Shown: positions 1 to 64,000 of the stretch, in pieces
Layout of the letters: each line of letters opens with the position of its first letter
Position numbering within the stretch: position 1 is the stretch's first letter
DNA from: Thalassotalea sediminis
GTDB taxonomy: Bacteria > Pseudomonadota > Gammaproteobacteria > Enterobacterales > Alteromonadaceae
DNA: 64,000 nt
Direction of reading: 5' to 3'
Assembly (NCBI RefSeq): GCF_030295915.1
Contig: NZ_AP027361.1
Location: forward strand, 682,001 to 746,000
The notes under the pieces: generated by a model
Told to the model about the DNA's origin: nothing
Seen by the model: the letters and a program-made list of their open reading frames with translations, nothing else
The model's database searches: none
Translations under genes and position numbers: made by a program

Positions 1-205
1 TAACGATATAAATGTTGCCTAATGAATCAAAAACACCAATTAAACCATTTGCACTACTTATCAAACCGTCGACAGGCTGCCAGTTTTCAATCATTATAAA
101 GCACAACACAATGCCGAAAAATAGCGCCAGTAAAGCGTTTTTTCGCCAAATAGCGATGGCAATGGCAATGATTGGAGGAAGTAGACTTAATGGACTGTCT
201 TGCAT
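1..205 (-). CDS. NhaC-like Na+/H+ antiporter, N-terminal part (runs off the window)
   Basis: On the minus strand an open frame starts with ATG at 203-205 and runs off the left edge, giving about 68 residues. It begins MQDSPLSLLPPIIAIAIAIW and continues with two very hydrophobic stretches separated by a short basic turn (WRKN). This opening (SLLPPIIAI, then a second helix LALFFGIVLCFIMI) resembles the N-terminus of NhaC/arginine-ornithine-antiporter-type sodium/proton exchangers in the inner membrane. Only the first two membrane segments are visible, so the subfamily is uncertain. The gene is divergent from gshA across about 290 bp. The plus-strand reading frame over the same bases is its shadow. 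Confidence 0.6.
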   Translation of the reverse strand, partial: MQDSPLSLLPPIIAIAIAIWRKNALLALFFGIVLCFIMIENWQPVDGLISSANGLIGVFDSLGNIYIV

Positions 206-496
206 GAAATTACGATGATGATTGTTTTGCGCCCAACTTTACCTTAAGTTGCTATTATTAGAAACAGTGGAACTAATATTTGCATAAAGATTACATTTGT
301 CTGTAAGTTAATTTTTAAATCGTCGGTCATTAATTACGTGCAAAATATTATCGTAGCGAATATTTAATTAAGTACAACCCCCGTAAACATTGACTGGTAG
401 TAATGTTTTTAATAACAATTGATAACTAAGCATTGAAAAGCAATCTTTTAGCCATACATCTTTAGGCAGAAATCGCTCGATGCAATAGGACCCATT

Positions 497-2068
497 TTGA
501 CATTATCTTTTCAACAGAAAATTAGCGTTCTTGGCGAGGAACGTAATAAAGCAGCGTTAACTGAGATTGGACGTGGCATCGAACGCGAAGGATTAAGAGT
601 ATTGGCCGAAGGGAAGTTATCAGAACATGGCCATTATCAGGCTTTAGGTTCTGCCCTGACACATCCTCATATCACGACCGATTATGCCGAAGGCTTGTTA
701 GAGTTTATTACGCCGGTAAGCTACTCTGTCGAGCAAACTATCTCGCAATTAAAAGACATCCAAAAGTTTACACTTTCGAATATTGATGGCGAACTTATTT
801 GGCCTACCAGTATGCCATGCTTTGTTGATGATGAAGATAATATTGCCTTAGCGTATTACGGCACATCAAATATTGGTAAAATGAAATCTATCTATCGACA
901 AGGGCTTAAAAATAGATACGGAAGTATGATGCAAGTTATTGCAGGCATTCACTTTAATTTTTCATTTCCCAAGTCATTTTGGCAAACGTTAAAATCAACC
1001 GAAGATTCTTCTTTAAGCGAGCAAGACTACATTTCAGCGGGCTATTTTGCCTTATTGCGAAATTATAAGCGTTACTGTTGGCTAATCCCTTATTTATATG
1101 GCAGCTCTCCTGCAATCTGTCCTTCTTTTTTACAAGGTAAAGAGACCAACTTACCTTTTAAAAAGTCTGAGAGTGGTTATATTTACCTGGAACATGCTAC
1201 AAGTTTACGTATGAGTGACCTTGGTTATACCAATAGTGAACAGTCAGCGCTTAGAATTTGTTATAACAACATTGATGAATACATTTCAGGTGTGCAAGAA
1301 GCCATTAGTTTGAGCTCCGATAAGTTCGCTGAAATTGGTGTAAAAGTTGGTGATACTTACCAGCAGTTAAATGCTAATGTACTTCAGATAGAAAATGAAT
1401 TGTACGCCCCCGTAAGACCTAAACAAGTGGCTAATTCAGGCGAAAAGCCCTCACAAGCGTTAAGTCGTAGAGGTGTTCAATACGTTGAAGTTAGAGCGCT
1501 AGATGTTAATCCTTTTGTGGATACTGGCATAAGTGAACAGCAAATCTACTTTCTGGATGTGTTTTTGACCTATTGCGCACTTAAAGAAAGTCCTGAATCA
1601 CTTTGTGAAGTACAAAGTGTATGTGAAAAAAATATGGATGACGTTGTTGTACGAGGTAGAGATCCAAAGCTTTTGTTGGATCATAACGGTGACAAAGTAT
1701 CTGTTAAAGAATGGGGTACGGCAATATTTGAAGAAATGAAATCGGTAGCTATGTTGCTAGATAACGCAAATGGTTCAGATAAATATCAAAAAGCGTTAGC
1801 TTTTGAATTCGAAAAAATTAATGATCCAGATAAAACGCCATCGGCAAAATTACTGCGCGTTGTTAATGATAACAAACAAAGCTTAACCGATTTTACGTTA
1901 CAGCAAGCAGTTACATACAGAGACGAGGCATTGAACAGTGATTATCGCTTTTATAGTGAAGCTTATTTTAATGAGCAAGCTAAAAAGTCTATAGATCAAC
2001 AAAAAGACATTGAACAAAGTGACACTTTACCTTTTGATGATTTTCTAACGGAATACTTCGCGCAGTAA
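497..2068 (+). CDS. gshA: Glutamate--cysteine ligase (gamma-glutamylcysteine synthetase)
   Basis: Catalyses ATP-dependent ligation of glutamate and cysteine, the first step of glutathione synthesis in the cytoplasm. The 523-residue product has the length and hallmark segments of proteobacterial GshA type 1: EIGRGIEREGLRV near residue 25, the TTDYAEGLLEFITP block near 60-75, WPTSMPC near 105, and NRYGSMMQVIAGIHFNFS near 140-155. The start codon is TTG at 497, chosen because AGGA lies 7 bases upstream at 487-490 and the conserved family N-terminus begins there. A candidate promoter is TTGACT (390-395) with a 17-base spacer to a weak TAACAA (413-418). A strong terminator follows at 2083-2110, so the gene is probably monocistronic. 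Confidence 0.96.
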   Translation: MTLSFQQKISVLGEERNKAALTEIGRGIEREGLRVLAEGKLSEHGHYQALGSALTHPHITTDYAEGLLEFITPVSYSVEQTISQLKDIQKFTLSNIDGELIWPTSMPCFVDDEDNIALAYYGTSNIGKMKSIYRQGLKNRYGSMMQVIAGIHFNFSFPKSFWQTLKSTEDSSLSEQDYISAGYFALLRNYKRYCWLIPYLYGSSPAICPSFLQGKETNLPFKKSESGYIYLEHATSLRMSDLGYTNSEQSALRICYNNIDEYISGVQEAISLSSDKFAEIGVKVGDTYQQLNANVLQIENELYAPVRPKQVANSGEKPSQALSRRGVQYVEVRALDVNPFVDTGISEQQIYFLDVFLTYCALKESPESLCEVQSVCEKNMDDVVVRGRDPKLLLDHNGDKVSVKEWGTAIFEEMKSVAMLLDNANGSDKYQKALAFEFEKINDPDKTPSAKLLRVVNDNKQSLTDFTLQQAVTYRDEALNSDYRFYSEAYFNEQAKKSIDQQKDIEQSDTLPFDDFLTEYFAQ

Positions 2069-2082
2069 ATGCCACCAATATT

Positions 2083-2110
2083 AAAAAGGAGCTTTAAGCT
2101 CCTTTTTTTT
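2083..2110 (+). terminator. Intrinsic terminator of gshA
   Basis: Stem AAGGAGC / GCTCCTT (about 2086-2104) with a short TTTAA loop, followed by eight T residues ending at 2110. It lies 15 bases after the gshA stop and faces the terminator of the first minus-strand small RNA unit (2115-2141), so transcription from both sides stops within 60 bp. Confidence 0.9.
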
Positions 2111-2114
2111 GGGC

Positions 2115-2182
2115 AAAAAAAAGCGCGTTAGGGTAACGCGCCTCAAATAAAAGAAAGCAGTCCAGGGAGGTGTTTTGCTCTC
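2115..2182 (-). ncRNA. Small RNA unit 1 with sigma-E-type promoter
   Basis: Promoter on the minus strand: TGAACTT (complement of 2210-2216), 16-base spacer between AACTT and TCTTA (complement of 2189-2193). The predicted start is G at 2182, 7 bases after the -10. The transcript of about 68 nt starts GAGAGC and contains a C-rich unpaired segment, ACACCTCCCT (about 2164-2173), which is complementary to a Shine-Dalgarno sequence. It ends in the hairpin GCGCGTTA/TAACGCGC (2123-2141) and eight U residues. No coding potential is apparent. The promoter pattern matches the known sigma-E/ECF consensus (GGAACTT, N15-17, TCTnA); the regulator itself is inferred. Confidence 0.75.
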
Positions 2183-2287
2183 AAGTAGTAAGACAGGGTG
2201 TTTAAATGAAAGTTCAATTTTTATGCAAATTATTTAAATAAAAACGCACAATAAGCCTGTATTATGAATTAAGTGATTAAAAAACAT

Positions 2288-2352
2288 AAAAAAACGCGTT
2301 AATAAAAATTAACGCGCGAATCGTTCATGAAACATAAGAGAATAACACCTTC
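2288..2352 (-). ncRNA. Small RNA unit 2 with sigma-E-type promoter
   Basis: TGAACTT lies on the complement of 2380-2386 and TCTAA on the complement of 2359-2363, with the same 16-base AACTT-to-TCTAA spacing. Predicted start G at 2352, transcript about 65 nt beginning GAAGGTG. The body contains CTCTTATGTTTCATGAAC, which shares GTTTCATG with unit 3. The terminator is CGCGTTAAT-TTTT-ATTAACGCG (2295-2316) followed by seven U residues. The -10 TCTAA is the closest of the four to the known sigma-E consensus. Confidence 0.77.
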
Positions 2353-2396
2353 AATACATTAGAGCTTATGAGTGAGTTAAAGTTCAAAAAATAAAC

Positions 2397-2460
2397 AAAA
2401 AAAAGCGCATCTTTAAAATGCGCATAACTAAACATGAAACACTAAGGGAATTAACTTCTC
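2397..2460 (-). ncRNA. Small RNA unit 3 with sigma-E-type promoter
   Basis: TGAACTT on the complement of 2488-2494 and TCTCA on the complement of 2467-2471, again 16 bases between AACTT and TCTCA. Predicted start G at 2460, transcript about 64 nt beginning GAGAAG. The body carries AATTCCCTTAGTGTTTCATG; the CCCTT stretch can pair with AAGGG ribosome-binding sites and the TTTCAT stretch with ATGAAA start regions. The terminator stem is GCGCAT/ATGCGC (2405-2423) with eight U residues. Confidence 0.77.
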
Positions 2461-2504
2461 ATAAAGTGAGAGTCGCTTAATCTCAATAAGTTCAAAAATT
2501 AGAT

Positions 2505-2568
2505 AAAAAAAAGCGCATTAAAAAATGCGCTATTAAGATGTTCAAGGGAAACACAATATGAAAGTCTT
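2505..2568 (-). ncRNA. Small RNA unit 4 with sigma-E-type promoter
   Basis: TGAACTT on the complement of 2596-2602 and TCTTA on the complement of 2575-2579, with the conserved 16-base spacing. Predicted start A at 2568, transcript about 64 nt beginning AAGACTTTCATATTG. The complement of its body (2535-2568) reads like a translation start region: AAGGG, nine bases, then ATGAAAG. The terminator stem is GCGCATT/AATGCGC (2513-2530) with eight U residues. It is the promoter-distal end of the array and is divergent from the lipoprotein gene at 2689. Confidence 0.77.
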
Positions 2569-2633
2569 GTAAGGTAAGAGTGGTGTATTTTAAAAAAGTT
2601 CAAAGAAAAAATAATTTTTTTTCATTTTGGTAA

Positions 2634-2653
2634 AATGCCAGTTTTCTGGCATT
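2634..2653. promoter_or_regulatory. Perfect 8-bp inverted repeat between the sRNA array and the lipoprotein gene
   Basis: AATGCCAG-TTTT-CTGGCATT forms a perfect stem 36 bases before the ATG at 2689. It is not followed by a T-run on either strand, so it is more likely an operator or a 5'-leader hairpin than a terminator. No known regulator site is recognised. Confidence 0.35.
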
Positions 2654-2688
2654 ATAAAAATCGTTAAAAATCTGTAGTCTTGGGCTTT

Positions 2689-3309
2689 ATGAATAAAATA
2701 GTTGTTTCTTTTATTGTATTAATTTCAACGTTATTTCTAAGTAGCTGTGCTACACCGCCGCCAAAAAATCCTGAGAATTTATGTGAAATTTTTAGAGAAC
2801 ATAGAGATTGGTATTTCGCCGCTAAAGATGCACGTGAACGATGGGGAACTCCAATTCATGTACCAATGAGCATGATGTATCAAGAGAGTTCATTTAAAGA
2901 TGATGCATTACCGCCTCGTGACTATTTACTTGGTTTTATTCCTTGGGGGCGTGTAAGTACTGCTTACGGCTATTCGCAAGCAAAGACCATGACTTGGCAA
3001 GACTATATTCGTGAAACGGGCAATTCTGGGGCAGATCGAGATGATTTTGACGATGCGATTGATTTTATGGCCTGGTTTATTTTCAAAACAAACAAAATTA
3101 ATCGTGTTTCAAAGTGGGACGCATATAACCAATATTTAAATTATCATGAAGGTTGGGGTGGCTTTAAGCGAAAATCTTATAAAAAGAAGCGCTGGTTAGT
3201 TAAAGTTGCTCGAATCGTAGATAATCGTTCAAGACGCTATAGTAGCCAACTGAAGTCGTGTGAAGCTGAATTGAATGAAAGCAGTTTATGGCGCTGGTTG
3301 TTTGGCTAA
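2689..3309 (+). CDS. Lytic transglycosylase-like (SLT-fold) lipoprotein
   Basis: The 206-residue product begins MNKIVVSFIVLISTLFLSSC, a lipoprotein signal peptide with lipobox LSSC, so it should be anchored to the outer membrane facing the periplasm. The central part has features of an SLT transglycosylase domain: MSMMYQESSF (candidate catalytic Glu in the YQESSF segment, about residue 65) and the later AYGYSQAKTMTW motif, equivalent to the GLMQ region. The family cleaves peptidoglycan glycan strands without hydrolysis. A TTG at 2680 is in frame, but ATG at 2689 gives a standard signal peptide. It sits directly beside the sRNA array. The exact substrate is not known. Confidence 0.8.
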   Translation: MNKIVVSFIVLISTLFLSSCATPPPKNPENLCEIFREHRDWYFAAKDARERWGTPIHVPMSMMYQESSFKDDALPPRDYLLGFIPWGRVSTAYGYSQAKTMTWQDYIRETGNSGADRDDFDDAIDFMAWFIFKTNKINRVSKWDAYNQYLNYHEGWGGFKRKSYKKKRWLVKVARIVDNRSRRYSSQLKSCEAELNESSLWRWLFG

Positions 3310-3848
3310 AGATAGGTGAAACCCACTGTTTCACCGGCCTTTGGATAACTTTTATGCAAAGTGCTATTTTTATCGGCAAATTTAGTGAGTATTGTCGATA
3401 AACAAAGCGATTAGTGCTTTGTTTAATAATCTCAATTTAGTGTAATAATCGTAAAAAACAACTTTTTTATATACCTAGTTTTTCGTAGAAAAGTGCAAAA
3501 ATTTAACAATCCTGTTATGCGCTTTCATTACCAGCTATCAAAGCATTTTTCTTGCCAAAGCCGTTATTTTTATTGAAATTTGCTGCCAGCTCACGTGAGG
3601 TATGGATTTAAAAAAAATGTTAAAAAAACTTCATTTTTTTTCTAAAAAAATATTGCAAATACTGAGCCCTGATGTTTTATGGCTTTGCATTTGTTATCCA
3701 CAGAAATTGTGGAAATGTTAATTGTTGCTATTGTCTGTGGATAACTTTGTGGTTATTTTTTTGGGCTAGTCATATTGATGAAAAAATATTAGGCGAGATG
3801 TATATGCTCATTCGACAGAAGTAGCCGTTTTGAAAAACCGCTACTTCA
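3310..3848. other. Intergenic region with paired DnaA boxes and an A/T-rich tract
   Basis: This 540-bp stretch has no gene. It contains two perfect DnaA boxes, TTATCCACA at 3694-3702 and its complement TGTGGATAA at 3736-3744. They lie within an 11-bp inverted repeat (TTATCCACAGA 3694-3704, TCTGTGGATAA 3734-3744), with half-matches nearby (TTTGGATAA 3350-3358, TTGTGG at 3708 and 3747). About 40 bp upstream is a very A/T-rich tract with A and T runs (3605-3659) and the palindrome CTCACGTGAG (3590-3599). The genes around it are not those that flank oriC in relatives, so a DnaA-titration or reactivation site is the more likely reading. Confidence 0.5.
3315..3335 (+). terminator. Hairpin after the transglycosylase-like gene
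   Basis: GGTGAAAC-CCACT-GTTTCACC begins six bases after the stop codon. The stem is perfect, but no clear T-tract follows (CGGCCTTTGG), so it is a weak terminator or an mRNA-stabilising hairpin. Confidence 0.4.
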
Positions 3849-4116
3849 TTAGGGTCTGTTGAACTTTTGAGATTAAATTTTGTTCGAACTAAACGCTTTT
3901 TGTTCAAGGCGTGAGCAATGTCGCATGGTTATTCCATGTAAATTGCGAACAACGATGAAGAAATAGCGTTTAGCTGAACCCAGAGGGCAGCGTTTTTTGT
4001 CATTTATACGTCGTTATTGCTTTTTCATGTGGAATAACCACATATTAATCGCAATGCCTTGTCTAAATACCAATAAACTGCTGCAAAAATAAACGCGAAA
4101 GTTCAACAGACCCTAA
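3849..4116. mobile_element. MITE-like element with 19-bp perfect terminal inverted repeats
   Basis: The ends are TTAGGGTCTGTTGAACTTT (3849-3867) and its exact complement (4098-4116). The interior carries further opposed segments: TGGTTATTCCATG near 3926 against GGAATAACCACAT near 4030, and CAAGGC(G/A)TTG-like arms. The whole element can therefore fold into a long imperfect hairpin. It has no open frame, so it is non-autonomous. The flanks suggest a TA or TTA target duplication. Its right end overlaps the last codon of corB. A second, collapsed copy lies at 20434-20490, showing it is a mobile repeat family. Confidence 0.8.
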
Positions 4117-5399
4117 TCTTTTGGGTTGGCTTCTTTAAGGTAATACGCTGGGATTATACGTACAGTTTTAATCATATTATCTGTTACATCTACAATTTCG
4201 AGAGGATAACCAGCAATACGCACACTGAGTTTAGCTTCAGGTATATCTTCTAAGTATTCTAGAACAAGACCATTAAGTGTTTTAGGACCGTCTGTAGGGA
4301 AATGCCAGTCCATTTCTTTATTAATGTCTCTAACGGTTGCACTACCATCAACCAAATAACTACCATCGGGTTGAATATGCACTTCTTCAGATGGGGCTGG
4401 TTCTTTTGTTGTGGTAAAGTCACCGACGATTTCTTCGAGTATATCTTCTAGCGTCACTAACCCCTGAATATCCCCATACTCATCTACAACCAATCCGAGG
4501 CGCTCTTTAGCGTGCTGAAACTTTAATATTTGTACATTTAACGTTGTACCTTCGGGAATAAAATATAGTTCTCGAACCGCTCTTAGTAATGTTGCTTTGG
4601 TAAACTGGTTTTTAGACAATAGCTTTAAAGCATCACGCATGTGAACATAACCGACTACGTCATCAATGGTATCGCGGTATAAAAGTACACGTGTGTGTGT
4701 GGCTTGTGTTAATTGCTTTTGGATTTTTTTCCAATCTTCGTTGATATCTATCCCCACTAACTCACTTCGTGGGATCATAATGTCTTCTACAGTTACTTTT
4801 TCTAAGTCTAAGATGCTTACCAACATGCTTTGATCGCGTTCCGCTAATAAAGCACCTGATTCATTTACTACTGTGCGTAATTCCTCAGAACTTAGGCTGT
4901 GTAATTCTCGTTCTTCACGACTAACTCCTAATAAGGCGAGTATGCCATTGGTTATCCAGTTTACTGCGACAACTAGCGGGTAAAACAGTTTTAATAGCAG
5001 TGTTAATAGTATTGAACTCGGAAATGCCACTTTCTCAGGATTTAGTGCTGCCAAAGTTTTAGGTGTTACTTCTGCAAAAATTAAAATCACTAATGTTAAT
5101 ATTAGACCGGCATAGAAAATACCTGCATCACCTATTAAGCGCTCTGCAATAATACCAGCTATGAGCGAGGCAAATACATTAACCAAGTTATTTCCAATCA
5201 AAATTAAGCCGATAAGTTGGTCAGGGCGACTTAATAGTTTGCCGACTCGTTTTGCGCCTTTATGCTTTTGCTTTTCTAAATGGCGTAGCTTGTATCGATT
5301 TAACGACATCATGCCTGTTTCTGAACCAGAAAAGTACGCTGAGATTAGAATTAGTATGCTGAGAATAAGAAATAGCATACTCGTTGAGATGGTATCCAA
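4113..5399 (-). CDS. corB: CNNM/CorB-type membrane protein with CBS pair and CorC_HlyC domain
   Basis: A 428-residue inner-membrane protein in the HlyC/CorC family, linked to magnesium/cobalt efflux or resistance. The N-terminal DUF21/CNNM domain has about four hydrophobic segments (residues 5-160) with the motifs SGSETGMMSLNRYKL and FAEVTPKTLAA. It is followed by a CBS pair (about 205-330, IMIPRSELVGID and LVVDEYGDIQGLVTLEDILEEIVGD) and a C-terminal CorC_HlyC domain. The order corB-ypjD next to ffh matches the yfjD-ypjD-ffh neighbourhood of enterobacteria. The stop codon TAG (4113-4115) is supplied by the end of the MITE, so the original C-terminus may have been slightly longer or different. 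Confidence 0.92.
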   Translation of the reverse strand: MDTISTSMLFLILSILILISAYFSGSETGMMSLNRYKLRHLEKQKHKGAKRVGKLLSRPDQLIGLILIGNNLVNVFASLIAGIIAERLIGDAGIFYAGLILTLVILIFAEVTPKTLAALNPEKVAFPSSILLTLLLKLFYPLVVAVNWITNGILALLGVSREERELHSLSSEELRTVVNESGALLAERDQSMLVSILDLEKVTVEDIMIPRSELVGIDINEDWKKIQKQLTQATHTRVLLYRDTIDDVVGYVHMRDALKLLSKNQFTKATLLRAVRELYFIPEGTTLNVQILKFQHAKERLGLVVDEYGDIQGLVTLEDILEEIVGDFTTTKEPAPSEEVHIQPDGSYLVDGSATVRDINKEMDWHFPTDGPKTLNGLVLEYLEDIPEAKLSVRIAGYPLEIVDVTDNMIKTVRIIPAYYLKEANPKD

Positions 5400-5462
5400 A
5401 TATGGGGTCCTATGTTGCCAAACAAATGCGCTTTATATTAAGGGTTAGTTATAACTTAAATT

Positions 5463-6260
5463 TTAAGATAATAAAAACTCTTTCACAAAGCGACTGCCAA
5501 AATAGGCAAGTGTAAGTAATGTTGAGGCAGATATGATCAAGACTAACACGCGATGACCACGCCAACCTAATTTAAAATGACCCCATAAAGTAACACTATA
5601 TAGTGCTAATGCTGCCAATGATAATACGGTTTTGTGTGCATTGTTAGCTAAAAAGTCATTTAGAAAAACAAAACCAACAAGTTGGCTTAATAATAAACCT
5701 AAGGTGCCAATGGCAAGTATAGTAAATAATTGTCCTTCAACTTGCATTAATGGAGGTAGGTGACTCACTGCAATTAAGTTTTTATCTTTGAGTTTCATAT
5801 TTATGTAGGCAACTTGGAAAGCGTACAGCATGGCAATAATAAGAATACAGTAGGCGACCAATGCTAAAATAATATGGCTAGCAATCGCGAAATTAGCGGT
5901 AGGCAGCAAAATATTACTACTATGAGGAATAAAAATTGAAGTGAGTTGCCACAGACCTGCGAAACTATATGCGACCGGCAATAATAAATTAACTTTATAT
6001 TTTAACGCCATAGCAGTAACCGTTAAGCTAATAACGAGACTGACTAAAGAGATCACATTTGGTAATGCAAAATTAAGATTTTGTTCCGCAAATAAGAAGT
6101 GAGTGGTTGCTAAGGTATGGCCAACAATTGCAAGAGAGCCAATAAGTAAGACCTTAACAATATTAGGCCCCTTTGGGTGAAACAAGCGGAAAACAACGGC
6201 TACTGTTGCAGTGACGTAGCAAATGAAAGCAACTAAACTGCAAATTGACGAAAAATCCAA
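5463..6260 (-). CDS. ypjD: YpjD inner-membrane protein, cytochrome c assembly (CcsA-like) family
   Basis: 265 residues with about eight hydrophobic segments and almost no soluble domain. The family shares the CcsA/CcmC fold but has no proven haem role in YpjD. It lies 63 bp upstream of corB on the same strand, a conserved pairing beside ffh, and genetic work elsewhere links YpjD/CorE to CorB in cobalt/magnesium handling. The ATG at 6258-6260 begins the first membrane helix (MDFSSICSLVAFICY). No terminator separates it from corB, so they are probably co-transcribed. Confidence 0.85.
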   Translation of the reverse strand: MDFSSICSLVAFICYVTATVAVVFRLFHPKGPNIVKVLLIGSLAIVGHTLATTHFLFAEQNLNFALPNVISLVSLVISLTVTAMALKYKVNLLLPVAYSFAGLWQLTSIFIPHSSNILLPTANFAIASHIILALVAYCILIIAMLYAFQVAYINMKLKDKNLIAVSHLPPLMQVEGQLFTILAIGTLGLLLSQLVGFVFLNDFLANNAHKTVLSLAALALYSVTLWGHFKLGWRGHRVLVLIISASTLLTLAYFGSRFVKEFLLS

Positions 6261-6552
6261 ACAAGTATTCCTTTATTTTTGAATGCGTAAAAACACTGTA
6301 AATGTTTATCAATAAACATCACAATTGAAATAAGAACATATTTACTGACTCATCATAATAAAAATAGCCAATGCTTGCTACGTTTATCTGTTCAGAATGA
6401 ATACGTTATGCTTAACGTTATTGTAATAATACGATACATACTATTGTATTAAGATGTTAAGAGGTCAGTTTGATTTAGTGAAGTCAGGTTTATCTCCCAT
6501 AAATTATGTTGGCAATAAGATTGAAATTTTAAATTATGATGCCATTTTATAC

Positions 6553-6591
6553 TTTCGCTTATTTACCTCACGCGTATAATATGAGGTAAAT
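6553..6591 (+). promoter_or_regulatory. ffh promoter with inverted repeat across the -10
   Basis: TATAAT (6575-6580) preceded at 16 bases by TTTCGC (6553-6558) forms a plausible sigma-70 promoter 33 bases before the ffh start. It is bracketed by a perfect 10-bp inverted repeat, ATTTACCTCA (6561-6570) and TGAGGTAAAT (6582-6591), placed where a bound repressor would block RNA polymerase. The rest of the 363-bp gap between ypjD and ffh is A/T-rich, with nothing else clear. Confidence 0.5.
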
Positions 6592-6623
6592 TTTCTCCAA
6601 ACCGCAATTGGCCAGAGTGATAC

Positions 6624-8006
6624 ATGTTCGAGAATTTATCAGATCGCTTAACGAAGACCCTTAAAAATATCAGTGGTCGAGGTAGACTTACTGAAGACAA
6701 CATTAAAGATACGTTACGTGAAGTGCGAATGGCACTTTTAGAAGCTGACGTAGCCTTGCCTGTTGTCCGTGAATTTATTGCAAAAGTAAAAGAAAGTGCG
6801 GTAGGACAAGATGTTTCAAAAAGCCTAACGCCAGGGCAAGTATTCGTTAAAATTGTTCAAAAAGAACTCGAAATTGCCATGGGTGAGATTAATGAATCAT
6901 TAAACCTAAAAGCGACGCCACCAGCGGTTGTATTAATGGCAGGTTTGCAAGGTGCGGGTAAAACCACTTCTGTAGCCAAACTCTCTAAGTATTTAAAAGA
7001 AAGAGAAAAGAAAAAAGTATTGGTGGTCAGTGCTGACGTATATCGCCCGGCCGCAATTAAGCAGTTAGAGACACTTGCGTCTGATGTTGGGGTTGATTTT
7101 TTCCCCAGTGATATTAAACAAAATCCCATCGACATTGCTAATGCCGCGATAGCGCACGCCAGAAACCACTATTTTGATGTGTTAATTGTTGATACCGCTG
7201 GTCGATTACATATTGATGGCGACATGATGGATGAAATTAAAGCGTTACATGCGGCAATTGAACCAATCGAAACCTTGTTTACTGTTGATGCCATGACTGG
7301 CCAAGATGCCGCAAATACCGCAAAAGCTTTTAACGATGCGTTACCATTAACGGGGGTTATCCTAACCAAAACTGATGGTGATGCTCGTGGTGGTGCAGCG
7401 CTTTCGATCAGGCATATCACAGGAAAGCCGATTAAATTTATGGGTGTTGGTGAAAAAATTGAAGCGCTTGAACCATTCCATCCTGATCGAATTGCATCAC
7501 GTATTCTTGGCATGGGTGATGTACTGTCACTTATTGAAGAAGTTGAACAAAAAGTTGATCGTAAACAAGCAGAAAAACTTGCCAAGAAAGTTAAGTCAGG
7601 AAAGGGGTTTTCGCTAGAGGACTTTCGCGATCAGCTCGTACAAATGAAAAACATGGGTGGTATGATGGGCCTTGTAGATAAGTTACCGGGGATGGGTAAT
7701 ATGTCAGAGCAAATAAAGGGCCAAATGGATGATAAAGTTACTATCCGAATGGAAGCGATTATTAATTCAATGACACCGAAAGAACGTGAACGTCCAGAGA
7801 TCATCAAAGGTTCTAGAAAGCGTCGTATAGCGGCGGGCTCAGGCACACAAATTCAAGACGTTAATAAATTGCTAAAGCAGTTTACCCAAATGCAAAAAAT
7901 GATGAAGAAAATGTCTGGTAAAGGTGGGATGCAAAAGATGATGCGTTCCATGAAAGGTATGATGCCTCCGGGAGGACCTGGTGGTTTTGGAGGTTTCGGC
8001 CGATAA
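6624..8006 (+). CDS. ffh: Signal recognition particle protein Ffh (SRP54)
   Basis: The GTPase that binds 4.5S RNA and signal peptides of nascent membrane proteins and hands them to FtsY. 460 residues, the usual length. The N domain (residues 1-90) is followed by the G domain with P-loop GLQGAGKTT (about 107), DTAGRLHID (about 190) and TKTDGDARGGAAL (about 248). The C-terminal M domain is rich in methionine (MMKKM, MQKMMRSMKGMM) and ends in a Gly/Pro tail. It has its own promoter (see 6553-6591) and terminator. Confidence 0.97.
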   Translation: MFENLSDRLTKTLKNISGRGRLTEDNIKDTLREVRMALLEADVALPVVREFIAKVKESAVGQDVSKSLTPGQVFVKIVQKELEIAMGEINESLNLKATPPAVVLMAGLQGAGKTTSVAKLSKYLKEREKKKVLVVSADVYRPAAIKQLETLASDVGVDFFPSDIKQNPIDIANAAIAHARNHYFDVLIVDTAGRLHIDGDMMDEIKALHAAIEPIETLFTVDAMTGQDAANTAKAFNDALPLTGVILTKTDGDARGGAALSIRHITGKPIKFMGVGEKIEALEPFHPDRIASRILGMGDVLSLIEEVEQKVDRKQAEKLAKKVKSGKGFSLEDFRDQLVQMKNMGGMMGLVDKLPGMGNMSEQIKGQMDDKVTIRMEAIINSMTPKERERPEIIKGSRKRRIAAGSGTQIQDVNKLLKQFTQMQKMMKKMSGKGGMQKMMRSMKGMMPPGGPGGFGGFGR

Positions 8007-8016
8007 CGTCTACACT

Positions 8017-8044
8017 AAAAAAGGCAGCATTGGCTGCCTTTTTT
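8017..8044 (+). terminator. Intrinsic terminator of ffh
   Basis: AAGGCAGC (8021-8028), ATTG loop, GCTGCCTT (8033-8040), then a run of T to 8044. It lies directly before the next gene, which therefore needs its own promoter or read-through. Confidence 0.9.
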
Positions 8045-8081
8045 ACGGCTGAAAGATAGAATGCCAATACAAGGAATGTCG

Positions 8082-8897
8082 ATGATAGACAAGCAAATTC
8101 GCCACATAACGTTGTGTTTCGCGTTAATTTTTACTTCTTGTAACGTTTTTAGCGATCCTTTAAATAGTGAAACACCAGTAGCAACAACCATCAAAATAAA
8201 TGTAGGGTTAAGCATTCGACCGCCATTTCTTATTGGAAATCATCAACAATTCTTTGGTGCAGGGCCTGAAATCTTGGCGGCATTGAATAAATTTCAACAA
8301 ACGTTTCATTTTGTCGCCGTTGAAATACCCTCTAAACGCAAGCAAAAAGCATTAAATGATGGCTTAATTGATATTATGATGTGGGATAACCTCAATTGGG
8401 GGTGGCGCGAAAAGCCTGTTCAAAGTACTGCTCCCATTGTGAGCTCTAAAGACGTCTATATTACTTATGCAAATAAAACTAAATCTCAGCAGTATTTTGA
8501 GACATTAAAGAATAAATCGTTAGCGTTAGTCATTGGTTATCATTACAAACTAACCGAGTTTGATATTGAGATATCCACACTTACTGAGCATTATGATGCA
8601 ACAATGGTAAGAACAGAAGAAGCGAGTATAAGAATGACTGCGGCAAATCGGGTTGATATTGCGATTGTTAGCGAAACTGCACTCAATTGGTTTTTTAAAC
8701 AGTACCCAACAGTTAAACAGCTGATATTAGTGTCAAATCGTATAGATACCCAATATACACGCCACTTTATTGTACCTAACTCGGCCTCTATTAGCGTTAA
8801 TGAACTTAATCAACTTTTACAACGAGCGCTAGATGCCAATGTGTTGCAGCCCATATATCGTAAATATGGCTTAACCCCCCCTAGTTCCTTTCTCTAA
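8082..8897 (+). CDS. Periplasmic solute-binding protein, SBP family 3 (amino-acid-type)
   Basis: About 271 residues. The ATG at 8082 is preferred because AAGGA (8071-8075) lies 6 bases upstream; ATG at 8061 or 8076 would lengthen the N-terminus. A hydrophobic signal segment (HITLCFALIFTSCNVFS) is followed by a type-3 binding-protein fold: LSIRPPFL, then GAGPEILAALN, then ALNDGLIDIMMWDNLNW, and a C-terminal YRKYGLTPPS. Such lone proteins without permease genes are common in Alteromonadales and their ligands are unknown. A paralogue of the same general type is at 49511-50302. Confidence 0.8.
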   Translation: MIDKQIRHITLCFALIFTSCNVFSDPLNSETPVATTIKINVGLSIRPPFLIGNHQQFFGAGPEILAALNKFQQTFHFVAVEIPSKRKQKALNDGLIDIMMWDNLNWGWREKPVQSTAPIVSSKDVYITYANKTKSQQYFETLKNKSLALVIGYHYKLTEFDIEISTLTEHYDATMVRTEEASIRMTAANRVDIAIVSETALNWFFKQYPTVKQLILVSNRIDTQYTRHFIVPNSASISVNELNQLLQRALDANVLQPIYRKYGLTPPSSFL

Positions 8898-8924
8898 AGA
8901 TAATGGCAATTGGATGACTATTAC

Positions 8925-8952
8925 TTGCTTTCTGGCTGAAAAAGCGTAGAAT
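8925..8952 (+). promoter_or_regulatory. Probable promoter of the rpsP operon
   Basis: TTGCTT (8925-8930), 16-base spacer, TAGAAT (8947-8952). The start would fall near 8959, giving a leader of about 70 bases before rpsP. It is the best sigma-70 match in the gap. Confidence 0.55.
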
Positions 8953-9028
8953 ACGCGAGCTTTTCTGTCACCTTATGTGTCAGGAAGTGTCTGGAAATTC
9001 GTTTTAACATTAATATATAGAGGACGAT

Positions 9029-9277
9029 ATGGTTACCATTCGTTTAGCCCGTGGCGGCGCAAAAAAGCGTCCATTCTATCAGGTAGTTGTTGCAGATAGC
9101 CGTAACTCTCGCGATGGTCGTTTCATCGAGAAGATTGGTTTCTTCAACCCTTCAGCACAAGGTCAAGCAGAAAAATTGCGTTTAGACCTTGATCGTGTAA
9201 ACCATTGGGTTGCACAAGGCGCTGGTTTATCTGATCGTGTGGCAAAGCTTGTAAAAGATGCTCAAGCTGCAGCATAA
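9029..9277 (+). CDS. rpsP: 30S ribosomal protein S16
   Basis: 82 residues beginning [20 protein letters not shown], the conserved S16 N-terminus, with [18 protein letters not shown] following. S16 binds 16S rRNA and is needed for 30S assembly. The start has an AGAGGA ribosome-binding site at 9018-9023. It is the first gene of rpsP-rimM-trmD-rplS, with gaps of 15, 3 and 14 bases. Confidence 0.98.
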
Positions 9278-9292
9278 GATAAGTGAATAGTA

Positions 9293-9829
9293 ATGACTGA
9301 AGTAATAAGTAATGAACAAATCATTGTTGGCAAAATAGGCGCAGTCTATGGTGTTAAGGGGTGGTTAAAAGTTCATTCTTTTACTCAAGATCAAGAAGCT
9401 ATTCTTGACTATTTTCCTTGGTCTTTAAAATTAGGAAATAAAGTACAAACAGTCGAAGTAACTGATTGGCGAAAGCATAATAAAGGTTTAGTGGTTAAGA
9501 TTGACAATATTGACGATCGGGACGTTGCACAAACGTTGGTGAGCGCTGAAATTTATGTTGATAAAGCAACTTTACCTGAGCTCCCTGATGGCGAGTTTTA
9601 CTGGCGAGACCTAATCGGCATGACCGTTGTTACTGACAAAGGTTATGACTTAGGGCAAGTTTCTGATTTATTGGAAACAGGCTCAAACGACGTACTGGTT
9701 GTAAAAGCAAACCGAAATGATGGCTTTGGTAAAAAGGAAAGGTTAATTCCTTATCTTGAAGATCAAGTTGTTAAGACGGTGAGCTTAGAAGATAAACAAA
9801 TTTGTGTTGACTGGGATCCAGGTTTTTAA
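9293..9829 (+). CDS. rimM: Ribosome maturation factor RimM
   Basis: 178 residues with the N-terminal RimM barrel (IIVGKIGAVYGVKGWLKVHSF) and C-terminal PRC-barrel domain (EFYWRDLIGMTVV, VKANRNDG, LIPYLEDQVVKTV). It binds S19 and aids processing and assembly of the 30S head. It lies 15 bases after rpsP and 3 before trmD in the conserved operon. Confidence 0.97.
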   Translation: MTEVISNEQIIVGKIGAVYGVKGWLKVHSFTQDQEAILDYFPWSLKLGNKVQTVEVTDWRKHNKGLVVKIDNIDDRDVAQTLVSAEIYVDKATLPELPDGEFYWRDLIGMTVVTDKGYDLGQVSDLLETGSNDVLVVKANRNDGFGKKERLIPYLEDQVVKTVSLEDKQICVDWDPGF

Positions 9830-9832
9830 CTC

Positions 9833-10624
9833 GTGAGTAACAGCAAATTATGGATTGGGGTGATTAGCCTTTTTCCAGAAATGTTTGATGCAATAACCGA
9901 GTATGGGGTGACAGGCCGAGCGATACGTAATGGGTTGATTGAGTTTCACAAGTGGAACCCAAGAGACTTTACACACGATAAACATCGTACTGTTGATGAT
10001 CGTCCTTATGGCGGTGGTCCAGGTATGTTAATGATGGTGCAACCATTACGAGATGCGATAAATGCCGCAAAAGCTGAAGCAGATAAAGATGTTTCGCTAC
10101 GTGGCGGTGAGCGCGCAAAGGTCATTTATTTGTCGCCGCAAGGACGTAGGCTTGACCAAACTGGTGTAAGTGAATTAGCACATCATGACCGACTGATATT
10201 TATAGCAGGACGTTATGAAGGCATTGACGAGCGACTTATCGAATCACATGTTGATGAAGAATGGTCGGTTGGCGATTATGTTTTAAGTGGTGGTGAATTA
10301 CCCGCGATGAATATGATTGATGCAATTGCCCGCTTTGTACCTGGTGTATTGGGACATGAGTTATCTGCAGAACAAGATTCGTTTTCAGATGGCTTGCTTG
10401 ATTGTCCACATTATACAAGGCCAGAGGTATTAGACGGTAAGTCGGTACCTAAAGTGTTGTTAAGTGGTAATCACGAACATATTAAACAGTGGCGAGAGTT
10501 TAAATCTTTAGAAAGAACTTGGCTTAGAAGACCAGAACTTTTAACTGGCCTAGCTCTGACGGCTGAACAGGAAAAAGCGCTTAATACAATTAAGCAGTCA
10601 CCTGATACAGACCGTGAATCCTAG
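9833..10624 (+). CDS. trmD: tRNA (guanine37-N1)-methyltransferase
   Basis: 263 residues. Methylates G37 of tRNAs with S-adenosylmethionine, preventing frameshifts. It is a SPOUT knotted enzyme with the expected motifs: [11 protein letters not shown] (near residue 10), [14 protein letters not shown] (about 55), [24 protein letters not shown] (about 120) and the knot segment [16 protein letters not shown] (about 145). The start codon is GTG at 9833, 3 bases after the rimM stop. Confidence 0.97.
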
Positions 10625-10638
10625 GAGAAGGTATTATT

Positions 10639-10992
10639 ATGAGTAACATTATTAAGGCTCTTGAAGAAGAGCAAATGAAGAAAGATGTACCAGCATTCGC
10701 ATCAGGCGATACTGTTGTTGTACAAGTAAAAGTTAAAGAAGGTGATAAAGAACGTCTTCAAGCGTTTGAAGGTGTTGTTATCGCTGTTAAAAACCGTGGC
10801 TTACATTCTGCTTTCACCGTACGTAAAATTTCAAGCGGTGTTGGTGTTGAGCGTGTATTCCAGACACATAGCCCGTTAATCGATTCTATCGAAGTTAAAC
10901 GTCGCGGTGATGTTCGTCAATCTAAAATCTACTACTTACGTGAGCGTTCAGGTCGTTCTGCGCGTATCAAAGAGAAGTTGGCTAAGAAGTAA
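10639..10992 (+). CDS. rplS: 50S ribosomal protein L19
   Basis: 117 residues, with [20 protein letters not shown] and the C-terminal [17 protein letters not shown] typical of L19, located at the 30S-50S interface. Last gene of the operon; AGGAGAAGG at 10623-10631 is a strong ribosome-binding site. A strong terminator follows. Confidence 0.98.
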
Positions 10993-11035
10993 TTATCGCT
11001 TTAGCGTTAATTTACTTAGATTGACTGAAATAAAG

Positions 11036-11068
11036 AAAACCCGCTTGGTATTACCAAGCGGGTTTTTT
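11036..11068 (+). terminator. Terminator of the rpsP-rplS operon
   Basis: AACCCGCTTGGT (11038-11049), loop ATT, ACCAAGCGGGTT (11053-11064), then a T-run. A 12-bp perfect stem. Confidence 0.93.
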
Positions 11069-11151
11069 GTGTTTAGTACCTTCAAGGAAGCGCTTTACTC
11101 ATATAAACCTACGTTGACTTTCTTCACCGTAGGTCTAGTCATAACGAAGTA

Positions 11152-13566
11152 TTACTTAGCGATCAGATAGTTTTCTAACCAACGCTCTTGCTCCCAAAGT
11201 ACATGTAAAATACTTTCTCTTGCTCTGTAGCCGTGTCCTTCATACGGCAACATCACTAATCTAGCATCTTTACCTAAACCTTTTAACGCATTGTACATGC
11301 GTTCAGATTGCATCGGAAACGTACCTGAATTTGGATCTTCTTTTCCGTGGATCATAAGCATAGGCTCGTTAATTTTCTCAGCATGAAAAAACGGCGACAT
11401 CGTGGCATAAACCTCTTGTCCTTCCCAGAAATTACGTTCTTCGCCTTGAAAGCCAAACGGTGTCAGTGAACGGTTATAGGCGCCGCTGCGTGCAATACCT
11501 GTTTTAAATAAGTCACTATGTGCTAACAAATTTGCAACCATAAAGGCACCATATGAATGGCCGGCAATGGCAATATTGTTTTTATCAGCAATGCCTTTTT
11601 CAACTAATACATCAACTGCAGCCTGTGCACTAGACACCAATTGTTTACGGAACGTATCGTTTGGCTCTTTACCCTCTATACCAACAATAGGCATTTTTGG
11701 ATCGTCAAATATAGCTATGCCTTTTGCTAAATAAGGCATTGGGCCCCAATAACCAATGTAGGTAAATTCATAGGGAGATTCTCGCACTTGTGAGGCGACA
11801 CTTTTATCTTTGTACTCTAGTGGGTATGCCCACATCAATACAGGTAAGGTTCCGTCAGACGTTTTATAACCTGGTGGAAGGTAAAGCGTACCGCTAAGTT
11901 CAACGCCATCATCACGGGTATATTTTACCAATTCCTTTTTAACATTGGTAAAGGAAGGGTATGGATGTGGGAAGTCAGAAAACTGAGTAATAGATTTCTT
12001 CGTTAAATCTCTAATAAAAAAGTTTGGCTGCTCAGTTTTAGATTCTCTGACGGTTATTAGCTTAGTACCAGCAGTATCTAAAACATCGCGAACACGCTCA
12101 TAATAAGGTGCTTCACTGTGCCATAAACGTTCTTTTTTCTGTGTGGTAATATCGTACTTGTCTAAAAAAGGAATATTGCCTTGATCAGATGCTCCAGTAC
12201 CGGTGAGTAATAAATATCGATTGTCTTGAATAGCAAGCGTATATCGTCCAAAGGCGTTTTGTTCTCTTACCACACGTCCAGGATCATTATAAGCATCGTT
12301 ATAGGAGCGATCTTCAAAGATTATGCGGCCTTCATCAGCGTTATTAGGATTAACGATAAAGCTACGTATTTTTCTATCACTAAATCGCCAATCAGATAAC
12401 ATAGCCACTTGATCATTGCCCCATGTAATGGTGTTATAACGACGATCTAGTTTTGCAAAAAGTTTAGGCGCTTCTGTAAAAGGCGATGCTTGCGTATAGA
12501 TGAAATCATGGTATTTAACCTTAGCTTTCATTGACCCGTTATCTTGAGCCTCTGCCCATACTAATGTCGCGGCTTTATCGTTGCGCCAAGAGAGTGAACG
12601 TTTACCTGTTCGCACACTATCAAACCCTTGTGGAATGTTTTCTGCAAGCGGTTGGCGGACGATTTCTTTTATCAGCTTGCCACTCGTATCAACAACTCGC
12701 CATGTAGTGGCAAAACGTGAATAAGGCACTAAATACGAAAATGGCTGTTCAATGTGCCCAACAAGAATATTCTTAGCATCAGGAGAGACTCTAAACCCTC
12801 GAATGAGTGCAGGTTGGCCAATATTAGTTACCTTACCTTGCAACGATACTTTTACTAATTGACCTAAACCATAATACTTAAACAATGCTTTGTCGTGTGG
12901 CGTAGCAAGTAAATTTTGATAAGTACGTGCAGGCGCTTTTTCCCCTGTTGTTTGCGACACAATGGGGACTGCACTAGAGACATTATCGTCAGGCGCTTCA
13001 ACAGTAATATTAACGGCTTTGTTAGCGATAATGGCTGTACTATCCGGTAACCAACGGTATGGTCTTGATGTAATAACAGAATTTAATGCTAAGTTATCAA
13101 CTTTTCGTAACGTGTCTGTTTTAATTGAATAAATGAACAAGTTTGCTTGTTTACTTTGTTCAATGAAAAACGCAAGATGTTCACTATTGGGTGACCAAGA
13201 AGGTGATAAAATTCTGCCTTTAGGTAAATTTGTTAACGAAATTTCCTTGTTAGACGCTAAGTTTTTGAAGGCGATAGATAGGTATTTTGATCTAGGTCGA
13301 GCACGCGAAAAGTTATCAGGGTTTAGCTTGATACCTGCTAATTTCAATTCTGGTTTAGCTAACTCGTCGAGTGATGCAATTCGCTGGCGCTCAAAAAATG
13401 CCATCCATTGTTTATTTGGCGATAAACGCGTGGTTGGTGAGAGTTTAGCATCGACAAGTGAAGCAATAGCTGGAGACGGATTTTGATAACCTTCGTCTGC
13501 GAGCGCTTGTGATGCTAAAGAGAGCATAGCACTACCTGCAATAAGGGCGATCAGGGTTTTATTCAT
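11152..13566 (-). CDS. Secreted prolyl-oligopeptidase-type (S9) peptidase
   Basis: 804 residues. A Sec signal peptide (MNKTLIALIAGSAMLSLASQALA) directs export. Residues of about 60-520 form a beta-propeller-like region with WSPNSEHLAF-type repeats, and the C-terminal alpha/beta-hydrolase domain has the nucleophile elbow GHSYGA (Ser671). Candidate partners are Asp744 (GKEDPNSG) and His778 (EGHGYRARES). The family cleaves short peptides; the sequence most resembles the glutamyl-specific S9 branch, but specificity cannot be read. It is divergent from the sensor kinase gene at 13819 across 252 bp and converges on rplS. Confidence 0.88.
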   Translation of the reverse strand: MNKTLIALIAGSAMLSLASQALADEGYQNPSPAIASLVDAKLSPTTRLSPNKQWMAFFERQRIASLDELAKPELKLAGIKLNPDNFSRARPRSKYLSIAFKNLASNKEISLTNLPKGRILSPSWSPNSEHLAFFIEQSKQANLFIYSIKTDTLRKVDNLALNSVITSRPYRWLPDSTAIIANKAVNITVEAPDDNVSSAVPIVSQTTGEKAPARTYQNLLATPHDKALFKYYGLGQLVKVSLQGKVTNIGQPALIRGFRVSPDAKNILVGHIEQPFSYLVPYSRFATTWRVVDTSGKLIKEIVRQPLAENIPQGFDSVRTGKRSLSWRNDKAATLVWAEAQDNGSMKAKVKYHDFIYTQASPFTEAPKLFAKLDRRYNTITWGNDQVAMLSDWRFSDRKIRSFIVNPNNADEGRIIFEDRSYNDAYNDPGRVVREQNAFGRYTLAIQDNRYLLLTGTGASDQGNIPFLDKYDITTQKKERLWHSEAPYYERVRDVLDTAGTKLITVRESKTEQPNFFIRDLTKKSITQFSDFPHPYPSFTNVKKELVKYTRDDGVELSGTLYLPPGYKTSDGTLPVLMWAYPLEYKDKSVASQVRESPYEFTYIGYWGPMPYLAKGIAIFDDPKMPIVGIEGKEPNDTFRKQLVSSAQAAVDVLVEKGIADKNNIAIAGHSYGAFMVANLLAHSDLFKTGIARSGAYNRSLTPFGFQGEERNFWEGQEVYATMSPFFHAEKINEPMLMIHGKEDPNSGTFPMQSERMYNALKGLGKDARLVMLPYEGHGYRARESILHVLWEQERWLENYLIAK

Positions 13567-13818
13567 GTTGTTATCCTTGATGAATAGGTATTGTGTTTGA
13601 CAATGTTGTTATTATTTAGTTAACAATGCTGTTGATAGTGTCGCTAAAATTGTGATCTGTTGCAAAAGCTTCATGTGTGAAAATGTTAAAAATTATGTAT
13701 GAATGTATTAAAGGTAAACAAAAGTTAATGATGTTTTTACACAAAATAAGTGAACGAAATGCTTGATTGTTTACAAGGTTTAAATACACACTAAGAAAAA
13801 AATTGCGTTAGGTACCTT

Positions 13819-14940
13819 ATGCAAACAGTAATGCAAGATGCAACCTTACAAATAGAGCCTCAAGGTTTTTCAAAGCAAAGTCAGCAATTTTGGATGCTGC
13901 AATTAAGTGGTTGGATTGGTTATGCAATAGTGGTGTTCATTGCGATTATTCGGCCACAGTTTGATGATCCTAACTTTAACTTATCAGGGCAAGTGCTCAA
14001 TTTGGGGATAGAGATCCTGAGTGGTTTCGTCTTGAGCTATGTTTCTTGGTTAGTCATTCAAAAAACGGTACATCTCCCTTTAAAGAAAACCCTCACTATA
14101 AGTTTTGGCACGGCTGCATTACTTGGCATTATTTACAACGTTATTAAGCTCGCGTCGTATAAAACCGTGGTTTACCATCAAGTTTGGTATGAAAAATGGA
14201 ATATGCTGGAATTTGGTGGTTGGTTTTTATTTTCACTGTCTACCATGTTTATCTGGACGGCAATATTTTTCATTATGCTTTATAACAATAAACTGCAAAA
14301 AGAGCATGAAATGCTGCTACGCGCACAAACGTCTGCAAAAGAATCACAGTTGCAGATGTTACGGTATCAATTAAGCCCGCATTTTATGTTTAATACGATG
14401 AATGCGATTTCAACATTGATTTATAAAAAGGACAATGCAACAGCCGGAGAAATGTTAGATAAACTGTGTACCTTTTTTCGGTATTCTTTGGATCAAAAAG
14501 CACAAGTTGAAAGTACATTATCAAAAGAAATAGAGTTATTAGCACTGTACCTATCAATTGAGAAAGTACGCTTTGGTGATCGATTAAGTGTGGTTTTTGA
14601 TGTAGATGACGCGGCTAACAATGCAAGAGTGCCTGCTTTATTTCTTCAGCCTATTGTCGAAAACGCAATCAAGTATGGCATTGAAAGCCAAAAAGAACAC
14701 GGTGTCGTCAGTATTTCTGCAAAAATAGTAGATAATAAACTTAATGTCTGTGTTGAAGATCAAGGCAATGGAGATACGCGTGAATCAACGCCTGGATTTG
14801 GTATCGGTTTACCCAATACCAAAGAACGGTTAGCGACAATGTTTAATGAAGAAAGTCATATTTCAATTAAACAAAGTTCGTCTGGTACCAGTGTGAAAAT
14901 AGTGATGCCTCTACAAAAAGTAACGACTCATGACCAATAA
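13819..14940 (+). CDS. LytS-type sensor histidine kinase (His_kinase family PF06580)
   Basis: 373 residues. The N-terminus has about four membrane helices (residues 28-160). It is followed by the LytS-type phosphoacceptor region LRYQLSPHFMFNTMNAIS with His188, and a degenerate HATPase domain with QPIVENAIKYGI (N-box) and GFGIGLPNTKERL (G-box). It signals to the response regulator that overlaps its 3' end by 11 bases. The stimulus is not evident; no extracellular sensor domain is present. Confidence 0.92.
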   Translation: MQTVMQDATLQIEPQGFSKQSQQFWMLQLSGWIGYAIVVFIAIIRPQFDDPNFNLSGQVLNLGIEILSGFVLSYVSWLVIQKTVHLPLKKTLTISFGTAALLGIIYNVIKLASYKTVVYHQVWYEKWNMLEFGGWFLFSLSTMFIWTAIFFIMLYNNKLQKEHEMLLRAQTSAKESQLQMLRYQLSPHFMFNTMNAISTLIYKKDNATAGEMLDKLCTFFRYSLDQKAQVESTLSKEIELLALYLSIEKVRFGDRLSVVFDVDDAANNARVPALFLQPIVENAIKYGIESQKEHGVVSISAKIVDNKLNVCVEDQGNGDTRESTPGFGIGLPNTKERLATMFNEESHISIKQSSSGTSVKIVMPLQKVTTHDQ

Positions 14941-15763
14941 TAAAATTACCGCTGTTGTTGTCGATGACGAACCCTTAGCCATAGAGGGGTTAAAATTACG
15001 TTTAGATGCGATTGAAGATGTTACCGTAATTGGCGAAGCGACCGACGGAGATGAAGCGATTAAGCTCTGCCAACGTTGCCAACCAGACGTTTTGTTTATT
15101 GATTTAAGACTGCCTGGCATTAGTGGGTTAGAAGTCGTTCAACTTATACAAGCTGATATTATGCCACTTGTTGTGTTTGTAAGTGCTTACAGTGAGTATG
15201 CATTAGAAGCATTTGAGCTTAATGCAATCGATTATATTCTAAAGCCTGCCAATATCGGGCGGTTGCAAAAAACGGTTGATCGTATTCGTGAACGTTTGAC
15301 ACCTCAACAACGTGATTTAGAGAAATTTAGGTTGTTAAAGGCATTAGGTGAAACGTCGGGGCTTGAAATCTCTGAACTCGAAGAATGGTTAGAAAGTAGT
15401 AGTGCTAGGTTGCCCTCTCAATATCGTCAGGAATTAGTGATTAAAAATGATAAAAATGAAAAAGTGTTTGTACCTGTTAAGAATATTCGCTGGATAGACG
15501 CTGCTGGCGATTATATGTGTATTCACACCACGGAAGAAAATTTTATTGTACGTATCACCATGAAAAAACTTGAAAGTGAATTAGATAGCAATATGTTTCA
15601 ACGTATTCATAAATCAACGTTGATCAATATCAACTGTGTAAAAAGTATTCAAACGCTGAAAAATAATGAAAGCCTATTAGACATGGGGGATGATGTTAAG
15701 TTAAAGGTAAGCCGCAACTTTAACGAAGCAGTTGGTAATATTATTAATTCACGAGCAAATTAA
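14930..15763 (+). CDS. LytTR-family response regulator (AlgR/LytR type)
   Basis: 277 residues. The receiver domain has acidic pair DDEP (about residue 11), phosphoacceptor Asp58 (FIDLRLPG) and Lys in YILKPAN. A linker leads to a LytTR DNA-binding domain (about 175-275: VFVPVKNIRWIDAAGDYMCI, then FQRIHKSTLININCV). It overlaps the kinase gene by 11 bases, indicating translational coupling. The target genes are not known; the divergent S9 peptidase is a possible one. Confidence 0.93.
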   Translation: MTNNKITAVVVDDEPLAIEGLKLRLDAIEDVTVIGEATDGDEAIKLCQRCQPDVLFIDLRLPGISGLEVVQLIQADIMPLVVFVSAYSEYALEAFELNAIDYILKPANIGRLQKTVDRIRERLTPQQRDLEKFRLLKALGETSGLEISELEEWLESSSARLPSQYRQELVIKNDKNEKVFVPVKNIRWIDAAGDYMCIHTTEENFIVRITMKKLESELDSNMFQRIHKSTLININCVKSIQTLKNNESLLDMGDDVKLKVSRNFNEAVGNIINSRAN

Positions 15764-16109
15764 ACAATGTTAATAACTTAGTGGCTAATGTATAAAAATA
15801 TACTGTATTTCGCGTGGTAGTTGTTTTACATAATATTCGTCTACGCTAATGATTATCGTTTTAATATGCATGGTTTCTAAAGACGTATTATTAAAATCAA
15901 AGGCTTGTTGTTAAACTTATCCTTGATATAGACTATATCGCGTAGAATTTATCAACGACAATGTCAATGGTGTTTAGCGTACAAGCTAATCGTTGAAAGA
16001 GACTGTAAATGATTAGTGTAAGTGTTAATTACCTAATCCTTTACCAAATCGTTTGTCGAGAAAACATTTCCTAAAAGAATTATTCGTTAGCATAACAAGG
16101 AGAATATAA
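15764..16109. other. 346-bp gap with no recognised element
   Basis: A/T-rich, with no open frame, tRNA or clear terminator after the response regulator. An AAGGAGAA ribosome-binding site (16099-16106) belongs to the next gene. Nothing else can be supported. Confidence 0.5.
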
Positions 16110-16472
16110 ATGGAACATAATAGAGAAGAATATTGGGGCATGCCTCTAAATACATATTGCATGCTCATTCATTTAAGTCAGTTAACCAGTATCATTATTC
16201 CAGGGTTAGGATTTATACTACCTATTGTGATGTGGGCAACGAATAAAGATAAAAATAGCGCGATTGATGAACATGGTAAAGTAACGGTTAATTGGTTGAT
16301 TAGCTTGTTTATTTACTCGATTGTTTGTGGCATTTTAGTGTTTATTGTTATTGGGATCGCTGGCTTTATTTTATTGGCGATTCTTAATTTTGTTTTTGCG
16401 ATTATTGCGGCACTGAAAGCAAATAACGGTCAATTGTGGGTTTACCCGTTTAGTATTAAATTTCTAAAATAG
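16110..16472 (+). CDS. DUF4870 (Tic20-like) small membrane protein
   Basis: 120 residues. The N-terminal MCMLIHLSQL-like stretch, then IIPGLGFILPIVMWATNKDKN, DEHGKVTVNWLISLFIY and a final helix pair are the DUF4870 pattern: three or four membrane helices and a conserved D-x-H-G-K-x-x-x-N-W motif. The function of the family is unknown. It is flanked by its own strong ribosome-binding site and a hairpin at 16475-16502. Confidence 0.85.
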   Translation: MEHNREEYWGMPLNTYCMLIHLSQLTSIIIPGLGFILPIVMWATNKDKNSAIDEHGKVTVNWLISLFIYSIVCGILVFIVIGIAGFILLAILNFVFAIIAALKANNGQLWVYPFSIKFLK

Positions 16473-16474
16473 TC

Positions 16475-16502
16475 ATTATGTTGTCACAGGAATACAACAT
16501 AA
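16475..16502 (+). terminator. Hairpin after the DUF4870 gene
   Basis: ATTATGTTGT ... ACAACATAAT forms a perfect 10-bp stem directly after the stop, without a strong T-run. It is a weak terminator. Further on, CTTAGTA/TACTAAG (about 16611-16637) is a smaller inverted repeat. Confidence 0.45.
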
Positions 16503-16723
16503 TCAGTGTTGCTTTGTTTTTTACTGATGATTGCCTTTGTTTGTGACAACACACTAGGCAAAGGCTTTACCTTGCGTAACGGCTGACAAACCTTGCAAGC
16601 TAAACATGCCTTAGTAACGTTGAAACATGTACTAAGCTATTGAAGCAGCTAACCAGTATTCAGCTTATGTTAATTTTTGAGACGTTATTTTAGACAATAA
16701 ACGACTATTGATGAGGGATAATC

Positions 16724-17398
16724 ATGAAAATAAACACCATTTTGTTCATTCTAGCAACGTCACTGCCTTTCTCTGCGTTAAGCGAACTTATCGATGAAAA
16801 TGGCAACGTTCTTTCACAGCCCGATTTAGCAAAACTTTCTAACATTTTGGGCGTGTCGATGATGAGCACAAAAAGCGACATTGATAACATGATCGCCACT
16901 AAAGGCAAAAATTGGCAATGTAAGCGATTGGATATACCAAAACAGACAAGGCCACACTCTATCAGATACGCTCTTTGGGAGAGAACATGTCGTTATCAAA
17001 ACCCATCTAACCTTATGCAATCACAGAAGTTTGTCGTTAAAGCTGTTGGCGATACGATTTATCATTTATCGTTTGAAGATCGTATCTTCGATGTGGTTAG
17101 TCTTGATGAGTGGCAAAAGCAACCTGCACAACTAAAAGCGGCTTATGGTGCAGATATCGATCAAGCGCACATAGAAGTGCTAAAAACACAAGACAGTTCA
17201 TCGAAGCTAGCATATAAAGAAATTGATTCTGGGTTGAAAGTGTCAAGCAAAAGTTATTGTTTCGGTAGACCGTTTAATGTTGTTGCCTCTACCAATGTTA
17301 TTAAGCAAACCAATGTTACCACAGCACAGTTTATCGCTGAGTATGCTAATTATTATCCCCTTTGTCCTGAAAAATTTCGAAAAAGAAATCAAAGGTAA
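16724..17398 (+). CDS. Secreted hypothetical protein
   Basis: 224 residues with a signal peptide (MKINTILFILATSLPFSALS). The rest is soluble, with several cysteines (WQCKRLD, ERTCRYQN, SKSYCFGRP, YPLCPEKF) that could form two disulfides in the periplasm. No domain is recognised. AGGGATAAT upstream gives a reasonable ribosome-binding site (16711-16717). The two neighbours are unrelated, so context gives no function. Confidence 0.7.
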   Translation: MKINTILFILATSLPFSALSELIDENGNVLSQPDLAKLSNILGVSMMSTKSDIDNMIATKGKNWQCKRLDIPKQTRPHSIRYALWERTCRYQNPSNLMQSQKFVVKAVGDTIYHLSFEDRIFDVVSLDEWQKQPAQLKAAYGADIDQAHIEVLKTQDSSSKLAYKEIDSGLKVSSKSYCFGRPFNVVASTNVIKQTNVTTAQFIAEYANYYPLCPEKFRKRNQR

Positions 17399-17408
17399 AG
17401 TGAAGCGT

Positions 17409-17488
17409 AAAAATATAAAAATATAAAAATATAAAAATATAAAAATATAAAAATATAAAAATATAAAAATATAAAAATATAGAAATGT
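17409..17488. repeat. Octamer microsatellite (AAAAATAT)9
   Basis: Nine perfect tandem copies of AAAAATAT at 17409-17480, followed by a tenth degenerate copy (AGAAATGT). It lies between the stop of the secreted hypothetical gene and the terminator. Such arrays vary in copy number by slippage. Confidence 0.95.
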
Positions 17489-17490
17489 AG

Positions 17491-17532
17491 AAAGGGGTTA
17501 GTGACTTTATTAAAGTCACTAACCCCTTTTTT
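17491..17532 (+). terminator. Long-stem intrinsic terminator
   Basis: A perfect 19-bp inverted repeat (17491-17509 and 17511-17529, core GGGGTTAGTGACTTTA and its complement) followed by a T-run to 17532. It lies between convergent genes and may act on both strands. Confidence 0.9.
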
Positions 17533-17587
17533 ATTCTAGGTTTCCGGAGGGTATATCGCGTTTATTTTAACCTTTTTAGTCAGCATC

Positions 17588-17662
17588 TCTATTGAAATAC
17601 CTTTAACATTGGTTAATTCAACATATTGAAATTTAAAGGTATTAATCTCAACATATTGAAAT
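17588..17662. repeat. Short direct repeats upstream of the gdhA 3' end
   Basis: TCAACATATTGAAAT occurs at 17618-17632 and again at 17648-17662 (30-bp period), with a partial match (ATTGAAAT) at 17591. An opposed pair ATACCTTTAA (17597-17606) and TTAAAGGTAT (17633-17642) overlaps them. No spacer uniformity or cas genes, so not CRISPR; the role is unknown. Confidence 0.5.
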
Positions 17663-17711
17663 AACTCTGTTTAAGCTTATGAATCATTGTTAATGCTATG
17701 ACTTTTGTGTT

Positions 17712-19064
<1,353 letters not shown>

Positions 19065-19143
19065 TTATGTTTCCTTTGTTATTTCAATGTGTAATCAATA
19101 AAAAATGTTGTTAACCTGTTAAACTTAAGCTCAGGTAATTAAG

Positions 19144-19521
19144 TTATTGAGCAACACTGATTATCTCAACGGTTTGATTTGCGCGTTGAACTTGCCAGTT
19201 AATCCGTTGGCCAACACGTAAACCAATAATTGCAGAGCCGATAGGAGCAAAAATTGAGATTGTATCTTCATACTTATTAATATCGCTGGGCAAACATAAC
19301 GTTTTTGTAAAAATATTATTTGTCTCAAGCACTTTAAATGTTACTTGAGAACCTATAGCTACAACATCTTTAGGTAATGCGTTATTAGCAACTAAGGTCG
19401 CTCTACTAATTTCATCTTCTAATGCCGAAGTCAGTTCTTCTGGTAAACCTTGTTGCGTAATTTGATATTCAATTTCAGCAACGTCAGATCGAGATATGGT
19501 AATTTCTGGTTTATTTTCCAT
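19144..19521 (-). CDS. Rnk-like protein with GreA/GreB C-terminal domain
   Basis: 125 residues. The N-terminal part is a short helical segment, the C-terminal part is the FKBP-like GreA/GreB C domain (VAIGSQVTFKVLE, APIGSAIIGLRVGQRINWQV). This is the architecture of Rnk, which binds RNA polymerase and was described as a regulator of nucleoside diphosphate kinase. It lacks the GreA coiled coil, so it cannot rescue by cleavage. It lies between gdhA and a second, more divergent paralogue on the same strand. Confidence is good on the fold and moderate on the name. Confidence 0.8.
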   Translation of the reverse strand: MENKPEITISRSDVAEIEYQITQQGLPEELTSALEDEISRATLVANNALPKDVVAIGSQVTFKVLETNNIFTKTLCLPSDINKYEDTISIFAPIGSAIIGLRVGQRINWQVQRANQTVEIISVAQ

Positions 19522-19590
19522 AATAAAACTCTTTGGTTAATGCCTGTTAATGTAAACGTTTAAGGGTAATTGATTATTTTTTTGTTGATA

Positions 19591-19971
19591 TTAATCTCCT
19601 ACTTTTAATACTTGCCACAATTCTTGGCCATTAGGTGTGTCTATCGTAAATATGGCGCCTTGTTGCTGCCCTAATAATTCTGTCCCGATGATTGATAAAC
19701 AAGATATTTCTCCCATCTGAGGTCGCGCTTTTTCAGTGCTGACAATTTTTAAGGTGAATGTTTCTTGGATTGCTAAATTCTTCAACACCACTCGACTGCC
19801 TATGGTAATTAAGCTATTAAATCGAGATGCTTTTGATTGACTTATTGCTAAACGAGAAAGAAAAGCATTTAACTTTGTTGGATTCATTAAAATTTTAAAA
19901 CTTATATCTTTAAAAGATGGTTCTGTTCTGCAATCAACTAGCCTAAAAAGGCCGCTAACGTATTTGAGCAC
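19591..19971 (-). CDS. Second GreA/GreB C-terminal-domain (Rnk-like) protein
   Basis: About 126 residues if it starts at GTG (19969-19971), which has GGAG eight bases upstream. A TTG at 20017-20019 would add 16 residues but has no ribosome-binding site. The C-terminal half (VVLKNLAIQETFTLKIV, then ISCLSIIGTELLGQQQGAIFTI) matches the GreA C domain, but the last loop is altered. Placed 69 bp upstream of the rnk-like gene, it is probably a duplicated and diverged copy. Its partner on RNA polymerase is inferred only. Confidence 0.65.
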   Translation of the reverse strand: MLKYVSGLFRLVDCRTEPSFKDISFKILMNPTKLNAFLSRLAISQSKASRFNSLITIGSRVVLKNLAIQETFTLKIVSTEKARPQMGEISCLSIIGTELLGQQQGAIFTIDTPNGQELWQVLKVGD

Positions 19972-20019
19972 GGTAATATCTCCAACCGAACTAGAGCGTG
20001 TTGCATTAGCGATACTCAA

Positions 20020-20433
20020 CGATTGATGAATAATTTGCTCGCTATATTGCGGTAATACACATGAAAGCGTTACGCTCTTATGACTGTAAATAAAATTAAG
20101 AAAATAAAGTGCTAGCCGAACGTAAGGGGTACGTTCGGCTTAAATTGGGAAGGTGAGAGCGTTACTCTTGATGATGTTGATTCTAAATTTTTTAGACATT
20201 TCTACCTCAAAATCGACATCCTAGTATAGACCTAGAAAAATTTTAAACAAGCTTTTCATTTTTTCGTAAACGTCGAATGTGGTCGATAAATGTTATAGCA
20301 CCTCTACATGTCATCGTAAAAATATCTCTTTTTATCGCAATGTTTGCTAAAACTCGCAAATTAATCCCGTGATAGCGCATTTATATTGTGGCTATTTCTT
20401 GCCTATTCCACTATTAGCTTTGATTAGTGGTTA
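20020..20433. other. Gap upstream of the glucan locus, with a strong hairpin
   Basis: No gene. The main element is AGCCGAACGT (20114-20123), AAGGGGT loop, ACGTTCGGCT (20131-20140), a perfect 10-bp stem without a T-run on either side. The rest is A/T-rich and unremarkable. Confidence 0.5.
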
Positions 20434-20490
20434 TTGAACTTTCGCGTTTAGTTCGAACAAAATTTAATCTCGAAAGTTCAACAGGCCCTA
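20434..20490. mobile_element. Collapsed copy of the MITE found at 3849-4116
   Basis: Read on the minus strand, it begins TAGGGCCTGTTGAACTTTCG and continues with the same 45 bases as the left end of the larger element. It then passes from TAAACGC straight into GCGAAAGTTCAA, the right end. The interior has been lost, with the join at a TAAACGC direct repeat present at both sides of the deleted part in the full copy. The far terminal CAGACCCTAA is missing. About 57 bp remain. Confidence 0.75.
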
Positions 20491-20634
20491 ATCAAAAGCC
20501 TAAATTAGCAAAGTCATGTGACTGCAAGATAAATAAAAACAAAGTCACAAAATTGGTGGGGGAGACGTTCGGTTTACTATGCTACATAGAAACACGGATG
20601 AAAAGCCTGCTTTGTCTAAAGTGGAAATAACAAT

Positions 20635-23547
20635 ATGAATACAACAAACAAAATATTAAAATTGTTGCTTGCAAGTTCGGCTGCTGCCTTAATTGGTTGT
20701 GGTGGCGGTGCAGAAACAAGCACATCTTCAACAAGCGTTGAGCCAACGCAACCGGTTTCAGATTGGCAAATGATCTGGAATGATGAATTCGACACAAATG
20801 TTATCGACAGCCAAAAGTGGACGCACGAAGTCAACTGTATGGGTGGTGGTAACAATGAAAAGCAATGTTACACCGATAGTGCTGAAAACTCTTACATAAA
20901 TGACGGTATCTTACATATTGTCGCTTTACCTGCAGAAGAAGGTGCAGAGCTTCCTTACACCTCGGCACGTCTGAGCAGTAAATATAAAGGCGACTTTAAG
21001 TACGGTCGATTTGAAATGCGGGCTAAATTACCAAGTGGTCAAGGTAGTTGGCCCGCATTTTGGATGCTGCCAACGGATGAATTTTATGGCGGTTGGCCAA
21101 AATCTGGCGAAATCGACATCGTTGAAGCTGTGAATTTGAAAGTGGCTAATGCTGATGGTGAAGTAGAGAATAACATTCATGGAACATTGCATTATGGTAA
21201 AGATTGGCCAGACAATAGTTCGAGTGGTAGAGCATATCAATTACCGGCGGGTGTAAACCCAGCTGATGACTTTCATACCTATGCGATTGAATGGCAAGAA
21301 GGTGAAATTCGTTGGTATGTGGATGATTACTTATATCAAACGCAACGACGTTCAACGGTAAGGTTTAACAGTAAAGATGAACCAGTTGGTTTATCTCATC
21401 GTGGTTGGTTTACTGAATATTTTGATCAAGGTAGCGGTGAATTAACAACACATTGGGATAATGCGCCGTTCGATCAAGAGTTCCATTTATTACTGAACTT
21501 AGCGGTAGGTGGTGACTGGCCTGAGAATGTCAATAATTTAGGTATTGATGCCTCAGCATTTACAGAAGGTCAACATTACGAGATTGATTATGTTCGTGTT
21601 TATCAATGTCAGCAGAACCCTGACACGGGTAAAGGCTGTGAAACCGTTCGCGGAGGCTACGACAGCTTAGATGATGCACTTGAAGAAGGTGATGCGCCAA
21701 TTCCGTCACCGCCTTCTACAGGAGTACCGCAAAACCTAACTATTTTTGATGGCACTGCGAATGTAAATTGGCCAGCATGGGATTGCTGTGGTGGTTCAAC
21801 ACCTATGATTGTTGAAGATGCTGAACAAGGTGATGTAATGGAGTTTATGGTAGGGGCAACACCTACAGTAAATGGTTTTACTTCACGTGAAGAATTTATT
21901 ACCGATCCTACTGGTAAACCATCACCCTTTGATGCAAGTCCTATTGTTGATACGGGAACACTTAGCTTTATGATGAAAGTTGAGTCGTTGCCAAATGTCG
22001 CGGATGCACCATGGTTGTTAAAAGTTGAAAGCCAAGGCGCTAGCACTGCTGCTGAAATTTCTCTTTCAGAAAGTGAAGAAGGCGTAGCACCTGTAGCTGG
22101 ACAGTGGCAAACATACACTTTTTCGTTAAAAACACTTGCTGATGCAGGCTTAGATGTTAGTGCAATTGATGTTGTTATGATTTTTCCTGCTTGGGGAAGT
22201 GGCGAAGGCGCTGTTTATCGAGTTGCCGATTTAACAATTGGAGCAGATTTCGCTGCGCCGTCGCTTACTGTGTTTACTGATGAAGAGAAAGCGAGCTGGC
22301 CTTTATGGGATTGTTGTGGTGGCAGCACGCCAATGGTTGTTATTGATGAGGATGAGGCTCATGGTGCGGTTGCTGAATTTGCTATAGGCGCAACACCAAC
22401 AGTTATGGGCTTTGCTTCCCGTGCTGAGTTTATTTCGGCTCCAGATGTAGAACCTGAACCGTTTGATGCAAGTGCTATATTGTCGAATGGTGTAATTCAA
22501 TTTGATATGAAAATAACGTCAGCTCCTAATATAGCTGATGCTGCTTGGTTATTTAAAGTTGAAAGCGATAATGCCGCATCGGCGGTTGAGCTTGATTTGT
22601 CTGCAAGTGTTGAAGGTGTATCACCAACAACCGGTCAATGGCAAACATATACCTTTAACTTGGCAGATTTAGCCAATGCTGGGTTAGATGTAAGTGCGAT
22701 TGATGTATTAATGATTTTTCCGGCTTGGGGCAGTGGTGATGGCGCAATATACCGTGTTGATAATGTAAAAATCTACGACCCTAACGCTTCGACAGGCTTT
22801 AACGGGCACGTGTTATTTGCAGAACAAGCATTAGAACAATGGAGTATTTGGGATTGTTGCGGCGGTTCTACACCAACGATTGAAAATGATGATACAGAGC
22901 ATGGTTTAACGGCTGAATTTGTCATTGGTTCAACACCAACCGTTATGGGGTTGCTCGCTGACGATGATGTGTATTTAGATGCTTCAAGTTTATTACTTAA
23001 TGGTGTTGTACAATTTGAAATGAAAATAGAATCAGCACCGAATGATAGCAGTGCCGCATGGTTGTTTAAAATAGAAGCTGGTGATGCCACTACCGCTGTT
23101 GAGCTTAATCTCAGTGATAGCATGGAAGGCGTTGTTCCGGTTGTGGGTGAATGGCAAACTTATACCTATTCTTTACAAGACTTATTTGACGCTGGTTTAG
23201 ATATTAGTCAAATAGATGTAGTGATGGTATTTCCTGCATGGGGCAGTGGTGAAGGTGCAGTTTATCGTTTAGATAATGTGATGATCTATGACCCAAATAC
23301 CGTACCTCAATCACAAAAACTGGCCTTTAAAGCGGCCATGAAAACTTCATTACCAAGTTTTAATGCTTTTACTCATATTGCAGTAAGTGATCTCGATTTA
23401 TTGCAACCATTTACCTTTTCGTTAGTTGACATTGTTAACGCTAGCTCTGCTGCGCAAGCTGATAGTCAGACCATACTGCCTTTAGAAATAGAGAAAGAGC
23501 AACACAGTATGAATGAGATCATGCGCACTGCAGTAGCTACATCGTAA
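20635..23547 (+). CDS. GH16 endo-beta-1,3-glucanase (laminarinase-type) lipoprotein with three C-terminal repeats
   Basis: 970 residues. Signal peptide with lipobox LIGC, so surface- or outer-membrane-anchored. The GH16 domain spans about 42-330, with catalytic motif GEIDIVE (nucleophile Glu159, Asp161, acid/base Glu164) and W-rich substrate-binding segments, typical of laminarinases. It would cut internal bonds in beta-1,3-glucan. Three tandem domains of about 170 residues follow (about 369-540, 543-712, 725-888). Each starts with a WDCCGGSTP motif and ends with WQTYTFSL...AGLDVS and FPAWGSGEGAVYR-like segments; they look like jelly-roll carbohydrate-binding modules. It heads the glucan locus and has GGAAATAA as ribosome-binding site. 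Confidence 0.92.
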   Translation: MNTTNKILKLLLASSAAALIGCGGGAETSTSSTSVEPTQPVSDWQMIWNDEFDTNVIDSQKWTHEVNCMGGGNNEKQCYTDSAENSYINDGILHIVALPAEEGAELPYTSARLSSKYKGDFKYGRFEMRAKLPSGQGSWPAFWMLPTDEFYGGWPKSGEIDIVEAVNLKVANADGEVENNIHGTLHYGKDWPDNSSSGRAYQLPAGVNPADDFHTYAIEWQEGEIRWYVDDYLYQTQRRSTVRFNSKDEPVGLSHRGWFTEYFDQGSGELTTHWDNAPFDQEFHLLLNLAVGGDWPENVNNLGIDASAFTEGQHYEIDYVRVYQCQQNPDTGKGCETVRGGYDSLDDALEEGDAPIPSPPSTGVPQNLTIFDGTANVNWPAWDCCGGSTPMIVEDAEQGDVMEFMVGATPTVNGFTSREEFITDPTGKPSPFDASPIVDTGTLSFMMKVESLPNVADAPWLLKVESQGASTAAEISLSESEEGVAPVAGQWQTYTFSLKTLADAGLDVSAIDVVMIFPAWGSGEGAVYRVADLTIGADFAAPSLTVFTDEEKASWPLWDCCGGSTPMVVIDEDEAHGAVAEFAIGATPTVMGFASRAEFISAPDVEPEPFDASAILSNGVIQFDMKITSAPNIADAAWLFKVESDNAASAVELDLSASVEGVSPTTGQWQTYTFNLADLANAGLDVSAIDVLMIFPAWGSGDGAIYRVDNVKIYDPNASTGFNGHVLFAEQALEQWSIWDCCGGSTPTIENDDTEHGLTAEFVIGSTPTVMGLLADDDVYLDASSLLLNGVVQFEMKIESAPNDSSAAWLFKIEAGDATTAVELNLSDSMEGVVPVVGEWQTYTYSLQDLFDAGLDISQIDVVMVFPAWGSGEGAVYRLDNVMIYDPNTVPQSQKLAFKAAMKTSLPSFNAFTHIAVSDLDLLQPFTFSLVDIVNASSAAQADSQTILPLEIEKEQHSMNEIMRTAVATS

Positions 23548-23619
23548 CACTTGGAATTTAACGACTTGATGACAACGAAGTCATCAATTCAATAATAATT
23601 TTGAATAAGTAGGGTAAAG

Positions 23620-26583
23620 ATGAATATTACAACATTTACAAAATCACCAATAGCACTCGCTTTGTCAGCTGTGCTTACCGCGTCAGTAAGTCAAGTAGCA
23701 CTTGCAGAGCAAACGTCAGACGCTAAAACAGACAACGTTGAAATTATTGAAGTAAAAGGTATTAAAGGCAGTTTAGTCCGTGCAATGAACGTAAAAAGGG
23801 ACATGTCAGGGGTTGTGGACGCTATTTCAGCAGAAGAAATGGGTAAGTTTCCTGATACTAACCTTGCCGAATCATTACAGCGCATTACCGGGGTTTCTGT
23901 AAGCCGAAGTAACGGTGAGGGGAGCCAGATCACGGTGCGTGGTTTTGGTCCTGATTTCAACTTAATTACACTCAATGGACGTCAAATGCCTGGCACAGGT
24001 AATACACGTTCATACAGTTTAGAAAATCTTGCATCAGACGGTGTTTCTGCACTTGAGGTGTATAAGACTGCACGTGCAGAAAATCCAAGTGGTGGTTTAG
24101 GGGCAACTGTTAATATTGTTACTCGTAAACCGCTGGCAAGTCCTGGAGAGCGTTACAGTTTATCTGGTAAAGCAATTCACGATACTTCAAATGAAGAAAA
24201 CAGTGATGTTACACCTGAGTTCTCTGCACTTTATTCAAATACCTTTTTAGACGATACCTTAGGTGTAGCGTTTTCTTTTACACATCATGAACGTGACTTT
24301 CAAAAACAACTGGCTAATATCCAAGGTTGGCAAGCAAACGTTGCATTACCAACAAATTTAGATGACGACAAAGTAGTTGATCCACGTCCATTAGATGATG
24401 AAGGTAATCGAGTGGGAAATCATTTTTTTCCTCGTGATATGAATTACGGTATCGAGAATTTAGAGAGAGATAGAACCAATGGCCACGTTACTATTCAGTA
24501 TATGCCAATTGAATCACTTATCGTTTCACTTGACTATATTCGTACAGAAGCGACTACAGGTGTAAATTCTATTGGCTGGGGCTTATGGAACGACTACGGT
24601 GGTAATATCAATGCTTATGAAATTGATGAAAATGGTACCGTTGTTTATGCCGATATAAGTGGTAATGATGGCTCATACACTGCATCAAGAGGAACAACAG
24701 ATGTAGAAGAGGAATCAATAGGGCTTAATTTTGACTGGCAAGTAACAGATACATTAAATATTGTACTTGATTATCACGACTCTTCTAGTGAAATTGATAA
24801 CGGTGGTGATGACGGATTAGGCAGTTTTGGTTCTTTGGTACTGGGATCTGATCAGTTAAGAACGAAAACTTATGATTATCGCAACGGCGATATCCCGCGT
24901 GCAGAAATCTATTGGAATAATGGCACAACGGAACTAGCACCAGGAGAAATTGACTCTCATTTCAGTCAGTTTATTCATTCTCCAGGAAAGTCCGAAATAG
25001 AGCAGGTACAGTTACACGGTACGTGGGAAAATGATGCATTCGACATTCCACTTGTTCAAGTGAAGTTTGGTGGTGCCTATACAGATCAACGTATGGGTGG
25101 TTCTCACGCATGGAGCGGTTTAATTGGTGGCTTTTTGTTTAACCCATCATGGCCTGAAATGTTTCCAGACGGTATGTTCACTAAACACAGCACTAACAAC
25201 TTCTTGGATGAATTTGGTAGTGGCGGGGCTAACTTGACACCGAGTTATTACTACACCTTTGATTTTGATGAAGTGGTTGCTCGTTCAGAAGCTTTTTTAA
25301 CCAATGAGCTTTTAGGTGGTGACGATTATTTTGCTACAACGGCTTACCATGATATGGGGACATTAACTGAAGGCTCTGTACAAGAAGAAACAAAAAGTGT
25401 GTATGTACAATCGCAATGGGAATTTGACGTTGCTGATTACCCTGTACAATTAAACATTGGTGTGCGTTATGAAGAAACAGACGTGACCAGTAATGTGCTT
25501 CAGCCAGTGCCTACTACGGTATGGTGGAAAGGTGGCAGTGAGTGGCATACACAATATTTGCCGGGAGATGCTAACTTTCTTAAGCAAACTGGTGAACACG
25601 ATGTGTTCCTTCCTATGATTGATTTAAAAGTAGAGCTTACTGATGAAATTGTTGCTCGCGCTTCTTGGGGGAAAACCATTACACGTGCACCATTAGGGGA
25701 TTTAGCTGGCGGCAGAAGTTTGTCTGGTAGCCCTAAAATTGGTTCTCGAAATGGTGGTGAAGGTAATACCAACCTACAACCATTCGAATCTACCAATTTT
25801 GATCTGAGCTTAGAGTATTACTATGACGAAGCAAGTTATGCATCAGTTGGTTACTTTAGAAAAGATGTAGAAAACTTTATTGGTAGTCAAATCGTCTCTA
25901 CAACCATTGATGGCTTTCACGATATTTATCTTGGCCCTCGCTGGAACCAAGCGGTAGCTAATATTGAAGGACGAGGTGAGCAAGCAACTAATGATGCAAT
26001 ATTTGCTGAAATACAGGCAAATGGATCAGCGTTAAATGAACAAGGTTATTTAACGCCTTCTTCGGAAGACCCATTAATTACTTGGGATATACGTCGACCA
26101 TTTAACGCGCCTGATACTAAAACGGTTGATGGTTTTGAAATTGCGTTTCAACATTTGTTTGGAGAAACGGGTTTTGGTCTTGGTATTAATGGCACCATTG
26201 TTGAAGGTGACGTCGAATTCGATGTTAATAGCTTAGAACAACAAACACCACTAACGGGTCTTAGTGATTCGGCAAACTTCCAAGCCTTTTACGAAAAAAA
26301 TGGTCTGTCAATTAAAGCAACTTACGCTTGGCGTGATGAATACTTGATTGGCGTAGGTCAAAACGAAGGGTCTTCAGATAACCCACCTCAGTTTGCTAAA
26401 GCGTTTGGACAATGGGATTTAAGCGTTAATTATGATGTTGATGAGCAAACAACGGTATTTTTTGAAGGTATAAATATCAATAACGAGACAGAACAGGGCT
26501 ATGGCCGTTATGAAGAGCAGTTTCTTTTTGCTCGCCAGTACGGCCCTCGCTATGTTGTCGGTTTTAGATATAGCTTTCAATAG
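23620..26583 (+). CDS. TonB-dependent outer-membrane receptor
   Basis: 987 residues. Signal peptide (MNITTFTKSPIALALSAVLTASVSQVALA), then the plug domain with the motifs KGSLVRAMNVKRDMSGVVDAIS, FPDTNLAESLQRITGVSVSR and GFGPDFNLITLNGRQMPG (about 45-130), then a long beta-barrel ending in FRYSF, the C-terminal aromatic needed for barrel assembly. It is of the type found in polysaccharide utilisation loci. It lies 72 bp after the GH16 gene, so it probably imports the oligosaccharides released by it. A terminator follows, separating it partly from the permease. Confidence 0.94.
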   Translation: MNITTFTKSPIALALSAVLTASVSQVALAEQTSDAKTDNVEIIEVKGIKGSLVRAMNVKRDMSGVVDAISAEEMGKFPDTNLAESLQRITGVSVSRSNGEGSQITVRGFGPDFNLITLNGRQMPGTGNTRSYSLENLASDGVSALEVYKTARAENPSGGLGATVNIVTRKPLASPGERYSLSGKAIHDTSNEENSDVTPEFSALYSNTFLDDTLGVAFSFTHHERDFQKQLANIQGWQANVALPTNLDDDKVVDPRPLDDEGNRVGNHFFPRDMNYGIENLERDRTNGHVTIQYMPIESLIVSLDYIRTEATTGVNSIGWGLWNDYGGNINAYEIDENGTVVYADISGNDGSYTASRGTTDVEEESIGLNFDWQVTDTLNIVLDYHDSSSEIDNGGDDGLGSFGSLVLGSDQLRTKTYDYRNGDIPRAEIYWNNGTTELAPGEIDSHFSQFIHSPGKSEIEQVQLHGTWENDAFDIPLVQVKFGGAYTDQRMGGSHAWSGLIGGFLFNPSWPEMFPDGMFTKHSTNNFLDEFGSGGANLTPSYYYTFDFDEVVARSEAFLTNELLGGDDYFATTAYHDMGTLTEGSVQEETKSVYVQSQWEFDVADYPVQLNIGVRYEETDVTSNVLQPVPTTVWWKGGSEWHTQYLPGDANFLKQTGEHDVFLPMIDLKVELTDEIVARASWGKTITRAPLGDLAGGRSLSGSPKIGSRNGGEGNTNLQPFESTNFDLSLEYYYDEASYASVGYFRKDVENFIGSQIVSTTIDGFHDIYLGPRWNQAVANIEGRGEQATNDAIFAEIQANGSALNEQGYLTPSSEDPLITWDIRRPFNAPDTKTVDGFEIAFQHLFGETGFGLGINGTIVEGDVEFDVNSLEQQTPLTGLSDSANFQAFYEKNGLSIKATYAWRDEYLIGVGQNEGSSDNPPQFAKAFGQWDLSVNYDVDEQTTVFFEGININNETEQGYGRYEEQFLFARQYGPRYVVGFRYSFQ

Positions 26584-26593
26584 CACCAACGTT

Positions 26594-26651
26594 ATTCGGC
26601 GGTAAATGTTGCCGCCGAATATTTTTTATTGTCGAGCGTTCTCGCTCGACT
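26594..26651 (+). terminator. Terminator after the TonB-dependent receptor, followed by a second hairpin
   Basis: ATTCGGCGG/CCGCCGAAT (26594-26602, 26612-26620) followed by ATTTTTTATT. A second perfect 8-bp hairpin, GTCGAGCG-TTCT-CGCTCGAC (26631-26650), follows. The pair would reduce expression of the permease and GH3 genes relative to the receptor. Confidence 0.85.
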
Positions 26652-26696
26652 TTGACCTAAGTCCTAACGACGATATTATCTTTATAGGAGCGCTTT

Positions 26697-27956
26697 ATGG
26701 CTGAGTTTTCGATGTCTGCAAAGCCAGCGACTGAGCAGTTACCCCCTAAAGGAGCGAATACATATACTTTCGCACTTTGTTCGCTTACCACCTTATTTTT
26801 TATGTGGGGATTTATTACTTGTCTAAACGACATTTTAATTCCTTATCTTAAAGGCGCATTTGAACTGTCTTATACACAGGCAATGTTGATTCAGTTTTGC
26901 TTTTTTAGTGCTTACTTTATTGTTTCAATACCCGCAGGAAACTTAGTGGCAAAAATTGGTTATCAAAAAGGTATTGTTACTGGCTTAACTGTTGCGGCCA
27001 TTGGTTGTTTGTTGTTTTATCCAGCAGCAGCTCTAGAGGTGTATGCGTTATTTTTAATTGCTTTGTTTGTATTAGCTGCAGGTATAACGTTACTGCAAGT
27101 GTCTGCAAACCCTTTTGTCAGCATATTAGGGCCAACTAAAACTGCTTCTTCGCGTCTGACGATGACGCAAGCTTTTAACTCTCTAGGTACGACAGTAGCG
27201 CCGTTTTTTGGCGCATATTTAATTTTTTCATCGGTAGAAACGTCGGATGCAACGGGCGCTTCCGCGGTTCAGCTACCTTATTTACTATTGGCAGCAATAT
27301 TACTGTTGTTAGCTGGCGTATTTGCAAAATTAAAATTACCAAAATTAGGAACCGTAACGCACAGTGCGGCTTCCTATGCCGATGCAATTAAGTTTTCGCA
27401 TCTTAAACTAGGTGCCATCGCCATCTTTTTATATGTAGGTGCTGAAGTTGCAATTGGTAGTTTCTTGGTCAGTTATTTACACGATCCAAATATTGCTGGT
27501 TTAACGGAATCAGAAGCATCTCGTTTAATCGCTTATTACTGGGGCGGCGCTATGTTAGGTCGTTTTGTCGGTGCCATTGTTATGCAACATGTGAGTGCGG
27601 GCAAAGTATTAGCCTTTAATGCTGCTGCTGCGATTGTGTTGTTAATGTTAACAATTTTCAGTCAAGGTGAAATAGCTAAATGGTCTGTACTCGCAATAGG
27701 ACTCTTTAACTCTATTATGTTTCCAACCATTTTTAGTCTCGCTATAAGTGGTTTAGGACAACACGCAAGTCGAGGCTCTGGCGTGTTGTGCTTGGCAATT
27801 GTGGGTGGTGCGATAGTACCGCTATTGCAAGGTGTTTTGGCAGATGTTGTCGGTCTTCAACTTGCATTTTTCTTACCACTTCTCTGTTATATCTATATTG
27901 CTTTTTATGGGGTTAAAGGCTCAGTGCCAACCCACGTAGAAGCTGATAAGGAATAA
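26697..27956 (+). CDS. MFS sugar permease of the glucose/galactose (FucP/GluP) family
   Basis: 419 residues with 12 hydrophobic helices. The N-terminal motif [22 protein letters not shown] and [13 protein letters not shown] are characteristic of the FHS family (FucP, GluP). The probable job is proton- or sodium-coupled import of glucose from the periplasm. AGGAGC (26685-26690) is the ribosome-binding site. It is 2 bases upstream of the GH3 gene, so they are translated together. Confidence 0.9.
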
Positions 27957-27958
27957 AT

Positions 27959-30517
27959 ATGAACATGTTTTTAAAATCTTGTTTGGCATTATCTTGCGCG
28001 AGTTTATTAGGCGCTTGTCAACAGTCTGAAAATGTTGCAGAGCAGCAACTAGAGACAATGAATAAGGCTGCGAAAATTTGGCCTAAAATTAGCTCTGACG
28101 TAAAAAGAGACCCTGCTGTTGAAGCAAAAGTTGCCAAGATGCTAGCAACAATGACACTTGAACAGAAAGTCGCACAAATGATTCAGCCAGAAATCAGGGA
28201 TATTAGTGTTGAGGATATGCGACGTTACGGATTTGGCTCGTATTTGAATGGTGGAGGCTCATTTCCAAATAATGACAAACATTCTACACCTCAAGACTGG
28301 ATTGCACTTGCTGAAAAAATGTATCAAGCATCTATAGACGATAGCCTAGATGGTAGTGCAATCCCTACGATGTGGGGGACTGATGCGGTTCATGGGCATA
28401 ATAACGTGATTGGCGCTACGTTATTTCCACATAACATCGGCCTTGGCGCCGCGAACAACCCAGCGTTAATTGAGAAAGTTGCTCAAATAACCGCAACGGA
28501 AGTGATGGTGACAGGTATTGATTGGGTATTTGCGCCTACCGTTGCAACTGTGCGCGATGATAGATGGGGAAGAACGTATGAGGGATACTCTGAAGATCCT
28601 GAAATTGTTAAGCAATATGCAAACGCGATTGTAAAAGGTCTTCAAGGACACGCCGGCGAAGATTTCTTAGGTGACGATCGTGTGATCAGTACAGTAAAAC
28701 ATTTTATTGGCGATGGTGGTACAGTAGGTGGTGATGATCAAGGTGATAATATTGCTACTGAACAAGCGCTATTCGATATACATGGTCAAGGGTATGTTGG
28801 TGGTCTTACAGCTGGTGCTCAATCAGTAATGGCATCCTTTAATAGTTGGCATGGTAAGAAGTTGCATGGTCAAAAATATCTATTAACAGATGTACTTAAA
28901 GAACAAATGGGCTTTGATGGTTTTGTGGTTGGTGACTGGAACGGACACGGTCAGATAGCCGGCTGTAGTAATGATAACTGTCCACAAGCTGTTAATGCTG
29001 GTTTAGATATTTACATGGTACCAACAGACGCTTGGAAGCCATTGATGGAAAATACCATTAAACAAGTAAAAGAAGGTGTGATTGCGCAATCAAGAATCGA
29101 CGATGCAGTACGCCGAATTTTACGTGTTAAATATAGAGCAGGCTTATTTGATAAACCAAGTCCTCAGAACCGATTATTTTCAGGAAAAACTGAATTAATT
29201 GGCCAGGCGTCACATCGTGTGGTTGCACAACAAGCTGTACGAGAGTCATTAGTACTACTTAAGAACAAAGCTAATATTCTACCGTTGTCGCCAAAACAGC
29301 ATATATTGGTTGCAGGAGATGGTGCGGACAATATAGGTAAGCAATCAGGTGGTTGGACAATTACGTGGCAAGGAACAAACAACACTAACGAAGACTTTCC
29401 TGGTGGCAGTTCTATTTATGACGGCTTTAAAGCACAAGTTGAACAAGCGGGTGGCACTATTGAACTGAATACTGAAGGTGAGTTCAACACAAAACCAGAT
29501 GTTGCCGTTGTTGTTTTTGGTGAAGAACCTTACGCAGAAGGACATGGCGACCGTGCAAACTTAGATTATCAACGTGGTGTAAAAAAAGACTTAGCGTTGT
29601 TGAAAAAACTTAAAGCTCAGAATATCCCTGTTGTATCGTTGTTTATTAGCGGACGCCCTATGTGGGTTAATGCGGAACTTAACAATAGTGATGCCTTTGT
29701 GGCAGTTTGGTTGCCTGGCTCAGAAGGTAAAGCTATCGCTGATGTAATATTGACCGATGCCAAAGGCGATATACAGCATGACTTTAAAGGTAAGCTGTCT
29801 TTTTCTTGGCCAAAATCGGCAGATCAACTCGTTAACCGTGGTGATAAAGTTTATGAACCGTTATTACCTTATGGATTTGGTTTGCAATATGGTGATGAAA
29901 ACGTGCTAGCCGACAACTTAAATGAACAGACTGCAAAAATAAGTGTCGATCAAAGCCAAGTTAACTTATTTGATGGACAGGTTGCTAAACTATGGCAATT
30001 AACCTTAATCGATGGCGATAGTGCTAAGATTATTAATTCGAGCACCGCAGCGCTTAAACATGTGTCATACCGTACGATAGACCGTCATGTGCAAGAAGAT
30101 GCGTTTACAATCGTCACTAACAATGCGGAATCTGCAGGTATTGTATTAGCCACCACCAATGGTTTTCGTGAAGACCTAACCGCAGCTCAGGAAGCCGGGA
30201 ACTATTTAGCACTTGCTATTCGACGCAACAGCGAAGAGGTGACTGAAGCAAGTGTGTCGTTAAGTTGTGAAAGTATCGGTGATGAAAAGGGCAGTTGTTC
30301 AGGTGTTGTTCCTATTGATCAGGCTCTTAATCGCTTACCCGCAGACGCTTGGCAAGATGTCGTTATTCCATTGTCATGTTTTACGCAGCAAGGGGTAAAA
30401 TTTGGTGAAGTTGTTTCGCCATTTGCGATGACAATCAAGGGGTCGAGCAGTGTTTCAATTAGCTCGATTCAATACCGCTCTGCTAAACAGAGTGACCAAC
30501 CCTTAGCTTGCCAATAA
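27959..30517 (+). CDS. GH3 beta-glucosidase/exo-glucanase lipoprotein
   Basis: 852 residues. Lipobox LLGAC after a short signal peptide. Two-domain GH3 core: N-terminal barrel (about 55-390) with KHFIGDGGT and the nucleophile region GFVVGDWNGHGQ (Asp326), and the C-terminal domain (about 425-650) with the conserved SGRPMW and WLPGSEGKAIADV segments. A final jelly-roll module (from about 680) contains the DAWQDVVIPLSCF motif, related to that in ExoP-type exo-1,3/1,4-glucanases. It would release glucose from oligosaccharides. A terminator follows at 30528-30570. Confidence 0.94.
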   Translation: MNMFLKSCLALSCASLLGACQQSENVAEQQLETMNKAAKIWPKISSDVKRDPAVEAKVAKMLATMTLEQKVAQMIQPEIRDISVEDMRRYGFGSYLNGGGSFPNNDKHSTPQDWIALAEKMYQASIDDSLDGSAIPTMWGTDAVHGHNNVIGATLFPHNIGLGAANNPALIEKVAQITATEVMVTGIDWVFAPTVATVRDDRWGRTYEGYSEDPEIVKQYANAIVKGLQGHAGEDFLGDDRVISTVKHFIGDGGTVGGDDQGDNIATEQALFDIHGQGYVGGLTAGAQSVMASFNSWHGKKLHGQKYLLTDVLKEQMGFDGFVVGDWNGHGQIAGCSNDNCPQAVNAGLDIYMVPTDAWKPLMENTIKQVKEGVIAQSRIDDAVRRILRVKYRAGLFDKPSPQNRLFSGKTELIGQASHRVVAQQAVRESLVLLKNKANILPLSPKQHILVAGDGADNIGKQSGGWTITWQGTNNTNEDFPGGSSIYDGFKAQVEQAGGTIELNTEGEFNTKPDVAVVVFGEEPYAEGHGDRANLDYQRGVKKDLALLKKLKAQNIPVVSLFISGRPMWVNAELNNSDAFVAVWLPGSEGKAIADVILTDAKGDIQHDFKGKLSFSWPKSADQLVNRGDKVYEPLLPYGFGLQYGDENVLADNLNEQTAKISVDQSQVNLFDGQVAKLWQLTLIDGDSAKIINSSTAALKHVSYRTIDRHVQEDAFTIVTNNAESAGIVLATTNGFREDLTAAQEAGNYLALAIRRNSEEVTEASVSLSCESIGDEKGSCSGVVPIDQALNRLPADAWQDVVIPLSCFTQQGVKFGEVVSPFAMTIKGSSSVSISSIQYRSAKQSDQPLACQ

Positions 30518-30527
30518 CTATTTACAC

Positions 30528-30570
30528 AGCGCTTTAATGATTGACAAATTAAAGCGCTATTATCTTTTCT
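30528..30570 (+). terminator. Terminator of the glucan locus
   Basis: AGCGCTTTAAT (30528-30538) with complement ATTAAAGCGCT (30548-30558) and a T-rich tail. The following 350 bp up to acs is A/T-rich; no promoter or regulator site can be assigned with confidence. Confidence 0.85.
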
Positions 30571-30919
30571 TATACCATCGTCCACTTCCTTTTAATGCTC
30601 GTATTTATTTGCAAACATGTATTTTATCATTCACACAATGAATGACAGCGTTGTCAACTTGATTTAACGGTGATAATGTAAGCGCAGCGTGACTCATAGT
30701 ATTTGATCCTAAAATCCATCTTATTCGACTTTAGTTGAGTATGCGAAATGATTTACATGCTATATGATGTTGCCAATTACAATAAATATAATTGTCGCTA
30801 TCAGCGAAAGCGTTTAGTAGATAAAGCAATACTAAGTGGCATAAATAATTGACTTTAGCTGTAAGCATTATTTATTTCACTTGGTTTGAGATATCAAGTT
30901 ATTTTACGAAGGACTTATC

Positions 30920-32863
30920 ATGCAAGAACTAAAGAGTCGTTATCCAGTATTACCGAGTGCCGAAGCACATACGCATATTGATACTGATACTTATGAAAAA
31001 ATGTATCAACAATCAATTGAACAACCAGACGTATTTTGGGCAGAACAAGCGAAAGAATTTTTAGACTGGTATCAACCTTTTGATACGGTGAGTAAAGTTG
31101 ATTTAAAATCAGGTGATATAAAGTGGTTTGAAGGCGGTAAGTTAAACGTTAGCTACAACTGTATTGATAGACATTTACCCACTAAAGCAAATGATGTTGC
31201 AATCATTTGGGAAGGTGATAATCCGGAAGAAGATCTTAAGGTTACCTATCAAGAATTACATGACCATGTGTGTCGCTTTGCCAATTTGTTAAAAGCACGT
31301 GGTGTAAAGAAGGGTGATCGTGTGTGTATTTACATGCCGATGATCCCTGAAGTTGGCTATGCAATGTTAGCTTGTGCCCGTATTGGCGCTATTCATTCAG
31401 TTGTCTTTGGTGGCTTTTCTACCGAATCTATTAGGGCACGTATTGATGATGCAGATTGCCAAGTGGTTATTACTGCCGATGAAAGTTTACGTGGCGGTCG
31501 TGTTATTCCTTTAAAAGCTAACGTTGACGCGGCTATCGCTGATTGTCCAAGTGTACATTCTGTTATTGTCGTCGAGCGCACAGGTGGAGATGTCGCCTGG
31601 AACGATACTATTGATGTTAAGTACCAAGCATCTGTTGCAAACCTACCTGCTGTATGTGAACCAGAAGTGATGGACGCAGAAGATCCATTATTCATCCTTT
31701 ATACCTCTGGCTCTACTGGTACACCAAAAGGTGTGCTTCATACGTGTGGTGGTTATTCGCTTTATACTGCGATGACACACAAATATGTATTTGACTATAA
31801 AGAAGGTGAAATCTACTGGTGTACAGCTGATGCTGGTTGGATAACGGGCCATTCATACATTTTTTACGGGCCACTTGCTAATGGTGCTACAACATTGGTT
31901 TTTGAAGGGGTGCCTACTTATCCAGATGCAGGTAGATTTTGGCAAGTGTGCGAAAAGCATAAAGTAAATATCTTTTATACAGCACCGACGGCAATTCGCG
32001 CGTTAATGAGTGTTGGTGATGATTACGTTACTAAATACGACTTATCAGATTTACGCTTACTTGGTACGGTTGGTGAACCAATTAACCCAGAAGCTTGGCA
32101 TTGGTATTATGAAGTCGTTGGTAAATCTAACTGTCCTATCGTTGATACTTGGTGGCAGACGGAAACAGGCGGTATTCTGATTACTTCTTTACCTGGAGCC
32201 GTTGATATGAAACCTGGTGCAGCGGGCAAACCATTCTTTGGTGTTAAACCTGCATTGTTCGATAAAGATGGCAACACATTAACGGGTGAAAACCAAGGCT
32301 TGTTAGTGATGACAGGCAGTTGGCCGGGTCAACTCCGTAGTGTTTATGGCAACCATGAACGCTTTATTGATACCTATTTAAGCCAATATCCTGGTAACTA
32401 CTTTACTGGTGATGGTGCAAAACGTGATGAAGACGGCTTTTATTGGATCACAGGGCGTGTTGATGACGTACTTAATGTATCTGGACATCGCCTAGGTACT
32501 GCGGAAATTGAAAGTGCATTAGTATTGCATCCTGCAGTTGCAGAAGCTGCTGTTGTTGGTTACCCACACGAAGTGAAAGGCCAAGGCGTATATGCTTATG
32601 TTACATTAATGGCAAATGCTACAGAATCGCCAGAACTCAACAAAGAGCTAATTGAGTTTGTCGCAAAAGAGTTAGGTCGTTTTGCTAAACCTGATTATAT
32701 TCAATGGGCGCCGGGCTTACCAAAAACGCGTTCAGGTAAAATTATGCGTCGTATTTTGCGTAAAATTGCCGAGAATGAAATTGACACATTAGGTGATACT
32801 TCAACGCTAGCAGATCCAGCGGTAGTTGATAATTTGATTGAAAATCGAATCGTTCATGGTTAA
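30920..32863 (+). CDS. acs: Acetyl-CoA synthetase (AMP-forming)
   Basis: 647 residues, the standard length. Converts acetate, CoA and ATP to acetyl-CoA through acetyl-AMP. Motifs: [15 protein letters not shown] (P-loop-like A3), [11 protein letters not shown] (A5), [34 protein letters not shown] (A7-A8, split by a hinge), and the C-terminal lysine segment [15 protein letters not shown] (Lys acylation site that inactivates the enzyme when modified). Terminator at 32881-32908. Confidence 0.98.
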
Positions 32864-32880
32864 TTGAGCATTTATAAAAT

Positions 32881-32908
32881 AAAAGCGCCTTAATAGGGCG
32901 CTTTTTTT
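32881..32908 (+). terminator. Terminator of acs
   Basis: AAGCGCC (32883-32889), TTAATAG loop, GGCGCTT (32897-32903), T-run to 32908. Confidence 0.9.
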
Positions 32909-33074
32909 ATGCAAACACTTTCTTCGTTACTTTTTCATTATGTATTTGTCTTTCGTTGAAAATGGCAAACATTTAGTTCTTTACTATACTGCTCCTGTCA
33001 TTAATTAAATATTATTGAAGTCTACTTTAACCTTCCGGTTTAAAGCTGTAATAGTATTAAAGTAAGGTACTATT

Positions 33075-33830
33075 ATGAAAAATATATTTGTGATGTTGGC
33101 TAGTTTATTATTTGTATTATCGGCAATAGCTGAAGAAGCAAAAGAGTATACGCAATGGGATACATTTCGATTTACAATCGACAATAAAAACGCTCAAAAG
33201 CTCACCAAAAACATGCGTTCGCATATCAAAAAATTTCATGTTAAAGACCCGTTAAAAACACGAATCTATAACATTATCTATGGCCCAAATGTCAATGAAC
33301 TTATTTGGGTTATGGGACCAGTGAGTTTTTCTGAATTAGACGCAAGGCCTGAAAGTAAAAGTCATGATGATGATTGGGCGGACAATATTAACCCTTATAT
33401 TAACTCATATAATCAAAGTGAAATTTGGCGGCATATGGAAAATCTTGTTATCAATAATTTAGATGATAAGGCTCCCTCTCCTGAAAAATTTTCCTGCCGA
33501 TATTTAACTGTTAGGCAAGATCAGGATTGGGAAGTTGCAAAATATTTATTGATGCAAATAAAAGAAACGTTAATGAAAACTGGTAAAGTTAAATATTGGG
33601 CAATGATGGACAACAAATTTATACAAGGAAAAATGAATGGCCGGCATTTGATGGCTATATCCTCTTTTGATAAGTGGGCTGAAATGGATGACGATTGGGA
33701 GTTTAAGAAGCACTTTGAAGAAATTTACGGTAAAGGAAGTTATAAATCGTTTTCTGAAAGTTATTCTAAAGCGTTTGAAAACACATGGCATGAAATTATT
33801 TCAGTGAATAAAGACATGAGCGGTCTTTAA
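33075..33830 (+). CDS. Secreted hypothetical protein
   Basis: 251 residues with a signal peptide (MKNIFVMLASLLFVLSAIA). The rest is soluble and rich in charged and aromatic residues, with no cysteine pair and no recognised domain. AAGTAAGG precedes the start (33060-33067). It stands alone between two terminators. Function unknown. Confidence 0.7.
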   Translation: MKNIFVMLASLLFVLSAIAEEAKEYTQWDTFRFTIDNKNAQKLTKNMRSHIKKFHVKDPLKTRIYNIIYGPNVNELIWVMGPVSFSELDARPESKSHDDDWADNINPYINSYNQSEIWRHMENLVINNLDDKAPSPEKFSCRYLTVRQDQDWEVAKYLLMQIKETLMKTGKVKYWAMMDNKFIQGKMNGRHLMAISSFDKWAEMDDDWEFKKHFEEIYGKGSYKSFSESYSKAFENTWHEIISVNKDMSGL

Positions 33831-33845
33831 TTAAATATCGTTTGT

Positions 33846-33873
33846 AAAAAGCACCTTTGATAGGTGCTTTTTT
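33846..33873 (+). terminator. Terminator of the 33075 gene
   Basis: AAAGCACCT/AGGTGCTTT (33848-33856, 33862-33870) with T-run to 33873. Confidence 0.9.
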
Positions 33874-34021
33874 ATGGTCAGAATAAATATTATCTATAGT
33901 TAACATATTGATTTTAAATGATTAAAATGTAATGTTGGTCGTTTTTTAATATTTGGTTGTTTTGTTGAGCTAGGTTAGTCAATAAATAATTGAAAAAGTA
34001 TTTGCCAGATAAATTTTATCA

Positions 34022-34077
34022 TGTAAGAATATATGTACAATTTACGTAAACCAAAGTTTACAACATATACATATAAT
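34022..34077 (+). promoter_or_regulatory. Two TyrR-like boxes and -10 element before the DAHP synthase gene
   Basis: The known TyrR box is TGTAAA-N6-TTTACA. Here CGTAAA-CCAAAG-TTTACA (34045-34062) differs at one base (strong box), and TGTAAG-AATATA-TGTACA (34022-34039) differs at two (weak box). They are 5 bases apart, centred 23 bp from each other. TATAAT follows at 34072-34077, so the strong box lies over the -35 position. The pattern predicts aromatic amino acid-dependent repression. A leader hairpin, GCTAAACA-TCC-TGTTTAGC (34122-34140), lies between this and the gene. Confidence 0.75.
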
Positions 34078-34192
34078 GATTTTGAATAAATTTAGTTTTT
34101 ATTATTTCTGGTCTTTCTATTGCTAAACATCCTGTTTAGCCCGTATGTATTATTCTTATAAAACTCGCTGTTAAAATATCTGGAACGTTAAA

Positions 34193-35290
34193 ATGTCTGA
34201 ATCAAATGTAAGTGCGATAAGCCCGAAAGGATCATTAAACAATATTCATGTCAATGCTGAAGAAGTGCTTATTACCCCGCAACAATTGCGTGATGAATTA
34301 CCACTCTCGAAACAGGGTCGTGAATTTATAATCAATGCTAGGCAAGATATAGCTAATATCATCCATAAAAAAGATCACCGTTTTTTAGTGATTAGTGGCC
34401 CTTGTTCAATACATGATGTCGAGGCAGCTAAAGCGTACGCTCAACAATTAAAAGCACTACATGATCAATACAAAGACACACTCTATATTGTTATGCGCGT
34501 TTATTTTGAAAAGCCTAGAACAACGGTTGGCTGGAAAGGGCTGATTAATGATCCTGACATGAATGGTTCATTCGACGTTGAAAGTGGCTTAAGAAAAGCG
34601 CGCGAGCTATTGTTATACTTAACGGATTTGGGTTTACCTTTGGCGACCGAAGCGTTAGATCCGATCAGCCCTCAATACCTTGCGGAGCTTTTTAGTTGGT
34701 CAGCAATTGGTGCTAGAACAACTGAATCACAAACACATCGTGAAATGGCAAGTGGCTTATCAATGCCGATTGGCTTTAAAAATGGCACGAATGGTAGCCT
34801 TGATGTGGCGATAAATGCGATGCAATCTGCTGCATCTTCGCATCGTTTTATGGGAATTAACCAAGAAGGGCAAGTGGCATTAATTAAAACTTCAGGCAAC
34901 CCAGATGGTCATGTCATTTTACGAGGGGGTAAAAAGCCCAATTACCAAGCAGATGATATTGCGCTTTGTGAACAACAACTTGCAAAGCATGCGTTAGAGC
35001 CGGGTATTGTTGTTGATTGTTCACACGGGAATTCGAATAAGGACTATCGTCGACAACCAATAGTTGCGCAAGATGTTGTTACTCAAATTGTAAATGGTAA
35101 CAAATCTATTATTGGTATAATGCTTGAGAGTCACTTAAATGAAGGGAATCAAAGTGCTGATTTACCAAAAGATCAACTTAAGTATGGTGTTTCGGTCACC
35201 GACGCTTGCATTGACTTTACAACTACAAAAGCTTTACTAGGGCAAAGTGTGGAGCAATTGTCATCAGTGTTAAACGCAAGAATTTTGTAA
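34193..35290 (+). CDS. 3-deoxy-7-phosphoheptulonate (DAHP) synthase, class I
   Basis: 365 residues. Joins phosphoenolpyruvate and erythrose-4-phosphate in the first step of the shikimate pathway. Class I core: LVISGPCSIHD (about 66), MRVYFEKPRTTVGWKGLINDP (about 100), SWSAIGARTTESQTHREMASG (about 165), VDCSHGNSNKDY (about 275) and the C-terminal tail. The aroF/aroG/aroH identity cannot be decided by eye; TyrR boxes and a tyrA neighbour favour a tyrosine-sensitive type. It is 7 bases upstream of tyrA, so one transcript is likely. Confidence 0.94.
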   Translation: MSESNVSAISPKGSLNNIHVNAEEVLITPQQLRDELPLSKQGREFIINARQDIANIIHKKDHRFLVISGPCSIHDVEAAKAYAQQLKALHDQYKDTLYIVMRVYFEKPRTTVGWKGLINDPDMNGSFDVESGLRKARELLLYLTDLGLPLATEALDPISPQYLAELFSWSAIGARTTESQTHREMASGLSMPIGFKNGTNGSLDVAINAMQSAASSHRFMGINQEGQVALIKTSGNPDGHVILRGGKKPNYQADDIALCEQQLAKHALEPGIVVDCSHGNSNKDYRRQPIVAQDVVTQIVNGNKSIIGIMLESHLNEGNQSADLPKDQLKYGVSVTDACIDFTTTKALLGQSVEQLSSVLNARIL

Positions 35291-35297
35291 CCTATTT

Positions 35298-36437
35298 ATG
35301 GAAAAATCAGATATAACAGCACAACTAAAATTACTGCGTGATCAAATAGATGACGTAGACAGCCAATTAGTTGAATTACTGGCGAAGCGCCGTGCGATTA
35401 CTAGTAAAGTCGGGGCGTTAAAAAGTGAAGTAGGCATGCCAATTTACGCTCCTGATAGAGAGCGTGAGTTGTTGGCGTTAAGGCGTCAGCAAGCTGCTGA
35501 TGCTGGCTTGTGCCCTGAACTCATTGAAGATATTTTGCGACGCTTAATGCGAGATTCTTATAGTAGTCAAGATGCTAGTGGCTATCGTTGCGTAAACCCT
35601 TCGTGTCGTAAAGTTGTCGTAATAGGCGGTGCAGGACAACTCGGTGCAGTCTTTGTAGATTTATTTTCGCGGTCAGGTTATCGAGTAGAAATTCTTGAAC
35701 ATGATGATTGGGCGAGAAGTAATGACATTCTTGCTGAAGCCAGTTTAGTGATCGTTTCTGTACCTATTAGGCTAACTGCGAATATCATACAACAACTTCA
35801 CCAATTACCAAAAGATTGTGTTTTGGCAGACATAACAAGTATTAAAGCTGCGCCATTACATGAAATGATGCGAGTTCACAGTGGACCTGTTGTGGGTTTA
35901 CATCCGATGTTTGGGCCAGACGTTGCCGGCCTTATTAAGCAAACGATTATCACCTGTGAAGGGCGTCAACCAGAGGACTATCAATGGTTGCTTGATCAGT
36001 TCGCTGTTTGGGGGGCAAAAATCTATCCTGTTACTGCCCAACAGCATGACCAAGCAATGTCGATGGTACAAGTGATGAGGCACTTTTCAACAATCGCTTA
36101 TGGTTATCACTTAATGACAGAAGGTGCTGAAATTTCTCAATTGGTAGATATGAGCTCACCTATTTATCGATTGGAACTTATTATGGTCGGCAGGTTATTT
36201 GCGCAAGATCCAATACTATACACAGACATTATTTTTTCTAATCGAGACAATATTGCCATGATGAAGCGGTTTGCTTACCGTTTTCTTGAGTTGTTAGAAG
36301 ATGTTGAGATGGGAGACAAAGATGCATTTGTTACCATGTTTAATCAAGTTTCTGATTGGTTTGGCGATTATGCAGAAACCTTTTTACATGAAAGTAAAGC
36401 CATGTTATTAAAAGCTAATGAATTAAAAAAACAATGA
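35298..36437 (+). CDS. tyrA: Bifunctional chorismate mutase/prephenate dehydrogenase (T-protein)
   Basis: 379 residues. N-terminal chorismate mutase (residues 1-90, LRDQIDDVDSQLVELLAKRRAI, a characteristic AroQ helix) and C-terminal dehydrogenase (from about 105) with the Rossmann motif VVIGGAGQLGAVF and VGLHPMFGPDV around the active His, plus VQVMRHF. It makes 4-hydroxyphenylpyruvate for tyrosine. Its 3' neighbour starts 7 bases later. Confidence 0.97.
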   Translation: MEKSDITAQLKLLRDQIDDVDSQLVELLAKRRAITSKVGALKSEVGMPIYAPDRERELLALRRQQAADAGLCPELIEDILRRLMRDSYSSQDASGYRCVNPSCRKVVVIGGAGQLGAVFVDLFSRSGYRVEILEHDDWARSNDILAEASLVIVSVPIRLTANIIQQLHQLPKDCVLADITSIKAAPLHEMMRVHSGPVVGLHPMFGPDVAGLIKQTIITCEGRQPEDYQWLLDQFAVWGAKIYPVTAQQHDQAMSMVQVMRHFSTIAYGYHLMTEGAEISQLVDMSSPIYRLELIMVGRLFAQDPILYTDIIFSNRDNIAMMKRFAYRFLELLEDVEMGDKDAFVTMFNQVSDWFGDYAETFLHESKAMLLKANELKKQ

Positions 36438-36444
36438 TATTTTT

Positions 36445-36924
36445 ATGATAAAAATTGAGTTAATTGCTACGTTATCGTTAGGACTAATCACGGCGTGTTC
36501 CAGTGTTGTACCTCCAGAAGTTAGCCAAGGAGATATCACTAAACAAACTTTATTAACGACTGAGCAATCGTTTTCGAATAACTACCAAAGCTATAAGGTA
36601 TCGGAAAAAGACCTTGCACTTATTAAGCAGTGGCCTAATGGTATTCATTTTGATATTTATTTTGGTAGTTGGTGTCATGACAGCGAGCGAGAAGTACCCA
36701 AGTTACTTAAATTGCTCCAAGAGAATAAGGCATTGTCTTATCGGTTAATCGCGTTAAATTATCGTAAGGCTGAACCTAAGGGACGAGCAAAAGCGGCAAA
36801 CATTGTTTATACGCCGACGGTAATTGTTAAAAACGCGGGAAAAGAGTTAGGACGTATAATTGAGCGACCTGATGTGTCTTTAGTGGCAGATATTGATGGC
36901 TTTATTAAGAAACACAGTAACTAG
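36445..36924 (+). CDS. Thioredoxin-like lipoprotein with CxxS active site
   Basis: 159 residues. Signal peptide with a lipobox-like ITAC, so membrane-anchored. The thioredoxin fold is visible in FDIYFGSWCHDSEREVPKL and a cis-proline segment YTPTVIVK. The usual CxxC is CHDS: the second cysteine is replaced by serine, which prevents disulfide exchange of the classic type and suggests isomerase/monothiol or adaptor function. It is the third gene of the aroG-tyrA transcript; the reason for that location is not known. Confidence 0.75.
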   Translation: MIKIELIATLSLGLITACSSVVPPEVSQGDITKQTLLTTEQSFSNNYQSYKVSEKDLALIKQWPNGIHFDIYFGSWCHDSEREVPKLLKLLQENKALSYRLIALNYRKAEPKGRAKAANIVYTPTVIVKNAGKELGRIIERPDVSLVADIDGFIKKHSN

Positions 36925-36942
36925 TGCTGTGTTTCTCATTTT
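36908..36942 (+). terminator. Terminator of the aroG-tyrA operon
   Basis: AGAAACACAG (36908-36917) and CTGTGTTTCT (36927-36936) form a perfect 10-bp stem that includes the stop codon; T-rich tail (CATTTTAA). It may also end the convergent DUF3012 transcript. Confidence 0.8.
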
Positions 36943-36954
36943 AATGGACGTGAA

Positions 36955-37131
36955 TTATTCTTCGTCGTCTGACTTAAATAAACAGTGCTTGGTATAATCG
37001 GCTGCTTCGTTTGCAGTCCAGTCGCCTTTAGGCTTTTCTTTTAATGCTTCACACCAAGCTTTTGTGCCTACTTCAGGTGCACATGCGATAAGTAATAATG
37101 ACACTACAATTGCAGTAAAAAACTTCGTCAT
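36955..37131 (-). CDS. DUF3012 small lipoprotein
   Basis: 58 residues, beginning MTKFFTAIVVSLLLIACAPE, with lipobox LIAC. The C-terminal part (VGTKAWCEALKEKPKGDW, then TANEAADYTKHCLF) is the DUF3012 pattern with two conserved cysteines. Function unknown. AAGGAAAAT upstream (37140-37148 complement) is the ribosome-binding site. It is followed 42 bp upstream on the same strand by the barrel protein gene, suggesting an operon. Confidence 0.8.
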   Translation of the reverse strand: MTKFFTAIVVSLLLIACAPEVGTKAWCEALKEKPKGDWTANEAADYTKHCLFKSDDEE

Positions 37132-37173
37132 TTTAGTATTTTCCTTTTTATGATTAATGAATAATTGTTATTT

Positions 37174-37770
37174 TTAAAACCTAAATGCGATACCTATGGT
37201 GATGTTAGTTTCCATCCATAAGCTATCTTCAAATTGCGCGTGGCAGTTATCTTGTTGACAAAATAAGTTATCCTCTTCATCAACTAAACTAGCATAACCT
37301 CGTAATTCAGTAAAAAAGGTTAAATTGTCAGAAAAGTCATAGCGTGTGCCAAGGGCTATAGTTGCAGAGGGATAGAGCTGTTCACCTTGATCAGCATCGA
37401 ATAAAGCGCCACCTAAACCAAGGGAAACAGTTGTCGCGTAGTTTTGCTGCTTAAATATAGCGATACCGTTAAAGTGTCCATATAAAATATCAAGTGATTG
37501 ATTAGTTTGATCTAATTCACTAACAAAATCATGACTGACTTGGTTAAATAGCACTTGTCCCATGCCACTTGGAGAGTCTTGCCAAGCAATACCAAATCCG
37601 AAGTTATTACCATCGTCAATGGCAATTGTTTCGCTAGTATTATAGCTTTGAAGGTCTGGTGCCCACGTTTGACCGATATGGGCACTAAATTCCCATTCCG
37701 TTGCATTAACTAATTGAACTGGCATTGTGAAAATTAACACTGTTAAGGCGCTAAGCATTAAGTTTTTCAT
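37174..37770 (-). CDS. Outer-membrane beta-barrel protein
   Basis: 198 residues. Signal peptide (MKNLMLSALTVLIFTMPVQLVNA). The mature part alternates polar and aromatic residues and ends in IGIAFRF, the C-terminal phenylalanine of an outer-membrane barrel. No family is recognised with confidence; it could be an OmpW/porin-like small barrel. A cysteine pair (FCQQDNC) lies in a loop. It lies 23 bases after the AsmA-like gene on the same strand. Confidence 0.7.
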   Translation of the reverse strand: MKNLMLSALTVLIFTMPVQLVNATEWEFSAHIGQTWAPDLQSYNTSETIAIDDGNNFGFGIAWQDSPSGMGQVLFNQVSHDFVSELDQTNQSLDILYGHFNGIAIFKQQNYATTVSLGLGGALFDADQGEQLYPSATIALGTRYDFSDNLTFFTELRGYASLVDEEDNLFCQQDNCHAQFEDSLWMETNITIGIAFRF

Positions 37771-37793
37771 TGGTATCTCCCTCAGCTATCTGA

Positions 37794-38531
37794 TTAGTTA
37801 AATAATTCTGATAACTTTTCTTTAGCTTTTTCTTTGAGTTTTTCTGTCGCTTTTGCTTTTATTTTTTCTTTTTGAACTTGCTTTGTATGACGCCAAATCT
37901 CAGATAAGGCTTCTTTAACGATAACACTCCCTATTTGGCTTGCTGGTAAACCTTCACTGCCACCGATATTGGTCAAGGTAATATCTTGCAACGTCGCTTG
38001 ATGCTCTTTGTTGCCAAGTGCTGATAAATCTACAGATAAAGCAGTACCAGCCAAAATAACTTTTTTAATGGTTAGTTTAGGCTCGGGTTGACCATCTGAG
38101 GTTGGCTTACTGGCTTGCTTTGATTTTGGTAAATTCTTTTCAATCGTATCAATAAGGTCTTTAATGTTTGCTCCGCCCGCTTTGGTAAACTCTACAAAAG
38201 CCTCTGGCTTTTGAATGACGATTGCGTCCAAAACAATGGGGTCACTAGTGAGACTTTCAATATCAATATCAAGTGTGATTTCACCTAACGAAAATGCGTT
38301 TGGGTAATTATATTTATTGGGGTTTGGTAAGGTTAACCCAAAGATGCTGCCTGCACCTTTTGTCAGTTGTATATCTACTTTATTCACAGAAACTTTTTGT
38401 TCTGTTAATTGCTGACCTACTGATTCGATTTGCGCTTTAACGTATTCATTTAAAGAGCCGCCGGCGAGAAACCAAAGTGCGCCACCGCACAATAGTAAAA
38501 TGATCACGATAATTGAAGAGATTACTTTCAC
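37794..38531 (-). CDS. AsmA/DUF748-like membrane-anchored protein
   Basis: 245 residues. An N-terminal membrane anchor (VISSIIVIILLLCGGALWFL) is followed by periplasmic repeats of the AsmA/DUF748 type (VNKVDIQLTKGAG, LGEITLDIDIESL, DAIVIQKPEAFVEF), consistent with a short AsmA-like protein. The C-terminus is a lysine-rich helix (KIKAKATEKLKEKAKEKL). The family is involved in outer membrane lipid homeostasis, but the role here is not known. It is the upstream gene of the barrel/DUF3012 group. Confidence 0.65.
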   Translation of the reverse strand: MKVISSIIVIILLLCGGALWFLAGGSLNEYVKAQIESVGQQLTEQKVSVNKVDIQLTKGAGSIFGLTLPNPNKYNYPNAFSLGEITLDIDIESLTSDPIVLDAIVIQKPEAFVEFTKAGGANIKDLIDTIEKNLPKSKQASKPTSDGQPEPKLTIKKVILAGTALSVDLSALGNKEHQATLQDITLTNIGGSEGLPASQIGSVIVKEALSEIWRHTKQVQKEKIKAKATEKLKEKAKEKLSELFN

Positions 38532-38661
38532 TTATTCCATCCTGTTAATTTAGTGATTTAGTTTGTTATTAGTATATCGGGAAATTTACTTAATGTTGTA
38601 TTTCTCTACTAATTTATTGAGAAAAATGTGCTTTAGTACATAAGTAAATCGTAAATGCATT

Positions 38662-38700
38662 CAAGAAAAGGTTTATGGCGAGTGCATAAACCTTTTCTTG
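38662..38700. terminator. Long bidirectional terminator after pheA
   Basis: CAAGAAAAGGTTTATG (38662-38677), GCGAGTG loop, and its complement (38685-38700): a 16-bp perfect stem with A/T-rich outer ends, so it can terminate on either strand. It closes the minus-strand pheA transcript. Confidence 0.85.
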
Positions 38701-38709
38701 ATAGAAGGG

Positions 38710-39915
38710 TTAATCAGCCTTTAGTGCGCTGCTAGGAACACTTGTTGGATTAATATGTTCAATAGGGTAACAGCCTAACACCTTAATAAAATTGGTAATT
38801 GAAGTGAGTTCTCTTATCGCTTCTTGTAATGCTATTTGTTTTAAGTTTGCTTCAACATCGATATAAAACATTTCTTCCCATGGACGCCCTTGTATGGGAC
38901 GTGATTCTAGCTTGCACATGTTAATGCCTGCATTCTTTAATATCAGCAAACACTCTACCAATGCGCCTGGTTTTTGCCCTGTAGCAAGAATAAACGTTGT
39001 TTTGGCTGGAATTTGCTCGGCTACTTCGATTGGTTTTCTTGCAACAAGAATAAATCGACTGTGATTTTCTGTTTGATTAGCTATTGATTTTTCTAAAGCA
39101 TGGAGTTGGTATAACTTACCGCCTTCTTCACTACCTATAACGGCTACCGTTGGATCCTGAAGTTCGCAGGCTTTTGCCATAGCTTCGGCTGTACTTTCAC
39201 AGTATTCAATGCGCATATTCCCTTGTTTATCAAGGAAGTTACTGCATTGCGTAAAAGGTTGTCCATGGGCGTAAATTGTTGTTATTTGACTTAACGTCGT
39301 ATTTACCGCTGCTAATAAACAGTGTTCAATCGGTTGAGTAATTTCGCCAACAATCGATAAGTTAGTGTGTTGTAATAGATCATACACTTCGTTAATGCTA
39401 CCGGAGCTTGTGTTTTCTATTGGTAGCATGCCGTAATCAACATGACCAGATTCCACTTGTTGTAAAATATCGCTAAAGCTCTGACATCCATACTCTATAA
39501 TCTTCTCTGCGCGCCTTGAAAAATAACGATGGCTTGCTAAATAACTGTAAGAGCCTTTGTCTCCTAAGAAAGCAACACTAACCGCTGGCATTTCTATATT
39601 TGGATTTGCCAGTGTTTGTAAATAGGCTTGTTGATTAAGTACAGAATCTTCGATGATGGTTTGGAATACACTTGTAACATAGTGTGCATCTAGCCCAAAA
39701 TCACGGCCTTGCTTTATTAATCTTACTAATAACTCTTGTTCTCGTTGTTGATCGCGTACAGGTCTTACTTGATGCGCCTTACTTTTAGCAACGTTAAGTG
39801 TAAGTGAGCGTCGTTTTGCAAATAGTGCGAGTAACTCTTGATCGAGTGTTGTTATTTGCTCTCTCAGTTTATTCAGATCTAATTCTTCGCTCACAGACAT
39901 AAGTGGTAATTCCAA
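38710..39915 (-). CDS. pheA: Bifunctional chorismate mutase/prephenate dehydratase (P-protein)
   Basis: 401 residues. N-terminal chorismate mutase (about 12-95, KLREQITTLDQELLALFAKRR), prephenate dehydratase (about 115-295, VAFLGDKGSYSYLA, DYGMLPIENTSSGSINEVYDL, NHSRFILVARK) and a C-terminal ACT domain (about 300-385, GALVECLLILKNAGINMCKLESRP) that binds phenylalanine for feedback inhibition. It makes phenylpyruvate. An in-frame ATG at 39900 would shorten it by 5 residues. It is preceded by a leader peptide and attenuator. Confidence 0.97.
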   Translation of the reverse strand: MELPLMSVSEELDLNKLREQITTLDQELLALFAKRRSLTLNVAKSKAHQVRPVRDQQREQELLVRLIKQGRDFGLDAHYVTSVFQTIIEDSVLNQQAYLQTLANPNIEMPAVSVAFLGDKGSYSYLASHRYFSRRAEKIIEYGCQSFSDILQQVESGHVDYGMLPIENTSSGSINEVYDLLQHTNLSIVGEITQPIEHCLLAAVNTTLSQITTIYAHGQPFTQCSNFLDKQGNMRIEYCESTAEAMAKACELQDPTVAVIGSEEGGKLYQLHALEKSIANQTENHSRFILVARKPIEVAEQIPAKTTFILATGQKPGALVECLLILKNAGINMCKLESRPIQGRPWEEMFYIDVEANLKQIALQEAIRELTSITNFIKVLGCYPIEHINPTSVPSSALKAD

Positions 39916-39945
39916 GGTAATTAAAAATAAAAAGTTTTTCTGACA

Positions 39946-39971
39946 TAAAAAAACCTCCGCTTGGGAGGTTT
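39946..39971 (-). terminator. Attenuator of pheA
   Basis: On the minus strand AAACCTCC (complement of 39964-39971), CAAGC loop, GGAGGTTT (complement of 39951-39958), then a run of T. It lies 36 bases before pheA and about 32 bases after the leader peptide stop, the right place for a transcription attenuator. Phenylalanine-starved ribosomes stalling on the leader would favour an alternative fold. Confidence 0.85.
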
Positions 39972-40002
39972 ATCGTTAACTTTTAAACGACATCAACACT
40001 CC

Positions 40003-40056
40003 CTAAATACGGGATATAAAAAAGGTAAAAATAAAGGTGAATATGATGTCTTTCAT
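40003..40056 (-). CDS. pheL: pheA leader peptide (phenylalanine attenuator)
   Basis: A 17-residue frame, MKDIIFTFIFTFFISRI, with five phenylalanine codons among eight (residues 6-13). It lies 47 bp upstream of the pheA start codon area and is followed by the attenuator at 39946-39971. It resembles E. coli pheL in function, but not in exact sequence. A TTGAAA (complement of 40086-40091) with a TAAAGT (complement of 40063-40068) 17 bases on is a weak promoter candidate that would put the start at or near the leader codon; a TATAAA further up (about 40104) fits better. Confidence 0.85.
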   Translation of the reverse strand: MKDIIFTFIFTFFISRI

Positions 40057-40154
40057 CGCTTTACTTTATCGAGCGTTGCAGTGTTTTTCAACTACTTATT
40101 TATACTCATTTCACACCTCATCCTTGCACTTTGCTATATAAGAGAGAATACACC

Positions 40155-40541
40155 TTAGGGTAGGCATTGCCATACGATAGTCAGTGACGTTATGAGTCCT
40201 ATGCCCCAAACGATACTTCTTAATGTGCTTAAATTCGCCAAATATAACAACTGATAAACAATACGTGCAGCGATGTGGGCTATCGCTAGTTGTTGGATCA
40301 GAGTACTTGTATTTCCTGTCGCTATGGCAAGTAATATTGCTGGTGCAAATATGATGACCGCTTCAAAAGCATTTTGATGGCCGGCGACAGCTCTCGCACC
40401 AAATCCTTTTAAAGCTGCTTGCTGGCTTCTTGGTGCTTGATTGTTGTATCCATTGTGTTTATGCATCGCTATCGCGACAGGAATTTTTGTTAAAAATGGC
40501 ATTAACAGGGAGATGAATAAACAGCTGATAAGAATTGTCAT
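40155..40541 (-). CDS. MAPEG-family small membrane protein
   Basis: 128 residues with four hydrophobic helices. The MAPEG motif is visible: KIPVAIA, then GARAVAGHQNAFEAVIIFAPAILLA, with the conserved HxNxFE stretch, and IAARIVYQLLYLANLSTLRSIVW. Members bind glutathione or act on eicosanoids; the role in bacteria is poorly known. It starts 8 bases after the penicillin acylase gene, so they share a transcript. Confidence 0.85.
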   Translation of the reverse strand: MTILISCLFISLLMPFLTKIPVAIAMHKHNGYNNQAPRSQQAALKGFGARAVAGHQNAFEAVIIFAPAILLAIATGNTSTLIQQLAIAHIAARIVYQLLYLANLSTLRSIVWGIGLITSLTIVWQCLP

Positions 40542-40549
40542 TTTGCCTC

Positions 40550-42964
40550 CTAATAACTCAATAATGTTAAAGTATATTTTGTTTTTTCAGGGAGAAAACT
40601 ACTTGGTTTTCCGAGTACCCAATCTTGGTTCCCAAGACTAAAATAAGGACTCCAAGGGTGACCAGATTGGCTAGTTGGCATGTGAAAGATGCCGTTTTCT
40701 TCATGACCGGGTGACACGACCATTCGTTCAGAAGCACCAAAGTTTGTACCTTGTACTCTAGGCATATAGCTATCACCAGGCAAGGGCGTAGCAGGCATAC
40801 TTAAAAACTTCGTCAGTATAGGAATAGCGGAGGCTAATGGGTGTCGTATTACGGCTGTATTTTGTTGGCCCCATGTGGCTTCTGTTAAATCTTGGTCTTT
40901 CGTTAGCGCTTGAAACGTCTGGTCAAAAGCGTATATGAAAGCTGCCTGCCAACTATCGTTGGGTAACCACAAAAAATTATCAGGTTGTTGTGATACCAAT
41001 TGCCAAAGTGGTATTTCGAGTTGATGGCGGATTGTACTTATTTGAAAGTGCTCATCAATTGATGACATATTATTGGCAAGTTGACTAAAGACATGATCGC
41101 GCAATGTTATACGAAAATTTCTGATTAAGCGGTATGTGACTGAGTCGGTGCTAGCAGATAGTGCAGTTTCTTCAAGTAATAAGGTTTTTGCTTCTTGCCA
41201 ATGAGGATGCTGCGCAAGCGTTTCTTCGGTTAACACTTGCTCGATAATAAACTCATGCCAATGATCTAAAAAGAGTGCTTGGTCATCTAAAGCAATGGCA
41301 AGCAGCTTTTCTTCATCGAATGTTTCTTCTGCATGTAAATTATCTGCAATCTGCTTTGCTCTCGCACCTAAGGCATAGCCACCATTGCCCAGTTTTTCAA
41401 GCATTTTCCCACCGACAACTCTTGCATTTGCCGTCCATATACGATCTGTTTTGGGGTTATAAATACGCGGGTATTCACGTTCAGTCAGGTAACCTTGCCA
41501 TGTATTGTCGCCGTTTGACCATGATGAAGGCGTTTCTCCGAAGTTTGCACTGCGTTTTGGTATTGCGCCCATTATTGTCCAACCGATGTTGCCGTCTTTA
41601 TCACCAATAACAATATTTTGTGCAGGAATACCTGAACGGGCAGCGACTGAAAAAGCGTCTTTTACGGTTTTACTGTCTTCTAACGCGATCGACGCGAGGT
41701 TTACTGCTTGGTTATCATGTGCTGTCCAACGATAAGCTAAAGGCTGGCCTAGATGGTTTTTACCGATCACTGGCCCCCAAATTGTTTCTTGTATTTCTAC
41801 TTCTTCTGAGGGCTTTTCTTTTATTGCTACAACTTGAGTGCTGTAGGTAAAGGGCCTAAAGCCATCTGGTGTTAAGTATTGATCTTGAGCATCATTAGTT
41901 TCTAACACAATCACATCACTGAAGTCACCGTAACTATTAGTAAACCCCCAAGCAATGTGACCGTTACTACCTGCTACCATCAGTGGTGTACCGGGCAGTG
42001 TTACGCCTGTAATGTCTTTTTCTTGTCCGTGCTTTTGATAGATAAACCTTGCTCTAAACCATGTGTTAGGAATGCGCAGCGATAAGTGCATATCATTGGC
42101 GACAATGGCACTACCACTAGCCGTTAAAGTGCCTGACACCGCCCAATTGTTTGACCCCGGTAATGCTTCTTGCTTTGTAAGGTTATTATCAAAGGTGAAA
42201 CTTGTCTTGTTTACTGGTGATACGAGATTATTTGCCGCAGATGCTGCGCTTGGCCACGGTGTCTCTGGTATAGGTGCTGGCGTGTATGTTGTGCCATCAA
42301 TAGCGGCATCCCATTTACTGCCTTTTGGGTTTAGAAATTGGTAAACATCATTGCTGAGTAAGTTCTGCAATAATCCGAGGGTTCTCTCTCTTTTACCATC
42401 TTTATACTGTAAGTCTAAATACATTGAATAAACAGCTAAAATACTGTCTTCTGGGCGCCATTCAACGGGCTGTTGCTGTAATAGTAAGTACTCAAATGGA
42501 TGTGCTTTTAGACTTCGTAGACCCTCATTAACTCCTGTAGTATATGCATTAAGAATTTTCTTTTCGTTTTCAGGTAGTTGTTTAACGATTGCTTCCGCTC
42601 GTTGTCTAAAACGATGTAATCGAATAGATTTGTCGTAGGGTAGAGCAACACCACCAAACAAGCTTGATAACTCGCCCGCAGCATTACGTCTTAAAGTATC
42701 CATTTGAAAGAAACGCTCTTGTGCATGTACAAAGCCAGTGGCGAGGGCTAAGTCGTGTCTGTTTTCTGCTTTAATTGTTGCAACACCTTTTTCATCTCGC
42801 TCTATGGACGCGCCATTTTCTAATCCAAAAAGTGTAATTTTTCCGTCTAACTGAGGCAGAGCACCATCGATTTGGCTATAGAGCCATGTAAAGGCCATTG
42901 CGACAATTAACATTATTAATAGTAAAACGGCTACGATAGTTTTTTTGACGCGATGCATAATCAT
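40550..42964 (-). CDS. Penicillin acylase family (Ntn-hydrolase) protein
   Basis: 804 residues. N-terminal membrane anchor (residues 8-30, VAVLLLIMLIVAMAFTWLY). The alpha part has the ENRHDLALATGFVHAQERFFQMD motif. The precursor would self-cleave before Ser271 (LPGSNNWAVSG), exposing the nucleophile of the beta chain. The family hydrolyses amide bonds of penicillins, acyl-homoserine lactones or N-acyl amino acids; which one cannot be read. The gene has a weak ribosome-binding site and no other gene upstream within 220 bp. Confidence 0.9.
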   Translation of the reverse strand: MIMHRVKKTIVAVLLLIMLIVAMAFTWLYSQIDGALPQLDGKITLFGLENGASIERDEKGVATIKAENRHDLALATGFVHAQERFFQMDTLRRNAAGELSSLFGGVALPYDKSIRLHRFRQRAEAIVKQLPENEKKILNAYTTGVNEGLRSLKAHPFEYLLLQQQPVEWRPEDSILAVYSMYLDLQYKDGKRERTLGLLQNLLSNDVYQFLNPKGSKWDAAIDGTTYTPAPIPETPWPSAASAANNLVSPVNKTSFTFDNNLTKQEALPGSNNWAVSGTLTASGSAIVANDMHLSLRIPNTWFRARFIYQKHGQEKDITGVTLPGTPLMVAGSNGHIAWGFTNSYGDFSDVIVLETNDAQDQYLTPDGFRPFTYSTQVVAIKEKPSEEVEIQETIWGPVIGKNHLGQPLAYRWTAHDNQAVNLASIALEDSKTVKDAFSVAARSGIPAQNIVIGDKDGNIGWTIMGAIPKRSANFGETPSSWSNGDNTWQGYLTEREYPRIYNPKTDRIWTANARVVGGKMLEKLGNGGYALGARAKQIADNLHAEETFDEEKLLAIALDDQALFLDHWHEFIIEQVLTEETLAQHPHWQEAKTLLLEETALSASTDSVTYRLIRNFRITLRDHVFSQLANNMSSIDEHFQISTIRHQLEIPLWQLVSQQPDNFLWLPNDSWQAAFIYAFDQTFQALTKDQDLTEATWGQQNTAVIRHPLASAIPILTKFLSMPATPLPGDSYMPRVQGTNFGASERMVVSPGHEENGIFHMPTSQSGHPWSPYFSLGNQDWVLGKPSSFLPEKTKYTLTLLSY

Positions 42965-43119
42965 ATTAAGAGTAATTTTTTATAATTTTAGAGTACCTGA
43001 AATGAGAAACAGGAACAATGTACCTTTACCATTTCTTTCAATGTGTTATGGAAAAGCAAATTGCACTGTCAGTAGAGCAAATTCTGTAATGTGAAAACGA
43101 TACTCTATTTGTTAAAAAA

Positions 43120-43143
43120 TTGTTAGCGGAACAGTGCTAACAA
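43120..43143. promoter_or_regulatory. Inverted repeat between the acylase and the 43287 gene
   Basis: TTGTTAGC (43120-43127), 8-base gap, GCTAACAA (43136-43143): a perfect 8-bp dyad 144 bases before the small hypothetical gene. A second dyad, CTACTTATT / AATAAGTAG (about 43178-43219), follows. These could be operators or RNA hairpins; no family is recognised. Confidence 0.3.
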
Positions 43144-43286
43144 TGCAATAATTATCGCAAGTCACAGGCTGACCTTTCTACTTATTTTTGTTGTTATTTT
43201 TTGTCTATCTAATAAGTAGTGAGCCTGTTTTTTTAGTGCAGCACATTTATGTTATTTGTGCGGGCGTATTTAAGTTGAGATTAATA

Positions 43287-43667
43287 ATGACACAAACTCA
43301 TTCTCGCTATATTCAGGTTGGCGACTGGTTTTTTGAAGTTAAAGCGGTAAGAGCGCTAAAGGTAGATGAATTTGGCAAACCATATAGAGCAATTGCGAAC
43401 TGCAATATTAATGGCAATAAAATGTATGTAGATGGGTTGCTTAATAAAGATGAAGATGAGTTCTCTAAACAAGACTTTAAGAGTTTCTATAACTTTGCAC
43501 AATCAATTGGATTAGATGAAGTAAGTTATCATCGCTTTCAACAAGGTGAATCTATTCATAAAGAAGTTCGTATTTCAGCAAAGAAAACGGTTGCGAGTAA
43601 GCCCTCCGAAAGCAAGTCATTAGAAGGTAACATAACAGAACAAGCGCCAATGCGTTTAGTTAAGTAA
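43287..43667 (+). CDS. Small conserved-type hypothetical protein
   Basis: 126 residues from ATG at 43287. The frame opens upstream (43188) but that part looks like non-coding hydrophobic sequence, so the internal start is preferred. Soluble, with an ordered N-terminal half (YIQVGDWFFEVKAVRAL, NCNINGNKMYVDGLL) and a Lys/Ser-rich tail. No domain is recognised and context gives no help. Ribosome-binding site weak. Confidence 0.6.
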   Translation: MTQTHSRYIQVGDWFFEVKAVRALKVDEFGKPYRAIANCNINGNKMYVDGLLNKDEDEFSKQDFKSFYNFAQSIGLDEVSYHRFQQGESIHKEVRISAKKTVASKPSESKSLEGNITEQAPMRLVK

Positions 43668-43808
43668 TGTTCAGCTAACATTGTATAGCCACTTATAAGA
43701 ATTGTTACATACTAGACATTGATTTCATTAAAACTTACAAATGGTTAATTGCTATCTTTAAATCTGATTGTTAACGTTAATCCACACTCGTTAAAGAATC
43801 ATTGAAAT

Positions 43809-45062
43809 ATGTCCATTGTTAGTCCATGGAAGCAAGACTTTCCTGTGTATTTATCTCATGCTCACCCAAATCTTTGCTATTTGGATTCAGCAGCAACATG
43901 CTTAACTCCAAAACATGTTGCTGATGCTGTTTTTCACTATCAGTGTTATGCGCATGCAAACAGTCATAAAGGGCTTTATCAACTTAGTGCCAATGTTACC
44001 GAGCGTGTAGAGCAAGCTCGTGCAAAAGTGGCTGATTTTATTGGCGCAAGTAGTGAGCAAAACATTTCATTTAATCATGGCACCACTGATGCCATCAATA
44101 TTGTCGCTTACAGTTTTGTTGAGCCTTTGCTCATCAATGCCTCTTCGACAGGAGATAGCAGCAACATCGTCATAAGTGCAGCTGAACATCATGCTAATTT
44201 GTTACCTTGGCAGCGACTCGCGCTTCAATACGGCGCAGAATTAAGAGTTGCGCCGTTAAACGACGAAGGTGTGATAAACCTCGCCGAGTTGTCAGAATTA
44301 CTTGATAGCAACACGCTAATATTGGCCATTACGCATACTTCTAACGTCCTAGGGCGACAAAACCCCGTAGAACAAATTTGCCGAATTGCTCGCAGTAAAG
44401 GTGTACCAACTCTTATTGATGGTGCGCAAGCTATTGCGAAAGGGGGGATTAATGTTAACGCGATAGATTGTGACTTTTATGTGTTTTCTGCACATAAAAT
44501 ATATGGTCCAACTGGATGTGGTGTACTGTATGCTAAAGGACAACTGTTTGATCAAATGCGTCCTTATCAATTAGGCGGTGGTATTATTGAATCCGTCACT
44601 TATGAGCGAAGTCGTTATGTCTCTGGACCTTTAAAATTTGAGCCTGGTTCTCATAATGTCGCAGCAATAATTGGCCTAATTGAGGCTCTAGATTACATGG
44701 CAGATATATCTTGGCATGATGTCAACCAATATATTGATAACTTAGCGGCTTATATGCACTCTGCCTTAGAAAGTTTACCGTTTTATCAACCATTACTGCG
44801 GCGTAACGATGCGGGTACTGTCAATAAGTCATCTTCTTTAGTAAGCTTTCAAACAAAAAAAGTGCACTGTCATGACGTAGCGAGCTTATTGGATAATGAA
44901 GGTGTTGCAATTCGTGCAGGACATCACTGTGCACAACCTTTACACCAAACATTAGGTGTAAATGCTAGCATTAGAGCCTCGCTAGGCTTGTATAATGACG
45001 TTAGTGATATAGATCGATTAATTGAAGGCTTAAAAACCGCGCATAAAATGATGGCGTTGTGA
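43809..45062 (+). CDS. Type II cysteine desulfurase (SufS/CsdA-like)
   Basis: 417 residues. Pyridoxal-phosphate enzyme that takes sulfur from cysteine as a persulfide. Motifs: YLDSAATCLTP (about 24), NFGTTDAIN-like (HGTTDAINIVA), the PLP lysine in FYVFSAHKIYGPTGCGVLYA (about 225) and the sulfur-carrying Cys in IRAGHHCAQPL (about 378), which matches SufS/CsdA. It is not surrounded by sufBCD, so it may be a dedicated sulfur donor. It overlaps or abuts the SufU-like gene. Confidence 0.9.
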   Translation: MSIVSPWKQDFPVYLSHAHPNLCYLDSAATCLTPKHVADAVFHYQCYAHANSHKGLYQLSANVTERVEQARAKVADFIGASSEQNISFNHGTTDAINIVAYSFVEPLLINASSTGDSSNIVISAAEHHANLLPWQRLALQYGAELRVAPLNDEGVINLAELSELLDSNTLILAITHTSNVLGRQNPVEQICRIARSKGVPTLIDGAQAIAKGGINVNAIDCDFYVFSAHKIYGPTGCGVLYAKGQLFDQMRPYQLGGGIIESVTYERSRYVSGPLKFEPGSHNVAAIIGLIEALDYMADISWHDVNQYIDNLAAYMHSALESLPFYQPLLRRNDAGTVNKSSSLVSFQTKKVHCHDVASLLDNEGVAIRAGHHCAQPLHQTLGVNASIRASLGLYNDVSDIDRLIEGLKTAHKMMAL

Positions 45063-45091
45063 TCAGTAATAACGAATGTGGTGTAGCTATT

Positions 45092-45589
45092 ATGAACTTT
45101 GTTAAACAATATCAGCCTCGTAAACCTGATGAAAAGAATACACAACAGTTGTATCAAGAAGCGTTGCTTACACATCATAAAAATCCAGTAGGTTTTGAAA
45201 AGACAATACCGATAAGCGCGTCACATAGTGGCGTTAATCCCGCATGTGGTGATGAAATAACTGTTGAAGTTTCGATAGACCGGCACGAAACGAATTTGTT
45301 TATTAAAGACATTGCCTTTCACGGTGATAGCTGCGCTATCTGCCGTGCTTCGGCATCTATTATGTGTCAAGAAGTCTCTCAAGAGACTGTGGCGGATGCG
45401 AAAGTACTTGCTCAACAACTCACCGGCGTACTGGTAACTAATATTGCATTAATTGGTGAACTTGCTGAGCAATTTTCACCATTGTTAACGGTTCAACAAT
45501 TTCCAATACGTAAGCAGTGTGCGTTGCTACCTTGGAATACCTTGTTGCAAGTAATAGCACAAGCAGACAATAATAGTCATACACGGTAA
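45092..45589 (+). CDS. SufU/NifU-N-type iron-sulfur or sulfurtransfer protein
   Basis: 165 residues from ATG at 45092; a GTG at 45059 that overlaps the desulfurase stop (GTGA) would add 11 residues and make coupling tighter. The IscU/SufU fold carries all three conserved cysteines and the aspartate: NPACGDEITV, SCAICRASASIMC and RKQCALLPW. The extended loop before CAIC is of the SufU (zinc, sulfurtransfer) type rather than IscU. In Bacillus, SufU relays sulfur from SufS. It lies between the desulfurase and xdhC, so it may relay sulfur to the molybdenum cofactor here. Confidence 0.85.
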   Translation: MNFVKQYQPRKPDEKNTQQLYQEALLTHHKNPVGFEKTIPISASHSGVNPACGDEITVEVSIDRHETNLFIKDIAFHGDSCAICRASASIMCQEVSQETVADAKVLAQQLTGVLVTNIALIGELAEQFSPLLTVQQFPIRKQCALLPWNTLLQVIAQADNNSHTR

Positions 45590-45616
45590 TAGTATCGCGT
45601 TTATCACTAAGGTTTA

Positions 45617-46621
45617 ATGATGCAGGAAAATTGGTTACAAATTGTGCGTGATTTTTCACCTAACAAAAATTATGTACTTGCAACTATAGTGGCGACTAAC
45701 GGTTCAACGTATCGTAAAACGGGGACAATGATGCTTATTTCCTCGGAAGGTGTTTGTACTGGCTTATTAAGTGGAGGCTGTTTAGAAGCTGACATTGCAT
45801 TACATGCTCAAGAAGTGCTAGACACAGGGCAATGTGCTGAATTGACCTATGATTTGAAAGCCGGTGCCGATTTACTTTGGGGCCTAGGTTTAGGGTGTGA
45901 TGGTGCTATTGATATTTTCTTGCAACCCATTACTACTGAAAATCAACACCTGTCGTTTACGCAATTACTGGATGCAGTCCAGGCGGGAAAAACAGGCTTT
46001 TATTGTCAATGTATCGAAGCGCAAGGTACAGGAAAAGCAGTTTTCATTGAAGCTTTACTTGATGAAATGGACAAAAGTATTGAAGCTAAGCTTGGAAGTG
46101 GTGATTGGCTAATCGTTCCGATAACCCCCATTTTTAATATGTTAGTGTGTGGTGCCGGACCAGATGTTGTGCCGTTAGTAAATATGGTCACGCAATTAGG
46201 GTGGCGAGTAACGTTACAAGATCATCGTCAAGCATATTTAGATCAGCCTGATTTTTCATCGTGTTTTCAAAAACGTAAGTTACGTGCAGAAAATGCTAGT
46301 GTTGAGCAGTATCAAGGGTTTGATGCCGTCGTGGTGATGACGCATAATTTGAATAATGATGGTGAAATATTACAACAGGCCCTTGCTGCAGGAGTTGATT
46401 ATATTGGCTTGTTAGGTCCAGCAGGCCGTCGTGATAAGCTACTTAGTGCGTTATCATTAACCGCATCAGATGTTCAGGGACAAGTTTTTGGTCCGATAGG
46501 GTTAGATATTGGCGGGAGAAGCCCGCAAGCTATTGCATTATCGATTTGTGCTGAAATTCAGCAGTTCATTAGCATGCGCCATCAAACAAATAATGTAAAA
46601 TCATGGCGCATTCAGCACTAA
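45617..46621 (+). CDS. XdhC-family molybdenum cofactor chaperone/insertion protein
   Basis: 334 residues. The family binds molybdenum cofactor and assists its sulfuration and insertion into xanthine dehydrogenase-type enzymes. N-terminal XdhC/CoxI domain (ATIVATNGSTYRKTGTMMLIS, GLLSGGCLEADI, LLWGLGLGCDGAIDIFLQP) and a C-terminal Rossmann-like domain (LVCGAGPDVVPLVNM, DYIGLLGPAGRRDKLL, VFGPIGLDIGGRSPQAIALSI). It overlaps the nucleotidyltransferase gene by 19 bases. Confidence 0.92.
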   Translation: MMQENWLQIVRDFSPNKNYVLATIVATNGSTYRKTGTMMLISSEGVCTGLLSGGCLEADIALHAQEVLDTGQCAELTYDLKAGADLLWGLGLGCDGAIDIFLQPITTENQHLSFTQLLDAVQAGKTGFYCQCIEAQGTGKAVFIEALLDEMDKSIEAKLGSGDWLIVPITPIFNMLVCGAGPDVVPLVNMVTQLGWRVTLQDHRQAYLDQPDFSSCFQKRKLRAENASVEQYQGFDAVVVMTHNLNNDGEILQQALAAGVDYIGLLGPAGRRDKLLSALSLTASDVQGQVFGPIGLDIGGRSPQAIALSICAEIQQFISMRHQTNNVKSWRIQH

Positions 46622-47232
46622 ATAGCACCTTGGCTATTATTATCTTGGCGGGAGGCAGTTCTTCTCGTTTGGGACAAGCTAAACAGCTTGTTAAGGTGCA
46701 AAATGAAACGTTAATTGCAAAACAATGCCATCTCGCTTTATCAGTAACGTCGCATGTGTATGTAGTGGTTGGTTGTCAGGCACAAGTTATTGCTCATTCA
46801 ATTGAGCATTTACCTGTTCACATTGTTAATAATTTAGATTGGCAACTAGGCATGGGAAGCTCTATTACTCATGGTATCAAAGCTTTGCCTAACCACATCA
46901 CCGCAGTAATGTTGCTACTGGTTGATCAATGGCAATTAACCCCTAAACTTTTAAATACGTTCGTACAGGCGTGGCGACGGGCGCCGGAAAAAATTCATTG
47001 TGCAACTAAAACACAAGATAACGTGCAGGGGCCGCCTGTTATTTTTCCGTATACATATTTTCGAACGCTATCAGAGCAAAAACCTTCTTCTGGCGCCAAG
47101 AGATTATTGAAAAAGCATATGCATAGTGTAATTTCGTTACCATTAGATGAAGCATTTGTTGATCTTGATACCCCAAAACAACTGGCGCAATGTTTAAACT
47201 ATTATCAGACTATGAATTCTGATCTAGCCTGA
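46603..47232 (+). CDS. Molybdenum cofactor nucleotidyltransferase (MobA/MocA-like)
   Basis: 209 residues. N-terminal LAIIILAGGSSSRLGQAKQLV is the NTP-transferase signature. The MocA branch (cytidylyltransferase for MCD) is favoured by the xdhC partner and by lack of a MobA-type MGD context. It overlaps xdhC by 19 bases (start ATG inside its end), which couples the two products. Confidence 0.85.
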   Translation: MAHSALNSTLAIIILAGGSSSRLGQAKQLVKVQNETLIAKQCHLALSVTSHVYVVVGCQAQVIAHSIEHLPVHIVNNLDWQLGMGSSITHGIKALPNHITAVMLLLVDQWQLTPKLLNTFVQAWRRAPEKIHCATKTQDNVQGPPVIFPYTYFRTLSEQKPSSGAKRLLKKHMHSVISLPLDEAFVDLDTPKQLAQCLNYYQTMNSDLA

Positions 47233-47269
47233 TAAAATAACGGAAACCTTTTATTTTTGAGAACCCCTC

Positions 47270-47818
47270 ATGTCTTCATTACAAGATCAATTATTAAAAG
47301 CGGGCCTTGCCACTAAGCAAAGTGCGCGTAAAGCTAATACTGAAAAACGTAAAAAGAAAAAACAACAGAAAAGTGGCCAACAGGTTGGTGAAAGCTTACA
47401 GGAAAAAGTAAAGCAAGACTTAGCGAAAAAGCAGCAAGAAAAGCTTGAAAAAGACGCGCAGTTGAACGCGCAACGTCAACAAGAATTAAAAGCAAAAGAA
47501 GATAAGTTACGTATTATACAAATATTGGAACATCATCAATTAAAAGAGGTTGATGGTGACAGTGTTTATAACTATACCTTTGGTAAGACAATTAAAAAAA
47601 TGCATTTAGATACCAGTAGTTATAATGCACTTGTTAATGGGCGACTAGCGCTGTGTGGTATTGAAGACAATACCTACTTAGTGACCGCTGAAACGGCTGA
47701 AAAAGTTGCCGCCTTAGCGCCGGAAGTCTTACTGGTACAAAACGACAAAGTAGAGCAAGACATTGATGAAGAAGATCCATATGCGGACTATCAAATTCCT
47801 GATGATTTAATGTGGTAG
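47270..47818 (+). CDS. DUF2058 (YaiL-type) protein
   Basis: 182 residues. N-terminal basic coiled-coil-like region (LQDQLLKAGLATKQSARK, KRKKKKQQ) and a C-terminal domain with YNYTFGKTIKKMHLD and DPYADYQIPDDLMW, the DUF2058 pattern. In E. coli the homologue is called YaiL; its function is unknown. It begins 37 bases after the mocA-like gene. Confidence 0.85.
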   Translation: MSSLQDQLLKAGLATKQSARKANTEKRKKKKQQKSGQQVGESLQEKVKQDLAKKQQEKLEKDAQLNAQRQQELKAKEDKLRIIQILEHHQLKEVDGDSVYNYTFGKTIKKMHLDTSSYNALVNGRLALCGIEDNTYLVTAETAEKVAALAPEVLLVQNDKVEQDIDEEDPYADYQIPDDLMW

Positions 47819-47851
47819 AGAATTAATCTTACGTAAGTCAGGTCTAGATTA

Positions 47852-47898
47852 AATACGAGTGAACAAAATAACTGTTTCACTCGTATTTTTATTTTTTA
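47852..47898 (+). terminator. Terminator after the DUF2058 gene
   Basis: AATACGAGTGAA ... TTCACTCGTATT (47852-47863, 47876-47887) followed by a T-rich tract to 47898. It separates this group from msrP. Confidence 0.85.
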
Positions 47899-47917
47899 AT
47901 CTGGGCAAGGCAATGTT

Positions 47918-48925
47918 ATGAGAAATGCAATTGGTCAATCAGTTAACCTTCCTGAGCAAGCGGTTACCGACGAAAGCTTATACTTAAATCGTCGTACGGT
48001 GTTGAAACAGCTTGGATTTTTTGGTGCTACTGGGTTGTTAGGTGTATCTCAACAAGCGTCAGCTGTTGATTGGTTTACGAGTAAGCAAAATAAAACTACG
48101 TTTAAAACATCTCCCTTAACTTATCAAAAAGGGATGCCTATTAATGAAAAGCTAACGCCTGAAGCGAAAGTAACATCTCATAATAACTTTTATGAATTTG
48201 GCACAAAAAAATCTGATCCCGTCGAAAATGCTCAACATTTAAACGTTAAACCTTGGCAACTTCGCATAGAAGGTGCTTGTGAACAGCCGTTAACGTTAGA
48301 TTATGAACAGTTGCTGTCGATGTTTCCACTGCAAGAACGTATATATCGTTTTCGTTGTGTAGAAGCGTGGTCTATGGTCATACCTTGGATAGGCTTTCCG
48401 TTGGTTGATTTACTGAAAAAAGTTAAACCGACCTCTAATGCTAAATATGTTGCCTTTCAAACACTATATGATCCTGAACAAATGCCAGGTCAAGCGAATC
48501 GTCGTATAGGTGGTGGCATAGATTATCCGTATGTAGAAGGCTTGAGAATCGATGAAGCTGTTAATGATCTCACACTTTTATCTGTGGGGCTCTATGGAAA
48601 AACTTTACCGCCGCAAAACGGTGCACCTATTCGCCTTGTTGTGCCATGGAAATATGGGTTTAAAAGTATTAAATCGATAGTACGTATTAAGTTAGTTGAG
48701 CATATGCCGCCTACAACATGGAATATTTTAGCCCCCCATGAATATGGTTTTTATGCCAATGTAAATCCTAGCGTTGATCACCCGCGATGGAGTCAGGCGA
48801 GCGAGAGGCGTTTAACCTCCGGCGGTTTATTCGCACGTAATCGAATTGATACCCTGCCTTTCAATGGTTATGGAGAGTATGTTGCTGGCATGTATAAAAA
48901 TATGGATTTGCGAAAACACTTTTAA
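47918..48925 (+). CDS. msrP: Protein-methionine-sulfoxide reductase catalytic subunit MsrP
   Basis: 335 residues. A Tat signal with twin arginines ([19 protein letters not shown], residues 26-44) exports it folded. The molybdopterin domain binds the cofactor through Cys147 in FRCVEAWSM. It reduces methionine sulfoxide in periplasmic proteins with electrons from MsrQ. It begins 20 bases after a terminator and precedes msrQ by 8 bases. Confidence 0.96.
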
Positions 48926-48933
48926 AGGTCGTT

Positions 48934-49524
48934 ATGAGAAAAGATACACTTGCATTAAAAGTTGGTATTCACTTTATTAGCCTGTCGCTGTTAATCAATA
49001 TATATTATTTAGCAATAATTGATCAGCTTGGTGCTGATCCTGTTGAACAAGTATTGCACTTTACTGGTATCGGTGCGCTAAATTTACTCATACTCGGATT
49101 AGTTATTACCCCAATTACAAAGCGCATTAAAACACCTTTGTTAATGCAAAATAGACGACTTGTTGGTTTGTACGCCTTTTTATATGCGTTTTGTCACGTC
49201 TTTAGTTTTTGGGCATTTGAAATTCAATTTGATCTCGCGTTATTTTTGGAAGAAGTTGTTGAGCGCCCATATATCACATTAGGTATGGTGGCATTTGTTA
49301 TCATAAGTTTATTAGCCGTAACTTCATGGTCTAGGTTAAAAAAACGGATGGGGAGACGGTGGCAGAGACTACATAACTGGGTTTATTTAGCGGCAATATT
49401 GGCCGTATGGCATTTTTATTGGTCTGTAAAGTCAGATACTACTGAGCCCATTATTTATATAATGCTTGTTCTAGCTGTTTTATTTTTTCGCCGTAAAAAA
49501 TTAATGAAATTTATTGGTAGTTAG
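48934..49524 (+). CDS. msrQ: MsrQ haem-binding membrane subunit
   Basis: 196 residues with about six hydrophobic helices and histidines placed for haem (FCHVFSFWAF, LHNWVYLAAILAVWHFYWS). Transfers electrons from the quinone pool to MsrP. The last 14 bases overlap the convergent solute-binding-protein gene. Confidence 0.95.
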   Translation: MRKDTLALKVGIHFISLSLLINIYYLAIIDQLGADPVEQVLHFTGIGALNLLILGLVITPITKRIKTPLLMQNRRLVGLYAFLYAFCHVFSFWAFEIQFDLALFLEEVVERPYITLGMVAFVIISLLAVTSWSRLKKRMGRRWQRLHNWVYLAAILAVWHFYWSVKSDTTEPIIYIMLVLAVLFFRRKKLMKFIGS

Positions 49525-50302
49525 GCAAGATCATCTGTTGTAAATACTGTTGATTTTTGTCATTTTTTAATAAGTTATCGAGTCGTTGTATTAGCTGATT
49601 ACCCCATGGTAACGATGGATTGATGGCAAGATAAAATGGCATTGGCGTTAAACATCCTGCATTGTTGATATTTCCCTGTGATTGGGACAATCGTGTCATC
49701 CACCGAGTAACTTGTTGATCAGCAATAAAACCATCGATTCGTTTACTGCTAAGCATTTTTATTAATCTTTGTGGTGCAGATACGCCTGTAATTTTAACTA
49801 AGTGTTGAGCATGTTTATGGTGTTTAATATAACTATCAACTGGTTCTCCATACCCATAGTTTGCGATATAGCCTAGCCTAATATCTGTGATTGAATTGAT
49901 ATCTTTATAATGCCAGTTTGAGTTGTTTCTTACGTAAAAACAGGCTTTATAAGTCATGGTTGGCACTGTTGTCAGCTTCAAATTTGGTGCTTCTGATTGT
50001 ATTGCCGTTGCGAGTCCGTGATGGGTGTTATTAGTGACGAGTTGAATAGCACGACTCCAGGGATAAAAATGAAAAATAAACGTTATATCTAATTGCGTCG
50101 AAAGATAGTTTAAATAGTCGACAACAATGCCTGTTTTATGATCGTTTTGCTGACATAAATAGGGGCACCAATCAGTTGTGGCGAGCGCTATCGTTTTTGG
50201 TAATCTGTTTGTGTCAATATTTAGTGATAGTTCATTAACGGCAGAAGCTGTATTGTTAAACCAAAGGGTAATGATAAAGATCAGCCAACAGGAATACCGC
50301 AT
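49511..50302 (-). CDS. Periplasmic solute-binding protein, SBP family 3
   Basis: 263 residues. Signal peptide (MRYSCWLIFIITLWFNNTASA), then WCPYLCQQNDHKTGIVVDYL, FYPWSRAIQLVT, and a C-terminal DGFIADQQVTRWM; these are type-3 binding protein features. Cysteines in WCPYLC could form a disulfide. No permease is nearby; the ligand is unknown. It overlaps msrQ by 14 bases at their 3' ends and is divergent from the amidohydrolase gene at 50623. Confidence 0.8.
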   Translation of the reverse strand: MRYSCWLIFIITLWFNNTASAVNELSLNIDTNRLPKTIALATTDWCPYLCQQNDHKTGIVVDYLNYLSTQLDITFIFHFYPWSRAIQLVTNNTHHGLATAIQSEAPNLKLTTVPTMTYKACFYVRNNSNWHYKDINSITDIRLGYIANYGYGEPVDSYIKHHKHAQHLVKITGVSAPQRLIKMLSSKRIDGFIADQQVTRWMTRLSQSQGNINNAGCLTPMPFYLAINPSLPWGNQLIQRLDNLLKNDKNQQYLQQMILPNYQ

Positions 50303-50558
50303 AATTTATTGTAAATTTGAATGAACTATACCTTATGTATAGTCTAAAACGCTGAAGTTGTTTAGCGAGCATGAAATCATATTAAAATATCAACGTCAGC
50401 ATATTGATAGGTGGCGATGTGAAATTTTGCTATTAACATAGTTAAGTTACCGTAACTTATCGTTAAAAGTACGCCCTTTATCGCAAGCAAAGATGTAACT
50501 TCACTTTACCCCCTTGTCGATTTAGCTCGTTCGTAATACTGTAAAGGGTGATACTTAA

Positions 50559-50577
50559 AATAATGATAATAATTCGC
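50559..50577 (+). promoter_or_regulatory. Fur-box-like site upstream of the amidohydrolase operon
   Basis: AATAATGATAATAATTCGC matches the Fur consensus GATAATGATAATCATTATC at 15 of 19 positions, with 11 consecutive matches. It is 45 bases before the start codon, so it could give iron-dependent control. The rest of the 320-bp gap is A/T-rich, with no other site. This is a weak call by eye. Confidence 0.35.
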
Positions 50578-50622
50578 TTGGCGGGATAACCGTTCCAAGC
50601 TTACTTTTTTTGGGAACCACAC

Positions 50623-52005
50623 ATGCAAAAATTTATACCTTCGGTATTAGTTGCTGCTATTTCAATGTCTTTAACGGCTTGTATAAAGTCTGAAAAACAA
50701 GATGAAAAGGTAGAAATTAATAAAAACCCGTATCCAAGTACCTATCAAGTGCTTCCACAACAAACCACCATTATCCGCAACGCAACTGTGTTAACTGGCA
50801 CTGGCGAGCGTATCGATAATGCTGATGTACTGATGATTAATGGGAAAATTAGTCAAGTGGGTAAAAATATTGCTGCACAGAGTGCAGCTGTTATCGACGC
50901 AAATGGTAAGTGGGTAACTCCAGGTATTATTGATGTTCATTCGCATTTAGGGGTTTACCCAAGTCCGTCTGCAGAGTCACATTCCGATGGTAATGAAGCA
51001 ACTCAACCGAACACATCAGAAGTGTGGGCTGAGCACAGTGTTTGGCCACAAGATCCCGGTTTCAATCGTGCACGAGAAGGCGGTATTACTACATTACAAA
51101 TTCTCCCAGGTTCAGCTAATTTATTTGGAGGCCGAGGTGTTACGTTGCGAAACGTGCCAAGTCAAACGATGCAAGGAATGAAGTTTCCCGATGCTCCTTA
51201 TGGTTTAAAAATGGCCTGTGGTGAAAATCCAAAACGTGTGTATGGAACTAAGAAAGTGTCTCCGGCCACGCGTATGGGAAATATGGCTGGATATCGCATG
51301 GCTTGGGCTGAGGCGACAGAGTACAAGCGAGCATGGGATAAATATGAAGCAGATTATGCTGCTGGTAAAAACCCAGAAGCACCAGCTAGAGATATTGAGC
51401 TTGATACCCTGAAAGGTGTACTAGATGGTGAAATTAAAATTCATAACCATTGCTACAAAGCAGAAGAAATGGCGATGATGATTGACCTGTCCAAAGAGTT
51501 TGGATATCACGCAGGAACGTTCCATCATGCAATTGAAGCATACAAAATTGCGGATAAATTAGCTGAAAATGGTAATTGTGCTGCGATGTGGCCAGATTGG
51601 TGGGGCTTTAAAATGGAAGCTTACGACATGATTCAAGAAAATGTTGCAGTTGTTAGCAGTAAGGCAAACTCTTGTGCAATAGTACATTCAGACTCAGCAA
51701 CAACTATCCAACGTTTGAATCAAGAAGCTGGCAAAGTTATGTATCGAGCCAATGAAAATGGTTTCGATATAAAACCTAAAGACGCTATTACTTGGATTAC
51801 AGCTAATGCTGCTAAATCACTCGGTATTGATGATAAAACGGGAACGCTTGAGTCAGGTAAAAACGCAGATGTGGTTATTTGGAACAGCAACCCATTTAGT
51901 GTATACGCGCAAGCTGAACAAGTGTTTGTTGATGGCGCTAAAGTTTATGATCGTTTTGATGAAAACTATCAAGCGGTAAGCGACTTTTCACTTGGCCAAC
52001 AATAA
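50623..52005 (+). CDS. Amidohydrolase-family lipoprotein with intact metal site
   Basis: 460 residues. Signal peptide with lipobox LTAC. The amidohydrolase barrel starts with IIDVHSHLGVYPS, with the metal-binding pair His106/His108, and later has HNHCYKAEEM, GYHAGTFHHAIEAYK, and a C-terminal VIWNSNPFSVYAQAEQVFVDG, the usual end of imidazolonepropionase-like enzymes. The probable active site is complete. Its downstream partner (11 bases on) is a degenerate paralogue. The substrate is unknown. Confidence 0.88.
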   Translation: MQKFIPSVLVAAISMSLTACIKSEKQDEKVEINKNPYPSTYQVLPQQTTIIRNATVLTGTGERIDNADVLMINGKISQVGKNIAAQSAAVIDANGKWVTPGIIDVHSHLGVYPSPSAESHSDGNEATQPNTSEVWAEHSVWPQDPGFNRAREGGITTLQILPGSANLFGGRGVTLRNVPSQTMQGMKFPDAPYGLKMACGENPKRVYGTKKVSPATRMGNMAGYRMAWAEATEYKRAWDKYEADYAAGKNPEAPARDIELDTLKGVLDGEIKIHNHCYKAEEMAMMIDLSKEFGYHAGTFHHAIEAYKIADKLAENGNCAAMWPDWWGFKMEAYDMIQENVAVVSSKANSCAIVHSDSATTIQRLNQEAGKVMYRANENGFDIKPKDAITWITANAAKSLGIDDKTGTLESGKNADVVIWNSNPFSVYAQAEQVFVDGAKVYDRFDENYQAVSDFSLGQQ

Positions 52006-52016
52006 GGAGAATCACC

Positions 52017-53246
52017 ATGAAATTATTTAAATCTTCATTATTGATGGTCGCCTTAACAAGCGCTGCATCAGTTTATGCCGATAGCGTTGCTATTACTAAT
52101 GCAACGGTTCATACCATGACTGAACAAGGTGTGCTAAAGAATGCAACTGTTGTTTTTGATGACGGAGTGATCAGTGCTATTAATCCAGATACTGTTGAAG
52201 CTGACACCTCGATTGATGCGCAAGGCAAAATATTAACACCAGGTTTTATTGGTGCGATGAACCAACTAGGTCTCGTAGAAGTCTCTGCAGTATCAAGTAC
52301 GCGTGACTCAGGAGAGAAAAAAGCAGATATAACGTTTGATGCAAGTGTCGCTTTCAATCCTAAATCTACGGTAATTCCTTACACTAGAAAGGGCGGTATT
52401 ACTGCTAATATCACGGTTCCTCGTGGTGGTGACGGCATGTTTAAAGGCCAAGCATTCTTAGCGGACTTATCGGGTGACTTTGATAGTATTAGAGAAACAA
52501 ACGTTGCGGTTATTGTTGATCTTGGTGCTAAGCGTAAAGGCTCTCGAGCGATGGAAATTCAAAAATTACGTTATAAGCTACAAGACGCGCAAGAGAAGTT
52601 AGATACAGCGAAAGACAGTAACAAAGACGAAAAACAACCAAAACGTGATGAGCAAGTTATTCGTACGTTATTAGCAGGTGAAAAGCCGCTTATTGCCTAT
52701 GTAGATCGCGCTACCGATATTTTGGCGTTATTAGCGATTAAGCAAGATTTTGCGTTAGATTTAGTTATCGCCGGCGCTGGTGATGCAGTAAGCGTTGCCA
52801 ATGAAATTGCTGACGCAGGTGTACCCGTTATCATGGGAGCCATAAATAATTTACCTAGCTTTGATGCTTTACATCGCAGCTTAACAAGTGCAAGTAAATT
52901 ATTTGATGCAGGCGTTAATGTTGCCTATTCAGTCAGTGGTGATACGCATAATCTATATATGTTGCGTTTTGATGCGGGAATTTCGGTTGCTAATGGCGTC
53001 AAGAAAGAAGATGCACTAAAAGCCGTAACCGTAAATATTGCAGACGCATTTAATATTGACGCAGGTCGCGTTGCTGTGGGTAAAAAGGCCGATTTAGTCC
53101 TTTGGAGTGGTGACCCGTTTGAATTGAGTACTCATGTCGAAAAAATGTGGGTTGATGGCGTTGAGAAAACAACAAAAAGTCGTCAAGACGCATTACGTGA
53201 ACGATATACAGCAGAAACCAATATGCCACGCGCGTATGTAAAATAA
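52017..53246 (+). CDS. Amidohydrolase-like protein that has lost the HxH metal ligands
   Basis: 409 residues. Signal peptide (MKLFKSSLLMVALTSAASVYA). The overall pattern is that of an amidohydrolase (ILTPGFIGAMNQLG, then KADLVLWSGDPFELSTHVEKMWVDG), but where the HxH pair should lie it has AMNQ, so the metal site is missing. It also has a lysine-rich insert of about residues 195-220 (KLDTAKDSNKDEKQPKRDE). It is probably a non-catalytic partner of the upstream enzyme (11-bp gap, AAGGAGAA ribosome-binding site). Confidence 0.8.
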   Translation: MKLFKSSLLMVALTSAASVYADSVAITNATVHTMTEQGVLKNATVVFDDGVISAINPDTVEADTSIDAQGKILTPGFIGAMNQLGLVEVSAVSSTRDSGEKKADITFDASVAFNPKSTVIPYTRKGGITANITVPRGGDGMFKGQAFLADLSGDFDSIRETNVAVIVDLGAKRKGSRAMEIQKLRYKLQDAQEKLDTAKDSNKDEKQPKRDEQVIRTLLAGEKPLIAYVDRATDILALLAIKQDFALDLVIAGAGDAVSVANEIADAGVPVIMGAINNLPSFDALHRSLTSASKLFDAGVNVAYSVSGDTHNLYMLRFDAGISVANGVKKEDALKAVTVNIADAFNIDAGRVAVGKKADLVLWSGDPFELSTHVEKMWVDGVEKTTKSRQDALRERYTAETNMPRAYVK

Positions 53247-53263
53247 GTAAGCTAACGGTTAAT

Positions 53264-53291
53264 AAAAGCCAGACTAATGTCTGGCTTTTTT
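53264..53291 (+). terminator. Terminator of the amidohydrolase pair
   Basis: AAAAGCCAGAC (53264-53274), TAAT loop, GTCTGGCTTTTTT. The following 280 bp up to the mutarotase gene have nothing recognised. Confidence 0.93.
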
Positions 53292-53574
53292 GTTTGTGCT
53301 GTATACTTTTATGCTTTCATACAAAATATGCTTTGGTAAACTCAGGATCAAATGAAGACATTATTTTTATGATTCTACGGTAGTAAAGTGGTACAGACAA
53401 TGGTTTACGGTATTAGACCTCTTCTGAATCGCTAAATCCTTGGTACAGAGGTTTTATCATCTAAACATTAATGACCACGACGTAAATTGTTTTAATTTTC
53501 CTAATATAGCGTTGAATGGACGAAATAATCGGTTCTATTGCTATTATTTATAATTCTTTAATGCGGTATTTTCT

Positions 53575-54453
53575 ATGGGCGACATAATATTAAAAACGAC
53601 AGATTATGCAAAAGTTATTCAGCAGACTGTTGATAATGACTATCAGCTTCTTACTATCGAACATCCATTGTGTAAGGCCTCCGTCAGCCTTTATGGTGGT
53701 CACGTTTTGACATGGCAGCCAACAAATGAAAAGCCTGTTTTGTGGTTAAGTAAAACGGCAGAGTTCAAATCTGGCAAAGCCATTCGCGGTGGAATACCTA
53801 TCTGTTGGCCGTGGTTTGGCCCGTTGTTAGATACGCATGGTAATAACCTCGGTAATCATGGGTTTGCTCGTACTAACATGTGGCAACTCAAAGCGATAGA
53901 CATTACGCCGGATGAAGTTTCAATCGTACTGTTCTTTAATGGCGAAAATAAGCATAGTGCTTGGCAACATGCTTTTGTTGTTGAACAAACTTTAGTCTTT
54001 TCAACGTCATTAAGTCAGAAATTAAGTATTGAAAATCATTCAAATGAGGCAATATTTTTTGGACAAGCTTTGCATAGTTATTTTGCTGTTAGTGATCCCA
54101 AAAATGTTAGAGTCCCTCACTTAGATGATGTACCTTTTGACGATAAAGTGACGGGTGAAAAACAACAATTGGACAGACTGAAAAACTGTGCTGGCCCTAT
54201 AGATCGTATCTACCATAACAATAGCGAACAGATTATCGAAGATAAGGGCTGGCAACGCACGATCAAGGTTAGCAGCAATAATTGCCATCAATGGGTGTTA
54301 TGGAATCCAGGTAAAGATATTGCTAGCACTATGGCGGATATTCATGAGCAGGGTGAAAATGAATATATCTGTCTGGAAGCAGCCAATACAAGCTGGCAGA
54401 CGATCGATACAGGAAAAGTGAAGGTTTTAAGCCAGCGTGTAGACGTTATTTAA
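53575..54453 (+). CDS. Aldose epimerase-family D-hexose-6-phosphate mutarotase (YeaD-type)
   Basis: 292 residues. Galactose mutarotase-like fold with SLYGGHVLTWQP, IRGGIPICWPWFGP (about 80-95), GFART and the C-terminal NEYICLEAANT with the base glutamate. Interconverts alpha and beta forms of glucose-6-phosphate. It fits the glucose released by the glucan locus but is located elsewhere. The 3' end overlaps the convergent diguanylate cyclase by 8 bases. Confidence 0.88.
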   Translation: MGDIILKTTDYAKVIQQTVDNDYQLLTIEHPLCKASVSLYGGHVLTWQPTNEKPVLWLSKTAEFKSGKAIRGGIPICWPWFGPLLDTHGNNLGNHGFARTNMWQLKAIDITPDEVSIVLFFNGENKHSAWQHAFVVEQTLVFSTSLSQKLSIENHSNEAIFFGQALHSYFAVSDPKNVRVPHLDDVPFDDKVTGEKQQLDRLKNCAGPIDRIYHNNSEQIIEDKGWQRTIKVSSNNCHQWVLWNPGKDIASTMADIHEQGENEYICLEAANTSWQTIDTGKVKVLSQRVDVI

Positions 54454-55876
54454 AGTATTCGGTGCGGTTTCGGCCTTTCGACTTCGCTTTATAAAGCGCT
54501 TTGTCAGCATATTGAAGTAAATTATCAAGTGATTGACTTTCCGATTGCTGCTGACATATACCAAAGCTTACTGTGATATTAAAAGGCTGGCTAATACTTG
54601 AATGAGAGAATGAAAAGGAGGCGATACTTTTGCGCAGTCGTTCAATAATTTCTACTGCTTGTTCACTGGTTAGATCAGGTAATAACATAACGAATTCTTC
54701 ACCGCCCCAACGACCACAAATGTCCCCACTGCGTAAACAATTCTCCAATTGTTTCGCAATCTCTTTTAGTACTGCATCACCTACAACATGCCCGTACTGA
54801 TCGTTGATTTGCTTAAAATAATCAATATCGGCTATCACGACACAAATATCATTATAGGTGCAAGCAAGTTCTTCAAATTTCCACGTTAAAAAGCTGCGGT
54901 TAGGCAGTTGAGTAAGGTAATCCGTTTCTGAACTGGCGACCAATTTATGTTTAAAAAAGTCGAGAAAACCAATAAAGATGGAATAGAGGACTAAAACAAC
55001 CAGTAAAAATAAGCCTATTCGCGTTAGAAAAAGCGTCCAGTATTCTTGTTGCTCTGATGCAGGCGGCGATATAATGTACATCCGCCAATTTAACGCTTGC
55101 AACGGCATTTGCGACACCACACGATCTCCCTGTGTAAATGCAACAATAGAATTAAGTAACTTTTCATCAGCATTTTCTAACATGCTCTGATACCAATCAA
55201 GATCATTCACATTAACGATTTCATCTCGGCGATGGTGACTATCTGTTTTCATTAAGTAGTTTGAAGATAGCATCACTTCATTTTTTTCATTGGCAAATAC
55301 AAGCTCAAAGCCAAAGCGCTCGCTATATTGTGCAAAGGCCTTTGCAAAGTGGTCTAAATCGATGGCGACACCTGCAAACCCTAAAAACTCATCTTTAGCA
55401 TTAAAGAGTTTTATATCAAAAAATAAATGTGGATCTGCGGCATTACCTATATCAGCAAACTGCGTATGATTTTGTTCTTTAAGTCTATAATACCATTCTA
55501 CTTTATCACTGTTTAACGATAACACTTCCCCGGTAGAGTCAATATTGATGCCGTGCTTTTCTATCGCTAAAAAAGTCACAATATTATGGCGAATAGACAT
55601 TGCTTTAAGATAGGAAAGTAAGCGCTCTTGACTCACATTATCTTGCTCAATTAATTCGATAAGTAATGGGTCATTTGCCATAAAATATGCGGTATTTAAA
55701 GGTCTGATAATTTCAGTATTAACAATCGAAAAAAGCGGGATAATTGATTGGTGTTGGTTTTTGTTATAGCTGTTAATTACTTCTTTAAACGTAAAGTAAG
55801 AGGTTATAAGCAGCGTTATGATGGTAAATAAATACAAGGCTGATAAATAATGCTCGAACTTTCTAATAAAATTCAT
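54446..55876 (-). CDS. Diguanylate cyclase with periplasmic sensor domain
   Basis: 476 residues. An N-terminal helix (15-37), an extracytoplasmic region (about 40-280, PDC/dCache-like, FLGFAGVAIDLDHFAKAF), a second helix (about 283-305) and a C-terminal GGDEF domain (about 318-475) with active site GGEEF. The I-site RSGD lies five residues before it (RSGDICGRWGGEEF), so product inhibition is likely. It makes cyclic di-GMP. The signal sensed is not known. Confidence 0.93.
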   Translation of the reverse strand: MNFIRKFEHYLSALYLFTIITLLITSYFTFKEVINSYNKNQHQSIIPLFSIVNTEIIRPLNTAYFMANDPLLIELIEQDNVSQERLLSYLKAMSIRHNIVTFLAIEKHGINIDSTGEVLSLNSDKVEWYYRLKEQNHTQFADIGNAADPHLFFDIKLFNAKDEFLGFAGVAIDLDHFAKAFAQYSERFGFELVFANEKNEVMLSSNYLMKTDSHHRRDEIVNVNDLDWYQSMLENADEKLLNSIVAFTQGDRVVSQMPLQALNWRMYIISPPASEQQEYWTLFLTRIGLFLLVVLVLYSIFIGFLDFFKHKLVASSETDYLTQLPNRSFLTWKFEELACTYNDICVVIADIDYFKQINDQYGHVVGDAVLKEIAKQLENCLRSGDICGRWGGEEFVMLLPDLTSEQAVEIIERLRKSIASFSFSHSSISQPFNITVSFGICQQQSESQSLDNLLQYADKALYKAKSKGRNRTEYFK

Positions 55877-55890
55877 TTTAAGTGATTAAC

Positions 55891-56574
55891 TCATACAACA
55901 CATAAATGATGGTTGATTAAATATTGCGTAAAATTGGTTTTCAAATAAAAACCTCGTGGTAACGTCATAAAGGGTTTTCCTTCACTGTTATACGCTTTTG
56001 TTTTTGCACTACTGTTTGCTGCTTTAGGTCTTAGTTGCAAAACCTGCCCATGCTTACCGTTTATATTTTCAACGTTTCCTAACACTATCATATCTGTTAG
56101 TTCTTGCCAGTCTTGAGCCATTAAACTTTCTTCATATTCATTAGGACTCCATAAAAAAGGCGTGCAGACAATACGTTCAGCGACAGGAATGTGTCGTTCA
56201 GCAATGACTGGAACCCAAAGTACTCTAGTAAGTTTATGCTTTAAATGACAATTATTCCATGTAGTACCAACGAGCCCAGTTAAAGGAGCAACGCAAACAA
56301 AGGTTGTTTCTAAGGGTTTTGCCGCGTGGTTGATAGGGATTGATTTCAATTCGATACCTAAATCTACAAAGTCTGGTTCTGGGCGTGACCCAGCAGTGGC
56401 GCCAAGTGCATGCTCTAAGAGTAAACCAACCCAACCTTTTTCTTTTTTTAAATTACGAGGAACAGCAATGTCAAATTGTGTTGCTATTTCACCTAAGGTC
56501 AGGCCCGCGAGGTTTTGTGCTCGAGCAAGCAGCTCTTTTTCACTTGTTGGTTTACTGGGCTTGTGCATAGTCAT
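55891..56574 (-). CDS. mutH: DNA mismatch repair endonuclease MutH
   Basis: 227 residues. Cleaves the unmethylated strand at hemimethylated GATC, directed by MutS and MutL. The catalytic motif is present: [13 protein letters not shown] with Asp, Glu and Lys in the D-x6-E-x-K spacing of the type II nuclease fold. It sits 14 bases upstream of the diguanylate cyclase on the same strand. Its presence implies Dam-directed repair in this organism. Confidence 0.96.
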
Positions 56575-56724
56575 AAGGATAATTTATTTATCATGCATTA
56601 TCTGAAAGTAGGGAGATAGCTGCAAGTACTTAACGGTAAATTTAACATTCGTCGACTTTTCTATTTGCTCATCGAACTTTATTGTGGAAGAATCAGAACA
56701 TAGTGAAATTTAGTAGGAAGTCCT

Positions 56725-57222
56725 GTGATAGATGCCGAAGGCTATCGAGCCAATGTCGGCATAGTTATAATTAATGACAGGGGACAAGTATTTTGGGCGC
56801 GACGTTATGGCCAGCACTCGTGGCAATTTCCGCAGGGCGGAGTTGACGAAGGTGAAACGCCAGAACAAACAATGTATCGTGAGTTACACGAAGAAGTAGG
56901 TTTGAAGCCAGAACACGTTAAAGTGGTGGCGACGACTAAACATTGGTTGCGTTATAAATTACCCAAGCGCTTGATCCGGCATGACAGCAAGCCTGTGTGT
57001 ATTGGTCAAAAACAAAAATGGTTTTTACTTAAGCTAACTGCGAAAGAGTCTGCGGTAGATTTACAGCATTCAAACCATCCTGAATTTGACGATTGGCGTT
57101 GGGTAAGTTATTGGTACCCGGTAAGGCAAGTGGTTGCATTTAAAAGAGATGTTTATCGTAAAGTGATGAAAGAATTTTCTAATGCAACGTTTTCAAATCC
57201 TCGCCGAAAACGTCGAAATTAG
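56725..57222 (+). CDS. rppH: RNA pyrophosphohydrolase RppH
   Basis: 165 residues; start GTG with AGGAAG (56714-56719). Removes pyrophosphate from the 5' end of mRNA, starting decay. Nudix box [20 protein letters not shown] is complete. Standard neighbour of ptsP. A terminator follows. Confidence 0.96.
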
Positions 57223-57271
57223 TTATAACTATGTAGTATCAATTGATAGCAGTAATTGATACCTGTATTGA

Positions 57272-57310
57272 AATAGCTCACGATAAACCCTGTGGGCTAT
57301 TTTTCTTTTT
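57272..57310 (+). terminator. Terminator between rppH and ptsP
   Basis: AATAGCTCAC (57272-57281) and GTGGGCTATT (57292-57301), one G-T pair, then TTTTCTTTTT. It implies separate or only partly shared transcription of ptsP. Confidence 0.8.
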
Positions 57311-57477
57311 ACTGTAGTATTTATTCTGTACGCTGTTTAAATACTCGCTGCTCCAAGTTACGCTTTGTTACTTTTTATCTGTACTAAATAAGTTGCTTGG
57401 AAATTGTAGTCAGGAAAGAATAAGCTATTGAGAATGATTAGTTTACCTCGATAATGTTAGGGAAATAATAACAAATA

Positions 57478-59754
57478 ATGTTAACCAGTTTACGAAAAAT
57501 AGTACTGGAATTTAGCCAAGATAGTGAGCTAGACAGCGCACTAAATAGAATCGTCTCGCAAGTCAAAAAGGTCATGCGGACGGACTGTTGTTCAATCTAC
57601 CTAGCAGATCATCAAAAACAGCAATTTGTTTTAATGGCGACAGACGGTTTAGCACAAGAATCATTAGGACAAACTACGTTAGGTTTTAGCGAAGGGTTAG
57701 TTGGGTTAGTTGCACAACGTGAAGAGCCTTTAAATATCGCTAATGCTCGTCAACACCCACACTTTCTTCACGCACCCGAAGTCAAAGAAGATAAGCTTAA
57801 TGCCTTCCTTGGTACGCCGATAATCCATCAAAGAAAAGTACTTGGTGTTATTTCTATTCAGCAAGAAACAGCCCGTTATTTTACTGAAACAGAGGAAGCA
57901 TTTTTAGTCACCTTAGCAGCGCAAATCGCAACAGCGATGGCGAATGCTGAAGCGACAGATATTTTAGGCAAACAACAAGGCAATAGTCAGTGGGTATCGT
58001 CTATTAAAGGTGTTGCCGGCTCTGCTGGCGTAGCAATGGCCCCCATTTTTGTTATCCAACCCAATATCGATTTAAGTGTCGTTACGCTTAAAGGAACTGA
58101 AGATATTGTTTTTGAACAAAAACGCTTTGTTGACGCCGTAAAAGCGACACGTGCTGATTTTGAACAAATGACGACCAAGCTTGCTAATACCATCGCAGAT
58201 AGCAGTTTAGATATTTTCGATATGTATAAGCAGCTATTAGATAATGCAAACTTAGGTAAAGAAGTCAGTGAAAAAATAGCATTAGGCTGGACGGCTGAAA
58301 GTGCGTTGAAATTAATCATCGATGGTTATGTAGTGCAATTTGAGGACCTAGATGATGACTATTTAAGAGAAAGAGCTAGTGATATAAAAGATCTTGGTAA
58401 TCGAGTTTTATATAATTTAAAAGCGTCAAATACCAAAACGCATGCAGTACCTGAGGCATTTATTTTGGTTGCTGAAGACGTTACTGCTGCACTTGTTGCT
58501 GAATATCAACATTTAGGCTTGAAAGGGATTGTTTCATTACAAGGCTCTAATAATTCACATGCGGCGATATTGGCACGGTCATTGGCAGTGCCAGCTGTTA
58601 TGGGGATAAGCCGTATACCGCTTGGCAAAATTGATCAAGAAATGTGTATTATCGATGGTTATAGCGGTGAACTTTTTGTCGCGCCTAATGACGCGTTGAT
58701 TAATGAATATGAACATTTGATCGCAGAGGAAACGGCACTTACTGCGAAAGTTAAAGAAGTAGAAGCATTACCAGCAGAAACGCCAGATGGTAAAAGCATT
58801 GAAATTTTATTAAATGCGGGTTTATCTTCAGGCTTTGAAAATTCAAAGAATATTGGTGTAGCGGGCATCGGCTTGTATCGCACTGAAATTCCCTTTATGA
58901 ATAAAAATTGCTTTCCCTCTGAAGTTGAGCAAACAACACTTTATCAACAAGTACTACATGCGTTTCCAAATCAAGTTGTTACCATGCGAACTTTGGATGT
59001 AGGAGGTGATAAAGCACTGCCATACTTTCCAATTGTTGAAGATAACCCCTTTTTAGGTTGGCGTGGTATTCGGATTACCTTAGATCATCCGGAAATATTT
59101 CTTTTGCAAGTACGAGCAATGATCAGAGCAAATGCTCATTGTGGTAATTTAGAAATCATGTTACCCATGATTTCGAGTATTGCAGAGGTTGATGAAGCGA
59201 TAAGGTTAATCAACCAAGCGTATTATGAGTTATCTTCTGAAATAGAAATGACAAATGATAAGGTACTGCCTAAACCTAAAGTTGGTATAATGCTCGAAGT
59301 ACCTAGTGTTATCTTTCAATTGGGAGAATTAGCGCAAAAAGTCGACTTTTTCTCTGTTGGGAGCAATGATTTAACGCAATATCTTTTAGCGGTAGATAGA
59401 AATAATGCACGTGTTGCTGGACTCTATAACTCTTATCATCCTTCGGTACTAAGAGCATTGAGTATGATCGCTCAAGAATCTAATCGATTTATGATACCAT
59501 TAAGTTTATGTGGAGAATTAGCAAGTGAGCCCGCTGGTGCTTTATTATTGCTCGCAATGGGCTATGATAAAATAAGTATGAACTCTCATAATGTTGCACG
59601 GATCATTTGGGTCATTAGACATGTAGAGTTTAAAACTGCGAAGGCAATTTTATCGAAAGTATTAACGTTTTCTGATGCTCAGCAGGTTATTGATTATCTT
59701 AATGAACAACTCGAGCAATTAAATTTAGGTGGATTTGTTCGCGCCGGTATGTAA
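57478..59754 (+). CDS. ptsP: PtsP, enzyme I of the nitrogen-related phosphotransferase system (EI-Ntr)
   Basis: 758 residues. N-terminal GAF domain (about 1-165, sensing nitrogen state), then PEP-utiliser N domain, the mobile His361 in NNSHAAILARSLAVPAVMG, and the catalytic C-terminal barrel with GLYRTEIPFM, PMISSIAEVDEA and FFSVGSNDLTQYLLAVDRNN. It passes phosphate from phosphoenolpyruvate to NPr and EIIA-Ntr. Stands between rppH and the TSUP gene. Confidence 0.96.
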   Translation: MLTSLRKIVLEFSQDSELDSALNRIVSQVKKVMRTDCCSIYLADHQKQQFVLMATDGLAQESLGQTTLGFSEGLVGLVAQREEPLNIANARQHPHFLHAPEVKEDKLNAFLGTPIIHQRKVLGVISIQQETARYFTETEEAFLVTLAAQIATAMANAEATDILGKQQGNSQWVSSIKGVAGSAGVAMAPIFVIQPNIDLSVVTLKGTEDIVFEQKRFVDAVKATRADFEQMTTKLANTIADSSLDIFDMYKQLLDNANLGKEVSEKIALGWTAESALKLIIDGYVVQFEDLDDDYLRERASDIKDLGNRVLYNLKASNTKTHAVPEAFILVAEDVTAALVAEYQHLGLKGIVSLQGSNNSHAAILARSLAVPAVMGISRIPLGKIDQEMCIIDGYSGELFVAPNDALINEYEHLIAEETALTAKVKEVEALPAETPDGKSIEILLNAGLSSGFENSKNIGVAGIGLYRTEIPFMNKNCFPSEVEQTTLYQQVLHAFPNQVVTMRTLDVGGDKALPYFPIVEDNPFLGWRGIRITLDHPEIFLLQVRAMIRANAHCGNLEIMLPMISSIAEVDEAIRLINQAYYELSSEIEMTNDKVLPKPKVGIMLEVPSVIFQLGELAQKVDFFSVGSNDLTQYLLAVDRNNARVAGLYNSYHPSVLRALSMIAQESNRFMIPLSLCGELASEPAGALLLLAMGYDKISMNSHNVARIIWVIRHVEFKTAKAILSKVLTFSDAQQVIDYLNEQLEQLNLGGFVRAGM

Positions 59755-59808
59755 TCGCGTTTTGTTTTCTCTTTTGTTGCCTTAAATTCCTGAAATTGGA
59801 TATCAAGC

Positions 59809-60603
59809 ATGTTTATAACTGTAGTAATTTCTTGTGCGCTCATAGGCTGTTTAGCTGGATTTCTTGCTGGATTACTTGGCATAGGTGGTGGATTGGTCAT
59901 CGTACCCGCACTTGTCTATTTATTACCTTTGTTAGGTGTAAATACTGAACTGGTAATGCCTATTTCGATTGCAACGTCACTTGCCTCTATTATATTTACC
60001 TCAACGTCTGCAAGCTTTGCTCACCATAAAAATAGTAATATTCCTTGGCCACTTGCTAAGCAGCTTATGGTGATGATAGCGTTTGGCGCAATATCTGGCG
60101 CCTATGTTGCAGACTCACTTTCAACAGAATTTCTTACTTACATATTCGCTACCGCAGTAATCATTCTTGCTTCTTATATGTTGTTTTCTATTAGAATACA
60201 AAAGAGTAAGCCTTTGCCTGGTAATAATATTGTTCGAATAATTGGCTTCGGCACCGGCTATATTTCTAGCATGATGGGCATAGCTGGCGGTGCTATTTTA
60301 GTACCCTTACTAAGTTACTATTCTGTGTCTATTCGACATGCTATTGGTACGGCAACAATTTGCGGGCTTGTTGTAGCGTTTTTCGGGGCAATTGGCTTTG
60401 TGATCACCGGGTTAGATCAAACAGGTTTGCCTAAATGGAGTTTAGGGTATATCTATTTACCGGCATTATTAGGTATCGTCCTAACTTCTTCTCTGTTTGC
60501 GCCATATGGCGTTAAAATGGCTGGGCGTTTACCAGTAAGATACTTACAACGAATGTTTGCTGGTTTTTTAATTCTTGTTGCGATAAGGATGATTTTTCGC
60601 TAA
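59809..60603 (+). CDS. TSUP-family (TauE/SafE) membrane permease
   Basis: 264 residues with eight hydrophobic helices. Both halves show the TSUP motif: GFLAGLLGIGGGLVIVPALV (about 20) and GYISSMMGIAGGAILVPLLS (about 155). The family exports sulfite, sulfoacetate or related anions; the substrate here is unknown. It is placed between ptsP and thyA, a common neighbour order in Alteromonadales. Confidence 0.9.
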   Translation: MFITVVISCALIGCLAGFLAGLLGIGGGLVIVPALVYLLPLLGVNTELVMPISIATSLASIIFTSTSASFAHHKNSNIPWPLAKQLMVMIAFGAISGAYVADSLSTEFLTYIFATAVIILASYMLFSIRIQKSKPLPGNNIVRIIGFGTGYISSMMGIAGGAILVPLLSYYSVSIRHAIGTATICGLVVAFFGAIGFVITGLDQTGLPKWSLGYIYLPALLGIVLTSSLFAPYGVKMAGRLPVRYLQRMFAGFLILVAIRMIFR

Positions 60604-60663
60604 AGAATAGCGTACAATCTGCTTTCTTCTTTAATAACTGTGTTTGCAAGTGAAAAGATAATA

Positions 60664-61515
60664 ATGAAACAATATTTAGCGTTATGTAAAAACATTATTG
60701 ATAACGGCCAATGGGTGACGAACGAACGTACAGGTAAAAAGTGTCTGACGTTAATTAATGCTGACTTGACTTATGACGTTGCGGGCAATCAATTTCCATT
60801 AATTACCACCCGAAAAAGTTTTTATAAAGCAGCTATTGCAGAGTTATTAGGGTATTTACGTGGCTATAGTAGCGCTGCACAGTTTAGAAAAATAGGCTGT
60901 AATACTTGGAATGCTAACGCAAATGACAATGAAGCTTGGCTGAGTAATCCGCATCGCAAAGGTGAGGATGACATGGGGCGTGTATATGGCGTGCAAGGTA
61001 GAGCATGGCAAAAACCAGATGGTTCAACGTTAGATCAGTTAAAGAAAGTTGTTGATAATCTCTCTCGTGGTGTTGATGATCGTGGTGAAATTATCACGTT
61101 TTATAATCCAGGTGAATTTGACATGGGTTGTTTACGTCCTTGTATGCACACACACACCTTTTCATTATTAGGTGACACATTGCATTTAACGAGTTATCAG
61201 CGTTCATGTGATGTCCCATTAGGCTTAAATTTTAATCAAGTGCAAGTGTTTACCTTGTTAGCATTGATGGCACAAATTACCGGCCATAAACCGGGTAAGG
61301 CATATCATAAAATTATTAATGCGCATATTTATGAAGATCAGCTTGAATTACTGCGCGATGTGCAATTAAAACGCGAACCGTTTCCATCGCCACAGTTGAC
61401 AATTAACCCTGATATTAAATCGTTAGAAGATATAGAAACTTGGGTGACTACCGATGACTTTACTGTTGAAGGTTACCAACATCACGAAGCAATCGCGTAT
61501 CCTTTCAGTGTTTAG
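60664..61515 (+). CDS. thyA: Thymidylate synthase
   Basis: 283 residues from ATG at 60664 (an in-frame upstream ATG at 60640 would add eight residues with no family support). Methylates dUMP with methylenetetrahydrofolate. Active Cys160 lies in [10 protein letters not shown], followed by [15 protein letters not shown], and the C-terminal YPFSV matches the family. The gene is directly next to the TSUP gene; lgt, which precedes thyA in enterobacteria, is not present. Confidence 0.97.
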
Positions 61516-61925
61516 CGATTAAGCTTTCTTATTTTCTAGCTCATTGCACCGCACATTCCATATTGGCGATAACGGAGGCATTTACTGCGCTAAATGCCTA
61601 GCCAACCTTTATACAAGCTTTTTACAATGTATTTCAATTGCCAATAGTGGCGGTCTCTCTTACTTTTTAACCTATCGTTTAAGCAATGATTAACTATTAT
61701 TTTCTGATGGTGTGAAAATAGCGTTGTAAACATGTTGCATAAACGATTTTCCTGTCAATCTTGATATTGACTGTTTTTCAGGAAATGGAGACGGCTGCCT
61801 TTAGTGAATGTTCATGTGAGAAATTAAAGTCAGCCATACAAATCGCTCATTGTCATCGTGAAATTGAGCAATTTATCAACCCAGTGTTATTTATTAAAAA
61901 TGCTGGATACATGGAGTGTAATAAC
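61516..61925. other. Gap before the double-glycine peptide gene
   Basis: About 410 bp without a supported gene. An open frame in phase with the peptide extends upstream to 61761, but the strong GGAG (61913-61916), nine bases before ATG 61926, marks the true start. No promoter can be assigned with confidence. Confidence 0.4.
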
Positions 61926-62075
61926 ATGCGTGAATTAAACGTAAATGAACTTGAAGAAATAAATGGTGGATTTGTCAGTGGTTTGGGTTGGTATCTAGCA
62001 GGAAAGCTGATAGATGCCGCTTTAGACGCTGATTGGGGCGAAGCCTCATATGAAGACATGATGATAGCACCATAA
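61926..62075 (+). CDS. Double-glycine leader peptide precursor, bacteriocin-like
   Basis: 49 residues. The leader MRELNVNELEEINGG is of the class II (double-glycine) type, with hydrophobic positions LxxxELxxINGG, and would be cut after GG by a C39 peptidase-ABC exporter. The mature peptide is 34 residues, starting FVSGLGWYLAGKLIDAALDA and ending acidic, with an amphipathic helix. This pattern resembles class II bacteriocins annotated in Gammaproteobacteria, but the target and toxicity are unknown. GGAG at 61913 is a good ribosome-binding site. No exporter gene is in the window. Confidence 0.7.
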   Translation: MRELNVNELEEINGGFVSGLGWYLAGKLIDAALDADWGEASYEDMMIAP

Positions 62076-62084
62076 CGTATCACA

Positions 62085-62110
62085 GGGGCAATGTTTATTG
62101 CCCCTTGCTA
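62085..62110 (+). terminator. Terminator after the peptide precursor
   Basis: GGGGCAAT-GTTT-ATTGCCCC (62085-62104) followed by TTGCTATTTT. A strong stem, moderate tail; it can set a high ratio of peptide to downstream immunity protein. Confidence 0.75.
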
Positions 62111-62149
62111 TTTTACAGTCAATTTCACATCTAGAATTAAGGTAACAAT

Positions 62150-62632
62150 TTGAAAGTACAATGTTTCAATTTGCTAGAAGACACGGAGCGATCATTATTT
62201 TTGTATGCGCTAAAAATATTTATCTTAGTGTTTACTGTTGGCATTGGGGTAATCTCAATAATGTCTTTGTTTGTTCGTCAAGAAGCATACTTAGTTGGTG
62301 AGTTTACCTTGGCAAGCACTTTAAAAACCGTATTTTTAGCACCGTTTATTGAAACATTACTGATGGTTCCTGTAATTGAAGTGCTCAAAAAATTTTTAAA
62401 AAAAAAACTGTATATAGGTCTTATCAGTGGAATATTTTGGGCGTGCTTACATTCACTAGTGACTCCTTTATGGGGAATCGGTGTATTTTTCTTATTTTAT
62501 ATGATGACGTTGGCGTATTTATTTTGGCAAGAGAAGTCGACGATACAAGCAATTTACGTTGTTATGATAATACATGCTCTAAATAATGCTTCTGTTCTTC
62601 TTTTCGTATTCTTAACGAGTTATTTCACCTAA
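62150..62632 (+). CDS. CPBP-type intramembrane protease-like protein, possible immunity protein
   Basis: 160 residues, start TTG at 62150 with AAGGTAACAA upstream. Four to five helices. The CPBP pattern is partly kept: APFIETLL (single Glu instead of EExxxR, no Arg), a His in FWACLHSLVTPLWG and HALNNAS (HxxxN). Such proteins often sit with double-glycine peptides and give immunity. It lies 75 bases after the peptide gene, which supports that idea. Confidence 0.65.
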   Translation: MKVQCFNLLEDTERSLFLYALKIFILVFTVGIGVISIMSLFVRQEAYLVGEFTLASTLKTVFLAPFIETLLMVPVIEVLKKFLKKKLYIGLISGIFWACLHSLVTPLWGIGVFFLFYMMTLAYLFWQEKSTIQAIYVVMIIHALNNASVLLFVFLTSYFT

Positions 62633-62637
62633 ATAGT

Positions 62638-62700
62638 ATGCGTGAATTAAACGTAAATGAACTTAAGCAAGTAGATGAGGGGCATGTTTGTATAGGATAA
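62638..62700 (+). pseudogene. Remnant of a second double-glycine leader peptide
   Basis: A 20-residue frame, MRELNVNELKQVDEGHVCIG, starting 6 bases after the CPBP gene. Its first 27 bases are identical to the first 27 of the peptide gene at 61926, then the sequence diverges; the GG becomes EG and the frame stops where the mature peptide would begin. It is best read as a decayed tandem copy, although a short functional peptide cannot be excluded. Confidence 0.6.
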
Positions 62701-62752
62701 TAAATCGGAACATATATTTTAAATCTACGTTAAGTGTAGTCTAGAGTCTATT

Positions 62753-63005
62753 ATGAAAAACAATAACACAATCCCCCTCATTGATAATCATTGTTTTAAT
62801 CGCTATTTGTATAATTATTACCTTTTTTATACAACATATTAGAAGTGAGGTTAATGAGCCTTTATTCTCCTTATTTTTAGGCTCTGCACCATCTTTTTTC
62901 TATACGTTAGCAATGTTACTCATTTGTTTTTATGGTTTTATTGGCTTCTTTTCTATGGGGTTTCAAATGGGGGCAAATGCCTACTGTAAAGCTAAAACGG
63001 GGTAA
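62753..63005 (+). pseudogene. Membrane protein gene with a probable frameshift
   Basis: An ATG at 62753 opens MKNNNTIP, then loses frame at CCCCC (62773-62777). If one C were absent the frame would run straight on as PSLIIIVLIAICIIITFF into the 74-residue open frame that ends at 63005. The longer product would be about 83 residues with two or three helices. The open frame from TTG 62781 has no ribosome-binding site. It may be a sequencing error, a phase-variable tract or a true pseudogene. Confidence 0.55.
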
Positions 63006-63009
63006 TATC

Positions 63010-63198
63010 ATGTTTTTCAGATTTCTAAGTTTTTGTTTGGGTGTCTTTTTTATATACTCAGCGAGCATTGGCCTTAACTTTTTTAATGTGGAGCAAGGTT
63101 ATACTTTTAGCCACATTGGAGCAATTGCCGTGGGTATTTACCTCATACTTTATGCGCTGAATGTAAACCTATTAAAGTGGTTTAAGTTATCCAAATAG
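63010..63198 (+). CDS. Small membrane protein in the peptide cassette
   Basis: 62 residues from ATG at 63010, four bases after the previous stop. Two hydrophobic helices (FLSFCLGVFFIYSASIGLNF and HIGAIAVGIYLILYALNV). An in-frame start upstream at 62932 is in the coding region of the previous gene and is not needed. No family is recognised; it may be an immunity protein. Confidence 0.55.
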   Translation: MFFRFLSFCLGVFFIYSASIGLNFFNVEQGYTFSHIGAIAVGIYLILYALNVNLLKWFKLSK

Positions 63199-63363
63199 CT
63201 TTTTAACCTAGCTATTAGGCTAAATATGATTAAAAGCCCTGAATGCTTCTAAGCTATATTAGCGATAATGTAATGTTCAAAAATGATTTGTTTACTAATT
63301 GATAAAATGCTTTAAAAGTATGATGTCATGTGAGTGCTAAATATTCACAACGGATGTCGAATC

Positions 63364-63612
<249 letters not shown>

Positions 63613-64000
63613 TTAGCCTGCTTGGTTTTGTGCGAAAGGATGGCGTGTGGTACCACCATCTTGTAGGTAACGCATAATAATGCCAAAAGACAAATCTAGG
63701 TTTGTATCAAGCGCAATAAACACTTTATGACCCGAGCCCTTTGCGTCAATAATAGCTTCGCCTTTGCGATTTTCCATGTGCGTTAAAGTAAAACTTATGT
63801 TGCCTTGTGGCGTCATGAGTTCTAATTGATCACCGACGAGAAATTTATTTTTTACGTCAATTTCAAGTAATCCATTGTCGACATTTTTCCTGATAACTTC
63901 ACCGACAAACTGTTGAGTGTCACTTTTGGAGTAACCATATTCATAATTTTGAGTATCACTAGGGCGGTGACGTTGTAAAAAACCTTCTGTGTAACCGCGA
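63613..64000 (-). CDS. trhP: tRNA hydroxylation protein TrhP (YegQ), C-terminal part, runs off the window
   Basis: The frame is open from 64000 to the stop at 63613, about 128 residues. The peptidase U32 C-terminal pattern is visible: GYTEGFLQRHRPSDTQNYEY, then FVGEVIRKN and VGDQLELMTPQGNISF. TrhP and a ferredoxin are needed for prephenate-dependent 5-hydroxyuridine in tRNA. An internal ATG at 63816 is not the true start. Confidence 0.88.
   Translation of the reverse strand, partial: RGYTEGFLQRHRPSDTQNYEYGYSKSDTQQFVGEVIRKNVDNGLLEIDVKNKFLVGDQLELMTPQGNISFTLTHMENRKGEAIIDAKGSGHKVFIALDTNLDLSFGIIMRYLQDGGTTRHPFAQNQAG

Follow-up and report, generated by a model that had tools for sequence, protein, structure and literature searches.

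Results

The intergenic region between gshA and a transglycosylase gene

The gshA gene, which encodes glutamate-cysteine ligase (PF04262, 538 bits), was located on the plus strand at positions 497 to 2068 of the window, that is, of the whole 64-kb stretch of Thalassotalea sediminis DNA that was analyzed. A 12-bp perfect inverted repeat, identified in a repeat search, followed at positions 2083 to 2107 and probably serves as the gshA terminator. An SLT-type lytic transglycosylase gene (PF19489, 264 bits) was located on the plus strand at positions 2680 to 3309. On the minus strand, the region between the two genes contained four predicted sRNA units (positions 2115 to 2602), which we designated A, B, C, and D in the order of transcription. 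The array was 3' of and convergent with gshA, and it was divergent from the transglycosylase gene.

Each unit contained a minus-strand promoter with an exact match to TGAACTT-N16-TCTNA and a short minus-strand RNA, which was delimited using the sequence, a terminator scan, and an alignment. Promoter A (TGAACTT-N16-TCTTA; positions 2575 to 2602) belongs to the unit that is transcribed first, and its -35 element was invariant in the four species described below. It preceded the 64-nt RNA A (positions 2505 to 2568), which had the core UUUCCCUUGAAC and a terminator stem at 2512 to 2531. In unit B, promoter TGAACTT-N16-TCTCA (positions 2467 to 2494) preceded a 64-nt RNA (positions 2397 to 2460; core UUCCCUUAGUGUUUCAUG; terminator stem at 2405 to 2423), and in unit C, promoter TGAACTT-N16-TCTAA (positions 2359 to 2386) preceded a 65-nt RNA (positions 2288 to 2352; core UUCUCUUAUGUUUCAUG; terminator stem at 2294 to 2317). 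Unit D, the closest unit to gshA, carried promoter TGAACTT-N16-TCTTA (positions 2189 to 2216) and a 68-nt RNA (positions 2115 to 2182; terminator stem at 2120 to 2144), in which the core CCUCCCUGGACU was placed in the loop of a 5' hairpin by structure prediction.

A preliminary description of this DNA had reported four tandem minus-strand units with this promoter pattern and a purine 7 bases after the -10 element, RNAs of about 65 bases ending in a GCGC hairpin and U-tract, and an exact 108-bp period in three units, and we recovered all of these features. The four exact matches to TGAACTT-N16-TCTNA were the only ones in the 64-kb window (all on the minus strand; 0.05 expected), and none of 100 shuffles contained four or more. 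The whole genome contained seven matches, compared to two for the reversed pattern, and hence three lie elsewhere. The base located 7 bases after the -10 element was a purine in all four units (A2568, G2460, G2352, and G2182). Promoters A, B, and C started exactly 108 bp apart at positions 2602, 2494, and 2386, promoter D started another 170 bp on at position 2216, and the joints between units were A/T-rich. All of the RNAs (64, 64, 65, and 68 nt) ended in a GCGC hairpin and U-tract, and the scan detected four terminator-like sites, one per unit, compared to a mean of 0.5 (standard deviation of 0.8) in the shuffled region.

Searches with Rfam yielded zero matches in the 64-kb window at the gathering level. 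At a relaxed level, the array region yielded only sub-gathering matches to unrelated families (the best were SR6 antitoxin at 0.0047 and Bp1_162 at 0.026), and the same was true of the loci of 19 relatives (best, 0.02).

A 264-bp MITE-like element with terminal inverted repeats AGGGTCTGTTGAACTTT / AAAGTTCAACAGACCCT was also present in the window at positions 3851 to 4114. Near-identical stretches were found with a 150-bp query in two loci (L273 and L274) of a 1.6-Mb sample of the genome, and a 49-bp end piece of the element was located at window positions 20444 to 20492.

Conservation follows the limits of the predicted RNAs

We aligned the intergenic regions of four species of the genus (T. 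sediminis, G001, G002, and G004) and counted variable columns. Promoter conservation in close relatives had been set beforehand as a test, and none of the 28 columns in the -35 elements was variable. Variable columns made up 35 of 64 in the spacers, 5 of 20 in the -10 elements, 16 of 24 in the discriminators, 8 of 150 in the RNA bodies, and 13 of 112 in the terminators, where 11 of the 13 were in unit B. The difference in variability between the -35/-10 spacer and the RNA body was highly significant (p = 2.7e-15). The drift of the spacer ended, and conservation started, at the predicted +1, as anticipated if the units are real sRNA genes. Based on this pattern in the sequences, the four units are very likely RNA genes.

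The RNA body of each unit was 0.90 to 1.00 identical between the four species, whereas the bodies of different units were only 0.50 to 0.69 identical to one another. This indicated that the four distinct RNAs are older than the split of the four species and have been kept apart since. The preliminary description had proposed that promoters and terminators are kept while the bodies diverge. This held for comparisons between units (50 to 69% identity), but not for comparisons between species; because each body was 90 to 100% identical between the four species, the units appear to be separately maintained rather than freely diverging.

The promoters resemble the rpoE promoter

The rpoE gene of T. 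sediminis was preceded by GAACTT-N16-TCTCA, a layout in common with the array promoters, and the proposal that these are sigma-E-type promoters therefore agreed with the genome's own rpoE promoter sequence. A search of the genome with an RpoE-type model yielded 17 matches, of which one was above the cut-off (324.8 bits) and 16 were below. In Salmonella, transcription from the promoters of micA and rybB is reported to depend strictly on sigma-E (PMC1804206). Judging from promoter layout, we consider it highly probable that the array is under sigma-E control, and it is very likely that the array is a sigma-E-type sRNA array. An hfq gene was present in the genome, and the array RNAs have intrinsic terminators with a U-tail, features that are compatible with Hfq binding.

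It is quite improbable that a different ECF sigma factor reads these promoters and that the array answers a different signal. In favor of such a factor, the genome has 17 RpoE-type matches, 16 of them under the cut-off; against it, the sole match above the cut-off, RpoE, has the array promoter layout before its own gene, and the strict sigma-E dependence of the Salmonella promoters (PMC1804206) also argues against another factor.

Distribution and copy number in relatives

We used the transglycosylase protein, which was present in 51 of 59 genomes, as an anchor for relatives. A promoter-plus-terminator rule detected at least 53 units (one truncated) in 24 of 30 transglycosylase loci among the matches listed. 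We then built model R1 from an alignment (A1) of 28 diverse units, with near-identical units omitted. R1 matched 42 of 58 genomes, including T. sediminis itself: all 35 genomes of its family had a match, as did 7 of the 23 from elsewhere in the order. The five genomes of its own genus had 4, 4, 4, 8, and 4 matches, and some matches in the family were located away from gshA.

We also examined the top 80 of 301 named loci, most of them from Colwellia and Thalassotalea and some cut off by the end of a contig; within these 80, the nearest named relatives were Thalassotalea. R1 had 198 matches in 75 of the 80 loci, and 7 of the 198 were on the plus strand. There were 0 matches in 5 loci, 1 in 18, 2 in 24, 3 in 12, 4 in 15, 5 in 2, 6 in 3, and 8 in 1. 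The T. marina locus (L012) contained seven near-identical copies or partial copies of type A. In the case of two genomes from other families, tandem units were found next to gshA: two between gshA and a gene recognized by eye as luxS-like in G035 (L081, positions 945 to 1139) and three between gshA and the transglycosylase gene in G048 (L094, positions 973 to 1356). The separate tandem arrays in these two genomes suggested that the array may have been amplified more than once. The R1 surveys and the body identities bear out the earlier proposal that the units spread by tandem duplication and have unit-specific bodies. The transglycosylase gene, named in the preliminary description as the other flank, is the neighbor only in this lineage; the G035 units are flanked by gshA and a luxS-like gene, as micA is in E. 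coli.

Related units were observed at other sites. A genome of another family (G123) had four tandem R1 matches (E, 7e-5 to 3e-4) on contig C16 at positions 91709 to 92265, and its gshA gene was on a different contig. Type-B-like units away from gshA were found in G017 (three in L073), G011 (two in L074 and three in L075), and G007 (two in L068, one in L069, and one in L070). A sigma-E-like promoter, short RNA, and terminator were found 3' of a gene recognized by eye as polA-like, with weak R1 matches, in L079, L080, L082, L084, L085, L086, and L087 (G026, G025, G006, G014, G008, G042, and G049, respectively); up to three such matches were consecutive in L085. In E. coli, this neighborhood is the site of Spot 42.

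The array occupies the position of micA

In E. coli K-12, the gene order is luxS(-), micA(+), gshA(-), so that micA, like the array, is located on the 3' side of gshA and is transcribed toward it. The position of micA at the gshA 3' side is described for the Enterobacteriaceae (PMC4618604), and a MicA homologue has been proposed in Bordetella (PMC12235514). This position ran counter to the preliminary view that nothing of the kind is known between gshA and the transglycosylase gene. The related claim of an undescribed family was about half correct. The Rfam MicA model (RF00078; gathering threshold, 41 bits) had no match in the window, in the T. sediminis genome, or in the 19 genomes of its family that were listed, and it matched 16 of 247 genomes of the order (14 in family f18 and 2 in f10).

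R1 matched 49 of the 247 genomes. In 28 of the 49, a match was located by coordinates within about 1.3 kb of the 3' side of gshA on the opposite strand. These 28 included 18 of 19 from the family of T. sediminis, 5 from f20, 3 from f18, 1 from f15, and 1 from f2; 7 of them had contributed training sequences to R1, and 21 had contributed none. For the remaining 21 R1-positive genomes, gshA was elsewhere in 11, and the matches listed included no gshA coordinate for 10.

Next, we compared the models using 3-kb stretches from the 16 MicA loci retrieved with the Rfam MicA model. R1 found MicA in 16 of 16, at full length, with E values of 2e-6 to 0.016, and the alignment paired up the 5' GAAAG and UCCCUG. 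In whole-genome searches, R1 alone picked up MicA in just 3 (G156, G225, and G235) of the 16 genomes of the 247-genome set that carry it, and a match also coincided with MicA in G051 of the 58-genome set. R1 scored E. coli MicA at 41.4 bits, RybB at 27.0 bits, and the T. sediminis rpoE promoter at 16.2 bits. A body-only model, R2, which was weak (37 positions), found MicA in 0 of the 16 loci and failed as a proof of homology with MicA. Given the misses by Rfam and R2, it is the complete unit (promoter, 5' end, core, and terminator), together with its location, that resembles MicA. Both the location and the complete unit are likely homologous to those of MicA, and membership in RF00078 is not indicated. 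Taken together, these findings make it probable that the array and the MicA locus share a common origin.

Candidate targets among outer-membrane protein mRNAs

Pairing predictions were made with a 1.6-Mb sample of the T. sediminis genome, in which we called 1345 genes using a simple rule for starts rather than the annotation, and with all 42 Plug-domain TonB receptors found in the genome. When 31 OMP-like genes were compared to 956 non-secreted genes, the p values for preferential pairing were 0.017 for RNA A, 0.0054 for B, 0.34 for C, and 0.42 for D; this preference was reached by 0, 1, 0, and 28 of 100 shuffled RNAs, respectively (300 of the 956 genes). For the 42 receptors, the p values were 0.027, 0.034, 0.36, and 0.88, and the preference was matched by 0, 7, 3, and 4 of 100 shuffled RNAs (200 of the 956 genes). 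Lipoprotein-like genes showed zero pairing preference (p, 0.50 to 0.70). The best pairings were with the receptors at 183199 for RNA A (-23.7 kcal/mol), 2319121 for B and C (-24.5 and -24.8 kcal/mol, respectively), and 960623 and 2737217 for D (-28.2 and -25.3 kcal/mol, respectively).

GGGA was present at -30 to -1 in 18 of the 42 receptors, compared to 104 of 1330 other genes (p = 2.1e-9). AGGGAA, the complement of UUCCCU, was present in this region in 6 of 42 receptors versus 17 of 1330 other genes (p = 3.9e-5). It was the top hexamer among those found in at least three receptors, and its significance survived correction for the 126 hexamers from the four RNAs but not for all 4096. GGAG and AGGA were not enriched at -30 to -1 before the 42 receptors. 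In G002, of which 400 kb were examined, the three receptors with an orthologue retained GGGA(A/G) ahead of the start, as a plain ribosome site would too.

We compared receptors from four R1-negative genomes and two array-bearing relatives, using 30 loci each from 89 and 39 Plug matches, sets in which long receptors are under-sampled. GGGA preceded 7 of 30 receptors in the R1-negative genomes (6 of 16 in G047 and 1 of 14 in the other three) and 7 of 30 in the array-bearing relatives, and a frequency of about 3 to 4% would be anticipated for random 30-mers from either set. Hence, GGGA frequency at receptor ribosome sites failed to separate R1-negative from array-bearing genomes in these sets of 30 loci. 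A preference of receptor ribosome-binding sites for GGGA over GGAG or AGGA was seen in R1-negative G047 as well.

We also considered whether RNA A is the antisense of one ribosome-site type. The pattern AGGGAAAC-N1-12-ATG matched 10 times and its reversed control 9 times. Among the 10 was unit A itself, read on the opposite strand, and only one match preceded a long open reading frame (337 amino acids; GAPDH-like by eye). This idea was rejected.

Overall, the link of the array to TonB receptors, which comes from base-pairing predictions and motif counts, is suggestive. There is about an even chance that the array targets and represses TonB receptors, and it is plausible that the copies serve different targets.

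Discussion

The anatomy of the array, its conservation at the RNA level, the rpoE-like layout of its promoters, the presence of rpoE and hfq, its locus, and its copy number in relatives were established directly. As a full explanation, we favor, with reasonable confidence, four trans-acting sigma-E sRNAs that were tandemly amplified at the MicA locus and repress the translation of outer-membrane proteins. In this model, tandem amplification of a sigma-E sRNA located 3' of gshA, the MicA locus of other gammaproteobacteria, would have yielded four small RNAs that act in trans, every one of them served by a separate sigma-E promoter and a separate intrinsic terminator. Outer-membrane stress would release RpoE, and the four promoters would fire together to produce RNAs ending in Hfq-type U-tails. 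A conserved pairing core (UUCCCU in A and B, UCUCUU in C, and CUCCCUGG in D) would then pair with the ribosome-binding sites of outer-membrane protein mRNAs, chiefly those of TonB-dependent receptors, and translation would stop. It is likely that the amplification took place at the MicA locus and that the copies split into distinct paralogues.

There is a serious possibility, somewhat below an even chance, that the RNAs are true sigma-E sRNAs with other targets, such as porin, OmpA-like, or lipoprotein mRNAs. The GGGA bias of receptors in R1-negative G047 fits such targets, as does the finding that RNAs C and D had no significant preference for receptors over non-secreted genes. However, shuffled RNAs matched the receptor preference of A to D in only 0, 7, 3, and 4 of 100 cases, and lipoprotein-like genes, with p values of 0.50 to 0.70, showed no preference of their own.

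As for origin, an sRNA family independent of MicA might have arrived by convergence at this locus, this type of promoter, and a UCCCU core, since any envelope-stress sRNA gains from a seed against ribosome-binding sites. The mutual misses of R2 with MicA and of the Rfam MicA model with the array are in line with convergence, as are the sister units elsewhere in some genomes, including the four tandem matches on the non-gshA contig of G123. We regard convergence as unlikely, given that place and orientation at gshA are kept in 28 of the 49 R1-positive genomes of the order and that R1 aligned to MicA over its full length in 16 of 16 loci and scored it above RybB in E. coli. A repeat array with no regulatory role, made of repeated terminators or a spreading repeat in which the promoter-like words are incidental, would account for the tandem 108-bp spacing and the A/T-rich joints, and the seven near-identical type-A copies or parts in T. 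marina do point to recent duplication. Yet conservation follows the limits of the -35 element, the -10 element, the +1, and the terminator rather than the whole repeat, and gshA already has its own hairpin at 2083 to 2107; we therefore find a repeat array of this kind hardly credible.

If sigma-E sRNAs were indeed amplified at the MicA locus, MicA-type control of envelope stress by RNA would extend past the Enterobacteriaceae into common marine heterotrophs, a single-copy sRNA would have become a tandem family with separately conserved members, and sigma-E would be tied to TonB receptors, of which T. sediminis has 42. The 1 to 8 units found at one locus across related genomes would form a natural experiment on the growth of an sRNA regulon. 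More speculatively, and with less than even odds, sigma-E sRNAs could have originated long ago in the gshA 3' flank, with MicA as the enteric form that stayed single. Marine lineages might have amplified the gene repeatedly (4 to 8 units in the genus of T. sediminis, three in G048, and two between gshA and luxS in G035), with paralogues dividing a large TonB-receptor repertoire and a non-coding arm of the envelope-stress response growing with the receptors.

Our literature search found no paper describing the array, which does not prove the absence of one. Several similar sRNAs act under one regulator in the case of Qrr in Vibrio, and both Qrr and LhrC1-5 of Listeria differ from the array in that they have other regulators and unrelated sequences. 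LhrC1-5 are reported as several similar, stress-induced sRNAs under one regulator, like the array (PMC5880928). In the marine relative Alteromonas macleodii, the three sRNAs Aln1a-c are described as starting separately within a single 404-bp intergenic region, which resembles the array, but as CsrA-sequestering RNAs, a class other than sigma-E sRNAs; the start-site list published for strain Te101 of this species comprises 127 chromosomal sRNAs (PMC5864184). RybB of E. coli and VrrA and MicV of Vibrio are reported to be sigma-E-controlled sRNAs that repress outer-membrane proteins, as proposed for the array (PMC1804206, PMC7602753, and PMC11005410), and RybB and MicA are reported to accelerate the decay of omp mRNAs under sigma-E (PMC1804206). 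RybB is at a different locus than the array, and R1 scored it 14 bits under MicA. We rejected unit D as RybB-like because the resemblance to the 5' end of RybB, noted just by eye, extends over about 11 nt and the predicted 5' hairpin gives those letters a different role. The closest known counterpart in our comparison was MicA (SraD, RF00078), which is likewise found by R1, 3' of and convergent with gshA, and about 70 nt long, with a sigma-E-type promoter, a UCCCU core after a U-rich stretch, and an Hfq-type terminator. The array differs in that it comprises four tandem distinct copies rather than one, goes unrecognized by the Rfam model, and has bodies that on their own do not align to MicA; in addition, its likely targets, as predicted from pairing, are TonB receptors, whereas MicA is known for ompA.
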